A stretch of 41,059 nucleotides of DNA from a virus. The notes beneath the pieces are model-generated. The model did no database searches. It saw only the letters and a list, made by a program, of their open reading frames with translations, and had not been told where the DNA came from. The stretch is from positions 1 through 41,059 of IMG/VR virus record IMGVR_UViG_3300047380_001831, one strand, 5' to 3'. Of the stretch, positions 1 to 41,059 are shown piece by piece. The translations under genes and the position numbers were made by a program. The number at the start of each line of letters is the position of its first letter. Position 1 is the stretch's first letter.

Positions 1-481
1 TAGCTGATGTTAATTGTTCTTGGATAGCACCTCTACGTCCAAATAATTCTACAATTCTATTTAGTTTTGATAAACCAATTACTTGACCATCTTCTCCAGC
101 AATATAACCAATATGAACAACTCCTCCAATTGTTTGGTGGTGGTGAGAACACATTGATGTTAGAGGAATATTTCTTTCAATAACTACTCCATCATAACCA
201 TCTGAGGGGAATGAAGTAATAGGAGACATTGCTGTATAACGACCTGACCATAAATCATTTACATATGCTTTAGATACTCGACGAGGAGTTTCCATTGAAT
301 TTGGATCATTTCTCCAATCACATTTTAAAGCATCTAAAAACTTACCATAAGCTTCAGTAGCTTCATCTATCATTTCTTGTTTTTGATCTATATTAAGAGG
401 GAAACCAGGAGCTACTCCATTAGCAAACCCTTCTTGTACCACTTCTAGTTCTTCGTGGATTTTTCTACGTTTGTTTTCCAT
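1..481 (-). CDS. folE: GTP cyclohydrolase I (FolE), 3' part outside window
   Basis: The ATG is at 481-479 and the frame stays open to base 1, so about 160 N-terminal residues are visible and the C-terminus is missing. GTP cyclohydrolase I opens the GTP imidazole ring to make dihydroneopterin triphosphate, the first step of both folate and 7-deazaguanine synthesis. The family signature is clear: Cys111-Ser-His113-His114 (zinc and catalytic residues) is followed by GLSKLNRIVELFGRR and QEQLT, matching the usual GLSK..R.V..F..R..QE.LT. The second half of the zinc site (a late Cys) lies beyond the window. A promoter-like sequence (502-534) sits just upstream, so it can be transcribed separately from the operon before it. 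With queD, queE, queC and dpdA upstream, its role is inferred to be feeding the DNA-modification pathway rather than folate. Confidence 0.9.
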   Translation of the reverse strand, partial: MENKRRKIHEELEVVQEGFANGVAPGFPLNIDQKQEMIDEATEAYGKFLDALKCDWRNDPNSMETPRRVSKAYVNDLWSGRYTAMSPITSFPSDGYDGVVIERNIPLTSMCSHHHQTIGGVVHIGYIAGEDGQVIGLSKLNRIVELFGRRGAIQEQLTSA

Positions 482-501
482 GTATTATAACTTATTTTAT
501 G

Positions 502-534
502 TGAATATACAAAACTAATTTTACAAAGCCCAAA
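502..534 (-). promoter_or_regulatory. Promoter before folE (Bacteroidota type)
   Basis: On the minus strand TTTG (534-531) is followed after 21 bases by TATATTCA (509-502), about 20 bases before the folE ATG. It belongs to a set of matches in this window with the pattern (C/T)TTG, 20 bases, TATATT(T/C)A; this one is one base longer. The -33 part overlaps the region just past the end of the phosphoribosyltransferase gene. Confidence 0.6.
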
Positions 535-1024
535 TTGAATTTAAATTTCTCATATGACCTTTTTCATTATCCATTCCCATTCCAACTACCCATTCATCAT
601 CAATAGTAAATGCATGATATGATTTTTGTTTTGGGATTGGGGATGTTGCTCTAGTAACTAAAGACACAATTGAAATTGAAGCTGGTTTTTTGACTTCTAA
701 ATATTCAATAACTGCTTTCATAGTATTTCCAGTATCGTAAATATCATCTACAATATAAACATGTTTTCCTTTAACACGTGTTTCTAAGTCCTTAGTGATT
801 TGTATATCACCTTGTTTACGGTTTACATACGATTTAACGCGCATAAAATCACATTCCACGTCAATTGGCATAGATCGTACTAGATCGCTGTAGAACGCAA
901 AAGCACCATTTAATAAACCAACCATTACAATTGGAGTTTTATCTCCTCTATGGTCATCAGTAATTTGTTTACCAATTATTTTTGTTTGAAATTGGATATC
1001 TTTAGCTGAAATTAGTTCTTTCAT
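521..1024 (-). CDS. Purine (hypoxanthine/guanine) phosphoribosyltransferase
   Basis: The 167-residue product has the type I phosphoribosyltransferase fold signature. The PRPP-binding loop VYIVDDIYDTGNTM lies at residues 89-102, and GLLNGAFAFYSDLVR near residue 37 resembles the early loop of hypoxanthine-guanine enzymes. Such enzymes join a free purine base to PRPP to give the nucleotide. The start overlaps the end of the nuclease gene by four bases (ATGA), so the two are translationally coupled. The upstream GGAGGA looks like a Shine-Dalgarno site but also encodes Gly-Gly in the preceding gene. Base specificity cannot be read from the sequence. An inferred role is to recycle guanine released by the DpdA base exchange; general purine salvage is the plain alternative. 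Confidence 0.85.
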   Translation of the reverse strand: MKELISAKDIQFQTKIIGKQITDDHRGDKTPIVMVGLLNGAFAFYSDLVRSMPIDVECDFMRVKSYVNRKQGDIQITKDLETRVKGKHVYIVDDIYDTGNTMKAVIEYLEVKKPASISIVSLVTRATSPIPKQKSYHAFTIDDEWVVGMGMDNEKGHMRNLNSIWAL

Positions 1025-1398
1025 CGTTTTCCTCCGTAATATTCTTTAGCATGACCTTCATTAATCAAAATTCGATTAACACTAATTTCTGGGGTGTTTG
1101 GGTTATTAGAGTGTAGAGTATTTTCAACATATATTTCCCCTAAACAACGACCATATTTTCCTACTCCATGAGACACTAAAATAAATTTATTTTCGTTTTC
1201 TTCTAGAATTTCTATTAAACGAGCTTTAGCAGCTAATCCTTTTTTCTTTTCTTCTTTATTTCGAGTTCTGGATTCCCAAGCATCCATCCCCATCATTCGG
1301 ATTCTTACTTTTTTTAAAGTATTAAATCCTAAATCAATTAGAGCATCTATTGTGTCTCCGTCTACTACTCTATCTAATGTTGCGTGATAAGTATACAT
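1021..1398 (-). CDS. Staphylococcal-nuclease-like (thermonuclease) protein
   Basis: The 125-residue protein is the length of a single SNase domain. Visible family marks are VVDGDT (residues 11-16), an Arg-containing strand RIRMMGMDAWE with Asp39 and Glu42 at the calcium and general-base positions, and GKYGR (80-84) carrying the second catalytic Arg. It ends with a VNRILINEGHAKEY helix typical of the fold. There is no signal peptide, so it should act in the cytoplasm, probably on DNA or RNA. It overlaps the GNAT gene by one base and the phosphoribosyltransferase gene by four. An inferred possibility is breakdown of unmodified host DNA while phage DNA carries deazaguanines; this is not shown by the sequence. 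Confidence 0.85.
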   Translation of the reverse strand: MYTYHATLDRVVDGDTIDALIDLGFNTLKKVRIRMMGMDAWESRTRNKEEKKKGLAAKARLIEILEENENKFILVSHGVGKYGRCLGEIYVENTLHSNNPNTPEISVNRILINEGHAKEYYGGKR

Positions 1399-1793
1399 TA
1401 TTTGTTTTTGAATTTATAATAAATTTGTTTTTCCCATCCTAGCTTTTCAAATACCTTTTGAGAAGCTATATTATCGGTTTTTACATAAGCATCAACCTCA
1501 GCCCAACGAGGAGTATATTCTTGAATCATAAATGTTCCTATACCTTTACCATGGAATTTAGATGATACACAATAGGTTATTTCATGCCCTTTTAATAAAC
1601 CTATATAACCTGCAGGTTCTCCATCTACTAAACAAATTTTATAATCCCATTGATGTTCTGACATAAAGTCTTTTTGTTGTTCAGGAGTGATGTTAACTTG
1701 AGTAAAGAAACCTCCTTGATTATCGGGGTTAGTTCTTAATTGACGGACAAATTCCCAATATTGTTCTAGACAATTTACTAGTTCCATTTTCAT
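1398..1793 (-). CDS. GNAT-family N-acetyltransferase
   Basis: A 131-residue protein with the acetyl-CoA pyrophosphate-binding turn FHGKGIGTF (residues 80-88, the Q/RxxGxG/A motif) and a C-terminal strand pair (ASQKVFEKLGWE) usual for GNAT enzymes. Family members acetylate amino groups on small molecules, sugars or protein N-termini. The start overlaps the stop of the aminotransferase gene by four bases (ATGA), so the two are probably made together. A paired aminotransferase and acetyltransferase is typical of acetamido-sugar synthesis, where one adds an amino group and the other acetylates it. Whether the target here is a nucleotide sugar or a modified base is unknown. Met3 is an alternative start. 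Confidence 0.8.
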   Translation of the reverse strand: MKMELVNCLEQYWEFVRQLRTNPDNQGGFFTQVNITPEQQKDFMSEHQWDYKICLVDGEPAGYIGLLKGHEITYCVSSKFHGKGIGTFMIQEYTPRWAEVDAYVKTDNIASQKVFEKLGWEKQIYYKFKNK

Positions 1794-2947
1794 CGTTTTA
1801 TAGCTTTAATAACAGTTTTAACTACTTTTTTAGCATCTTCTTCTGTTAAAAACATATGAAGAGGGAGTGAAATTATTTCTTCACTTAGCTTATGAGCATT
1901 GGGACAAGTACCTTTTGCTTCTGAATATAAATCATATTGTGTATTGTCTTTGTAATGTACTCCAGGGAATATATCATTAGCGTTTAAATATTCCATTACT
2001 TCGTTTCTATTAGAAACTTTAATTTGATATAAATGACGAGAAGATTCACATTTACTATTATGAAGAATAGGTTGAATTAATTTTTCATTTTTAAATCCTT
2101 CATCATATAATTTACAAATTTCTCTCCTACGACTATTATCTTCATCTAAATAACGTAATGCTACTAATCCCATTGCAGCCATAATAGAGTTACCATGAGC
2201 TTTAAATCCTAAATCAATTACATCATAATCCCATTTATAACTGCCTTTAGAATTGGTACGATTAAAAGTATCTTTACTGATACCTAACCACGAAAGTTTA
2301 CGAGCTAAAGCATCATAATCTTTATTTTGAAAACAAATCATACCTCCATCAGCAGTAGGCATATTTTTAACTGATTGGAAGCTAAAGATGGAAACATCAG
2401 CGTCCCATCCTACATGAGATTTAGAAACTGCCACTCCATGAAATACTCTATCTACCTTAGTTCCTGCCATATGAGCAGCATCTAAAATAAGTTTTAAACC
2501 ATGTTTATCACATAATTTTTTAACTTCATTATATTGTCCAATATTACCTCCAATACCAACAAACATTACTGCTTTGGTTTTACGTGTAATTTTAGATTCA
2601 ATACTTTTAACGTCTAAACAAAGTTGATCATCGACATCAGCAAATATTGGTTTTAAATCATTATATAAAATAGCGTGATTTGAAGAAACAAAAGTAAGAG
2701 GGGTAGTAATTACTTCATCTCCATCTTTCCATTTATTAACATCTTTAAGGACTTTAAGAGCAATTTGAAGCCCAACTGTATTAGAAGCTATAAAATGTGC
2801 ATGGTTAAAATTAGTATATTTTTTCCATTCTTCTTCTAATTTTTCAGTCTTAAAACCCATTCCTGTCCATCCAATTTCTAGACATTCTGTAATTTCTTTT
2901 AAGATTTCTTCTGTACGATACTTTGGTTTAAAAACTTGAATTGACAT
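1790..2947 (-). CDS. DegT/DnrJ/EryC1/StrS-type PLP aminotransferase
   Basis: The family converts keto-sugars, usually nucleotide-linked, to amino-sugars with glutamate as donor. Visible marks, counted from ATG 2947, are the substrate loop GWTGMG (26-31), the phosphate-binding ASNTVGLQIAL (54-64), the cofactor-ring aspartate LILDAAH (Asp156) and the Schiff-base lysine in FSFQSVKNMPTADGG (Lys194). The usual start of the domain fits ATG 2947, which leaves 25 bases after queE and has an A-rich leader; a longer reading to 2995 would run into queE. At about 385 residues it has normal length. Its position between queE and a GNAT acetyltransferase is odd for a sugar enzyme and raises the question whether it acts on the modified base or on a virion sugar. 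Confidence 0.88.
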   Translation of the reverse strand: MSIQVFKPKYRTEEILKEITECLEIGWTGMGFKTEKLEEEWKKYTNFNHAHFIASNTVGLQIALKVLKDVNKWKDGDEVITTPLTFVSSNHAILYNDLKPIFADVDDQLCLDVKSIESKITRKTKAVMFVGIGGNIGQYNEVKKLCDKHGLKLILDAAHMAGTKVDRVFHGVAVSKSHVGWDADVSIFSFQSVKNMPTADGGMICFQNKDYDALARKLSWLGISKDTFNRTNSKGSYKWDYDVIDLGFKAHGNSIMAAMGLVALRYLDEDNSRRREICKLYDEGFKNEKLIQPILHNSKCESSRHLYQIKVSNRNEVMEYLNANDIFPGVHYKDNTQYDLYSEAKGTCPNAHKLSEEIISLPLHMFLTEEDAKKVVKTVIKAIKR

Positions 2948-2972
2948 TTTTTTTTTATTTAAACAATTTTTA

Positions 2973-3779
2973 TTATACTCCTCTTTTAGTATCAAACGCT
3001 ATAATATGATCTCTACCAGTCATGTTATATCCTTTTTCGGCACACATTTCAAATACTAAAGGATACATTTCAACTAAAGTTTCTCGAGTATCACCCGCAG
3101 GCATTATAAATGTTTTATCTTTAGGAACATTAATTTCTAGTCTATAAGCTTCAATTTCAGCAAGACCTTCATCTGTACCATCCCAAACAGGTTTAAAGTG
3201 GTAATCATTATGATAACTAAGAGTTTTCTTAATTGCTTCAGTATTAAGACGAAGACGATTATGAGTTTTAACCATTTTTTCATTTGTAACTGACCCATTA
3301 GGGGTAGCAGCTCCAACAACAGGAACACTATTACTAAATTTTGGAGAAAGAGAAATAAGACCTAGTGGATAATCTGTTTCGAGAAAATGAGAACCTTCAG
3401 TTTCAATTGTAATTAAGATACCTCTTTCATTTGCAAAATGTGTTATTTCATTTACTAAAGCAGGGTGCATAGTAGGACTACCACCTGTTAACATCATTTC
3501 TTTAACATGAGGATTTTCATCATAAATTTTAATAATGTCGTTAAATGTAAAGGTACCTTTTTCAGGGTGGACTGAAGTATACCAAGAATCGCACCACCCA
3601 CCTTCACCAAAATAACATCGATGAGTACAGCCAGTAGTACGAACAGCAATAGTAGGTCTTCCAAATCTAGACCCTTCAGATTGGACACACCTATAGATCT
3701 CAAGAATAGGTAATACTTTGTCATAATCTTTAATACGACCTAAAGGGGCCGTTTTATTCCATAATTTAGGATTCAACAT
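2973..3779 (-). CDS. queE: 7-carboxy-7-deazaguanine synthase (QueE), radical SAM
   Basis: QueE rearranges 6-carboxytetrahydropterin to 7-carboxy-7-deazaguanine using S-adenosylmethionine and an iron-sulfur cluster. Near the N-terminus, EIYRCVQSEGSRFGRPTIAVR matches the usual start of QueE (switch to substrate-binding Gln-Ser-Glu-Gly and Arg). The cluster cysteines follow as Cys51, Cys55 and Cys63. Their spacing, CX3CX7C, differs from the standard CX3CX2C. A GGSP sequence (MMLTGGSPTMHP) matches the SAM-binding GGEP motif. Several in-frame ATGs exist (3809, 3800, 3791, 3779); 3779 gives the smallest overlap with queD and is preferred, though 3791 is nearly as good. It lies between queD and the aminotransferase. 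Confidence 0.88.
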   Translation of the reverse strand: MLNPKLWNKTAPLGRIKDYDKVLPILEIYRCVQSEGSRFGRPTIAVRTTGCTHRCYFGEGGWCDSWYTSVHPEKGTFTFNDIIKIYDENPHVKEMMLTGGSPTMHPALVNEITHFANERGILITIETEGSHFLETDYPLGLISLSPKFSNSVPVVGAATPNGSVTNEKMVKTHNRLRLNTEAIKKTLSYHNDYHFKPVWDGTDEGLAEIEAYRLEINVPKDKTFIMPAGDTRETLVEMYPLVFEMCAEKGYNMTGRDHIIAFDTKRGV

Positions 3780-4233
3780 AGTAGGCTGCATTTTTACCAT
3801 GTTCAGCAAATTTAACTTTAGTAACTTTTACTCTACCTTCAGTTTCTTCGAGAACAAAATTATTAATTTTATTAAAAATATACTCAGCAAATTTTTCGGC
3901 TCCTGTAGCTTCAACAACTCTTAATTGAATTATACCTTCCTTATCTAGTCTTTCCCATTCTGGTAGGGCAGGATCGTCTTCAGCACAAACTAAAGTATGG
4001 TCAAACATATAATCCATCCATGCTTTAGGGGACATACCATCAATTTGAGTTTTAGCACGTTTCATACCACCAAAATCCCAAACCCAATTTCTATGATCTA
4101 AATCACCTTCAAAATAAACTTTAAACGAAACTCCATAACCATGAAGAAATCGACAATGAGTTGTATTTGCCTTCCACTGACGGAACACAGTTGAGAATCC
4201 ATCAAATACTTTACTTGACTGAAATTTACCCAT
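3766..4233 (-). CDS. queD: 6-carboxy-tetrahydropterin synthase (QueD-like)
   Basis: QueD turns dihydroneopterin triphosphate into 6-carboxytetrahydropterin. The 155-residue product keeps the catalytic Cys27, the pair Asp78-His79 (MFDHTLV) and Glu144 (KFAEHG), and the family strand WVWDFGGMKRAK. The zinc site is altered. The FxAAH histidine is Phe17 (FSTVFRQW) and the HGH motif is HGY (His31-Gly-Tyr33), so only one of three usual ligands remains; His26, next to the catalytic Cys, might replace one. The C-terminus AEHGKNAAYYVES replaces the usual ending. The operon position between thioredoxin and queE supports the assignment. It starts eight bases inside the end of the thioredoxin gene. Confidence 0.85.
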   Translation of the reverse strand: MGKFQSSKVFDGFSTVFRQWKANTTHCRFLHGYGVSFKVYFEGDLDHRNWVWDFGGMKRAKTQIDGMSPKAWMDYMFDHTLVCAEDDPALPEWERLDKEGIIQLRVVEATGAEKFAEYIFNKINNFVLEETEGRVKVTKVKFAEHGKNAAYYVES

Positions 4234-4474
4234 TATAGAATTGTTTTACAAAGTTAATATCTTTTACACCTACAAACATATCTATTTTATTCCCACTATC
4301 ATCTACTTTAATAACCGAAGGGACACTTCTAATTCCATATTGAGCTGTGATTTCGTTTTCAACATCAATATTAATTTTTTGAATGTTCATACCTTCAGAT
4401 GATAATCGATCCATCAAGGGTCCAAACATTTTACACGGTCCACACCAAGGTGCAGAAAAATATAATAATTTCAT
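4226..4474 (-). CDS. Thioredoxin
   Basis: At 82 residues this is a compact thioredoxin fold. It has the redox motif Trp10-Cys11-Gly-Pro-Cys14 after a hydrophobic strand (LLYFSAP), the cis-proline region SVPSV and a closing GVKD helix. No signal peptide is present, so it is cytoplasmic. Phage thioredoxins usually reduce ribonucleotide reductase, and this phage encodes NrdAB (14555-17257), whose large subunit ends in a CxxC tail that needs such a partner. It lies in the deazaguanine operon, so a role in keeping those enzymes reduced cannot be excluded. Confidence 0.92.
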   Translation of the reverse strand: MKLLYFSAPWCGPCKMFGPLMDRLSSEGMNIQKINIDVENEITAQYGIRSVPSVIKVDDSGNKIDMFVGVKDINFVKQFYNG

Positions 4475-4485
4475 ATCTTTATAAT

Positions 4486-4707
4486 TTAAACTAATTCTTC
4501 TATAATTCCTATTATTTCACTAAATATAAGAACCCCTACTGCAAGTGGCAAATTTACAATCAAAAGTCCATATCCTAAAATACGAAATCCTGATTTAATA
4601 AATGAAATTATTTGATGTTTACGAGCATCAGGTAATTCTTGTTTTTTAGGTTCAGGTATATGAACTCTACCAAACCCTTTTGCGTCCATTATTTCTCTAT
4701 CACTCAT
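4486..4707 (-). CDS. Small membrane protein, unknown
   Basis: A 73-residue protein with a polar, charged N-terminal half (EPKKQELPDARKH) and one long hydrophobic stretch near residues 43-68 (GYGLLIVNLPLAVGVLIF), predicted to span the inner membrane once. No recognised family motif was seen. It starts inside the last bases of queC (8-base overlap) and precedes thioredoxin by 11 bases, so it is transcribed with the modification operon. The function is unknown; similar short single-span proteins are scattered in T4-like phages. Confidence 0.65.
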   Translation of the reverse strand: MSDREIMDAKGFGRVHIPEPKKQELPDARKHQIISFIKSGFRILGYGLLIVNLPLAVGVLIFSEIIGIIEELV

Positions 4708-5554
4708 GTTCTGCTAAGATTTTGGATACGTGCTCTTTAACTTTTTCCCAAGAAGCCAATCCTTCATCATCTTCATATTGTATTGGATCAGGCCTCCCAA
4801 GATTAATAAAGGCCTCAACACGCTCCACACTACTTGCAGACTTATAATCGCTATTACCACTAGGATAAGGCTTATAGCTTGTATTAGTTCTTTTATAAAC
4901 TTCATCAAAGTCAATATTTAATTTTTGACAGAGACTTTCTCCATCTTGTAAAATTGTAAACTTATCTCCTTCAAGATAAGGCGTCCAATAATCTACTAAT
5001 TCACTATCCCAATTACCTAATCTAAAAGCAGCATCATCTGCATCTCTAAATTCTTGACGACAGTCAGGATAAATTGCATGGTCACCTGCATGGATTCCTA
5101 AAGCAATATTAGTAATTTCTTTTTTAGTAGTTGCTATTGATAAAGCAACTGCCTGAGTTATTGAAGCAAATATTTTGTTTCTATTAGGAACAACAGTTGC
5201 TTTCATATTATCTTCAGCATAATGCCCTTCAGGCACTTCATCTCCACCTTCAACTAAGGCTGAGTTGAGTAAATCAACTAAGCCATCAAGTTTAATAACT
5301 CGATAATTAATAGGGGAATATTTACCAAAATCATCTCCCCTATGATTAGTTTCATAAAAGTTATCATTTAAATAATCTACTAGTGATTGAGCTCTTTCTA
5401 ACTCTACTCTATGTTTTTGACCATAGTCAAAAGATAAAGCTGTTACTGTTTCATACTCATCTAAAGCTTTAAGCAATAGTGTTGAGCTGTCCATACCACC
5501 TGAAAGTGATACTACTACGTGTTTTCCTTGTTCAAAAATCATTTTTAATTGCAT
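4700..5554 (-). CDS. queC: 7-cyano-7-deazaguanine (preQ0) synthase-like QueC
   Basis: QueC uses ATP and ammonia to convert 7-carboxy-7-deazaguanine to preQ0 through an amide. The ATP-pyrophosphatase loop SGGMDSS lies at residues 18-24, followed by ALSFDYGQKHR, VVPNRN and ALGIHAGDHAIYPDCR, all characteristic of QueC. The four-cysteine zinc site that usually closes the protein is missing. Where CxxCxxCxxR is expected the sequence reads DYKSASSVER (236-245), and the earlier Cys is also absent (TNTSY). A TTG at 5587 could extend the frame, but ATG 5554 starts just before the first strand and is preferred (5542 is also possible). It starts 55 bases after the stop of a small acidic ORF. The product might be preQ0 or the intermediate amide. 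Confidence 0.85.
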   Translation of the reverse strand: MQLKMIFEQGKHVVVSLSGGMDSSTLLLKALDEYETVTALSFDYGQKHRVELERAQSLVDYLNDNFYETNHRGDDFGKYSPINYRVIKLDGLVDLLNSALVEGGDEVPEGHYAEDNMKATVVPNRNKIFASITQAVALSIATTKKEITNIALGIHAGDHAIYPDCRQEFRDADDAAFRLGNWDSELVDYWTPYLEGDKFTILQDGESLCQKLNIDFDEVYKRTNTSYKPYPSGNSDYKSASSVERVEAFINLGRPDPIQYEDDEGLASWEKVKEHVSKILAEHE

Positions 5555-5609
5555 TTTATAAGCCAGGTATTTTAAGCGTATAGGCAAACGCTGTATTCTT
5601 TTATTTAAC

Positions 5610-5804
5610 TTAGTCTTCTACAAATTCTACATCTCCGTAATCATCAATTGGTTTATCTCTTACTAGATCCCAATCGGCATCATCTATGATTTCTTGTTGA
5701 ATATCTTCATCACCTGTTTTCCACTGTGCTAATTCTTCTTCTGTTAGCACATATTCTTCCCATCTGAAGTCTGAGTAATTTACTGTTCTTGTTAATTTTG
5801 CCAT
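5610..5804 (-). CDS. Small acidic protein, unknown
   Basis: A 64-residue, strongly acidic protein (many Asp and Glu, ending DYGDVEFVED) with aromatic residues spaced through the first half. There are no membrane spans and no family motif that I recognise. It begins one base after the stop of the 59-residue ORF upstream and precedes queC, so it is part of the dpdA-queC transcription unit. Acidic small phage proteins often act as inhibitors or DNA mimics, but nothing here specifically supports that. Confidence 0.65.
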   Translation of the reverse strand: MAKLTRTVNYSDFRWEEYVLTEEELAQWKTGDEDIQQEIIDDADWDLVRDKPIDDYGDVEFVED

Positions 5805-5805
5805 T

Positions 5806-5985
5806 TTACATTAATTTTGGTATTCTAAATTTTAAAATAGGACTTCCATTTACTGTAGGTTGTCCTAAATCATCTATTTCTACTGTTTTGACTTTAATAG
5901 GCTTATTTCTAAACCTTCCAGTTAACATAATATCTCCCTTTTCTATAGGAATAATTAATTTCCCATTTTTATATTCAGTTTTCAT
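5806..5985 (-). CDS. Short conserved-looking phage protein (59 aa)
   Basis: A complete ATG-to-TAA frame of 59 residues fills the gap between dpdA and the acidic ORF, with three bases on the dpdA side and one on the other. The product reads MKTEYKNGKLIIPIEKGD, then MLTGRFRNKP, a KVKTVEID strand, GQPTVNGSPILKFRIP and a basic end. This succession of short beta-strands with DxxGQPTVNG is a pattern seen in small proteins of unknown function in T4-like phages. Tight packing and the lack of an alternative gene in the gap support it as real. The function is unknown. Confidence 0.7.
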   Translation of the reverse strand: MKTEYKNGKLIIPIEKGDIMLTGRFRNKPIKVKTVEIDDLGQPTVNGSPILKFRIPKLM

Positions 5986-5988
5986 AAT

Positions 5989-6777
5989 TTATAAATCATT
6001 AATTTCACCAAATTTAGAAACATTATGTATTAAACAATCATAATCTACCTCATTGCTCAACATAAAAAAATAATCATTTATATTTGCTTTTGGTTTTTTA
6101 TCTAAACCAGAATTAGTATACCTAATACCTTCTAAAGCAGCCATTACAGGATTTGAAGTATCAATTGATTCAATACAATCAAATCCTTTATACCAACCAA
6201 ATTCTTGTGGTACAGCACACCCTAATAAATGAATCCTATCATTTTGAGAGATAACTTTAGTTTTGTATAAAGCTGAAATTACTGAAAGGCGTCCTAAAGC
6301 TTTACCGATATCTTTATTTGGATGAGGGACTACATCGTTATAATAAGAAGCACCATATGAAAATGCTATTTTCCTGTATCCTAAATCTTTATATGTTTGA
6401 TAACAAGTTGCAGCTTCATGAATAGTTTGTGCTTGAACTACTGCTACTTTAGTAGTATTTTCAGGAAGTATAGTTTGAGACCATTTACGAGCATTTACTA
6501 CAGAAGCATCTCGTTGTTCCCATACATCAGGAACAATAAACTCATCTGGTTTTAATTCATTAACCCAGTGTAATAAACGATCAGTATTGTATGCTTTACC
6601 TAATTCATGGAGTGAATTATCCATAATAATATATCTTTCTTGAGCTTTTGCATCAAGGAAATATTCTAGATAACCTTCTTCTTGATCTAGTAAGTGAGGA
6701 AGACAATAATCATAATCATTAAAGTGACGACTATCTTCTAATAAACACAAGGGGGTTTCATGGCTAACCTTTATCAT
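5989..6777 (-). CDS. dpdA: DpdA-like DNA 7-deazaguanine transglycosylase
   Basis: DpdA is the tRNA-guanine-transglycosylase-like enzyme that exchanges guanine in DNA for a 7-deazaguanine base. The 262-residue product has the short phage form. It shows FNDYDY (19-24), the base-recognition aspartate strand IIMDNSLHELG (50-60), IVPDVWE (81-87), and HLLGC (183-187) followed by DCIESIDTSNP (200-210). The last motif holds the position of the nucleophilic Asp in TGT enzymes, probably Asp206. The zinc-binding CxCxxC of tRNA enzymes is absent, as expected for this subfamily. The operon with queC, queD, queE and folE makes the assignment much stronger than sequence alone. A promoter match lies at 6798-6829. 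Confidence 0.8.
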   Translation of the reverse strand: MIKVSHETPLCLLEDSRHFNDYDYCLPHLLDQEEGYLEYFLDAKAQERYIIMDNSLHELGKAYNTDRLLHWVNELKPDEFIVPDVWEQRDASVVNARKWSQTILPENTTKVAVVQAQTIHEAATCYQTYKDLGYRKIAFSYGASYYNDVVPHPNKDIGKALGRLSVISALYKTKVISQNDRIHLLGCAVPQEFGWYKGFDCIESIDTSNPVMAALEGIRYTNSGLDKKPKANINDYFFMLSNEVDYDCLIHNVSKFGEINDL

Positions 6778-6910
6778 TGTAACTTTTTACTTTATAATAA
6801 ATATAATTAAAAGCAGGTGTTACTCCAAGTCCACCTAAAATAACTGTAAAAATATTTGGGTGCCAATGCTCTCCACAAAAGCCTAATGCATGTTTTAAAA
6901 ATTCAATCAT
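6764..6910 (-). CDS. Very small membrane protein (48 aa)
   Basis: A complete ATG-to-TAG frame between thyA and dpdA encodes MIEFLKHALGFCGEHWHPNIF, then a hydrophobic segment (TVILGGLGVTPAF) and a basic end. The start lies three bases after thyA, and the stop overlaps dpdA by 14 bases. The LGFCGE.WHPN pattern followed by one membrane span is familiar from short proteins of T4-like marine phages, but no function is known to me. The dpdA promoter match sits inside this frame. Confidence 0.65.
   Translation of the reverse strand: MIEFLKHALGFCGEHWHPNIFTVILGGLGVTPAFNYIYYKVKSYNDKG
6798..6829 (-). promoter_or_regulatory. Promoter before dpdA operon
   Basis: On the minus strand CTTG (6829-6826, part of CTTGGAG) is followed after exactly 20 bases by TATATTTA (6805-6798), 20 bases before the dpdA start. 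The same elements and spacing recur before other genes in the window. It lies inside the 48-residue ORF. Confidence 0.6.
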
Positions 6911-6913
6911 AAT

Positions 6914-7708
6914 TTAATTACTTAATGGTGCTTTAATTGTGGGTTGATATTTGTAGCCTTTAATCTCATAATCCCATTCTCCATTTAAGATATCTACATT
7001 AGATAACTTAATAGTAGGTAAATCAAACCCATCTCTACTAATTTGTTCTTTTGCTTGTTCAATATGATTTAAATATAAGTGGGTATCACCTAAATTCCCA
7101 ATTAAATTTCCTGGTTTGTAACCAGTTTCTTCACATAATAACATTAACAATAATCCATAACTGGCAATGTTAAAAGGTAAACCTAAAAATGTATCTACTG
7201 AACGTTGGTTCCACATTAAAGATAGTTCACCATCAGCTACATAACACTGAAATCCATAATGACAAGGGGGTAAGGTCATTTGATTTAATTCATCTACATT
7301 CCATGCTGATACCATTAATCTTCTGCTGTTTGGATTAGATTTAAGTTCAGTAATTAGATTAGCTATTTGATCATTACCACTCCAATTTCTCCATTGTTTA
7401 CCATAAATAGGACCTAATTCACCATCTGTTCTACCAGATTTTTTATAATCACCATCCCATATCTTACAATTATTATCTTGAAGATATTTTATGTTAGTAT
7501 CTCCCTTTAAAAACCACTTTAACTCAGTCACCATTGTTTTGACTGCCATTTTTTTAGTAGTAAGTAATGGAAAACCATCTGACATTTTATGTCTAATTTG
7601 CATTCCAAATTTAGATAGAGTTCCAGTGCCTGTTCTATCACCTTTTTCTTTACCATTATGCAGGAGTTCAGCTAAAATGCCTCTATACTGTTCATCTAAT
7701 TTATTCAT
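6914..7708 (-). CDS. thyA: Thymidylate synthase (ThyA)
   Basis: It converts dUMP to dTMP with methylene-tetrahydrofolate. At 264 residues it has the normal bacterial length. The folate/phosphate-loop GDRTGTGT (23-30), the catalytic cysteine in MTLPPCHYGFQCYV (Cys149), the phosphate-binding QRSVD (168-172) and LPFNIASY with Asn180 are all present. The asparagine indicates a dUMP rather than dCMP enzyme, so thymine is not predicted to be replaced by hydroxymethyl bases. It follows the AT-hook-like ORF by a few bases and is probably read from the promoter at 8660-8691. Confidence 0.97.
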   Translation of the reverse strand: MNKLDEQYRGILAELLHNGKEKGDRTGTGTLSKFGMQIRHKMSDGFPLLTTKKMAVKTMVTELKWFLKGDTNIKYLQDNNCKIWDGDYKKSGRTDGELGPIYGKQWRNWSGNDQIANLITELKSNPNSRRLMVSAWNVDELNQMTLPPCHYGFQCYVADGELSLMWNQRSVDTFLGLPFNIASYGLLLMLLCEETGYKPGNLIGNLGDTHLYLNHIEQAKEQISRDGFDLPTIKLSNVDILNGEWDYEIKGYKYQPTIKAPLSN

Positions 7709-7712
7709 ATTA

Positions 7713-8243
7713 TTATTTCACTTTTTTAGGTCTTCCTCGTTTTGATTTTTTAACTGAGTATGGGGTTTCGTATTTAAATTCCATACAATATTTGTAATAA
7801 GATAATAACTCTCCAGGCCAATTGCAAAGTTCTTCTTCAAGCTCTAAACGGGTTATGTTGAATGTTGTTGTAAATGCATCATATAATGCCTCTAAACGAG
7901 TGGTTTCTTCTTTCCAATAATCCTCCATTAGACGTTTATAGCGAGCAAGATCAACAGCTAATATCTCTAATTGGTCTGAATGATTGTGTTTATTAAGGTT
8001 AACTTTGTCCTTAGCATTATGTAATGATAGTTGGGCTTGCATAAAATATGATGATTCATTAAAATCACCATTAACAATACGCTCTTTTAAAGTCGCGCGT
8101 TTACCCAATGGCTTAATTCCATCCGTATGACTGCGCCACCACATAAAGCTATTGTAATTTAGCGGTTGATATCGCGCTAAATTCTTATAGACTACATCGA
8201 GTGGTTGGGTTAAAGCTTCTTCTCTAATAAATCTAAAAGGCAT
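7713..8243 (-). CDS. Unknown protein with basic AT-hook-like tail
   Basis: A 176-residue protein, largely alpha-helical by composition, rich in Trp and Tyr (FMWWRSH, YFMQAQLSLHNAKDK). It ends in KKSKRGRPKKVK, whose RGRP core is the AT-hook DNA-binding motif. The middle (residues 90-130) looks like a long helix (EILAVDLARYKRLMEDYWKE). I do not recognise the family. The tail suggests contact with AT-rich DNA, fitting this genome. It overlaps the preceding ORF by 11 bases and is followed closely by thyA. Confidence 0.75.
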   Translation of the reverse strand: MPFRFIREEALTQPLDVVYKNLARYQPLNYNSFMWWRSHTDGIKPLGKRATLKERIVNGDFNESSYFMQAQLSLHNAKDKVNLNKHNHSDQLEILAVDLARYKRLMEDYWKEETTRLEALYDAFTTTFNITRLELEEELCNWPGELLSYYKYCMEFKYETPYSVKKSKRGRPKKVK

Positions 8244-8460
8244 CTTCTGGTTTTCCTGGGTTGCGTAATAATGTCTGTTGTAAATCCTTTAATGAACGAA
8301 AATCGGTAATTTCATCTAGGTATCCAAATTCATCTTTTGGGGGAGTTGATTTAGGGATAAGATTAGGAGCATTTTGTCTAGCCCATCTTATATAGCCTGG
8401 ATCGTTTAATTCAACATCAGCTAAAGTATAACCTTTATATTTTCCGAATTTAAACGTCAT
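8233..8460 (-). CDS. Small protein with FGKYKG motif (DUF3820-like)
   Basis: A 75-residue protein beginning MTFKFGKYKGYTLADVELNDPGYIRWARQ. The FGKYKG..L.DV....Y..W pattern is the hallmark of the small DUF3820-like domain, also found at the end of some exonucleases, where it may help bind nucleic acid. The rest (PKDEFGYLDEITDF...) has no known motif. It overlaps both neighbours by a few bases, so it belongs to the short operon from promoter 8660-8691 to thyA. No catalytic residues are evident. Confidence 0.7.
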   Translation of the reverse strand: MTFKFGKYKGYTLADVELNDPGYIRWARQNAPNLIPKSTPPKDEFGYLDEITDFRSLKDLQQTLLRNPGKPEDAF

Positions 8461-8642
8461 TTCGATAAATCTAGTCTACTTAAAATCATTTCATCCGAAG
8501 CACCTTCCATATAAAATACAAAACGATGACATTGTGCTTTAGTCCCAGTATGTACTACTTTATCTTGAAAGATTACTACGTGTTTAGGAACTACTTTATC
8601 CTTTAATTGGATTGATTCAGTTGGAATTTTAACTATTTTCAT
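8457..8642 (-). CDS. Small protein, unknown
   Basis: A 61-residue protein of mixed strand and helix character (MKIVKIPTESIQLKDKVVPKH, HRFVFYMEGASDEMIL). It has no membrane span and no recognised motif. The ATG lies 17 bases after a strong promoter match, making it the first gene of a unit that continues through the FGKYKG protein and the AT-hook-like protein to thyA. It overlaps the next gene by four bases (ATGA). Confidence 0.65.
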   Translation of the reverse strand: MKIVKIPTESIQLKDKVVPKHVVIFQDKVVHTGTKAQCHRFVFYMEGASDEMILSRLDLSK

Positions 8643-8659
8643 TTATCTAATGTATTACT

Positions 8660-8691
8660 TAAATATACGAAATTACTATTGGGCATCCAAA
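8660..8691 (-). promoter_or_regulatory. Promoter of the 8642-to-thyA unit
   Basis: Minus strand: TTTG (8691-8688, in ATTTGGAT), 20 bases, TATATTTA (8667-8660), with TTCG directly before the -7 element as at three other sites. It overlaps the 3' end of the 35-residue ORF upstream. Confidence 0.7.
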
Positions 8692-8783
8692 TCATACATA
8701 CAGTAATGTTGAAAGTCGGGACCTTCAACTATCATTAACTTGTCTCCTGTTAACTCACACGTAAATCTTCTAACTACATTCAT
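8676..8783 (-). CDS. Tiny protein (35 aa), paralogue of the next upstream ORF
   Basis: An ATG-to-TAG frame encoding MNVVRRFTCELTGDKLMIVEG and a short tail. The CELTGDKL segment and its surroundings (V/L-R-R/F-F-x-C-E-L-T-G-D-K-L) match the first 18 residues of the 55-residue ORF at 8842-9009, showing a tandem duplication. The leaders are also alike: both have a promoter match and a short AT-rich run ending in GTTATGAA. The function is unknown. The frame is short, but conservation with the neighbour argues that it is translated. Confidence 0.65.
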   Translation of the reverse strand: MNVVRRFTCELTGDKLMIVEGPDFQHYCMYDLDAQ

Positions 8784-8805
8784 AACTTTTATTTTTATTA
8801 ACACG

Positions 8806-8837
8806 TAAATATACGAAGACCCTTTCGGGTCTCCAAA
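8806..8837 (-). promoter_or_regulatory. Promoter with hairpin in the spacer
   Basis: Minus strand: TTTG (8837-8834), 20 bases, TATATTTA (8813-8806). The spacer contains a perfect 6-bp hairpin, AGACCC-GAAA-GGGTCT (8832-8817). The same layout with a different stem is found at 9048-9079. The hairpin directly follows the stop of the upstream ORF, so it might also slow or end incoming transcription. Confidence 0.7.
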
Positions 8838-8841
8838 TAAA

Positions 8842-9009
8842 TTAATACATTTCGCTTACTAAATGATGGCGATCATATTCAGCCATTGATAAAGCATATA
8901 CATCCCATCCTTCACCTTCGGTAACACACTTTTCAACACCATTCTCTCTAATGACTGCTAATTTATCACCTGTTAACTCACAATCGAAAAATCTAACTAA
9001 CTGCTTCAT
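8842..9009 (-). CDS. Small protein (55 aa), CELTGDKL family
   Basis: The product begins MKQLVRFFDCELTGDKLAVIRENG and continues with an acidic, aromatic tail (EGEGWDVYALSMAEYDRHH). The frame can be extended to a TTG at 9078, but ATG 9009 aligns with the start of the 35-residue paralogue downstream and sits at a matching leader (AAAGGTTATGAA), so it is preferred. No known domain was recognised. Its promoter match at 9048-9079 suggests expression independent of the lysis genes upstream. Confidence 0.7.
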   Translation of the reverse strand: MKQLVRFFDCELTGDKLAVIRENGVEKCVTEGEGWDVYALSMAEYDRHHLVSEMY

Positions 9010-9047
9010 AACCTTTATTTTGTGGCTTCTTGCCTTATTTAACACCG

Positions 9048-9079
9048 TGAATATACGAAGGGGCTTTCGCCCCTCCAAA
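9048..9079 (-). promoter_or_regulatory. Promoter with hairpin in the spacer
   Basis: Minus strand: TTTG (9079-9076, in ATTTGGAG), 20 bases, TATATTCA (9055-9048). The spacer contains the hairpin AGGGGC-GAAA-GCCCCT (9074-9059). Compared with the copy at 8806-8837 the stem bases differ but still pair, which is compensatory change. It lies directly after the stop of the 370-residue membrane protein. Confidence 0.7.
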
Positions 9080-9082
9080 TAT

Positions 9083-10195
9083 TTAATATGTTATAGTTAA
9101 ATCTTCATCTTCTAGATTTTTATAATCATCATGGAATTTTTTTTCTATTCGTCTTCTCCTAAATTCACCTAAAGCAATTTTATTTTCTAAGTTATCCATT
9201 TTAGTTTTAACATATTCTTCTTCAGTAAGGGTAGGTAGGGTATGTTTTTTTAATAAACCATCCCATCCAGGGATTAAAGCAGGGTTTATAGGAAAGGAAA
9301 GAATTTTTTCTTTTAGGGTTGGTTTTTTAATTATTTCTTCATCATTATCTTCATCTGTAAGTTTTTCCCCATAAATATTTTCTTTTGGATTTAATTTTTC
9401 AAAAGCAAAATTAGCAGCAATTACAAGAGCAATGGCTAAAGGATCAAATACAAATATAATAGTTAAAAGTAACCAATTAATAATTTTATCCATTGGTATA
9501 CCCGTTAATCCTGAGAGATATTTTAAGGGGCCTAATTCACCTGCTATGTCATTATTAGTTTTTACTTCTACTATCTCAGTTTCATATTTAAATAATTGTT
9601 CATTTAAATTATCTACTTTAGTATTAATTTCAGTTTGACGAGCTATAGCTTGGTCTAATTGTCTTTCTAATGCCCTACGAGTTGAACTAGAAGTTGTGTT
9701 GATAATCTGACCAGTTTCCTTGTCTTTATACTGGATTTTATTGTTAGATAAGCCAGACCTCAAATCAGATACTGCCCCGTTAATGGTGCTTTTTTCCGCG
9801 TTGTATACCGCTAATTGTTCCCTAATATTATCTCGTTTAGTTTCAATTAAAGCAATTTGAGAATCTATACTTCCTGCTTTAGCTGCTGTTTCTTGATAGG
9901 CAGCTGAAAGGAAACCATAAATACCCATACTAGTAATTAATACTAGAACAAAAGCAGCTATTGTTAAATAGTATTTTAATAATTTAGGGATTGATTTACG
10001 ATACTGGTAGAGTAGGGATGCAATGACTAATTTAGCTACTTCTAATGAAGTAGCCATAATTATTACAGCTAAAGTAGCCCCAGCAAAAAGTTTGCTAAGA
10101 CCGCTAACTGAATAGAAAGCGGCCGAAGCAGAAACTGACAGGGCAGAGGATGCGATTATAAAAGGAAATATCCTTTTTTGGATTTTTTTCCACAT
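9083..10195 (-). CDS. Membrane protein with periplasmic coiled coil
   Basis: A 370-residue protein with three hydrophobic segments near the N-terminus (about 10-30, 37-62 and 74-97), a predicted coiled coil at about 105-215 (DSQIALIETKRDNIREQL, then RALERQLDQAIARQTEINTKVDNLNEQLFKYETEIVEV), a further membrane segment pair at about 240-270 and a charged cytoplasmic tail rich in Lys and Glu. No catalytic motif was seen. It lies directly downstream of holin and endolysin, so a spanin-like or lysis-control role is plausible, but it lacks a lipoprotein signal. Similar proteins of unknown function occur in other large T4-like phages. Confidence 0.75.
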   Translation of the reverse strand: MWKKIQKRIFPFIIASSALSVSASAAFYSVSGLSKLFAGATLAVIIMATSLEVAKLVIASLLYQYRKSIPKLLKYYLTIAAFVLVLITSMGIYGFLSAAYQETAAKAGSIDSQIALIETKRDNIREQLAVYNAEKSTINGAVSDLRSGLSNNKIQYKDKETGQIINTTSSSTRRALERQLDQAIARQTEINTKVDNLNEQLFKYETEIVEVKTNNDIAGELGPLKYLSGLTGIPMDKIINWLLLTIIFVFDPLAIALVIAANFAFEKLNPKENIYGEKLTDEDNDEEIIKKPTLKEKILSFPINPALIPGWDGLLKKHTLPTLTEEEYVKTKMDNLENKIALGEFRRRRIEKKFHDDYKNLEDEDLTITY

Positions 10196-10201
10196 GGGGG
10201 T

Positions 10202-10621
10202 TTACTTTCTAAAGCCCTTGTGGTTATCTATGCGATCTAATAATTTATTTAATTCTTCAGCTTTTATAAATCCAGCCATAGATGCATTTTTAAGGGCACT
10301 GATTATTTGTAATATAATGAACGGTATGATAACTGCTTCGCTAAGCCAAGCTGTTCCTGTAAAACCTTTTTCTACCATTAATACTACTGTTAAAAACATA
10401 ACCCAACCTATAGCACGTTGTAATACACGAACTGCTTTTCTTGTTTGAAAACCTTCACGTTTAATTCCAGCTACTATACCAAAAAAACCATCTATAAAGA
10501 CAACAGCTATTAAGCCAAGATATTGTTCAGCGTTACTCATAGTAAGCTCCATAAAATAAGAGCATAAAAAAGATAGTGTCAAAATAGGGACGGTTAAGAA
10601 AGTTATAGTGGAAGTTTTCAT
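10202..10621 (-). CDS. Holin (phage_holin_4-like family)
   Basis: Holins form holes in the inner membrane at the time of lysis. The 139-residue product has three to four hydrophobic stretches (residues about 5-25, 34-55, 70-85, 95-110). It also has the pattern AVVFIDGFFGIVAGIKREGFQTRKA, a D..FGI..G......TRK loop that I associate with the toxin-secretion/phage-lysis holin family common in Bacteroidota phages. It starts four bases inside the end of the endolysin gene, making a compact lysis pair. The charged C-terminal tail (RIDNHKGFRK) is typical of holins. Confidence 0.8.
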   Translation of the reverse strand: MKTSTITFLTVPILTLSFLCSYFMELTMSNAEQYLGLIAVVFIDGFFGIVAGIKREGFQTRKAVRVLQRAIGWVMFLTVVLMVEKGFTGTAWLSEAVIIPFIILQIISALKNASMAGFIKAEELNKLLDRIDNHKGFRK

Positions 10622-11088
10622 ATTGACCAGTTTTCGTAATAAGTCTTTCCTTTGGAATTTCTTTTAGCTGATAGGATTTGGCCTCTTTGTTCTCCATCAC
10701 TATTATATGAAACATGAACCCAATCAGGTCTTTCGTTAGTTCCAAATTCCCAGATTAATTGGTCAAATGGTAAATTTTCTCTAATATAATGAAATATTTC
10801 TTCATTTTCTGGGCCATTTCGATAATCCATATCAATATCAATAGCTTCACCTTTTGAATGTTGTGAAGTCTTGGAGCCACCAATTGCTTCATTTAAAGCT
10901 TGGCTTCTATATCCTGAAGAAATGAAAATAGGTTTAGCGAAGTGTTCTCTAATTGGTTGAAATATTTTTTCAGCTAATAATTTAGCTGCCTCTAGATGTT
11001 TGCCTTTAGGAGTATTATCTAAACCTCTACGTTTTGCAGTTGAAGATCTAGTAAATTCACCTAAAGATAAGTTTTTAGATAATTTCAT
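10618..11088 (-). CDS. Endolysin, M15-family peptidase
   Basis: Predicted to cut the peptide cross-links of the cell wall (D-Ala/L-Ala endopeptidase type). From ATG 11088 the protein starts MKLSKNLSLGEFTRSSTAKRRG, the standard opening of Peptidase_M15_3 proteins. The zinc site is SQHSKGEAID with His77 and Asp84, plus His125 in WVHVSY; GYRS (59-62) is the family arginine loop. The frame extends to an upstream ATG at 11124, but the extra 12 residues do not belong to the domain. There is no signal peptide, so it should depend on the holin, which overlaps it. Confidence 0.9.
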   Translation of the reverse strand: MKLSKNLSLGEFTRSSTAKRRGLDNTPKGKHLEAAKLLAEKIFQPIREHFAKPIFISSGYRSQALNEAIGGSKTSQHSKGEAIDIDMDYRNGPENEEIFHYIRENLPFDQLIWEFGTNERPDWVHVSYNSDGEQRGQILSAKRNSKGKTYYENWSI

Positions 11089-11166
11089 AAGTTTACTAAT
11101 TACAATTACAGCATGAACATCCACAGGTAAAGTGACAATTACATACTATACAATTACAGCTATTTT

Positions 11167-11415
11167 TCATTTTTTAGCAAATTTTTCTAATCCTGCGATA
11201 CCAAATGAACCTAATGTGATAAATACAAATGAGTTATAAATGAATTCTTGAATTACTAAGTCTTTACCAAAGTAACCTGTTACTAAGTCTACTATAGCAA
11301 ATATTACCATTACAGCAAACGCCATAAATCCAATAACATTCTTTTCATTTACGTTATTATCATCTTTAAAAATATCTTTAAAGGCCATGATTTTATTTTT
11401 TATATTATTAGGCAT
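11167..11415 (-). CDS. Small membrane protein next to endolysin
   Basis: An 82-residue protein with two hydrophobic segments (about residues 29-48, FMAFAVMVIFAIVDLV, and 59-76, YNSFVFITLGSFGIAGL) separated by a short loop. This resembles class II holins or holin regulators in size and topology. Its place immediately upstream of the endolysin fits such a role, but a separate holin-like gene exists downstream, so it may be a second holin or an antiholin. ATG 11415 or ATG 11388 (MAFKDIFK) could be the start; the former lies in one arm of an inverted repeat. Confidence 0.7.
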   Translation of the reverse strand: MPNNIKNKIMAFKDIFKDDNNVNEKNVIGFMAFAVMVIFAIVDLVTGYFGKDLVIQEFIYNSFVFITLGSFGIAGLEKFAKK

Positions 11416-11447
11416 ATAAAAACCATTAAGTATAACAAATTATATGC
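11412..11447. repeat. Inverted repeat across a start codon
   Basis: GCATATAA at 11412-11419 and its exact complement TTATATGC at 11440-11447 are 20 bases apart. In minus-strand mRNA the start codon at 11415 would lie inside the stem, so folding could hide it. An eight-base A/T-rich match could also arise by chance. Confidence 0.4.
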
Positions 11448-11456
11448 TTATACATA

Positions 11457-11996
11457 TTATTTATTTTTATAGAAAAACTCTAAAATTTCTTTTTCTAACA
11501 CAGTATCCATAACAAAATTATCGCCATATTGAATACTTGTAAAAGTTCCATCATTTTCATTAACAATTTCAATAATATAATCTATTTCATCATATATTAA
11601 ACTATAACTTTCACTTTTTTTAACTAAATTAATGCTTTTGTTTTTATCTTCTTGAATCCCAGTAAATGTAATTTCTTTATTACTTAAATCCGGAACATTA
11701 GTAAGCTTAGTTACACACTGGGCATAATTTGAGTGAAGAGTATCAATTAGATATGTATTATCTAATTCACTCATTAAATATAATCTTTGTTTTGAGTCTA
11801 ATCCACCAGCTTTGAAATCACCAGTATATTGCACCATTGGTAATGATAATAAAACTAATTTTAATTCCGGGGCAAGCTTATTAAAATTTACTACAGAAGT
11901 TATTTGATTACTATTATTAATATCTCTATTAAAAGGTAAAGATAGAAGATCATAAAAAGTCTTTGTGCTAAGATTATCTAATATCTGAGGGCTCAT
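11457..11996 (-). CDS. Unknown protein (179 aa) in the kinase-lysis unit
   Basis: A soluble-looking protein with no signal peptide or membrane span and no motif that I recognise. The N-terminal part is helical (ILDNLSTKTFYDLLSLPF, APELKLVLLSLPMVQYTGDFKAGG). The C-terminal half looks like alternating strands (KEITFTGI, DEIDYIIEIVNENDGTFTSI). It starts one base after the coiled-coil membrane protein ends and is followed by the small membrane protein 41 bases later, so it is co-transcribed with the two-component genes and the lysis genes. Confidence 0.7.
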   Translation of the reverse strand: MSPQILDNLSTKTFYDLLSLPFNRDINNSNQITSVVNFNKLAPELKLVLLSLPMVQYTGDFKAGGLDSKQRLYLMSELDNTYLIDTLHSNYAQCVTKLTNVPDLSNKEITFTGIQEDKNKSINLVKKSESYSLIYDEIDYIIEIVNENDGTFTSIQYGDNFVMDTVLEKEILEFFYKNK

Positions 11997-11997
11997 T

Positions 11998-12570
11998 TTA
12001 TTCTTTTTCTGTTGCGTATTTAACTCCCATAATTGTGCCTACAATAGAAAATGCATTTGTAAGTAAAATACCAAACATATTACTCCAGGTTGATCCTATA
12101 ATTTGAGTATCTGCTCCTGAAGTTAGTGCGATAGCATACATAATTGTAGTAATTATACCCACACCAACTATTACTACTAAAGCAACTTTCACAATTGTAC
12201 TAATTAGTTCAAATTGGGTTTTCTTTTGCATTACTTCTAAATCTTCTAATGCTTTATCCTTACCCTTTTCTGCTTTTTCTCTTAATTGATTTGATGATTC
12301 TAATGCTACTTGAAGCTCCTTCATTAGAGTATCATTTTCTTTTTGTTTTTCAACAAGTTCTCCATTTTGTTTTTGAACTTGTTTCGTAACCTCTAAACGT
12401 TTTTTACGTCTAGTAGTATCTTTTTCTTTACAGAGTTCAAGATATTTCTCAAATTCATTATCACCTTTTGGGGCTTTAAGAAGTTTAAGGAAATTTCCTT
12501 CTACATAGATTTTTCTTTTTTTAGCAACCTCTAGTAGAACATTTCTTACATGCTCTGTTATTTCTATCAT
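11998..12570 (-). CDS. Coiled-coil protein with C-terminal membrane hairpin
   Basis: The first 120 residues are highly charged and heptad-like (RRKKRLEVTKQVQKQNGEL, then MKELQVALESSNQLREKAE), predicting a long coiled coil. They are followed by two hydrophobic segments (about 122-147, STIVKVALVVIVGVGIITTIMYA, and 158-182, MFGILLTNAFSIVGTIMGV). The charged part would be cytoplasmic. The ATG overlaps the stop of the response regulator by one base (TAATG), so it is coupled to it. It is not a methyl-accepting receptor: the membrane segments are at the wrong end and no receptor tip is present. It may be the partner the regulator acts on. Confidence 0.7.
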   Translation of the reverse strand: MIEITEHVRNVLLEVAKKRKIYVEGNFLKLLKAPKGDNEFEKYLELCKEKDTTRRKKRLEVTKQVQKQNGELVEKQKENDTLMKELQVALESSNQLREKAEKGKDKALEDLEVMQKKTQFELISTIVKVALVVIVGVGIITTIMYAIALTSGADTQIIGSTWSNMFGILLTNAFSIVGTIMGVKYATEKE

Positions 12571-13007
12571 TACCTATAAACTTTAAATTCAGCTGATCTA
12601 TCTTTATAAGCATCATAATCTGTCATAAATTCTTCTAATCGAGGTTCAATATCATCTGATTTAATAATCCAAAATTGAGCTCCAGCGGCTTTTGCTTTTT
12701 CAATTTCTTGATTGTCATCTGATGATGATATAATTCCTATTACACATCCATTACCATACTCAAAATTAATTTTACGAATTAACTCAATTCCATCAAAAGA
12801 TGAACCAAGTATATTTAAATCAACAAATACACATTCGGGGCGTTCTTCATTAGGGTCATCGGGCCACCATTCTTTAAATTTAAGATTAGCTTCATCTGAA
12901 GAATTAAGGGCTTCTAGAGATAAAGTTATATCTAAGATGCTACAGGCATCTTCAAATACCAAGTGGAATAGATCCTCATCGTCTATAAGTAATATAGAAT
13001 TTATCAT
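12570..13007 (-). CDS. Receiver-only response regulator
   Basis: A CheY-like receiver domain of 145 residues with all key positions. They are an acidic pocket Asp9-Asp10-Glu11 after strand ILLI, the phospho-acceptor Asp63 at the end of CVFVD, Ser94-96 after IGII, and Lys116 in WIIKSDD. There is no DNA-binding or other output domain, only a short tail, so it should work by protein contact. It overlaps the kinase gene by four bases, indicating a cognate pair. The spacing of these residues is normal, so phosphorylation is likely. The target is unknown; the coupled membrane protein downstream is the nearest candidate. Confidence 0.9.
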   Translation of the reverse strand: MINSILLIDDEDLFHLVFEDACSILDITLSLEALNSSDEANLKFKEWWPDDPNEERPECVFVDLNILGSSFDGIELIRKINFEYGNGCVIGIISSSDDNQEIEKAKAAGAQFWIIKSDDIEPRLEEFMTDYDAYKDRSAEFKVYR

Positions 13008-14242
13008 GTTGTTTTAATTTTTATTTTTAATATAGTTCCTGTTTTTGTTTTTTCAGAGGTTATAGCAAAACCATGTTCTTTTAATATTGCGATACATATA
13101 TTTAATCCTAACCCTGATCCTCCTTCTTTTTGCCCTGCTTTTCTAGTATATGGTTTTGATAATTGAAGGAATTCTTCATTAGTCATTCCTCTTCCATTAT
13201 CTTCTATACATAAAGTAGAATCATTACCCATATAAATAGATACTAATTTAGTAGAACTATCATTATATTTTAACCCATTTCTAATTAAATTGTCTATTGC
13301 TGTACAAAATAAAGGTTCATTTACATTTACTACAGGTAAACTTTTAATTTTAACTTGCTTAATATAAGATGTAGCAGATAAATAATTATTTAGTATAACT
13401 GCTAAATTATGATCTTCCATATCTAATTGAGCATCTTCTTTTACTAAGTTAGTAAATTCTTTAACTCCAGCATAAACTCTTTGTGTATGTTTTAAACCTT
13501 CTTCTAACATTTTTAAAGGAGCTTCTATTTTTAATTCTTTAATTTTTTCAGCAGAAACTCTTCTTTTTAAAGAAGTTAACCCCCTAGGCATATATGTGTT
13601 AATTCCACTATGCATATCGTGTCTTAAAATTTTAGCAGCATGTTCTAAATAAGAATTTTTCTGGTTGACTTCAATTTCAGCATTGTGTTGTATAGTTGTA
13701 TCTGTTGCTATTTTTAAAACTTTATTATACCCACCCTTAGGATCTTTTATTGGAGTATAATTACCAAATAACCAACGAGAAGTACCATCCCTAGCAATTC
13801 TTTCAAATTCACCACTAATAGTTTCACCTCTTTGTAGTCTTTTCCAAAATTCATGATAGTCTAAACTATTGCTATACTCTTTAGGAACCATATATCTATG
13901 GTTTTTGTTTTTTAATTCTTTTTCTGTATAACCCATAGTAGTACAAAAGTTGCTATTATGAGATAAAATTTTCCCTTCCATATTAAGTACTACTACTATA
14001 TTTGATTTATCAATTGCATTTAATTGTAAATCAATATTTGCTTCTTTTAATTTAGAAGTACGATTAAAATCCCAAATAATATAAGAAAAGAAAGGAATTA
14101 GGGCAATTATACATCCATACCCAAATTCAGCTAAAAAATAACTAAACTCAAATACTCTAAATACAAGAAAAGTTTCTAATATAAAGAATATAAGTATAAT
14201 TCCAACTGATATGCCTAAACATATTTTTGTAGCTTTATTCAT
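13004..14242 (-). CDS. Membrane histidine kinase with PAS domain
   Basis: A complete sensor kinase of 412 residues. Two membrane segments at about 9-30 and 40-58 enclose almost no external loop. A PAS domain follows at about 75-185 (NIVVVLNMEGKILSHNSNF, then RDGTSRWLFGNYTPI). The phospho-acceptor His208 sits in ILRHDMHSGINTYMPRG. The ATPase domain has N box DNLIRNGLKYND (317-328), G1 box IEDNGRGM (346-353) and G2 box GGSGLGLNI (374-382). With so little outside the membrane it probably senses something in the membrane or cytoplasm. The gene starts 12 bases after a strong terminator and overlaps the response regulator gene. Histidine kinases are rare in phages. Confidence 0.92.
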   Translation of the reverse strand: MNKATKICLGISVGIILIFFILETFLVFRVFEFSYFLAEFGYGCIIALIPFFSYIIWDFNRTSKLKEANIDLQLNAIDKSNIVVVLNMEGKILSHNSNFCTTMGYTEKELKNKNHRYMVPKEYSNSLDYHEFWKRLQRGETISGEFERIARDGTSRWLFGNYTPIKDPKGGYNKVLKIATDTTIQHNAEIEVNQKNSYLEHAAKILRHDMHSGINTYMPRGLTSLKRRVSAEKIKELKIEAPLKMLEEGLKHTQRVYAGVKEFTNLVKEDAQLDMEDHNLAVILNNYLSATSYIKQVKIKSLPVVNVNEPLFCTAIDNLIRNGLKYNDSSTKLVSIYMGNDSTLCIEDNGRGMTNEEFLQLSKPYTRKAGQKEGGSGLGLNICIAILKEHGFAITSEKTKTGTILKIKIKTT

Positions 14243-14253
14243 AGTTATAAATA

Positions 14254-14283
14254 TAAAAAAAGGAACGCTAAATTGCGTTCCTT
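14254..14283 (-). terminator. Rho-independent terminator upstream of the kinase
   Basis: Minus strand: perfect 9-bp stem AAGGAACGC / GCGTTCCTT (14283-14275 and 14268-14260) with a six-base loop, followed by a T tract (14261-14254). It separates the 70-residue membrane protein from the kinase-lysis unit, so the latter needs its own promoter or read-through. Confidence 0.85.
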
Positions 14284-14306
14284 CTTGGCATTTTAAATAA
14301 AGTAAT

Positions 14307-14519
14307 TTACTTTTTTATTAGCTTAGATACCTTTAATTTTACAATATCCCAATTACGAGTTGCAAATACACCAAAAGCAAACCCAGCATAAATTTTGTAG
14401 CCAAAAGCCCATAAGATAAGACCGGCAATTAAACCTACTACACCTTCAATTCCGTTAGCTATAACCCAATCTTTAATAGTTATAAAGATTTTTTTGATAA
14501 AGTTTAATACTTTTTTCAT
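14307..14519 (-). CDS. Small membrane protein (70 aa)
   Basis: A basic, hydrophobic protein with an amphipathic N-terminus (MKKVLNFIKKIFITIKDW), one or two membrane segments (about 22-55, GVVGLIAGLILWAFGYKIYAGFAFGVF) and a lysine-rich end. No family was recognised. It follows nrdA by 35 bases and ends just before the terminator at 14254-14283, so it is the last gene of the replication/nucleotide unit. The leader carries AATATTTATTA, a variant of the motif found before tail genes. Confidence 0.65.
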   Translation of the reverse strand: MKKVLNFIKKIFITIKDWVIANGIEGVVGLIAGLILWAFGYKIYAGFAFGVFATRNWDIVKLKVSKLIKK

Positions 14520-14554
14520 AATTAATTATTTTAAAATTACATTAATAAATATTA

Positions 14555-16267
14555 CTACCCATCACAGCTTAAACAATCTTCTGTAGTACGAGAACCTAAA
14601 TCACCTTTAATAACTGAATCTGTACGAAGATAATATAGAGTTTTAACACCTAATTTCCAAGCTTCCATATGGACTTGGTTAATCCATTTGGGGGAATCTG
14701 TTGGGTCAAACGCTAAATTTAATGATTGTGTTTGATCAATGTATTTTTGACGAGTTGCTGCTTGTTGAACTAGAGAAAATTGGTTGATTTCTGGGAATGT
14801 CATAAAGATTTCCTTTTCATCTTCGGTAAGGATATCATTAGATAAACCCATTACAGAACCATTATCACCCATAATTTGATCCCAAACACGAGTTGTATTA
14901 TGTTTTTTTTCCTTTAGTAATTTTTCTAATTCAGGGTTTTTAACTATAAAAGTTCCTTTAGCACCATTAAATACATAAATGTTTGCAGGTTGAGGTTCAA
15001 TACCTGCTGAACAACTGTTGATTCGAGAATTAGATACTGTAGGGGCAATAGCTAATAAATGAGTATTTCTCATACCTGTACCTCTACACCAAACAGGTTC
15101 TCCATATTCTAAGGCCATTTGACGGGAAGCAGCCTCAGCTTTAGTTTTAATATCACTAAAAATAGTATGAGTCCAAGCTGTGGCTCCAATTGAGTTAAAA
15201 GGTAAATTCTTTTGTTGTAAAAAAGTATGCCACCCCATTACTCCTAAACCTAATGCTCTACCTTTTTTAGCACTTCTATGGGTACGAACCATAGAATCTT
15301 TACCATTAGTTTTTTGGATGAATTCTTCCATTACACCATCTAAGAAGTAAGTAGCAACTTCAACTACATCTGTGTTTTTCCATTCATCATATTTAGCTAA
15401 ATTAAGAGAAGATAAACAACAAATAAAGCTATGTTCCTCATCTGTATGGAGTGTAATCTCAGTACAAATATTAGTCATAGAAACATCTAAATTATTCATG
15501 CGGTATGCTAAAGGATTATCTTTATTAACATTATCCTTAAACATTATGTATGGTTCACCCGTTTCTACACGTGATTTAAGTATTTCTAACCACAACGACA
15601 TAGCCTCGCTGTCTCGATCCTGTAAGCGCTTCATAAACGCATCATCCACCATTACAGCTTGATGTAAGTTTAAACATTGTCTGTTAGGATCACCTTTAGG
15701 TCTGCGAATCTGTAAGAATTCTTTAATATCTTTATGATTAATATCTAAATTTACAGAAGAAGCTCCACGTCTTACTGAACCTTGATTAGTTGCAATAATA
15801 GTTGAATCATAAATTTTAGCCCAAGGGACAATTCCTTCTGAGACTCCATTTCCTGTTATACCTTCTCCTCTTCCTCTAATTCTACTAAGGGATATTCCCA
15901 CGCCTCCCCCATAGGAAGTAAGTCGCATAAGTTCTGCGTTAGTGAGACCAATACCACGTATCGAATCCGGAGTATCAACACCAAAACAACTAATAGGCAA
16001 ACCCCGATCAGTACCGGTATTGCTGAGAACAGGGCTAGCGAGACCAATCCATCCATTCCAAATATATTTAAAAAATTTACTAGCTAAATCAGGGCGATTT
16101 AATCTTTCTGCTACTGCATTAGCTACGCGCCTATACGCTTTACGAGGAGTTTCCCCAGGCATTAAATACCCTTTTGATATTGTAGATAAAGCTACATCAT
16201 CAAAAAATTCAGGGTAGTCTTTACCTCTTTCCCATTGGGAGTAATCGGCTATTATATTGTTATCCAT
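14555..16267 (-). CDS. nrdA: Class Ia ribonucleotide reductase large subunit
   Basis: NrdA reduces ribonucleoside diphosphates to deoxy forms. Visible catalytic residues are Cys94 (LPISCFGV) and Cys284 (CCLSSLNL), the redox pair; Asn266-Cys268-Glu270 (NICTE), with the thiyl-radical cysteine in the middle; the radical-path tyrosines Tyr545-Tyr546 (LYYLRT); and a C-terminal Cys565-x-x-Cys568 tail for re-reduction by thioredoxin. At 570 residues it is much shorter than the usual 750 or so. It lacks the N-terminal ATP-cone, so dATP should not shut it off at an activity site. The substrate-specificity loop (GGVGISLSRIR) is kept. It follows nrdB by six bases. Confidence 0.95.
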   Translation of the reverse strand: MDNNIIADYSQWERGKDYPEFFDDVALSTISKGYLMPGETPRKAYRRVANAVAERLNRPDLASKFFKYIWNGWIGLASPVLSNTGTDRGLPISCFGVDTPDSIRGIGLTNAELMRLTSYGGGVGISLSRIRGRGEGITGNGVSEGIVPWAKIYDSTIIATNQGSVRRGASSVNLDINHKDIKEFLQIRRPKGDPNRQCLNLHQAVMVDDAFMKRLQDRDSEAMSLWLEILKSRVETGEPYIMFKDNVNKDNPLAYRMNNLDVSMTNICTEITLHTDEEHSFICCLSSLNLAKYDEWKNTDVVEVATYFLDGVMEEFIQKTNGKDSMVRTHRSAKKGRALGLGVMGWHTFLQQKNLPFNSIGATAWTHTIFSDIKTKAEAASRQMALEYGEPVWCRGTGMRNTHLLAIAPTVSNSRINSCSAGIEPQPANIYVFNGAKGTFIVKNPELEKLLKEKKHNTTRVWDQIMGDNGSVMGLSNDILTEDEKEIFMTFPEINQFSLVQQAATRQKYIDQTQSLNLAFDPTDSPKWINQVHMEAWKLGVKTLYYLRTDSVIKGDLGSRTTEDCLSCDG

Positions 16268-16273
16268 AATTAA

Positions 16274-17257
16274 TTAAAATATACTTTCATCCCACTCCAT
16301 GTGGCCTTTTGAGTAATTAGTTACTCGGTTTGCAAAAAAGTCAGTATGTTGTTTACCTCCAGAAAGAGCACCGAACCAACTCATTCTTTCTACGGCTGTT
16401 AAATCAACACCTTCAATAATAGGATCATATCCTAAATCACCTAATTTTACATTAACTCTATTTTTAATAAAGTTTATTAAATCTTGTTTTGGACAACCCT
16501 CTAAATCACCTAATTCATAAACCTTATTTATAAAATCTAATTCAAGTTGTAAAGATAATAAAGCTGCTTCATTTATAGCTGCTTGTAGTTCTGGGGTTTT
16601 GATTTCTGGGTTTTCATTAATAAGTGTTCTGAATAACCAGCATCCGGCTTCTGAGTGAAGGGATTCGTCTCTAATAGACCATTCAACAATTTGACCCACT
16701 CCTTTAAGCTTATTTCGCATCTTAAAAGATAAGAGTATGGCAAAGGAAGAGAATAAGTTAACTCCTTCGGTAAATGCGGAGAATACAGCGAGTGATTTAG
16801 CAATTTCGTGGAGATCTTTTTTACCATTAAAACTATCCCTAACAGTAGTAAGATTTTCAATTTTAGCCATCGTAGCCTCATCTTCCAAAAATTCATCGAA
16901 GTTTTCAAGTCCAAGTGTTTCATTTAATAGTGAATATGCTTCAGCATGTATTGTTTCAAACGCACCGAAGGTTGTAGCCATCATTATAACCTCTGGTTTT
17001 CTAAACCATTTAGTTACTAATCCTGACCAATAATCATTTACAACTGTTTCTGTTTGAGCAAAACCCTTAAGGATAGATCCTATAATGTTTTTTTCTGTTT
17101 CATTTAAATTTGAGCTCCAATCTGTAATATCACTCATCATGGGAACTTCTGTATGTAACCAGTGGGCTTGTTGTTGTTTTAACCAATAATCGGCTGCTTC
17201 TTGATATTCAAAAGGTTTGTAAACGATGCGTTCTTGCAAAAGATCTTTTTTTGCCAT
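16274..17257 (-). CDS. nrdB: Class Ia ribonucleotide reductase small subunit
   Basis: NrdB houses the di-iron centre and tyrosyl radical needed by NrdA. The ligands can be placed: Glu70 (AQTETVV, in the place of the usual Asp/Glu), Glu101 and His104 (FETIHAEAY), Glu164 (FTEGVN), Glu198 and His201 (RDESLH), with the radical Tyr108 four residues after His104. The C-terminal peptide MEWDESIF is the expected NrdA-binding tail. Length (327 residues) is normal. It is six bases upstream of nrdA, so the subunits are made together. Nothing appears missing. Confidence 0.96.
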   Translation of the reverse strand: MAKKDLLQERIVYKPFEYQEAADYWLKQQQAHWLHTEVPMMSDITDWSSNLNETEKNIIGSILKGFAQTETVVNDYWSGLVTKWFRKPEVIMMATTFGAFETIHAEAYSLLNETLGLENFDEFLEDEATMAKIENLTTVRDSFNGKKDLHEIAKSLAVFSAFTEGVNLFSSFAILLSFKMRNKLKGVGQIVEWSIRDESLHSEAGCWLFRTLINENPEIKTPELQAAINEAALLSLQLELDFINKVYELGDLEGCPKQDLINFIKNRVNVKLGDLGYDPIIEGVDLTAVERMSWFGALSGGKQHTDFFANRVTNYSKGHMEWDESIF

Positions 17258-17278
17258 TGTAATTTGTTAATTAAAAAG

Positions 17279-18646
17279 TTATGAATTGAGAAAATTACGT
17301 AACTGATCTTTTTCAGATAAACTGAAATTATCTTTTATAGTAGAACTTTCATTTGAATTTAATTCAGGGGAACCAGATAATTCTTCAAACTCTGCATCAC
17401 TAATGATTCTATAATCACCAATAGCAATATTAATAGCAGCGTTATAAGTAAGTCCATCCATTCCGTATCTATTCTTCATTATATGGAGTTTACCAACTCC
17501 GGTTTGTTTATCTTTTGCACGACGACTAATAGAAGCAGCAAAATCTGTTATCATCATTTTGTCATAAGAGCCCGCTGCTTTATGTCCTTCAATTACTTCA
17601 TCTAAAGCTCCTTGTCTGTTAACTTGAGAAGCTGACCAAATTGGGATATTAAGCTCGCGGGCTAATCCTTTCGTGCTTATATAAATATCATCAATTTCTT
17701 CCTTCCGCTCCTTACTTATTTTCTTTGATCGAAGAAGGTCAACATAATCAATAACTACTAAATCTATCTTAGTACCTAAATCTTCACATTTCTGGATGTG
17801 TGACTCAATTGTTGACATAGATGCCTTATTTGGGGGGAATTCTTTAATAATAAGTTTACCAGGTAACTTAGACATTATATCTACAACTTTATCTTTATGC
17901 ATTGCAATTTCATTAGAAGGAATACCTGTAAAATGAGCATCAAATCTCCTACCTACATATTCTTCACCTAACTCTAATGTATAATATACTACATTAAATC
18001 CTTTTTTAACAGCACCACCTGCTATAGCAACTAATGACCAAGATTTACCAGCACCAGGACCACCAAATATCAAACCAAAATCACCATTACCTAAACCACC
18101 TTGTAAAATATCATTAAATTGAGGCCAAGGAGTTGGTATAGTAATTCTTTGTTCTACTCTAAAACGTGATTCAATATCTTTCATGTACTCATGTCCAATA
18201 TTTTTATCCATACCTGCTTTAAGAGCATTATCAATTAATCCTCTAATTGAGTCATAATCTTCCGCTTTAAGTAAATCAACACTGCCTAATAGTGCTTTTT
18301 TAAGTTGTTGGTTTTTACAAAATGCTGAAAATTCAGATTCAATATATTCTGAATCTGTAGCTCCTATTTTATATGCATCTCTAAGCTGTTCTCTAATAGA
18401 TACTTTTAAAACATCATTAGTAACTTTTTCATATTCAGATTTTAGTACCTCAGGTGTAGGTGTTGTATGATAATCATTATAATATTTAAGAATATTATCA
18501 ATTATCCATTTATGAGCTTGGTTATCAAAATAAGATGAATCTAGTATATCATGAATATTAGTTAAAAACTCTTTACGACTAAGTAAGGAATGAATAACCT
18601 TAATTTGAAATGCTGAACCATACTTATTTAAATCACTTAGAGTCAT
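17279..18646 (-). CDS. Replicative DNA helicase (DnaB/T4 gp41 type)
   Basis: A 455-residue RecA-fold helicase with an N-terminal helical domain (about 1-150) and a C-terminal motor. Walker A is GGPGAGKS (195-202), Walker B is LVVIDYVDLL (296-305), SASQVNRQG (near 340) is the H3/sensor motif and SISRRAKDK supplies the arginine-finger region. It should unwind the phage replication fork as a hexamer and contact a primase, which is not in this window. It overlaps the upstream nuclease gene by 14 bases. The acidic/serine-rich tail (SGSPELNSNESS) is less conserved. Confidence 0.93.
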   Translation of the reverse strand: MTLSDLNKYGSAFQIKVIHSLLSRKEFLTNIHDILDSSYFDNQAHKWIIDNILKYYNDYHTTPTPEVLKSEYEKVTNDVLKVSIREQLRDAYKIGATDSEYIESEFSAFCKNQQLKKALLGSVDLLKAEDYDSIRGLIDNALKAGMDKNIGHEYMKDIESRFRVEQRITIPTPWPQFNDILQGGLGNGDFGLIFGGPGAGKSWSLVAIAGGAVKKGFNVVYYTLELGEEYVGRRFDAHFTGIPSNEIAMHKDKVVDIMSKLPGKLIIKEFPPNKASMSTIESHIQKCEDLGTKIDLVVIDYVDLLRSKKISKERKEEIDDIYISTKGLARELNIPIWSASQVNRQGALDEVIEGHKAAGSYDKMMITDFAASISRRAKDKQTGVGKLHIMKNRYGMDGLTYNAAINIAIGDYRIISDAEFEELSGSPELNSNESSTIKDNFSLSEKDQLRNFLNS

Positions 18647-19682
18647 CTATAAAACTATTTAATGTTTGAAACTGGTTATTTACCCAAAATTCAGGATTTT
18701 TAATTAAATGGCGTAACCCATCTTCTTGGTAAAATCTAAGAAAGGCTTTTGCATTTAGCACGGGTGGATTAACATCTATTTGTTCTTCTAAATACGTTTT
18801 TTCTAATTCATCTACCATCGGATTATGTAAATCCATGATTTTGTAATTTTTACGAAGGTTATCTTCTTCAAATACAATACGAGAATATATAAGATGTTCC
18901 TTATGCTTTTCTCCGGCTATTTCAATAATATCATCTAAAGTTAATTTACGTTCATTTAATTCAGGGAATAATTTACGTAACTTTTTCTCTCCTAAACCTT
19001 TTATACCAGGAACCTTATCTGAAGCATCACCCATAAGTACTTTATATAAAATAAAATTCTCAGGTAAAACATTAAATTTATTTACTACAGTTTCAGGGGT
19101 ATAAAAATCTTTTTCAATAGGACGGTACACACAAATTTTATTACTTGTTAATTGAATAAAATCTTTATCACTTGAAACAATAAACGCACGGGAGTTGTTA
19201 TTATTATTGGTGATAGTTGTTGCTAAATGTGCGATAATATCATCGGCCTCTACTTTATCGAGCGCTATGGTTTTTACAGGGAGACACTTTAAATAATCGA
19301 TTAATCTTACAATTTGATCTAGTTTAGCATCATGTTCATCCCCCACATTTTCAAATATCTCCCAGTTTGTAATACGAGACTGATGACGGCCTGCCTTGTA
19401 TTCTGAAAGAACATTTTTACGATTCATTGATGAATTTTCTCCATCAAATATAATATACATAGATGTGGGTTGAATGGCATTTATTAGAGTCCCCAATGAT
19501 CGAACAAATCCGCCTAGTCCACCTACATGAACACCATGCTCATTTACAATATTAAGCATTGCGAAGTTTCTAAAAAATAGATTTAGACCGTCAATAAATA
19601 AAACTCTTTCATGTGGTGAGGAGGGTGTCTCCGGCTCCTTATCCATGTTATTGAGGAGCTCTAATAAATCCTTATTTGCCAT
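18633..19682 (-). CDS. 5'-3' exonuclease / flap nuclease (T4 RNase H-like)
   Basis: A 349-residue member of the family of DNA polymerase I 5'-nuclease domains and T4 RNase H, which removes RNA primers and flaps. It shows VLFIDGLN (27-34, first metal aspartate), FDGENSS with YKAGRH (arch region), VEADDIIA (second acidic cluster), VSSDKDF and a GDASDKVPGIKGLGEKKL stretch, which is the helix-hairpin-helix plus the last aspartates. Because the polymerase at 22099-23358 has no attached 5'-nuclease, this is the natural partner in Okazaki-fragment processing. It starts four bases after recA/uvsX. Confidence 0.93.
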   Translation of the reverse strand: MANKDLLELLNNMDKEPETPSSPHERVLFIDGLNLFFRNFAMLNIVNEHGVHVGGLGGFVRSLGTLINAIQPTSMYIIFDGENSSMNRKNVLSEYKAGRHQSRITNWEIFENVGDEHDAKLDQIVRLIDYLKCLPVKTIALDKVEADDIIAHLATTITNNNNNSRAFIVSSDKDFIQLTSNKICVYRPIEKDFYTPETVVNKFNVLPENFILYKVLMGDASDKVPGIKGLGEKKLRKLFPELNERKLTLDDIIEIAGEKHKEHLIYSRIVFEEDNLRKNYKIMDLHNPMVDELEKTYLEEQIDVNPPVLNAKAFLRFYQEDGLRHLIKNPEFWVNNQFQTLNSFIDDSK

Positions 19683-19685
19683 AAT

Positions 19686-20768
19686 TTAACTTGGTTCTTG
19701 TTCTGTGAATACCTGTGGTGTAGGTTCTTCATAAACTTCCTCAATAATATCAAAATCACCTCCACCTAGGATTTTACTCCATTCTTTAGTATGGTCATCT
19801 TTATATTTCTTAAGATCCTTATCTGAGTCATTAATAAAACCATGTGGGGTCATAATAATTTTACCTCTAGTAGTAAGACCATTAATATGGTTTTTATCAA
19901 TTTGAAGATTAGTACGTTTAGCAAATTCAACTTGCTTTTTATCTTTAATTGCTTTAATCTTAGATGTTCCAGCATTAGCAATATTACCAAATGTTACTAC
20001 AAATGTAGCGTCAAACCACATAGCAAACCCACCTTTATTCATCAACTTTGGTTTACCCATAGGTGATTCAGGTTTTGCTGTCCATACTTTATTAATACAA
20101 ACTAATGTATTAGTATATGCTGAACTTTCCTTACGTGATAATGTAATTCTTTGGTTAACACTATTACCAAATTGGGTTGACATAGCACCCGCATTCCATT
20201 CGTTATTATTCTTATTAGAACGTACTGATAACTCACAAGGTACTGAACCAATAGAATCCCAGAGGAACATTAGATCAAAAGGTAGATTACCTTTTTTCTG
20301 CTCATCTAGTAGATCAAGAATAAAAGCAGCAACATCTTCAATTGTATGAATAGTTTCACGATCAGCATAGATAAAATTACCTTGATAATCTATTAATTCA
20401 CCAGTTTCTTCGTCAAATACTTCTTCAATATCTAAACCCATTTGCATAGCATGTTCCCAATTCCACTTCATTTCAGTAATAATGAATACTGGGAGGATAC
20501 CTGTTTTTTGAGCTGATACAGCGGCTTCAATAAGTGCTGTTGTTTTACCTGTATCTGAATGACCTCTTAGTAGACAGATGTGTCCAGTAGGTATTCCAGG
20601 TACTGAAGTAACTTCTTGGAAGGCGTTGCTTAGTGGGACCCACTGTTGGGGTTTAAACTTAACGTTCCCACTAAGACCTTTCTTATCTTTGAAATTACCT
20701 AGATCAAATTTACTTTTAATCTCAGCAGACACAGCTGCTGTTAGTGATTTACTTGCTTTTCTAGCCAT
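19686..20768 (-). CDS. uvsX: RecA/UvsX-like recombinase
   Basis: A 360-residue RecA-family strand-exchange protein of the phage UvsX type. Walker A is GHSDTGKT (69-76) after IPTGHICLLR, Walker B is LMFLWDSIGS (166-175), and FGNSVNQRI..SRKES fits the L1/L2 DNA-binding region. It would pair homologous DNA during recombination-dependent replication and repair. It lies two bases after the gp32-like gene, with the 5'-nuclease next, as expected for a replication cluster. The C-terminal tail is acidic (FDIIEEVYEEPTPQVF), a usual regulator of RecA DNA binding. Confidence 0.9.
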   Translation of the reverse strand: MARKASKSLTAAVSAEIKSKFDLGNFKDKKGLSGNVKFKPQQWVPLSNAFQEVTSVPGIPTGHICLLRGHSDTGKTTALIEAAVSAQKTGILPVFIITEMKWNWEHAMQMGLDIEEVFDEETGELIDYQGNFIYADRETIHTIEDVAAFILDLLDEQKKGNLPFDLMFLWDSIGSVPCELSVRSNKNNNEWNAGAMSTQFGNSVNQRITLSRKESSAYTNTLVCINKVWTAKPESPMGKPKLMNKGGFAMWFDATFVVTFGNIANAGTSKIKAIKDKKQVEFAKRTNLQIDKNHINGLTTRGKIIMTPHGFINDSDKDLKKYKDDHTKEWSKILGGGDFDIIEEVYEEPTPQVFTEQEPS

Positions 20769-20770
20769 AA

Positions 20771-21601
20771 TTAAAAGGGTAGATCATCTACTTTACTACT
20801 GCTATCATCATCAAATAAACTATCAAACTTATCTAATTTAGTTTGTTTAACATTATTTGTAGAGGTATTAAGCGAATAATTAGTTTGTGGAGTTTCTACT
20901 TCCTTTTCATCATCAATAATATCACCTTCTTGGTGATTATCTTCTGGAGATAACCAACTTTCAAGATTGGTTTTCATTTCCTCATAAGGAACTTTTTTAA
21001 ATACTCCTTGTGGGTCTACTTGGTTAGTTAAGAAAGATTCTACTTTAGAAGCATCATCATCTAGTGAGGTTTGCTTCATTGATGGAGTAGCAGTAGTTTT
21101 ATTGTACTTAGTACCTGTAACTTCTGGTCCTACAGTAGTTAACTTAATATCACGTCCTGAAGCCACATCAGTAAAATCACCTACTTCCTCATCTACTGCC
21201 ATTTGTAAGAATGAAGAATATAATTCTTTACCAAATTGCCAAATTTTAACACCTTCATCTTCCATACCACGAACGATAACAGGAGCAAAATAACGAACTT
21301 TTGGTTCGAGTTTTTTAGCTAATTTCCAGTTCTCAGGTTGGTCTGTTTGACGGAGTTTTTTGGAAAACTCTACTAGTGGATCTTTTTCCTCAAAATTAAT
21401 TGGAGAAATCATTACTGGTTTCCCAATACCATAATGGAAATATAATTCACTAAATGGAGTTGATTTGTTAAACTTAGAAGGAACAATACGAATAGTTTGT
21501 TTACCTACTGACGGTTTCCAAAACAATGATTTACCATTGTTATTGTTAGAGGCAGGTTTTTCCAGCGCCTCTAGTCGCTGCTTGATTACGTCTAAATCCA
21601 T
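20771..21601 (-). CDS. Single-stranded DNA-binding protein (gp32-like)
   Basis: Similar in layout to T4 gp32: an N-terminal basic/helical interaction part (LDVIKQRLEALEK), a core with LFWKPSVGKQTIRIVPSKFN and FHYGIGKPVMISPINF, and a long acidic, low-complexity tail. It coats single-stranded DNA and recruits replication proteins. Two oddities stand out. The whole protein has no cysteine, so the zinc finger of T4 gp32 is absent. The extreme C-terminus, VDDLPF, resembles the DDDIPF tip of bacterial SSB, the docking peptide for repair proteins. A clear promoter match sits 26 bases upstream, and the gene heads the SSB-UvsX-nuclease-helicase unit. Confidence 0.88.
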   Translation of the reverse strand: MDLDVIKQRLEALEKPASNNNNGKSLFWKPSVGKQTIRIVPSKFNKSTPFSELYFHYGIGKPVMISPINFEEKDPLVEFSKKLRQTDQPENWKLAKKLEPKVRYFAPVIVRGMEDEGVKIWQFGKELYSSFLQMAVDEEVGDFTDVASGRDIKLTTVGPEVTGTKYNKTTATPSMKQTSLDDDASKVESFLTNQVDPQGVFKKVPYEEMKTNLESWLSPEDNHQEGDIIDDEKEVETPQTNYSLNTSTNNVKQTKLDKFDSLFDDDSSSKVDDLPF

Positions 21602-21627
21602 GTTTATAACTTATTTTAATTAATAAC

Positions 21628-21659
21628 TAAATATACGAAACGTTTTGGATAAATCCAAA
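21628..21659 (-). promoter_or_regulatory. Promoter before the SSB gene
   Basis: Minus strand: TTTG (21659-21656, in ATTTGGAT), 20 bases, TATATTTA (21635-21628), with TTCG before the -7 element. TTTGGA and TCCAAA around the -33 element can also pair into a short hairpin with a four-base loop. It sits between the 154-residue ORF and the SSB gene. Confidence 0.75.
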
Positions 21660-22124
21660 TTAAAGTTCAATAATTGTGTGAATTTTTGTTTTTAGTTCTT
21701 TAAGCTCATTTTGTTGAGTTAATAGAATTGTATTACGATAGTGTTGCCAGTCTATTCTAAAACGAGAGTCTACTACACCACCATTTAAACGTTTAATTAA
21801 CTCGTTTAAAGCATTAATAGTATAAAGAGTATTACTATCTTTTTTACGATGAACTAAAATTGTGTTATCTGGAATGGAAGATACATTACCCTGATCAACA
21901 TTGTAAGTAACAACATATTCGTTATTACTTTTTATATGCAGTACAAACATTTTGTTGTACATGATCGTATATTGAGATTGCAAATTATTTACTAACCCAT
22001 CAAGGTTTTCAAGACTAGTAAATGTGCAAAATAACTTATTATTCAAATCTATATTATTTGGGGATGAATGTATATCTGTCCCATAAATATAGTCGTATTT
22101 AGGCAAAATCGTAGTTGATACCAT
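21660..22124 (-). CDS. Unknown protein (154 aa) between polymerase and SSB
   Basis: A soluble protein with no recognised motif. The sequence suggests alternating strands (YTIMYNKMFVLHIKSNNEYVV, TILVHRKKD) and a helical, basic C-terminal part (NELIKRLNGG, QQNELKELKTKIHTIIEL). It overlaps the polymerase gene by 26 bases and ends directly at the SSB promoter. Its position among replication genes suggests a replisome accessory role, but nothing in the sequence identifies one. Confidence 0.7.
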   Translation of the reverse strand: MVSTTILPKYDYIYGTDIHSSPNNIDLNNKLFCTFTSLENLDGLVNNLQSQYTIMYNKMFVLHIKSNNEYVVTYNVDQGNVSSIPDNTILVHRKKDSNTLYTINALNELIKRLNGGVVDSRFRIDWQHYRNTILLTQQNELKELKTKIHTIIEL

Positions 22125-23358
22125 TTTTTTCTTTTATTTGTAGTTTTAATTTATAAAAAACCTCTTTAATTTGCTTTAATATATCTAATTCACTTTTATC
22201 TACATCAAGTAGAAATGAATCATATGTGTAAAGAACTAATTTAGTTTTCTTACCTTTTAATAGCTTAAATATACGATATAATATTTCGATATTCAAGCTC
22301 GTTTCCATATTTTGTAAAATATAGTTAAATAATTTTTGTGGATTCATATTCTCTAATATATCACGTTTGTATTCGTAATTAGAGATTGGACATGTTATAA
22401 CACCTTCTGCTTGGAAAGTTTCCCAGGTCGTACGTATATACTCACTTGTAGCTTTAAAAAACGGTAAATCTTTATAATTATCAAAAACTCCTCCGTATAA
22501 TTGTTTAAATGTTAATTCTTTTGCTTTTGCATAATCCACATTATACATCTTAGCAAAATTTTCGTGTATATCTCCTTTACCAAAATCATAATCCACAAGC
22601 TTAGCACTAAGGGTAGGGTGATAAGCAGAAATATCAAATTCAAAAAAGACATCATTACGCGGTATAAAACTTTTCCTACACCCATTATCTTTGGGGAGAG
22701 CAGCGTAGTTAACGCCGTTAAATTTGTTTGAAGGTCTGGTTGTAAGTGTTTTAAAGTTGTATTGTGTGTAGATAAATTCGTCTTCTGTTTCGTGGAAGTG
22801 TTTTTCAAATTCATTTTTATTTATTTTTATTCCATTACGTTCTATTGCATTAAATACTAACGTAGCTCGGTCATTATAAAACGGGTTTACCACGGTATTA
22901 ATGCGGTGCTCTAAATCATCATATATTTGCTCACAAACTTCATAATGCTTGGTAATTGGCACGATTTGGTTTACCGTTAATAAATCCGGAAATCTTCTAT
23001 ATAATGTGGTATGAGCGGTTGTTAGTGGAAGTATATACGGAGGAGATCCTAATGTTATGTCTATAAGAGGATTTAAAATTGTATAGTGAAGGAATTCTTT
23101 TTTATCCCTAACATATATTTTTTCTAACCCTTTTAAATATAAATAAACCTCATCTTCAAATAAGTTTTCACATTCAGGATGAGAAACAGGTAAAATATAA
23201 CCCTTATGTCCTTTAATTGGACGTATATAAAAGGCTATAATTGAGTTTTGTGATGGGTGTTGATAAGGGTTATTTGAAATAACCTCTATAAACGCTTCTT
23301 TAAAACCACTATTTTTTAAAACCTCGAATTGTTCTTTATTTTCTATTAACCAAAACAC
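22099..23358 (-). CDS. Short family A DNA polymerase, exonuclease domain degenerate
   Basis: A 419-residue protein with polymerase I signatures in the C-terminal 220 residues. TTRPSNKFNGVNY (206-218) stands where TGRLSSxxPNLQN is expected. Motif A is FDISAYHP (Asp242), followed by GDIHENFA (262-269); motif B is KELTFKQLYGG (Lys280, Tyr288); motif C is YTYDSFLLD (Asp380, with Tyr-Asp in place of His-Asp). The first 150 residues keep strands like a 3'-5' exonuclease (FIEVIS...IIAFYIRP, GYILPVSHPE) but lack the expected acidic metal ligands, so proofreading is probably lost. It is far smaller than bacterial PolI (about 930). A promoter match lies 24 bases upstream. Confidence 0.82.
   Translation of the reverse strand: MFWLIENKEQFEVLKNSGFKEAFIEVISNNPYQHPSQNSIIAFYIRPIKGHKGYILPVSHPECENLFEDEVYLYLKGLEKIYVRDKKEFLHYTILNPLIDITLGSPPYILPLTTAHTTLYRRFPDLLTVNQIVPITKHYEVCEQIYDDLEHRINTVVNPFYNDRATLVFNAIERNGIKINKNEFEKHFHETEDEFIYTQYNFKTLTTRPSNKFNGVNYAALPKDNGCRKSFIPRNDVFFEFDISAYHPTLSAKLVDYDFGKGDIHENFAKMYNVDYAKAKELTFKQLYGGVFDNYKDLPFFKATSEYIRTTWETFQAEGVITCPISNYEYKRDILENMNPQKLFNYILQNMETSLNIEILYRIFKLLKGKKTKLVLYTYDSFLLDVDKSELDILKQIKEVFYKLKLQIKEKNGINYDFA
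22266..22297 (-). promoter_or_regulatory. Possible promoter inside the polymerase gene
   Basis: Minus strand: CTTG (22297-22294), 20 bases, TATATTTA (22273-22266). It has the same spacing as the stronger matches but lacks the G after TTG and lies in coding sequence (YRIFK). It could drive the 154-residue ORF and SSB, or be chance. Confidence 0.3.
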
Positions 23359-23369
23359 TTAATACCATC

Positions 23370-23951
23370 TTATTTATAGTATTGAATATAATTAAATTTT
23401 AAATAGGCTCCAAGCCCAAATGCTTTAAATTGTTGTTGTTTTAATTCTATTATATTTTTATTAACTTCAAATACTTTATCTTTATCTCCTGTTAGTTTCC
23501 AAGGTAAAGAAAAACCAATATATAAGGTATTTTTAAAAGGAGCATTAGTTTCATAATAAGCTTCTTCATTTGATTTTTTAGCAAAATGACGTGTAAATTC
23601 TCCAGTTTCGTAATCTTCATTAGTTGGTGAAGGATAAAATGTTATAGGTTGACTTGCAATACCTTGATTATATTGAACCTTTTTTAAAATACTATAATCT
23701 TGATTTCCAGGGAAAAACCTTGGATCTTCAGGGTTATTATCCTCAAATTCTTCTTCAGAAGGATATGTGGGAGTTTGGTTTAAGCTTATTAGTTGTAGAT
23801 TTTCCCCATCTCCAGGATAATTACCTGTAAAGAATTTACCATCAAAAGTACTAAAGTATTGTCCTGTATATGGGGCTAGAGTATTCTCATATGCTAATTC
23901 ACCATTAGAATATAAATTAGGGGTTATATGAGATTTTGGGTAGTAGACCAT
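23370..23951 (-). CDS. Unknown protein (193 aa) at the end of the tail module
   Basis: Rich in Tyr, Phe, Asn and Pro with short strand-like segments (GQYFSTFDGKFFTGNYPGDG, NTLYIGFSLPWKLTG), typical of structural beta-rich proteins. No membrane span, signal or enzyme motif was seen. It starts 10 bases after the giant hub protein, so it is probably a baseplate or tail component, and its end carries the polymerase promoter. The family is not recognised. Confidence 0.7.
   Translation of the reverse strand: MVYYPKSHITPNLYSNGELAYENTLAPYTGQYFSTFDGKFFTGNYPGDGENLQLISLNQTPTYPSEEEFEDNNPEDPRFFPGNQDYSILKKVQYNQGIASQPITFYPSPTNEDYETGEFTRHFAKKSNEEAYYETNAPFKNTLYIGFSLPWKLTGDKDKVFEVNKNIIELKQQQFKAFGLGAYLKFNYIQYYK
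23383..23414 (-). promoter_or_regulatory. Promoter before the DNA polymerase gene
   Basis: Minus strand: CTTG (23414-23411, in CTTGGAG), 20 bases, TATATTCA (23390-23383), 24 bases before the polymerase ATG. It overlaps the 3' end of the 193-residue ORF and marks the border between tail and replication genes. Confidence 0.65.
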
Positions 23952-23961
23952 TTTACATTTA

Positions 23962-26900
23962 TTATTCGGTTACAAAAACTACTTTACCTGTTTTTTCATC
24001 TATTTTTTTATTAGGTTGACCTAAAGCAAGAGTAGCATTTTCATTTAGGGTAGGGACCTTTATAGTACTATAATTAAACCTAACCTCTGTTATAGAGTTT
24101 TGTCTAAGTGTTTTTCCAGGTTTACCCCAAAATTCCCAGTGCCAGGATTCATCTTGACCAACACCATCTCTTAATCTAAGAGGGTTATACCAACCAAATT
24201 TAGGGGCATGTTCCTCCCAAATAGCATAATCTTCTGAGGTTATTCTTGTAGTTTGGTTTGCTGTAGGATTACTAGTATTATTATTTCCGTTCTTTGTAGC
24301 TAATTGCCTTATGTCTATAGCACCACCCCAACCATGAGCACTACCTCCTGCCTTAGCAGTAATAGTTTCTGAAGAAGGGTCTGTTGGTTGCATACCTTCT
24401 TGGTGAGCATAACTTCTATAAGCAGAAGTAATAGTATATGTTTTTTCAGGATAGTTTGCTTCTAAAAATTTGCCAAATTTTAAAAGTGCTTTAGCTGCAG
24501 ATTCTGCTAAATAATAATTACCTTCATAATAAGTTTTATTAGTTTCTTGAATTTTAAAATCAAAGGCGGAAGTTTTAGAAGTAGGTAGAATATTAAAAGA
24601 TGTTCCACTTTTAGCAAACTCTTGAAGGGCAAATGTAGGTTGTTTCTGTATGCTACCATTTGGTAACCCAGTTACATTAGCTATGGATACTAATGGAGAT
24701 CGTTGGAAACTTCTACCTGTAGCATCATTTCCTTGGGTGCGAAGGAAATCGGGTTGGTTTAAATTACCATTTGTTGAAAAAATTTTTTGTTTGTCTTGGG
24801 CATAAGTTAAAGTTCTTCTAAGTAAAGTAGCTAAAGCACTATATCTGTAAGAATAACTTCCTATTAAGCTATCAAACCCAGTTGTTACTGGGGGTAATGA
24901 GTTTAATATAGTCTCTAAGTCTAATTCTAATTTATCAAATAATTTAGGAACAGACATTGTACCTATTTTAGTATGCCATTTATTATTTACTATACTATGA
25001 TCTAATTTAGTTATAATAAAATCTAAAGTATCTCCATAATTGGCAGGTAAAAATCTACTATCTATTTTTAATCTATCAAATATTCTAATACCAGAAAGTC
25101 CATCTAAAGTTAAATTAAATCCAACAGGGACAAAGCCTATAAAAGGCGTTGGGACTTTTTTTCCTATTGCCTCTAAAGCATAATATTTTTGAAAGAAAGA
25201 TTTTTGAGTTTCTATAAATCCTGAAAGAGAGGTAGAAGTACTATTTAATGGAGTAATATTACAATTAGGAAAACCATATCCAATAGCATTTTCAACAAAA
25301 TCTACAAATGAAAATCCTACTAAAACATTATTATCTTCCTCAGTATTAACAGCAAAATCTGAAGAGTTTTTAAATGAGTTAAAATAATCTCTATAGGCAG
25401 AAATTAATCTTAAATATCCAGTAGTAACTTCATCTGATTTTTTTACTTTTTGATCAACATCTAATTTTTGAGGTAATATTCTATCTACTAATCCAATATT
25501 CCATTTACTAAATAATGTAGCATCTTCACCTACAGCTTGACCATTAGCTTGAGCTCCTACAGATATCATATTACCTAATTTATTGGTAATTTCTGTTTTA
25601 AATTGGTAATCTGTAACAAAACTACCATCTTTATTACCATTAGTTTCTTCACCAAAACCATATACTACTAAAGAAGGCTCTTCTTCCTGGGCTTGTCTCA
25701 GGTTTTCTACTTCAAAAGGAGAAACTTCATCATAAAATTCAACTACTTGTATAAGTTTGGGATCTTCATAAGTCCCAAAATTTTTATCTACTAATCTAAA
25801 ATTAAATTTATTTACTCCACCTAATAAAATATTAGCTTCATTAAGTAAGGATTTTATAAATTTATATAAGTTTAAGGATCCAGTTTCACTATCAAGACTT
25901 GAATTAATTACACTTTCTATAAATTCTTGAGAAAAGTAAAGATTCATGATGTTACATACATCTACTTTTTCTACTATATCATGAAATTGTTCAATAGTAT
26001 TAGGATCATCATTAAAAATTTCTATTTCAGTACCTAAATAATCTCCTTGATACCTAACTATTAATTTACTAGGGTCACTAGAGATGCTTTTATTATTACT
26101 AAACCCATATTGGTTAGTAGATGTATCTAATTTAAAAAGAACGGGTTCACCTTCTTCATCAGTACCATACAGGAGAAATTGTTGATTCAAAAGACTAAGT
26201 AAACTACCAAATCTAAGATATTTTACAAAGTGGGTAGACCCAAAAAGAGCAGCACAAGCATCTATTGTTGTTGATGCTTTTTCAATCTGGGGGTCAGTAA
26301 TACTATCCTCTCCAGCATCTTTAAAATATTTAAGTACTATTTGTTCACTTTTTGTTGATTTAAAACTATAAGTAGTTTCTGTTTCAGCAAAAAAATAAGA
26401 AAATAACATATTAGCAGGTAATGCACCAGCGATGTTGTTGATAATGAATGGAGAAAATGATGTAGGATTTGTGTCAAGATTCTCTCTAAGAGGATCAACA
26501 AGTTGATTTATTAGATTTAATAAAACATTTTCTTTTTGATCTTTTTTTTGAGATGAGTTTTGGTTTCTAGTAAAAAGTCCAGAGTCTTGAACTATATTTA
26601 CTTTTAAACTTTCAACTACACTACCTATAGTGATTAACTTTAAAGAAATTAAATAATATCCCTCTTTAGTAAATTCCCAAGAGAAATTTGTAACTTTACC
26701 TAAAAAACCATCATAGTTACCTTGAGATGATTTTCTGTTTTTTTCTATTTCAGTATAGAAAAATTGAGTTCCTTGAGAATTTTGAGGTGGATTGTTTAAG
26801 AATTTACTAGATAAACTAAAATTTGATTTTTCATATACTGTTGAAGAAGTTTCTGTATCTATTGTAGGATATGATGAATTACCCCATTCTAATAACATTG

Positions 26901-27444
26901 TATATCCTAATCTTAGATATAAAGATTCAATATATTCAAATTGTTTAGTACTATTTGCTCTAATTTGAAGATTAGCAAAACGTAAACTACCTTTATTAGT
27001 AGTCTCACTAGTAAATGATGTAATACCCGGCATAGCTTGGGCTCCAAACTTACCGAAACCATAATTTGAGGTATTATCAGGTAATAAAGAATTAGTTTCA
27101 GAGACTCCAAATTTCTGAGAACCATCTTCATTTAAAACTCCACCCTGGAGTACCATTTGGGATGATAATTCATTACCACTATATTCTGGGATTTCTAGAA
27201 GTTTAGATCTAAATTCAGCCCCATCATTAGATACAGTCTCCCATTCGCTACTACCTGTATTATATACTGCTATATTTTGATCAGATATATCAACTCCAGA
27301 TGTAAGTTTTACCCAAGAAGTTCTTCCGTTCATCCAAGCTATATCCGAAGAAGTTCTAGATTTTTTTCCTAAAATTTCTTGACGTAATTTTATTTGATCT
27401 TGAACATACTCTAAATGAGGTTTTCCAATGATATTAGAATCCAT
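23962..27444 (-). CDS. Giant baseplate hub-like protein with C-terminal M15 peptidase
   Basis: The largest gene here, 1160 residues. The first 950 or so are beta-rich with no enzyme motif (FANLQIRANSTKQFEYIES, MLLEWGN, GYYLISLKLITIGSVVESL) and look like a tail hub or spike scaffold. The last 190 form a zinc peptidase of the M15 (VanY/D-Ala-D-Ala carboxypeptidase) type: ITSAYRSYAHQEG, then SAHGWGGAID with His1037 and Asp1044, and WHWEFWG with His1102. This fusion would carry a wall-cutting enzyme at the tail tip, replacing the lysozyme of T4 gp5, to open peptidoglycan during injection. It precedes the 193-residue ORF and follows the LysM-like protein by five bases. Confidence 0.8.
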   Translation of the reverse strand: MDSNIIGKPHLEYVQDQIKLRQEILGKKSRTSSDIAWMNGRTSWVKLTSGVDISDQNIAVYNTGSSEWETVSNDGAEFRSKLLEIPEYSGNELSSQMVLQGGVLNEDGSQKFGVSETNSLLPDNTSNYGFGKFGAQAMPGITSFTSETTNKGSLRFANLQIRANSTKQFEYIESLYLRLGYTMLLEWGNSSYPTIDTETSSTVYEKSNFSLSSKFLNNPPQNSQGTQFFYTEIEKNRKSSQGNYDGFLGKVTNFSWEFTKEGYYLISLKLITIGSVVESLKVNIVQDSGLFTRNQNSSQKKDQKENVLLNLINQLVDPLRENLDTNPTSFSPFIINNIAGALPANMLFSYFFAETETTYSFKSTKSEQIVLKYFKDAGEDSITDPQIEKASTTIDACAALFGSTHFVKYLRFGSLLSLLNQQFLLYGTDEEGEPVLFKLDTSTNQYGFSNNKSISSDPSKLIVRYQGDYLGTEIEIFNDDPNTIEQFHDIVEKVDVCNIMNLYFSQEFIESVINSSLDSETGSLNLYKFIKSLLNEANILLGGVNKFNFRLVDKNFGTYEDPKLIQVVEFYDEVSPFEVENLRQAQEEEPSLVVYGFGEETNGNKDGSFVTDYQFKTEITNKLGNMISVGAQANGQAVGEDATLFSKWNIGLVDRILPQKLDVDQKVKKSDEVTTGYLRLISAYRDYFNSFKNSSDFAVNTEEDNNVLVGFSFVDFVENAIGYGFPNCNITPLNSTSTSLSGFIETQKSFFQKYYALEAIGKKVPTPFIGFVPVGFNLTLDGLSGIRIFDRLKIDSRFLPANYGDTLDFIITKLDHSIVNNKWHTKIGTMSVPKLFDKLELDLETILNSLPPVTTGFDSLIGSYSYRYSALATLLRRTLTYAQDKQKIFSTNGNLNQPDFLRTQGNDATGRSFQRSPLVSIANVTGLPNGSIQKQPTFALQEFAKSGTSFNILPTSKTSAFDFKIQETNKTYYEGNYYLAESAAKALLKFGKFLEANYPEKTYTITSAYRSYAHQEGMQPTDPSSETITAKAGGSAHGWGGAIDIRQLATKNGNNNTSNPTANQTTRITSEDYAIWEEHAPKFGWYNPLRLRDGVGQDESWHWEFWGKPGKTLRQNSITEVRFNYSTIKVPTLNENATLALGQPNKKIDEKTGKVVFVTE

Positions 27445-27449
27445 AAAAC

Positions 27450-27749
27450 TTATTGATTTAAATTATTGTACGCTAATAATATTGAATCTAAATTACCAGG
27501 AATTCTTATTTGAACTCCTACTGGGGGTGAAATTGAATTTTGTGGGTATTCAGCATTTGCTGAGGATATAACCCACCATAATGAAGAATCGTTAAAATAA
27601 TTAGATGCTAACACGTCGTATCTATCACCCTCAGTAGTAATAACATATATATCGTTATCAGTACGAGGAATCTCAGGGTACTTGGTTGTTGTATACATCC
27701 TAGTACCTTCTAAATCACGAGTTATTTTTATATTTCTATAACGATTCAT
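27450..27749 (-). CDS. LysM-like baseplate protein (gp53/gpX type)
   Basis: A 99-residue protein whose core TTEGDRYDVLASNYFNDSSLWWVISSAN and closing VGVQIRIPGN follow the pattern of LysM-like baseplate proteins such as T4 gp53 and P2 gpX. These have a GDRYD..A..Y.....WW.I...N....P....G....IP pattern and help join hub and wedge. It is one base from the preceding structural gene and five bases from the hub gene. The short basic N-terminus (MNRYRNIKITRD) precedes the domain. Confidence 0.8.
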   Translation of the reverse strand: MNRYRNIKITRDLEGTRMYTTTKYPEIPRTDNDIYVITTEGDRYDVLASNYFNDSSLWWVISSANAEYPQNSISPPVGVQIRIPGNLDSILLAYNNLNQ

Positions 27750-29600
27750 TTATTCTGGAAGTTGGTTTTGTCTTATTATAGGAGGAGTTGTATTTGTTAA
27801 ATTTTTTCTAGGAACAACAGTTGCTTCTTCTGCTTCTACTATATAATGGTCATCTGCTCTAAATAAATTAGATGGGGTTGTATCATATAAACTATTGTTT
27901 GATAAATTATCCTCTAATGATATGAATCTTTGTTTAATATTCCCAGCTCCATTTATATCTTTTACTTTTTCTGGGAGGAATTTAAATATAGGCTTAAACT
28001 CCATAGAAACATCTATTCTATGAGGTAATTCTTTAACTTCTGGGTTTCTAAAAGTAATACCACCTTCAGATTCAATATCTTTGCTGTTTGAAGGAATTCC
28101 AATTTCCCAAGGAGTATCATTAGGAATTGTGTATGTTAATGCAGTAATTATACCTGGGGTTTCATAGAAATAACCACCTAAAGTAAGTTGGTGAATACTA
28201 CCTCTCATATAACCTTCTGTAGAATAATCAGGAGCTAATGTAGATTTTAAAAAGTTTAGTTTTTGATACATTATAGATAATTCCTGTATGGATTGGGCTA
28301 CTACTGTAAAACCCATTGAAATATTATTTTCGTATCCTTGATAATTATAAAAATTTTCTCCTCTACCTATATATTTAAAATTATTCCATTGAGCATTCAT
28401 GCTATCAGTAAAATTATTGATATAAGCTCTAAAATGAGAAAATACTTTTTGTGAAGGATCATCATTATCAATAGTAGCTATTCTAAATTTACATATATCA
28501 TTTTTACGTTTATCTGTAGTAACTGCACTACTTTTGTATAAATAAAGAGAATTGATTTGATCCATTCCTCTTTCATTATCAGGTCTTCCTTGAGAATAAT
28601 CTTTTCTATCAGCAAAACGAGCTCCAGGATTACCTTGGTTTAATCGTTGTTCTATATTTTTAGTACGATAATTAGGGGAATCAGAGATAAAAGAGGTTGT
28701 AGTATTATTTGATAATTCTTTTCTAAAGTCTTGAACTAATGTTGAACCCCCACTACCAACATAGGTTACTTCAGTAGCTAAATTTCTATTATTATCTGAA
28801 ACTGATTGGATTTGGTTGGGGTTAAAAGAAGAATAGTGTATAGCACCTATAGTACCTATACCACTAAATAAAGTTCTTTTAGAAGCGGTTTTAATAACAG
28901 TATCACCTATACCTAAAACTGAACCTGGACCTCCACTGTAGGTAAAAAGTTCAGTATCATTAGAACCGTTTTTAGATGTTATTTTACCTTGATATAAATT
29001 AACTAAACGGTTATTACTAAATTGAACCCTACCTAATTCATTAACTCTAACAGCACCTAAACCCTTATTAACAGCACCTAAAGGTGCTATCATAGTTTCA
29101 TATTTAGGACCTCCTGTAAGTGGGTTTATACCTTGTTTAAATAAATGGATTCCACCAGCATTAACTAAAGCTTGACCTAAAGTAGATAATGGGGTATAAA
29201 TACCTTGATTTAAAGGACCTCCTAAGGGTTTTAATAAAGAAGAAAAAGTATTACCTGCTGTAAAAGTTGTATACCCTCCATCCATATCTGTACCAATACG
29301 AGATAATAAATTTTGTTTAAGGGTAAAAAAGGTTCCAACGGGAGTTTGCGTATATAATTGAAATAAACGCGAGGCATCCTGTACTGAACGGACTGGGGCG
29401 AGTAAACCACCTCTCACGAGAAAATCCGGTCCTCCAGTTTTTCTTAATTGTTCAGTTTTTACTTTAGTATGGTCTTTTACCACAAAAGGTTGTCCTAAGG
29501 TACCATTATTGGCACCCTTACCTGGTCTATCATAACCATAAGGAAGGTTTTTGAATCTAGTTTGAAATGCTAGTTCATTTTGTGGTGTTACTAAAGGCAT
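27750..29600 (-). CDS. Probable baseplate / tail-tube-associated protein
   Basis: A 616-residue beta-rich protein without enzyme motifs. The C-terminal third contains FRAYINNFTDSMNAQWNNF, YIGRGENFYNYQGYENNISM and LNFLKSTLAPDY. This order (W..F.Y.GR....YQG..R.IS..F....) I associate with phage tail-tube terminator or baseplate proteins related to T4 gp48/gp54. The N-terminal 300 residues are Gly-rich loops with little pattern. Its place between tape measure and hub, tightly packed with neighbours, fits a baseplate role. The exact T4 counterpart is uncertain. Confidence 0.7.
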   Translation of the reverse strand: MPLVTPQNELAFQTRFKNLPYGYDRPGKGANNGTLGQPFVVKDHTKVKTEQLRKTGGPDFLVRGGLLAPVRSVQDASRLFQLYTQTPVGTFFTLKQNLLSRIGTDMDGGYTTFTAGNTFSSLLKPLGGPLNQGIYTPLSTLGQALVNAGGIHLFKQGINPLTGGPKYETMIAPLGAVNKGLGAVRVNELGRVQFSNNRLVNLYQGKITSKNGSNDTELFTYSGGPGSVLGIGDTVIKTASKRTLFSGIGTIGAIHYSSFNPNQIQSVSDNNRNLATEVTYVGSGGSTLVQDFRKELSNNTTTSFISDSPNYRTKNIEQRLNQGNPGARFADRKDYSQGRPDNERGMDQINSLYLYKSSAVTTDKRKNDICKFRIATIDNDDPSQKVFSHFRAYINNFTDSMNAQWNNFKYIGRGENFYNYQGYENNISMGFTVVAQSIQELSIMYQKLNFLKSTLAPDYSTEGYMRGSIHQLTLGGYFYETPGIITALTYTIPNDTPWEIGIPSNSKDIESEGGITFRNPEVKELPHRIDVSMEFKPIFKFLPEKVKDINGAGNIKQRFISLEDNLSNNSLYDTTPSNLFRADDHYIVEAEEATVVPRKNLTNTTPPIIRQNQLPE

Positions 29601-29603
29601 ATC

Positions 29604-29819
29604 TTACTTAGGTAAGTTATCCAAGTATTTAGGTGGTGTTAACCCATCTAAATCTAATGTAGAAGGTGGGACTTGACCTGGATGATCTGGCACCCCATTA
29701 ATAGAATATGTATCCTGAAGGGTTGATTGGGGACTAGCACCTTTCATATCAGGTGGAGTTGACCCATCGAATCGAGTAAGGTTTGAACCGTTTTGTGTTA
29801 ATTTATCTAATATTCCCAT
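29604..29819 (-). CDS. Small proline-rich structural-region protein (71 aa)
   Basis: A hydrophilic protein of 71 residues with two similar Pro-containing segments (GSTPPDMKGASPQST and GLTPPKYLDNLP) and no predicted fold or membrane part. It is three bases from the baseplate gene and follows the tape-measure gene. An AATATTTATAA motif lies 13 bases before its ATG. Probably a minor virion or assembly protein; the family is not recognised. Confidence 0.65.
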   Translation of the reverse strand: MGILDKLTQNGSNLTRFDGSTPPDMKGASPQSTLQDTYSINGVPDHPGQVPPSTLDLDGLTPPKYLDNLPK

Positions 29820-29832
29820 AATTATTATTTTA

Positions 29833-29843
29833 TTATAAATATT
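29833..29843 (-). promoter_or_regulatory. Tail-region leader motif AATATTTATAA
   Basis: Exact copy of an 11-base motif present in most gaps of the tail module, here before the 71-residue ORF. There is no TTG at the -33 spacing, unlike the other promoter class. It may be a late-promoter core. Confidence 0.4.
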
Positions 29844-29858
29844 GTAATTTTAATTTAT

Positions 29859-31826
29859 TTAAGAACCCATAGCATATGTTACATTTGAAGTATTCATTGC
29901 ATCATTTAGTTTTGAATCATTCATATATAAGTTAGTATCTTTTGCTAATAATTTTTCTAGTAATTCATCTGTTCTTGACCCACCACCTGATGAATTTCCT
30001 GATTTGGATTGACCGGGTCTAGATCCTTCGGATGAAGCTGAGGCTCCACTATTACCACTTCCAAAAGATGTAAATTGATCTGCTAGTGAGGTTGCTGAAG
30101 CTACAGTAGCTGAGAAATCAAAATCACCTTTGAATAAAGCTAATAAATCTGTTACTACACCTACTAAAAGACCTACAAGACTTAAAGCTAAACCTAAAAC
30201 TTCTATTACAGGCATAAATGCTGTACCTAAGTTAGTCATTACTGCTTGAAGTTTTTCAACAGTTTGAGCCATTTTATCGGATGCTGATTGTTGTTCTAAC
30301 ATTCTAGCTAAGTCGTCTTCTCCAGCTGCTCTTAATTCTTTAGCACTTCTACCCATCACCTGTTGTTTAAATAACATATCAGATAATTTATCAGAAGATA
30401 AACCAAAGGCAGCAGCTGTTGCTTCCTGTTGGATAACATTCATTTTACTAAATTCAGTAAATGTACCTAATTGATCAGCAATTTCTCTTTCTAAACCTAC
30501 TATATCTCCAGTTAAAGCAGCTTGTCTTGCTTTTTCTAAATTTAATTCTTTACCTGTTAAAAGTTCAGCTTCTAATTCTTTAGCGATTGAATCTTCAAAA
30601 TTTAAAATAGATTTTGAAATAGTTTGAACATCTGAAAGTTCACCTCCTAATTCACCTGCTAGAGTAACAGCTTTAGCAATCTCAACTGTATTTGCTCCTA
30701 AATTAGCTCTTAATTGACCCGAAGTACTAGCTACTTTTTCTATAATACCTTTTAAATCTTGCTGTATGCCTGATTGTCTTTGGAGCTCATAACTTGCTCC
30801 TAAAGTTGCCTTGTAATCCCTTTCAGCATTTGTACCTCTAGCTTCAGAGAGGGTTACTAAACCACCTGCTGCTTCTTTACTTAATTTAACTTGTTCTGTT
30901 AACTTAGTCATAGTGACTAAACTATCAGTAGTAAAATTATTTATAAAACCTAATTGTTGATTTAAAGCAGTAAAGTTTTCTACTAGTTTAGTACCTGTAA
31001 CTGCCATGTTACCACTATCATTAGCAGCGGCTTCTAAGTTAGATCTAAAGGCAGCAGATTCTGACTTAGTCATAGACATAGATTTGCCTAATTTAGTAGT
31101 CTCTTCATCTGCTCTTATAATCCCATTAATTAATTCACTAATTAAAAAGACGGGACCCAGGGATTTCATTAAATTTTTCCCTAGGTTTTGTACTAAATTA
31201 ATAACTGATTTGAATTTGGTACCCAATTGGCCTGCCATTTTAGCAGGATTATCAGAACCTTTAAGAAGATTTTTTGTATATTCTTTACTTTTACTTAAAG
31301 CATCATCTATACCTAAAGATTTACTTAGTTTTCCAGCACCTTGTTTATCGAGTATTCCTTGAAGTCCTTCAGCTATACCACCAGAAAGACCTTGTGCTTC
31401 AGTAATGCCTTTTTCTAAATCACGACGTTTTTCTGCATTTTCAAGTAATTCTTTACTGAATTCTAAAATTTGCTCAAAATTCTTTAAATTATCTTCCTGT
31501 ATAGCCCCACTTTTAATATCTTCGGCTATATTCTGTCTAGCAAAATCGGCTTTTTGGATTAACTTGTTTAATTCTTTTTCATCTAATATATTTTCTTCTC
31601 TGGCATCTGCAAGTAATTGTTCTGAAATAGATTGGAGTTGGCGAGAAGATTTTAAAGCGTCATTTCTAACTTTGTTAATTTGACCACTAGCTTCTGCAAT
31701 GTTAGCTTGAATAGCACCTCTTAATTCCGCAACATCTAAAATTTCTTGCTCTAATCTAGCCTGCTCTCTAAGAGCGGCGTTAAATGCTTTTTGATTTTCT
31801 AAATCTTGTTTACTTTTACTAGCCAT
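29859..31826 (-). CDS. Tail tape-measure protein
   Basis: A 655-residue protein made of long helices: a charged N-terminal coiled coil (about 1-140), a middle with Ala/Gly-rich helices (SGNMAVTGTKLVENFTALNQ, ETTKLGKSMSMTKSESAAF), a hydrophobic segment near 540-565 (LGLALSLVGLLVGVVTDLLAL) and a Ser/Gly-rich linker (GSGNSGASASSEGSRPGQSK) before the end. Tape-measure proteins set tail length and leave with the DNA. At roughly 0.15 nm per residue the tail would be about 100 nm. Position after tube and gp26-like genes is standard. The hydrophobic stretch could help the protein enter the host membrane. Confidence 0.82.
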   Translation of the reverse strand: MASKSKQDLENQKAFNAALREQARLEQEILDVAELRGAIQANIAEASGQINKVRNDALKSSRQLQSISEQLLADAREENILDEKELNKLIQKADFARQNIAEDIKSGAIQEDNLKNFEQILEFSKELLENAEKRRDLEKGITEAQGLSGGIAEGLQGILDKQGAGKLSKSLGIDDALSKSKEYTKNLLKGSDNPAKMAGQLGTKFKSVINLVQNLGKNLMKSLGPVFLISELINGIIRADEETTKLGKSMSMTKSESAAFRSNLEAAANDSGNMAVTGTKLVENFTALNQQLGFINNFTTDSLVTMTKLTEQVKLSKEAAGGLVTLSEARGTNAERDYKATLGASYELQRQSGIQQDLKGIIEKVASTSGQLRANLGANTVEIAKAVTLAGELGGELSDVQTISKSILNFEDSIAKELEAELLTGKELNLEKARQAALTGDIVGLEREIADQLGTFTEFSKMNVIQQEATAAAFGLSSDKLSDMLFKQQVMGRSAKELRAAGEDDLARMLEQQSASDKMAQTVEKLQAVMTNLGTAFMPVIEVLGLALSLVGLLVGVVTDLLALFKGDFDFSATVASATSLADQFTSFGSGNSGASASSEGSRPGQSKSGNSSGGGSRTDELLEKLLAKDTNLYMNDSKLNDAMNTSNVTYAMGS

Positions 31827-31866
31827 AATATAATATTATATATCAATAAATATTGAATATTTCAAC

Positions 31867-32163
31867 CTATTTGTAAGAAGATTTATTTGGTATAGAAAAG
31901 TTTTGGGGGTTTATTTTCCCATCAGTACCAACCATTGTAGAAGAACCACCAGAAGAAACTTTTTCATATTCTTCTTTTTGTTTTTTAAAATGATCCTCTA
32001 TTTCTTTAAAAGTAAATAATCTAAGCCAACGAGGCATATTATATACTTCAGACCAAGAATAACCTCCATTCCCATGGAAGACTATTTCGTGGATTTGTTT
32101 AAATAAGATTTTTCTAAACTTTGGTGCTGTTTTAGAAGTCAGGCCAAAAAAACTTGAGTCCAA
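31867..32163 (-). CDS. Overlapping ORF, possible frameshift extension of the gp26-like protein
   Basis: The frame opens 31 bases before the stop of the gp26-like gene, in the +1 (equal to -2) frame. Its only early start codon is TTG (32163); the first ATG is 42 codons in. The shared region contains a run of seven Ts (32152-32146), where both frames read Phe-Phe, so a slip there would fuse the two products. The 98-residue frame is rich in Trp, Lys and Glu (SWSEVYNMPRWLRLFTFKEI, HFKKQKEEYEKVSSGG). Lying between tube and tape-measure genes, it is where tail-assembly chaperones made by frameshifting are found. Independent TTG initiation is the alternative. Confidence 0.65.
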   Translation of the reverse strand: MDSSFFGLTSKTAPKFRKILFKQIHEIVFHGNGGYSWSEVYNMPRWLRLFTFKEIEDHFKKQKEEYEKVSSGGSSTMVGTDGKINPQNFSIPNKSSYK

Positions 32164-32860
32164 TGGGTATTGATACTTTTTCTTCGGATTGTTCGGGAAA
32201 AAAAGTTAAATCTACATCGGGTGTGATTTCTAATAAATATTTTCTAAGAGCACGGGAATCTGTAGCTAATAGATAATTATCTACAAATTGGCGGATTGCT
32301 TTTTTGTCTCGTTCCCCATTTACTGAGGTTATAAAGTGTTTTATTCTAGTAGATAAGTCAGGGGGAGGGGAATTTGGGGATAATTTTTTTAGTCCTTCTA
32401 ATTCTGAAGCAACAGCATTTTCATCTTTAGATGATAATAATTTAAAAGTAACATCAACTCCTGAAGATGGTAATTTAAAATCAAATTCATTAGAGGTTGC
32501 TTGTTTAACTACTTCTGCTATGGGTTTAGATTCTATTAAAGATAAATCTACAGTATGTTCTTGACCTTGATACTTAAATGTATAATCTTTACCATACCCT
32601 AAAATACGGGAAGCTACCATTAAACCATTTTTATCTCCAATAAGTAAATCATTATAATCAAATTTAGTAACAATAAGAGATTGTAATAGTTTGTCTAAAA
32701 CTGTTCCTTTTTGAATATATGATTGGTTAGAAAGAATATCTTCTTCCTTAGCTGTCATATATTTCATTTCAATAGTACCAGTTTTAAGAGGATGCCCTTC
32801 GGGATATAATAAACCTTTTGAGGGTAATTCAATTGTTTCTGTTGGGAGATTAAATTCCAT
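32132..32860 (-). CDS. T4 gp26-like baseplate protein (PF12322 type)
   Basis: A 242-residue protein starting MEFNLPTETIELPSKGLLYP, then GTIEMKYMTAKEEDILSNQS. This matches the opening of the T4 baseplate-protein family, which includes gp26: LPSKGLLYP...G.IE..YMTA..EDIL. The middle has LLIGDKNGLMVASRILGYG. It ends KFFWPDF at a T-rich stretch where the next ORF overlaps. In T4, gp26 helps assemble the baseplate hub; here, between tube and tape measure, it may also chaperone the tape measure. A promoter match and terminator lie upstream (32898-32933). Confidence 0.82.
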   Translation of the reverse strand: MEFNLPTETIELPSKGLLYPEGHPLKTGTIEMKYMTAKEEDILSNQSYIQKGTVLDKLLQSLIVTKFDYNDLLIGDKNGLMVASRILGYGKDYTFKYQGQEHTVDLSLIESKPIAEVVKQATSNEFDFKLPSSGVDVTFKLLSSKDENAVASELEGLKKLSPNSPPPDLSTRIKHFITSVNGERDKKAIRQFVDNYLLATDSRALRKYLLEITPDVDLTFFPEQSEEKVSIPIGLKFFWPDF

Positions 32861-32897
32861 ATCTTTTATTTATAATAACTTTATTCCGTTATAAATA

Positions 32898-32929
32898 TGA
32901 ATATAAAAAAGAGCTTAACCGAAGCCAAG
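32898..32929 (-). promoter_or_regulatory. Promoter overlapping a terminator, before gp26-like gene
   Basis: Minus strand: CTTG (32929-32926, in CTTGGC), 20 bases, TATATTCA (32905-32898), 37 bases before the gp26-like ATG. The -33 element is part of the terminator stem described next, so ending one message and starting another share the same DNA. Confidence 0.5.
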
Positions 32930-32933
32930 CTCT
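32905..32933 (-). terminator. Terminator after the tail-tube gene
   Basis: Minus strand: stem AGAGCTTGGC / GTTAAGCTCT (32933-32924 and 32919-32910), with two G-T pairs, closed by the very stable C(UUCG)G tetraloop and followed by a run of Ts. It lies 25 bases after the tube stop codon and probably limits sheath/tube transcription. Confidence 0.85.
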
Positions 32934-32957
32934 CTTTAAAAAAATATTGTTTTTTAC

Positions 32958-33446
32958 TTAGAAGTTTAAGATACAATAATCTGGTTGAACTACCATTGTA
33001 AGTGGTACAGCAGCATCTACTGTGTCCCAACTATAGTCTCCAAAATTAGCACTTTCGATTAATGCTCCTTTAATAATCCATTCTGATACTACATCACCTA
33101 CAGGACCTAATACATTAAATGTTAGATCTTTCTTATAGAAATCTGAATAACCATCTCTACCAGTAACTGATTCATGGTGTAGACGTACCCACTCCATTAC
33201 TGCTTGAGCACCTGAAGGTGTAATTGGGTCAAATAAGGTAAATGTAATTGGATTCCATACTGTTTTACCTTTAACATAACGTTGAACGTTAATATGGTTA
33301 AGAGCTACTTTACCTTGATTTAAGGTTACTGCACTTACACCTTTTACGATAAATGAAGGAAATCCATCCATATACATAATGAACCTATTGGGTTGTTTTG
33401 GTTCAAATGCTGTAAAGAATATTTCGTTTGGATCTAATACTGCCAT
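32958..33446 (-). CDS. Tail tube protein (gp19-like)
   Basis: A 162-residue protein of the contractile-tail tube type. It shows NEIFFTAFEPKQPNRFIMYM, FIVKGVSAVTLNQGKV, ITFTLFDPITPSGAQAVMEW and an ending MVVQPDYCIL. The beta-barrel layout with a loop for ring contacts matches T4 gp19 relatives in length and in its place right after the sheath gene. It forms the inner tube through which DNA passes. The leader carries the tail-region motif, and a strong terminator follows the gene. Confidence 0.88.
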   Translation of the reverse strand: MAVLDPNEIFFTAFEPKQPNRFIMYMDGFPSFIVKGVSAVTLNQGKVALNHINVQRYVKGKTVWNPITFTLFDPITPSGAQAVMEWVRLHHESVTGRDGYSDFYKKDLTFNVLGPVGDVVSEWIIKGALIESANFGDYSWDTVDAAVPLTMVVQPDYCILNF

Positions 33447-33465
33447 TGTTGTTTATTTTATTCTA

Positions 33466-33476
33466 TTATAAATATT
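33466..33476 (-). promoter_or_regulatory. Tail-region leader motif AATATTTATAA
   Basis: Exact motif 19 bases before the tube ATG. No -33 TTG at the spacing used by the other promoter class. Confidence 0.4.
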
Positions 33477-33491
33477 TAGATTTTAAATTTA

Positions 33492-35225
33492 TTAACTAGG
33501 GAATGTTGCTCCCGTTGGTAATACATTAAAGTCTAGAATAATGAATTCTGCGGTTTTTGTTGGTTGTAAATAAATAGCACCAATCATTTGGTTTCTATCA
33601 ATTACATCCGGAGTGTTATTACTATCATCCATTACTACTTTAAACGCAAATAAACCTTGTCTTTGAACTACTGTTTCTAAATAAGGATTTATAATTGATA
33701 AAAAGTTATTTCTTGTAGCAGCAGTGTTTTGTTCAAATACTAATGTTTGAGCTACTTGACCAATATATGATTTTAATTGAATCAATAATCTTCTAACATT
33801 TACTCTATCTAAAGCACTTGCTTGACGTTGTAATGTTTTTTGTCCGTATACTACTGTTCCTACACCTGGGAATGAAGCAATTGGATTTACTTTATTCTGG
33901 TATAAACTATCTCTATTAGATTGAGATAATTTTCTTTCTGGACGAATTACTGTAGTTAAACCACCTCTATTAATACCTGCTGGAGCAAACCAAGGTTCAG
34001 CAGCATTATCATTAAATGCATAAACTCCTGGAATCATTGCTGAGGCTGGTACAAATACTTGATCACCCATGTCTGGGTCAATTGTTTGTAACCAAGGCCA
34101 GTAAGCAGCACCATATGATGAGTTTCTAGCATTAGCTTGTGTATTTGCTGCTGTAATAGTAGAAGCATAAGGAACTAAATCCATAATGTAAATACTATCA
34201 CCTCTCATTTGAGTATTGTTTAGAGCAGTAGTCATTTGAGAAGTTTGAGCTGTATCGATCAAACCTGGGGTTACTAGTAGATTAAATTGATAGTCATCTT
34301 GATTTGATAATAAATTTAACATATTATCATAATCAGAACCAATTAAACCTTGAGTATCTGTAGAATTAATATCACCATATAGATTCATTGTTCTACCTGT
34401 AGGAATTACACTACCTACACCTCCTGTAAATGTACCAGCATATGAACCTGAACCTACTTGAGGCATAGATGCTGTATATTCGTTTTTAGCATTACCTGCA
34501 TTATCAAAGTAATCTGGGGTCTTTTTATTTACAGTAGATACTCTAATATATCTAGAAGCATTAGCATATGAACCCGTTATTTCAATATAATTTTCTGTTG
34601 AATTATAGGTCTGGTATTGATCACCGATTATCTTAGCGATATAATTATCTGCTTTAGGATCTAATGATAAGTTAGTCCAAGATTCTAAAATGATCTTATT
34701 ATTATCATTATCATTACCTTGTCTTACTAATAAATTAAAATTACCATCTGCTTGAGAAGAATTAGCAACTTCCCATCTAATATTATCAGTTGAACCTGAT
34801 ACTAATGATCCTGAACCTCCTGTAATTAAGTTTGTAGATCCTGAGTTGTTAAAAATAATCCCTTTATCAATAGCTTCAATTGTAAATGAAGTACCACTTC
34901 CTGAAGCTGCGATTTCAGCTTGGGCAAAATCCCAAGTTGAAGAACCTGATACTACACGTGTTACTAACATAGTGTTACCTCCATTTTGGAAGTAGTTATA
35001 TGCTGCGATGTTAGTCATGAATGAATATTCATCACTACCACTATCAAATGTAGTACCAAATCTATTTTGGTAATCTGAGTATGAGGTTACTATTGTAGGA
35101 ATTTCTACAGGACCTTTTACTGTAGGACCAACGATAGCAGCACCTACTTGAACAGGTTGCTGCGTGATAAATGACTGGTCGTTTTCTCTTGCTAATACGC
35201 CAGGTGATACTAATGTTTCTGCCAT
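33492..35225 (-). CDS. Contractile tail sheath protein
   Basis: A 577-residue protein with clear sheath features. The N-terminus reads VSPGVLARENDQSF then GAAIVGPTVKGPVEIPTIV (insertion into a neighbouring subunit). Variable outer domains follow. The conserved C-terminal core contains GVGTVVYGQKTL, RVNVRRLLIQLKSYIGQ, ATRNNFLSIINPYLE and GAIYLQPTKTAEFIILDF. It contracts to drive the tube through the host envelope and defines this phage as a myovirus. It lies upstream of the tube gene by 45 bases. Confidence 0.96.
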   Translation of the reverse strand: MAETLVSPGVLARENDQSFITQQPVQVGAAIVGPTVKGPVEIPTIVTSYSDYQNRFGTTFDSGSDEYSFMTNIAAYNYFQNGGNTMLVTRVVSGSSTWDFAQAEIAASGSGTSFTIEAIDKGIIFNNSGSTNLITGGSGSLVSGSTDNIRWEVANSSQADGNFNLLVRQGNDNDNNKIILESWTNLSLDPKADNYIAKIIGDQYQTYNSTENYIEITGSYANASRYIRVSTVNKKTPDYFDNAGNAKNEYTASMPQVGSGSYAGTFTGGVGSVIPTGRTMNLYGDINSTDTQGLIGSDYDNMLNLLSNQDDYQFNLLVTPGLIDTAQTSQMTTALNNTQMRGDSIYIMDLVPYASTITAANTQANARNSSYGAAYWPWLQTIDPDMGDQVFVPASAMIPGVYAFNDNAAEPWFAPAGINRGGLTTVIRPERKLSQSNRDSLYQNKVNPIASFPGVGTVVYGQKTLQRQASALDRVNVRRLLIQLKSYIGQVAQTLVFEQNTAATRNNFLSIINPYLETVVQRQGLFAFKVVMDDSNNTPDVIDRNQMIGAIYLQPTKTAEFIILDFNVLPTGATFPS

Positions 35226-35247
35226 TGCCTAGGAGGTTAATGTTTTG

Positions 35248-35258
35248 TTATAAATATT
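35248..35258 (-). promoter_or_regulatory. Tail-region leader motif AATATTTATAA
   Basis: Exact motif about 22 bases before the sheath ATG, in an otherwise simple leader without a Shine-Dalgarno site. Confidence 0.4.
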
Positions 35259-35275
35259 AGAAAAAAATTCAAAAT

Positions 35276-35527
35276 TTAACTAGTTTTAGTAAATTCTCCA
35301 GTTTCTATGTCAATAGAACCTTCACCATAATTATCTTGTAACTGTTGAGCAAATTTAGTCTTACGTTGTTCAAATTGCTTTAAGTCTTTTATAAGAGTGT
35401 CTTTTTGGGAGACTAAAGATTGCATTTGATATTCTATTTGGCCTAATTGAACCATATATTCATTATCTTGATTTTGAATATCAATGATTTCCTTTTTTTC
35501 TTTTTCTGTTAAATAAATTTTATTCAT
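35276..35527 (-). CDS. Small coiled-coil protein (83 aa)
   Basis: A helical, charged protein (LTEKEKKEIIDIQNQDNEY, then LVSQKDTLIKDLKQFEQRK) with heptad-like spacing, predicting a coiled coil, and a short ending GEGSIDIETGEFTKTS. It contains no cysteine and no membrane span. It is located just upstream of the sheath gene, with the tail-region motif directly abutting its ATG. Probably a minor structural or assembly factor; the function is unknown. Confidence 0.7.
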   Translation of the reverse strand: MNKIYLTEKEKKEIIDIQNQDNEYMVQLGQIEYQMQSLVSQKDTLIKDLKQFEQRKTKFAQQLQDNYGEGSIDIETGEFTKTS

Positions 35528-35528
35528 A

Positions 35529-35539
35529 TTATAAATATT
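35529..35539 (-). promoter_or_regulatory. Tail-region leader motif AATATTTATAA
   Basis: Exact motif only one base before the ATG of the 83-residue ORF. If this is a promoter core, the message would be nearly leaderless. Confidence 0.35.
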
Positions 35540-35542
35540 AAG

Positions 35543-37840
35543 TTATTTTTTACTAGTTAATCTATTTTTTATTATTTTAAATACTTGCATCGGTGTTATT
35601 GATTTTTGACAAATATGTTGTTTTTCAGTTCCTTTATGAATAGGGCACCAATCCCAATCCCCAGCATCAAATACAAAATTACGATTAGTCCAACACGGGA
35701 AACAAGCATCATCATTCATTATACGTGTAATACGTGAAGTAAATTCATGGTGTTTATCACTAAACCCATTAATCATAACAGTATGTTTACCTAATGCCCA
35801 ATTTAACCATGATAAACCTGAACCTAAGCCTATAAATAAGTCAGCATGGTGTAAATAATTAGCTACAACATCTAATGGTTGGTTATAATGATTTATTACC
35901 CCATCTAATTTCCATTCTCCTTTAGTTAAAGATATAACTTTATATCCTTGTTGTTGGAGTAATTTACATAGAGTAACCCAATTCCCATAAACCCATTCTT
36001 TACATCCTGATGTAGCATTGGGGCCTATTACAATGTATTTTTCTTTATATGGTCTTTTTCCTTTAGGAAAATCTAAACCATAATTTAATTCTTTTTCTTC
36101 TAGTCCTAGAATATCGCTAGAGGTAGCTTGCATTGGAATTATATTACATTGACGTGGATGCATATCAAAGTTCTGCCAGCCCCCATTATCATCTCTAAAC
36201 CAACCTATTTTATAATGAGCAGTACATCCTGTTGAATTACCAGGTTCTAACCATTCTATATCTTTATAGGCTTCTAAATTTTTAAACCAATCATTATGGA
36301 ATGTAGATAAAATAACTTTACATTTATGTTTTTTAGCAAATTTTATAGCATATGGAGTCCAACCAATAGTATCACCTAAAGAATTAGAATCTAAAGATAT
36401 TAATACACGTTGTCCTTCTAATTCTAATCTAGAATGTTCTTTACCATTAATTTTAATTAACCAAGGAATATAATATTCTTTACTACAAGAAGTCCACATA
36501 TTATTATTAATAGTTGCTTTATGAATAACTTCATTAGTTTCTCTATTAATAAATTCAACTTCATATTCTTTAAAAACATCACCTAAAATTTCTACTTTAG
36601 GTGCATTTATATAATTAACATTAATAGTATTGGTATCTTCAAGTTTTTCAGAATTAGTAATAAAATCTTGTAAAGTTTCAGCTCCAATTTTACCAATATG
36701 TTCCCAATTAAAATCACGATGGATTAATTTAGCTTCTTCTAAAGCACGTTTTTTATGATCTACGTAATTTTCATAAGCATCTCTCATTACACGAGCTAAA
36801 TCTTCAAAATCAGGTTCATAATAATTACCTACTACTGTATTGAAATGGTTATAGTTAGCATCTAGTGCAGGGCGTTCACCTAATATTTTAACAGGAAGTC
36901 CTTTACCTTCAGCAAATTCCATTTGAGCGCAACAGGCTGAATATATAGCAGGAGTTCCACATGCCATGGCTTCAATTAAGGGTAAATTCCATCCTTCACT
37001 ACGAGCACAAGATAAAAATACATGACCATTTTTCATATAGGTAATATAATCTTCACGAGATGGAAAATGTTTTATTTTAATACGTTCATCTGTAAAATCA
37101 TAATGTTCTAAGCGTTCTTCTGTTGTTTTAAAGTTATCACCTGAGAATGGGTTATCAATTGATACTATTAGATCAACAGGTTCATTAGGTTTAAATTCTT
37201 TAAGAAAAGTTTCAATTATTTCTTTAGTAGATTTTCTATAATCCCAACGACCAAAAATAATAAATTTAAACCTACCATCTACATAATCTAATACCGTTTG
37301 AGGATCTTCAGGGTAAAATGTATTTGTATCTACACCTTCTGGGACTACTTTTACTTTATTAGGGTCAGCACCTTGTTTAATAGTACATTCAGCTTGCCAT
37401 TTGGATGGAAACCATAACTGATCGTATTCTAAAAGTTTATTAAAAAATCCTTCAGGTTGGAGAGTTGATTCCCAAACATTATAAGCAATTTTAGGACCCT
37501 TATACGAATCATAAAAATAATGGTGGTTAGTTTCTTCTAAAACTAGATTTACATTGTGTTTAAAATCATTAGGGTATTCTTTATAGATAGGAAATTCATC
37601 TCTGGTATCTTCCCCAGTCCATAATGTTTGTTCTATTAAGAGTTTTTTATCAACTTCGTTAATATAATCTTCTTTATGAGGTTCATCATTAGGCCAATCC
37701 CAATTTTTACCTATAGTAAAATTACGAACTTTTAAATCAACATATTTTTGTAGATGTCTGAAAAAATCACGGGTGTGATTATTATAACCTGTAGTACCTA
37801 CATATGAGGCATGAGCATAGACTTTTGGGGTTTTCTTCAT
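35543..37840 (-). CDS. Two-domain glycosyltransferase (GT4 plus heptosyltransferase-like)
   Basis: A 765-residue fusion. Residues about 1-400 form a GT-B enzyme of the GT4 type: VVPEGVDTNTFYPE, FIIFGRWDYRKS and the nucleotide-sugar motif SEGWNLPLIEAMACGTPAI. A linker of about 80 residues follows. Residues about 490-765 look like a second GT-B fold (ISLDSNSLGDTIGWTPYAI, IVIGPNATSGCKEW, FIGLGSGLSWLNWALGK), as in heptosyltransferases of the TibC/autotransporter type. That likeness includes a Cys713-x2-Cys716-x15-Cys732-x11-Cys744 set that may hold iron. Such enzymes sugar-coat surface proteins. It adjoins the sheath-region genes and three smaller glycosyltransferase-like genes, suggesting virion or host-surface glycosylation. 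Confidence 0.82.
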   Translation of the reverse strand: MKKTPKVYAHASYVGTTGYNNHTRDFFRHLQKYVDLKVRNFTIGKNWDWPNDEPHKEDYINEVDKKLLIEQTLWTGEDTRDEFPIYKEYPNDFKHNVNLVLEETNHHYFYDSYKGPKIAYNVWESTLQPEGFFNKLLEYDQLWFPSKWQAECTIKQGADPNKVKVVPEGVDTNTFYPEDPQTVLDYVDGRFKFIIFGRWDYRKSTKEIIETFLKEFKPNEPVDLIVSIDNPFSGDNFKTTEERLEHYDFTDERIKIKHFPSREDYITYMKNGHVFLSCARSEGWNLPLIEAMACGTPAIYSACCAQMEFAEGKGLPVKILGERPALDANYNHFNTVVGNYYEPDFEDLARVMRDAYENYVDHKKRALEEAKLIHRDFNWEHIGKIGAETLQDFITNSEKLEDTNTINVNYINAPKVEILGDVFKEYEVEFINRETNEVIHKATINNNMWTSCSKEYYIPWLIKINGKEHSRLELEGQRVLISLDSNSLGDTIGWTPYAIKFAKKHKCKVILSTFHNDWFKNLEAYKDIEWLEPGNSTGCTAHYKIGWFRDDNGGWQNFDMHPRQCNIIPMQATSSDILGLEEKELNYGLDFPKGKRPYKEKYIVIGPNATSGCKEWVYGNWVTLCKLLQQQGYKVISLTKGEWKLDGVINHYNQPLDVVANYLHHADLFIGLGSGLSWLNWALGKHTVMINGFSDKHHEFTSRITRIMNDDACFPCWTNRNFVFDAGDWDWCPIHKGTEKQHICQKSITPMQVFKIIKNRLTSKK

Positions 37841-37841
37841 A

Positions 37842-38594
37842 TTATCTCATTATATCACATCCACAATCAATTCCTCTGGTACCATTAAAACCAGAATTAA
37901 TAGGGGACATAGGAATATTATTTGTTTTTAAATAATGATAAATTAAAGTTTCATTTATAAAAATATCATCATAATCATTACTATATGAGGGATCTACAAA
38001 TATAGTATTAAGCATTTGGGGAAACAAATTACAATAAGTTTTCATTATATTATATCCACTAATAGCTATTTGATCATTCATTTGGTAAGCTGTATGGGGC
38101 CAGCTATCATCATACCCAAAATAATGTAATTTAGTTGGATCTAATTGAGTTAAATCTTCTAATAAAGAACAAGTATTAGCTACTCTATGAGTAAATAAAA
38201 GATCGTAACGAGTTTTAAATATAAGATCATAATGAATACCTGATTGGTTCATTAGATCCCAAGATCTTTTTAATGACATCCACATACCCATTTGAGAATT
38301 TAATCTTTGGTTATGTATCCCCATTATATTAGTATTATCAAATTGAATTGATTTTTCAAATAAATAATCTTTAGGTTGATACCAATCAATTAAATTATCA
38401 TATAAATTTTTATCTACATGGTGAACTTTTTCTAATCTTCCTCCTCTAAAAAAATTAAATTTATGAAATTCTTTAGCTTTCCAGGCATGGAGATACACAT
38501 CTATATCATAACGGTCTAAAAACCATTTTTTTAACTCTTGATACCCATTTCTATATCTACGGGGTTGTCCACTAATTAATAAAGCTATTTTCAT
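37842..38594 (-). CDS. Glycosyltransferase-like protein, tandem copy 1
   Basis: The 250-residue product opens MKIALLISGQPRRYRNGYQ, then YDIDVYLHAWK, YQPKDYLFEKSIQFD, KRSWDLM and a central LIFKTRYDLLFTH. These segments are shared with the next gene. The R-Y/F-D-L-L-F strand has the position and look of a nucleotide-sugar/metal site in GT-A enzymes, and similar short proteins are found beside glycosyltransferases in marine phages. Substrate and linkage cannot be read. It has no membrane segment or signal and lies one base from its neighbours. Confidence 0.7.
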   Translation of the reverse strand: MKIALLISGQPRRYRNGYQELKKWFLDRYDIDVYLHAWKAKEFHKFNFFRGGRLEKVHHVDKNLYDNLIDWYQPKDYLFEKSIQFDNTNIMGIHNQRLNSQMGMWMSLKRSWDLMNQSGIHYDLIFKTRYDLLFTHRVANTCSLLEDLTQLDPTKLHYFGYDDSWPHTAYQMNDQIAISGYNIMKTYCNLFPQMLNTIFVDPSYSNDYDDIFINETLIYHYLKTNNIPMSPINSGFNGTRGIDCGCDIMR

Positions 38595-38595
38595 A

Positions 38596-39363
38596 TTATC
38601 TCATAATTCTAGGTGTATCATAAGAATGGGTGTAATTGGAACCTAACATTACTTCATGTAAATTAATTTCTTGTTCAGGAGAAGTTTGTATGTCATTATC
38701 TCTTAAGTGCTGAAGTAAAGAAGTTTCTACATATAGATGACTAGCATCAATATCATTCATGAATTGTTTATATTTAGAATCTCTAAAATAATAATTAATT
38801 AAGTGGGGAAAGAAATTATGGTAAGTTTTCATAGCATTATATCCTCCAACTGCAAATTGATCATTAATATTTCGGATACCTTGTCTATCAAAACTATGTT
38901 TAAAAGAATGAACTTTAGAAGGATCTAATTGTGTTATATCTGTTAAATAAGGGTGATTTACTGGAGTATAATGAGAAAATAAAAGATCAAATCTTGCTCT
39001 AATAATGTAGTCATATTTAATTCCGGAGGATTCTAATAAATCCCAGGCTCTTTTAAATGATAAAGTCATACCAAAATGGCTATCAAATCTACCTACGTCT
39101 TCAATACCATAAGAGTCAAATCTAATACCTTTTTCAAATAAATGGTTTTTAGGTTGATATAATTCTAATGCTCTATCATAAGCTGACATATCAGCTTCAT
39201 ATTTATGCATTAACTTCCCATAATGATACTTATAGTAATATTTATCTTTCCAGGAATGCATGTAAACATCAATATCATATTTTGATAAAAAATGTTTATT
39301 TAATTCATAAAAACCAGCTTCTAATCTACGTGGTTGTCCACTTATAGTCATTGCTATTTTCAT
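38596..39363 (-). CDS. Glycosyltransferase-like protein, tandem copy 2
   Basis: A 255-residue paralogue of the gene at 37842-38594. It has the same opening (MKIAMTISGQPRRLEAGFY), YDIDVYMHSWK, YQPKNHLFEKGIRFD, KRAWDLL and DYIIRARFDLLFSHY, then NDQFAVGGYNAMKTYHNFFP. Both contain the Arg-x-Asp-Leu-Leu-Phe strand, so both may be active. The insertions and C-terminal parts differ, which suggests different acceptors or sugars after duplication. It overlaps the third copy by four bases (ATGA). Confidence 0.7.
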   Translation of the reverse strand: MKIAMTISGQPRRLEAGFYELNKHFLSKYDIDVYMHSWKDKYYYKYHYGKLMHKYEADMSAYDRALELYQPKNHLFEKGIRFDSYGIEDVGRFDSHFGMTLSFKRAWDLLESSGIKYDYIIRARFDLLFSHYTPVNHPYLTDITQLDPSKVHSFKHSFDRQGIRNINDQFAVGGYNAMKTYHNFFPHLINYYFRDSKYKQFMNDIDASHLYVETSLLQHLRDNDIQTSPEQEINLHEVMLGSNYTHSYDTPRIMR

Positions 39364-39893
39364 TCTATAGAAGTTTTAAGAATATCTAATGAAAGATTTT
39401 TAGTATGTAGGTGATATTTAATTAAACTTAAGGTTTCATTAATTTCCTTATTTTCCCAATTTTTATATTCTTCATCCATAAAAGTATAGTATAAAGCATA
39501 AGTAAAAACATCGGCATAATGTTCTGAAATTGTGGGGGAGCATATAGCAAATTTTTCAGGGGTATTATTATAAATAATTTCACCAAATTTAATATGAATT
39601 ATATGGTCGTAATCATTATTAGATTCTCTAATTAAATTATAACTAGAGTGTGTTGAATATAAATTATTTAAAATTTGATTTAACTCTAAATTATTATCAT
39701 CAAAAGGAATTGGTGGTTGAGTGTAAAAAGATTTAGGAGTATATAATTTTATAATTTCCTCTATATTATTTAAATTATCCCAAGTGTGAATATACACATC
39801 ACAATTATATTTATCTAAATAATTTTCTTTTAACCAATTATATCCTTCTTTATAATTAAAAGAATCTCCACTTATACAAATTGCTATACCCAT
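39360..39893 (-). CDS. Shortened, divergent copy 3 of the glycosyltransferase-like family
   Basis: A 177-residue relative of the two genes downstream. It keeps the opening pattern (MGIAICISGDSFNYKEGYNW, YNCDVYIHTWDN, YTPKSFY), but the central strand reads HIIHIKFGEIIYN, so the Arg and Asp of RYDLLF/RFDLLF are lost. The C-terminal third is short. It is therefore probably inactive as an enzyme, perhaps a partner of the other copies, or decaying. The frame is intact and coupled to its neighbours by overlaps of one and four bases. Confidence 0.6.
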   Translation of the reverse strand: MGIAICISGDSFNYKEGYNWLKENYLDKYNCDVYIHTWDNLNNIEEIIKLYTPKSFYTQPPIPFDDNNLELNQILNNLYSTHSSYNLIRESNNDYDHIIHIKFGEIIYNNTPEKFAICSPTISEHYADVFTYALYYTFMDEEYKNWENKEINETLSLIKYHLHTKNLSLDILKTSIE

Positions 39894-40507
39894 TATTTAA
39901 ATGATTCTCCTCCTAACCATAAAACAAAAGATTTTCTAGTACCTTTAGTTACAGGAGTTATTCTATGCATCATAAAAGAAGGGAAAATTACTACATTACC
40001 TTTACCTTTAGGTGCAGTCATAGGTTGTTGACCTCCTGACCAGATTTGTAAATCTCCACCTTCATACTCACTTGAATCAGATAATTGAACTGTAACTGAA
40101 ATTTTTCTAAATTTCATAAAACCAGAAGACCCAATATCCATATGCCAATCATAATGACCTTTATTAGTACTGTAATATTCAGTATATTGAATTTGTTCTG
40201 GCATATTATAAATGTTAAAATTAAACATTTCATTATTAGCGGTTTTGGCTAACATACCAATTTTATCATAAATCCATTTAGTGTCTTCACTAAAAGGTAC
40301 CCATTTAATTGTTGAACTACGTGAATCTAAACCTTCACCACTTTCTTGACCCCCAGATTCAGTAACACCTGGGGTAGATGGAATTTCTTGAACTTGGGTT
40401 TCTAATTGGGTTAATTCATCAGGAGTAAAACCTTCTTTAAACCAATAATAATTAGTTTGGTTAACATGCTTGTCAAAATCTAGTGGAAAAGAATAAAGTG
40501 TATCCAT
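39893..40507 (-). CDS. 2-oxoglutarate/Fe(II) oxygenase, PKHD (prolyl hydroxylase-like) type
   Basis: A 204-residue protein with the double-stranded beta-helix signature. It shows HYDWHMDIG (iron ligands His and Asp), KISVTVQLSDSSEYEGGDLQIW, then VVIFPSFMMHRITPVTKGTRKSF with the distal His and the basic residue that binds 2-oxoglutarate. This is the pattern of PKHD-type hydroxylases in phages and bacteria. The substrate is not known; hydroxylation of phage structural protein is a reasonable guess given the tail genes and glycosyltransferases alongside. It overlaps the third glycosyltransferase-like gene by one base. Confidence 0.87.
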   Translation of the reverse strand: MDTLYSFPLDFDKHVNQTNYYWFKEGFTPDELTQLETQVQEIPSTPGVTESGGQESGEGLDSRSSTIKWVPFSEDTKWIYDKIGMLAKTANNEMFNFNIYNMPEQIQYTEYYSTNKGHYDWHMDIGSSGFMKFRKISVTVQLSDSSEYEGGDLQIWSGGQQPMTAPKGKGNVVIFPSFMMHRITPVTKGTRKSFVLWLGGESFK

Positions 40508-40510
40508 ATT

Positions 40511-41059
40511 TTATTTATTTATTGATGTAAATGTTACTAATATATATCTTGTACCTTCTTCTACGGGACGACCCCCATGTAAATGAGTTATTGTTCCTGG
40601 GTGGCACATAGCATTACCTAATTTTTTAGGTTGTACAGTTGTTTTGTATTTAGGTAAATATGTACCTCCACCTTTAAAATCATCATTTAATCTGACATTT
40701 AAAGTAATTAAGGAACTATCATGGTGTAAATCTAAACTGCCTTGATTTTTTGTATCGTATTTAGCTATAAAATTCTCACTATTTAAAGTATTCCATTCAT
40801 CTCCTGCTAAATCCCAAAACCAAACCCAAATAGGGTAAACAAATTCTTCTAATACTCTTTGGTATATTTTTTGCATTTTTAAACTTTCCATTGTTTGGTC
40901 AGTTGTAGGATAAAATTTATGCCTATCTGTTACCCAAGTATGATCTTCTGCTAATTGGATAATTTCATTACAAAATTTTTCTGTAAATAAAGGAAATTCT
41001 AAAACATTAGGACCAATTTCATCTACCATTAATTTGTATTGTCCTTTTCTAATATGAGG
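40511..41059 (-). CDS. Lysyl-hydroxylase (PLOD)-like 2OG/Fe(II) oxygenase, 5' end outside window
   Basis: The frame stays open to the window edge; ATG 41029 is an internal candidate start but the upstream codons (HIRKGQYKL) read like protein too. The visible part follows the C-terminal domain of animal procollagen-lysine hydroxylases. It has NVLEFPLFTEKFCNEIIQLAE, LDLHHDSSLITLNVRLN (iron His and Asp), KGGGTYLPKY, then MCHPGTITHLHGGRPVEEGTRYILVTF with the distal His and the 2-oxoglutarate Arg. Animal enzymes and a giant-virus relative carry a glycosyltransferase domain before this one, so the missing N-terminus matters. Predicted reaction: hydroxylation of lysine in a protein, providing an attachment site for sugars. 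Confidence 0.83.
   Translation of the reverse strand, partial: PHIRKGQYKLMVDEIGPNVLEFPLFTEKFCNEIIQLAEDHTWVTDRHKFYPTTDQTMESLKMQKIYQRVLEEFVYPIWVWFWDLAGDEWNTLNSENFIAKYDTKNQGSLDLHHDSSLITLNVRLNDDFKGGGTYLPKYKTTVQPKKLGNAMCHPGTITHLHGGRPVEEGTRYILVTFTSINK

Follow-up and report, generated by a model that had tools for sequence, protein, structure and literature searches.

An apparent phage counterpart of the animal collagen-lysine enzyme set, encoded beside probable substrate genes in marine phages

Putative modification genes beside the phage tail genes

The window analysed here is the entire virus record IMGVR_UViG_3300047380_001831 (41,059 nt), and it ends at the contig end. Positions 35543-41059 hold a block of putative modification genes that are all encoded on the minus strand, are packed almost without gaps and adjoin the tail sheath and tube genes (Table 1). 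A first-pass annotation had described an island of enzymes beside the tail genes, and this island is real, as every gene named in it was found in place on the minus strand. The PKHD hydroxylase was confirmed by its matches to PF13640 and PiuC, and the two-domain glycosyltransferase was identified as a fusion of GT4 and TibC/Aah. The three glycosyltransferase-like proteins proved to be paralogues of one family, phrog_13607 ('SGQPR'), with a predicted GT-A fold. The PLOD-like ORF kept its assigned identity, but it runs off the contig, and its 172 aa make up no more than the C-terminal quarter of a larger protein of ~780 aa. No Gly-X-Y run of at least 5 was present in the window, in agreement with the same annotation. 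Two points had escaped the earlier reading: the hydroxylase comes from a larger fusion, and one transferase is a member of TibC/Aah, a known family of protein O-glycosyltransferases.

Table 1. Positions of the putative modification genes and of the neighbouring tail genes in the window
Feature	Coordinates	Strand	Support or remark
C-terminal lysyl-hydroxylase (LH) domain of GT4-GT25-LH fusion	40511..41059	-	LH3/L230 homology; 5' part past contig end
PKHD-type 2OG-Fe(II) oxygenase	39893..40507	-	PF13640 E 2.5e-14; PiuC E 6e-7
'SGQPR' family (phrog_13607) short paralogue, 177 aa, possibly degenerate	39360..39893	-	phrog_13607 E 4e-7, residues 1-41 only
'SGQPR' family protein, GT-A-like glycosyltransferase (predicted)	38596..39363	-	phrog_13607 E 1.6e-19; in alignment A4
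'SGQPR' family protein, GT-A-like glycosyltransferase (predicted, modelled)	37842..38594	-	phrog_13607 E 1.7e-23; model pLDDT 89
GT4 + TibC/Aah-type (BAHT) protein O-glycosyltransferase fusion	35543..37840	-	PF00534 E 1.6e-12; TIGR04414 226 bits
Tail sheath gene (context)	33492..35225	-	phrog_23 E 1e-72
Tail tube gene (context)	32958..33446	-	phrog_4542 E 4.9e-20

The lysyl-hydroxylase fusion and its collagen-like neighbours

The LH domain of the window matched human LH3 (phmmer, E 1.3e-20) and mimivirus L230 (E 6e-19), and the next matches were prolyl 4-hydroxylases at only 5e-3. By sequence, it is closest to the procollagen lysyl hydroxylases of the PLOD/LH family and not to generic 2OG oxygenases. 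The ligand motifs HHD (residues 102-104), TH.H (148-151) and GTRY (159-162) align with LH3. The Fe ligands HxD...H and the 2OG-binding Arg are thus present, and they are invariant across 13 relatives. The predicted structure of this domain, made from an alignment of 13 sequences, was poor.

The window itself shows only the LH end of the fusion, and the full architecture was read from relatives among L001-L028. Relatives that were long enough, including L001 (99% identical), carry GT4, GT25 and LH in one chain. The GT25 domain of the relatives, which lies outside the window, matched COLGALT1 (E 1.6e-11), with the human procollagen galactosyltransferase as its best solved relative. When this domain was folded, the top PDB match of the model was again COLGALT1 (9evj, E 5e-14). 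The EDD motif of GT25 is kept in the relatives. At the second DXD of COLGALT1 (D461-x-D463), the window family keeps D463 and loses D461, and S-CAM9 loses both. The isolated cyanophages S-CAM9, S-PRM1 and S-8S53 and the roseophage CRP-6 encode GT25, a PLOD glucosyltransferase domain and LH in one chain, which in S-CAM9 is gp218 (YP_009322466), and the combination of a GT25-like domain with LH that typifies L230 is therefore found in both relatives and isolates. The cyanophage fusion has 276 relatives in the environmental virus collection and no bacterial relative in a scan of genome_contigs, which reaches close relatives only, suggesting that it is not a stray host gene.

Gly-X-Y runs in the relatives were located by six-frame translation. 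A spaced-GG DNA pattern for Gly-X-Y gave no matches in four relatives, perhaps through a wrong glycine number or spacing. Relatives that reach past the position of the contig end have one to three collagen-like genes directly upstream of the fusion. In 2,596 triplets of these genes, Lys occurred 242 times at Y and never at X, and Pro occurred 1,640 times at X and 98 times at Y. Collagens with Gly-X-Lys, the substrate expected for LH, are thus encoded adjacent to the enzyme in relatives and are not visible in the window. Since the record ends at 41,059 and its own flank lies outside, we infer from the relatives that the window phage's collagen gene lies beyond the contig end. The first-pass annotation had held that the missing substrate must be sought elsewhere, and these upstream genes probably encode it.

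LH presence was compared with collagen lysine in several sets of loci. In all four isolates, the gene for GT25, GT_PLOD and LH adjoins a tail fibre with Gly-X-Lys, whereas none of five stand-alone LH-like oxygenases of other phages had collagen nearby. IMG/VR fusion loci with 9 kb of upstream sequence carried Gly-X-Lys collagen in 27 of 28 cases. In a control anchored on the unrelated core gene UvsW, such collagen was found in 7/7 loci with the fusion and in 0/30 without it. A reverse search from the GQKGQKGE DNA motif, which itself favours Lys at Y among the collagens found, recovered LH in 35 of the 55 loci that had 3 kb downstream. Within the window family, collagen lysines were present at all 21 loci with LH and at none of the 12 without, most of which carry Ser-rich collagen instead. 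These loci are related, and only four independent gains or losses of LH are supported. In the phylogenetically independent pairs, Lys followed LH in 4/4 (sign test p 0.125). Grouping the fusion loci into lineages at 70% identity gave 14 with 4 kb of upstream sequence, of which 11 had Gly-X-Lys; none was found upstream of L075, L079 and L087. The linkage alone could reflect a co-inherited cassette. Lys at Y was also considered as a diagnostic of modification and was rejected, because this position is usual for Lys in phage collagens without LH as well.

Companion enzymes of the module

The PKHD oxygenase was present in 45/45 loci with LH and in 3/10 without, and it probably acts on the same collagen-like fibres. 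A role as prolyl 4-hydroxylase on Pro at Y is unlikely in most of the family, given the rarity of Pro at that position. The SGQPR family was found in all 45 loci with LH and in none of the 10 without. Its members had no informative Pfam match (hmmscan), and the model of one of them matched GT6 BoGT6a (E 1e-6) and glycogenin in the PDB. This predicts that the SGQPR proteins are GT-A-like glycosyltransferases, a fold that gives nothing finer than GT-A.

The GT4-TibC protein scored 226.3 bits against the curated model TIGR04414, above the cut-off of 200 for TibC/Aah membership, and matched the TibC structure 4rap (E 2.8e-38). Residues D490, T610, K614 and W678 correspond to Asp110, Thr226, Lys230 and Trp305 of TibC, and all four iron-finger Cys are kept (C713, C716, C732 and C744). 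The sugar-binding Arg286 of TibC is replaced by Val659. The donor sugar may therefore not be heptose, and we term the protein BAHT-like. It lies next to tail genes and the genes of collagen-like fibres, and no adjacent beta-helix autotransporter was found as its substrate. Loci with TibC and without LH mostly have a Ser-rich collagen (GSS/GTS) directly upstream of the GT4-TibC gene, and Microcystis phage Mel-JY01 shows the same pairing. A 170-kb relative (G001) encodes a lysine-free GST fibre of 2,645 aa. Loci with LH also have TibC, beside Pro-rich collagen. GT4-TibC is sometimes also fused to an FkbM domain.

Proposed pathway and its relation to known systems

We propose, with a probability of about 0.77, that these enzymes target collagen-like fibres of the phage itself for hydroxylation and O-glycosylation, on Lys by the LH/GT25 fusion and on Ser/Thr probably by GT4-TibC. 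In animals, LH3/PLOD3 and COLGALT1 hydroxylate Lys in Gly-X-Lys and then add Gal/Glc, and L230 acts likewise in mimivirus. In the same order, the LH domain of the fusion would hydroxylate Lys of Gly-X-Lys triplets in the fibre proteins, which may form triple helices on the virion, and its GT25 domain would then attach a hexose to hydroxylysine. The SGQPR proteins, found only alongside the LH module, would probably extend this sugar. GT4-TibC would probably glycosylate Ser/Thr of the very long Gly-Ser-Ser/Gly-Thr-Ser fibres. The initial proposal was that lysines in a phage's structural proteins are first hydroxylated and then glycosylated by the phage itself. Comparative genomics supports it, short of proof, through the upstream collagen genes, the COLGALT-type GT25 within the hydroxylase chain and the tight link between the enzyme and Lys-containing collagen. 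Changes in host range, or in recognition by immune systems or receptors, are possible consequences of such modification. With less confidence, we favour a self-contained Lys pathway on one polypeptide, with a lysyl hydroxylase and one or two collagen-type glycosyltransferases, for the adjacent Gly-X-Lys fibres and a TibC-type Ser/Thr enzyme for giant GST fibres, gained and lost with the fibre.

The enzymes could instead modify host surface polysaccharide or small molecules, in LPS/capsule remodelling or superinfection exclusion, with proximity to the fibres reflecting a shared role in host interaction. LPS pathways often include GT4 and GT25 enzymes, the name of PF01755 refers to LPS, and collagen chemistry is not the only setting in which PKHD enzymes, PiuC among them, are known. 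This is improbable given that the LH domain lies nearest to procollagen lysyl hydroxylases and that its presence tracks the lysine content of the adjoining collagen, which the stand-alone oxygenases of other phages lack; TibC/Aah, in addition, is a protein glycosyltransferase family (PMC4358343). The retained EDD motif and fold of GT25, the GT25 and PLOD-type glucosyltransferase domains of the cyanophage proteins and the constant company of SGQPR transferases all argue against a fusion that only hydroxylates fibre lysines, for triple-helix stability or cross-linking, and has GT25/GT4 domains that are structural or act elsewhere. We consider such a fusion unlikely, although hydroxylysine was seen in mimivirus virions and its glucosylation was not detected (PMC9614988).

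The Ser/Thr assignment has a more serious competitor, in which GT4-TibC and the LH module share one fibre or TibC targets other tail proteins, such as beta-helix adhesins. The presence of TibC in loci with LH is consistent with this, as are the known TibC substrates, which are beta-helical autotransporters (PMC4358343). The Ser-rich collagens upstream of GT4-TibC at loci without LH, the repeated pairing in Mel-JY01 and the giant lysine-free fibre of G001 make it possible but doubtful, and favour Ser/Thr collagen as the probable target.

To our knowledge, hydroxylysine-linked collagen glycosylation is regarded as a feature of animals, the giant mimivirus being the one characterised viral exception. 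Its enzyme L230, a GT25-like domain with a lysyl hydroxylase (Luther et al. 2011; review, PMC9614988), is the closest known system. Both cases involve a virus-encoded GT25-type domain and LH in one chain, viral collagen-like proteins and the same LH ligands. Unlike L230, the fusions belong to tailed phages of bacteria with adjacent fibre genes, their activity is predicted from sequence, and they carry an additional N-terminal GT4 (window family) or a recognisable PLOD glucosyltransferase domain (cyanophages). Both enzyme types of the animal LH3-COLGALT1 complex (PDB 8zgc) were recognised by sequence, and GT25 also by fold. In contrast to these two separate proteins of the secretory pathway, the phage has one polypeptide and no ER, and its fibres have Pro at X and hardly at Y. 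The GT4-TibC protein resembles TibC/Aah (BAHT; PMC4358343) in its TIGR04414 score, catalytic residues and iron-finger Cys, and differs in its GT4 fusion, phage origin, collagen-like neighbours and Arg286 replacement. As with the collagens of E. coli prophages (PMC3368898), the genes that encode the Gly-X-Y runs are predicted to be those of tail fibres. The fibre genes described here lie beside a dedicated modification cassette, and we know of no such cassette reported for prophage collagens. A search of the open-access literature, in which absence is a weak sign, found no phage report of PLOD or hydroxylysine modification of collagen.

If the proposal is correct, animal-type, hydroxylysine-linked collagen glycosylation would extend to viruses of bacteria, including cultured cyanophages and a roseophage, and would be widespread among them, which would make the origin of the animal enzymes a question. 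Large phage genes that are labelled 'hypothetical' or '2OG oxygenase' and currently classed as metabolic genes would also gain a function, and the single-chain enzymes could be used for modified recombinant collagen. The candidate pathway occurs in existing phage isolates and is therefore directly testable.

Hydroxylase and glycosyltransferase genes beside the tail genes

The window is the entire 41,059-base virus contig. Its block genes are tightly packed, with overlaps or few-base spacers. After them, in transcription order, come one small gene and then the genes for tail sheath and tail tube. Every gene assignment is backed by family searches, which together with the gene order confirm the hydroxylase/glycosyltransferase block near the tail genes described in the first-pass annotation. 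The PLOD-like hydroxylase had been read there as a 172-aa protein. This reading fails, as the frame runs open off the contig end and relatives encode a far longer chain; in a 99% identical contig (L001) it continues for 558 residues more. Whole-gene relatives encode a protein of 775-830 aa (start cut or unresolved in loci L005, L019 and L026), except L017, where the frame is interrupted (635 + 125 aa), reflecting either an assembly error or a broken gene.

This protein is a fusion of GT4 (PF00534/PF13692), GT25 (PF01755) and lysyl-hydroxylase (LH) domains. The best solved relative of GT25 was the human procollagen galactosyltransferase COLGALT1 (E 2.9e-13 for the L001 protein and 1.6e-11 for the L027 domain). 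In a structure model of the L012 fusion, the GT4 and GT25 parts were predicted confidently and COLGALT1 was the top PDB match; the overall TM-score was low because several domains were compared together. The LH end in the window retains the metal and 2-oxoglutarate residues of human LH3 (residue roles from PMC9614988). Sequence tests support homology of the fusion to LH and GT25 proteins, with one GT25 membership motif giving a mixed result.

The two-domain transferase (765 aa), last in the block, joins GT4 to a TibC/Aah-type domain that scored over the curated cut-off of TIGR04414 and matched the TibC structure 4rap (E 2.8e-38). This domain has kept the catalytic Asp as well as the four cysteines of the iron finger, but Val replaces the sugar-binding Arg286 (residue roles from PMC4358343). 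By sequence, GT4-TibC is an autotransporter heptosyltransferase-like (BAHT-like) enzyme that departs from this family at one residue for sugar binding and in its presumed substrate. Since TibC modifies proteins, a protein substrate is favoured. A GT4-TibC variant with an extra middle domain occurs in L018, L022 and L032. In L018 and L022 this domain is an FkbM methyltransferase, and the FkbM annotation recurs in Microcystis phage Mel-JY01, which hints that the sugar or glycan is methylated.

The window tail sheath is nearest to that of Flavobacterium phage immuto (51.5%), and a Shine-Dalgarno-like motif precedes only 3 of 32 window genes, together pointing to a Bacteroidota host. No such module is listed in the annotated sheath region of immuto. 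Elsewhere in the window, side-by-side aminotransferase-like and QueE-like genes are possibly part of a 7-deazaguanine route.

Coordinates and handles of the features discussed
Feature	Location	Strand	Remark
Block in the window	35543-41059	minus	Transcription order: PLOD-like hydroxylase end, PKHD oxygenase, three paralogous small proteins, two-domain glycosyltransferase
Aminotransferase-like (phrog_3139) and QueE-like radical SAM (phrog_2076) genes	window 1790-3809
Split GT4-GT25-LH gene	L017:4791-7118		Two frames
GT4-TibC with extra middle domain	L018:5811-8750
GT4-TibC with extra middle domain	L022:11720-14668
GT4-TibC with extra middle domain	L032:4750-8430
Giant collagen-like fibre with lysine-free repeats	L044:7363-15495		Gly-Ser/Thr-Ser triplets
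Giant lysine-free collagen-like fibre	G001 (170-kb relative) 108940-116874	minus	Gly-Ser/Thr-Ser triplets
Second GT25-like protein, LH-less	L054:3763-4944		Marine virus AG-345-L05
Stand-alone LH-like 2OG oxygenases	L053, L055, L056, L057, L058		Mostly among replication genes

Lysine-bearing collagen and the LH domain

No Gly-X-Y repeats were found in the window. The first-pass annotation had concluded that the substrate must be looked for elsewhere. The probable one lies next to the fusion: relatives reaching upstream carry one to three collagen-like genes, mostly 780-1,430 aa long, which share its strand and precede it either immediately or with one small gene intervening. Ten such proteins (2,596 triplets) have 242 lysines at Y and none at X. 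Farther upstream, some relatives encode giant fibres of 2,645-2,710 aa with more than 700 triplets and lysine-free repeats. Proline in the L012, L003, L022 and L023 fibres lies almost only at X, the opposite of what Y-position prolyl 4-hydroxylation needs; unlike these, the L027/L222 fibres have many prolines at Y.

The link between LH and lysine-bearing collagen was tested in forward, control and reverse directions. Among 80 environmental fusion loci, Gly-X-Lys collagen occurred in 27 of the 28 with at least 9 kb upstream. In control loci of at least 10 kb, fetched by the unrelated core gene uvsW, it was present in 7/7 with the fusion compared to 0/30 without. Conversely, LH was found in 35 of 55 loci with 3 kb downstream that had been fetched solely by the GQKGQKGE DNA motif. 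After clustering at 70% identity, 11 of 14 lineages were Gly-X-Lys-positive; loci L075, L079 and L087 are exceptions to the link.

Within the window family (loci carrying GT4-TibC, partly de-duplicated), collagen lysines occurred in 21/21 LH-positive loci (655 at Y and one at X in 7,215 triplets) and in 0/12 LH-negative loci (none in 2,873 triplets), where the collagen immediately upstream is mostly Ser-rich. On the GT4-TibC tree, LH must have been gained or lost four times or more, counting well supported branches only. Lysine tracks LH in all four independent pairs, although four pairs are too few for significance at 0.05 in a sign test. The small SGQPR transferases were present in 45/45 LH-positive versus 0/10 LH-negative loci, and PKHD in 45/45 versus 3/10 (loci not de-duplicated).

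Proposed modification of the fibres

Domains, residues, gene order and co-occurrence suggest that fibre lysines are most likely hydroxylated and then glycosylated by the fusion. Hydroxylation would take place inside the cell, co- or post-translationally, and GT25 would add a hexose, possibly lengthened by the SGQPR enzymes or the GT4 domain. This pathway would resemble mimivirus L230 and human LH3/COLGALT1. GT4-TibC would decorate Ser/Thr fibres: its persistence beside lysine-free Ser-rich collagens, including in Mel-JY01, suggests that these are its substrate.

Related proteins in other phages

The pattern extends to cultured phages: GT25, GT_PLOD (PF25342) and LH lie on one chain in S-CAM9 (GT_PLOD E 7.5e-47), S-8S53, S-PRM1 (assigned by 92% identity to S-CAM9) and roseophage CRP-6. 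Most of these proteins go under the name of 2OG oxygenase or 'hypothetical protein'. A fibre gene at most 5 kb away holds 55-99 Gly-X-Y triplets, 22-26 of them Gly-X-Lys. Five stand-alone LH-like oxygenases in other phages had no collagen within 12 kb or the shorter stretch available, suggesting a different role from the fusion. Several in cyanophages adjoin RecA-like and primase-helicase genes. In AG-345-L05, the second GT25-like gene directly follows the GT25-GT_PLOD-LH gene.
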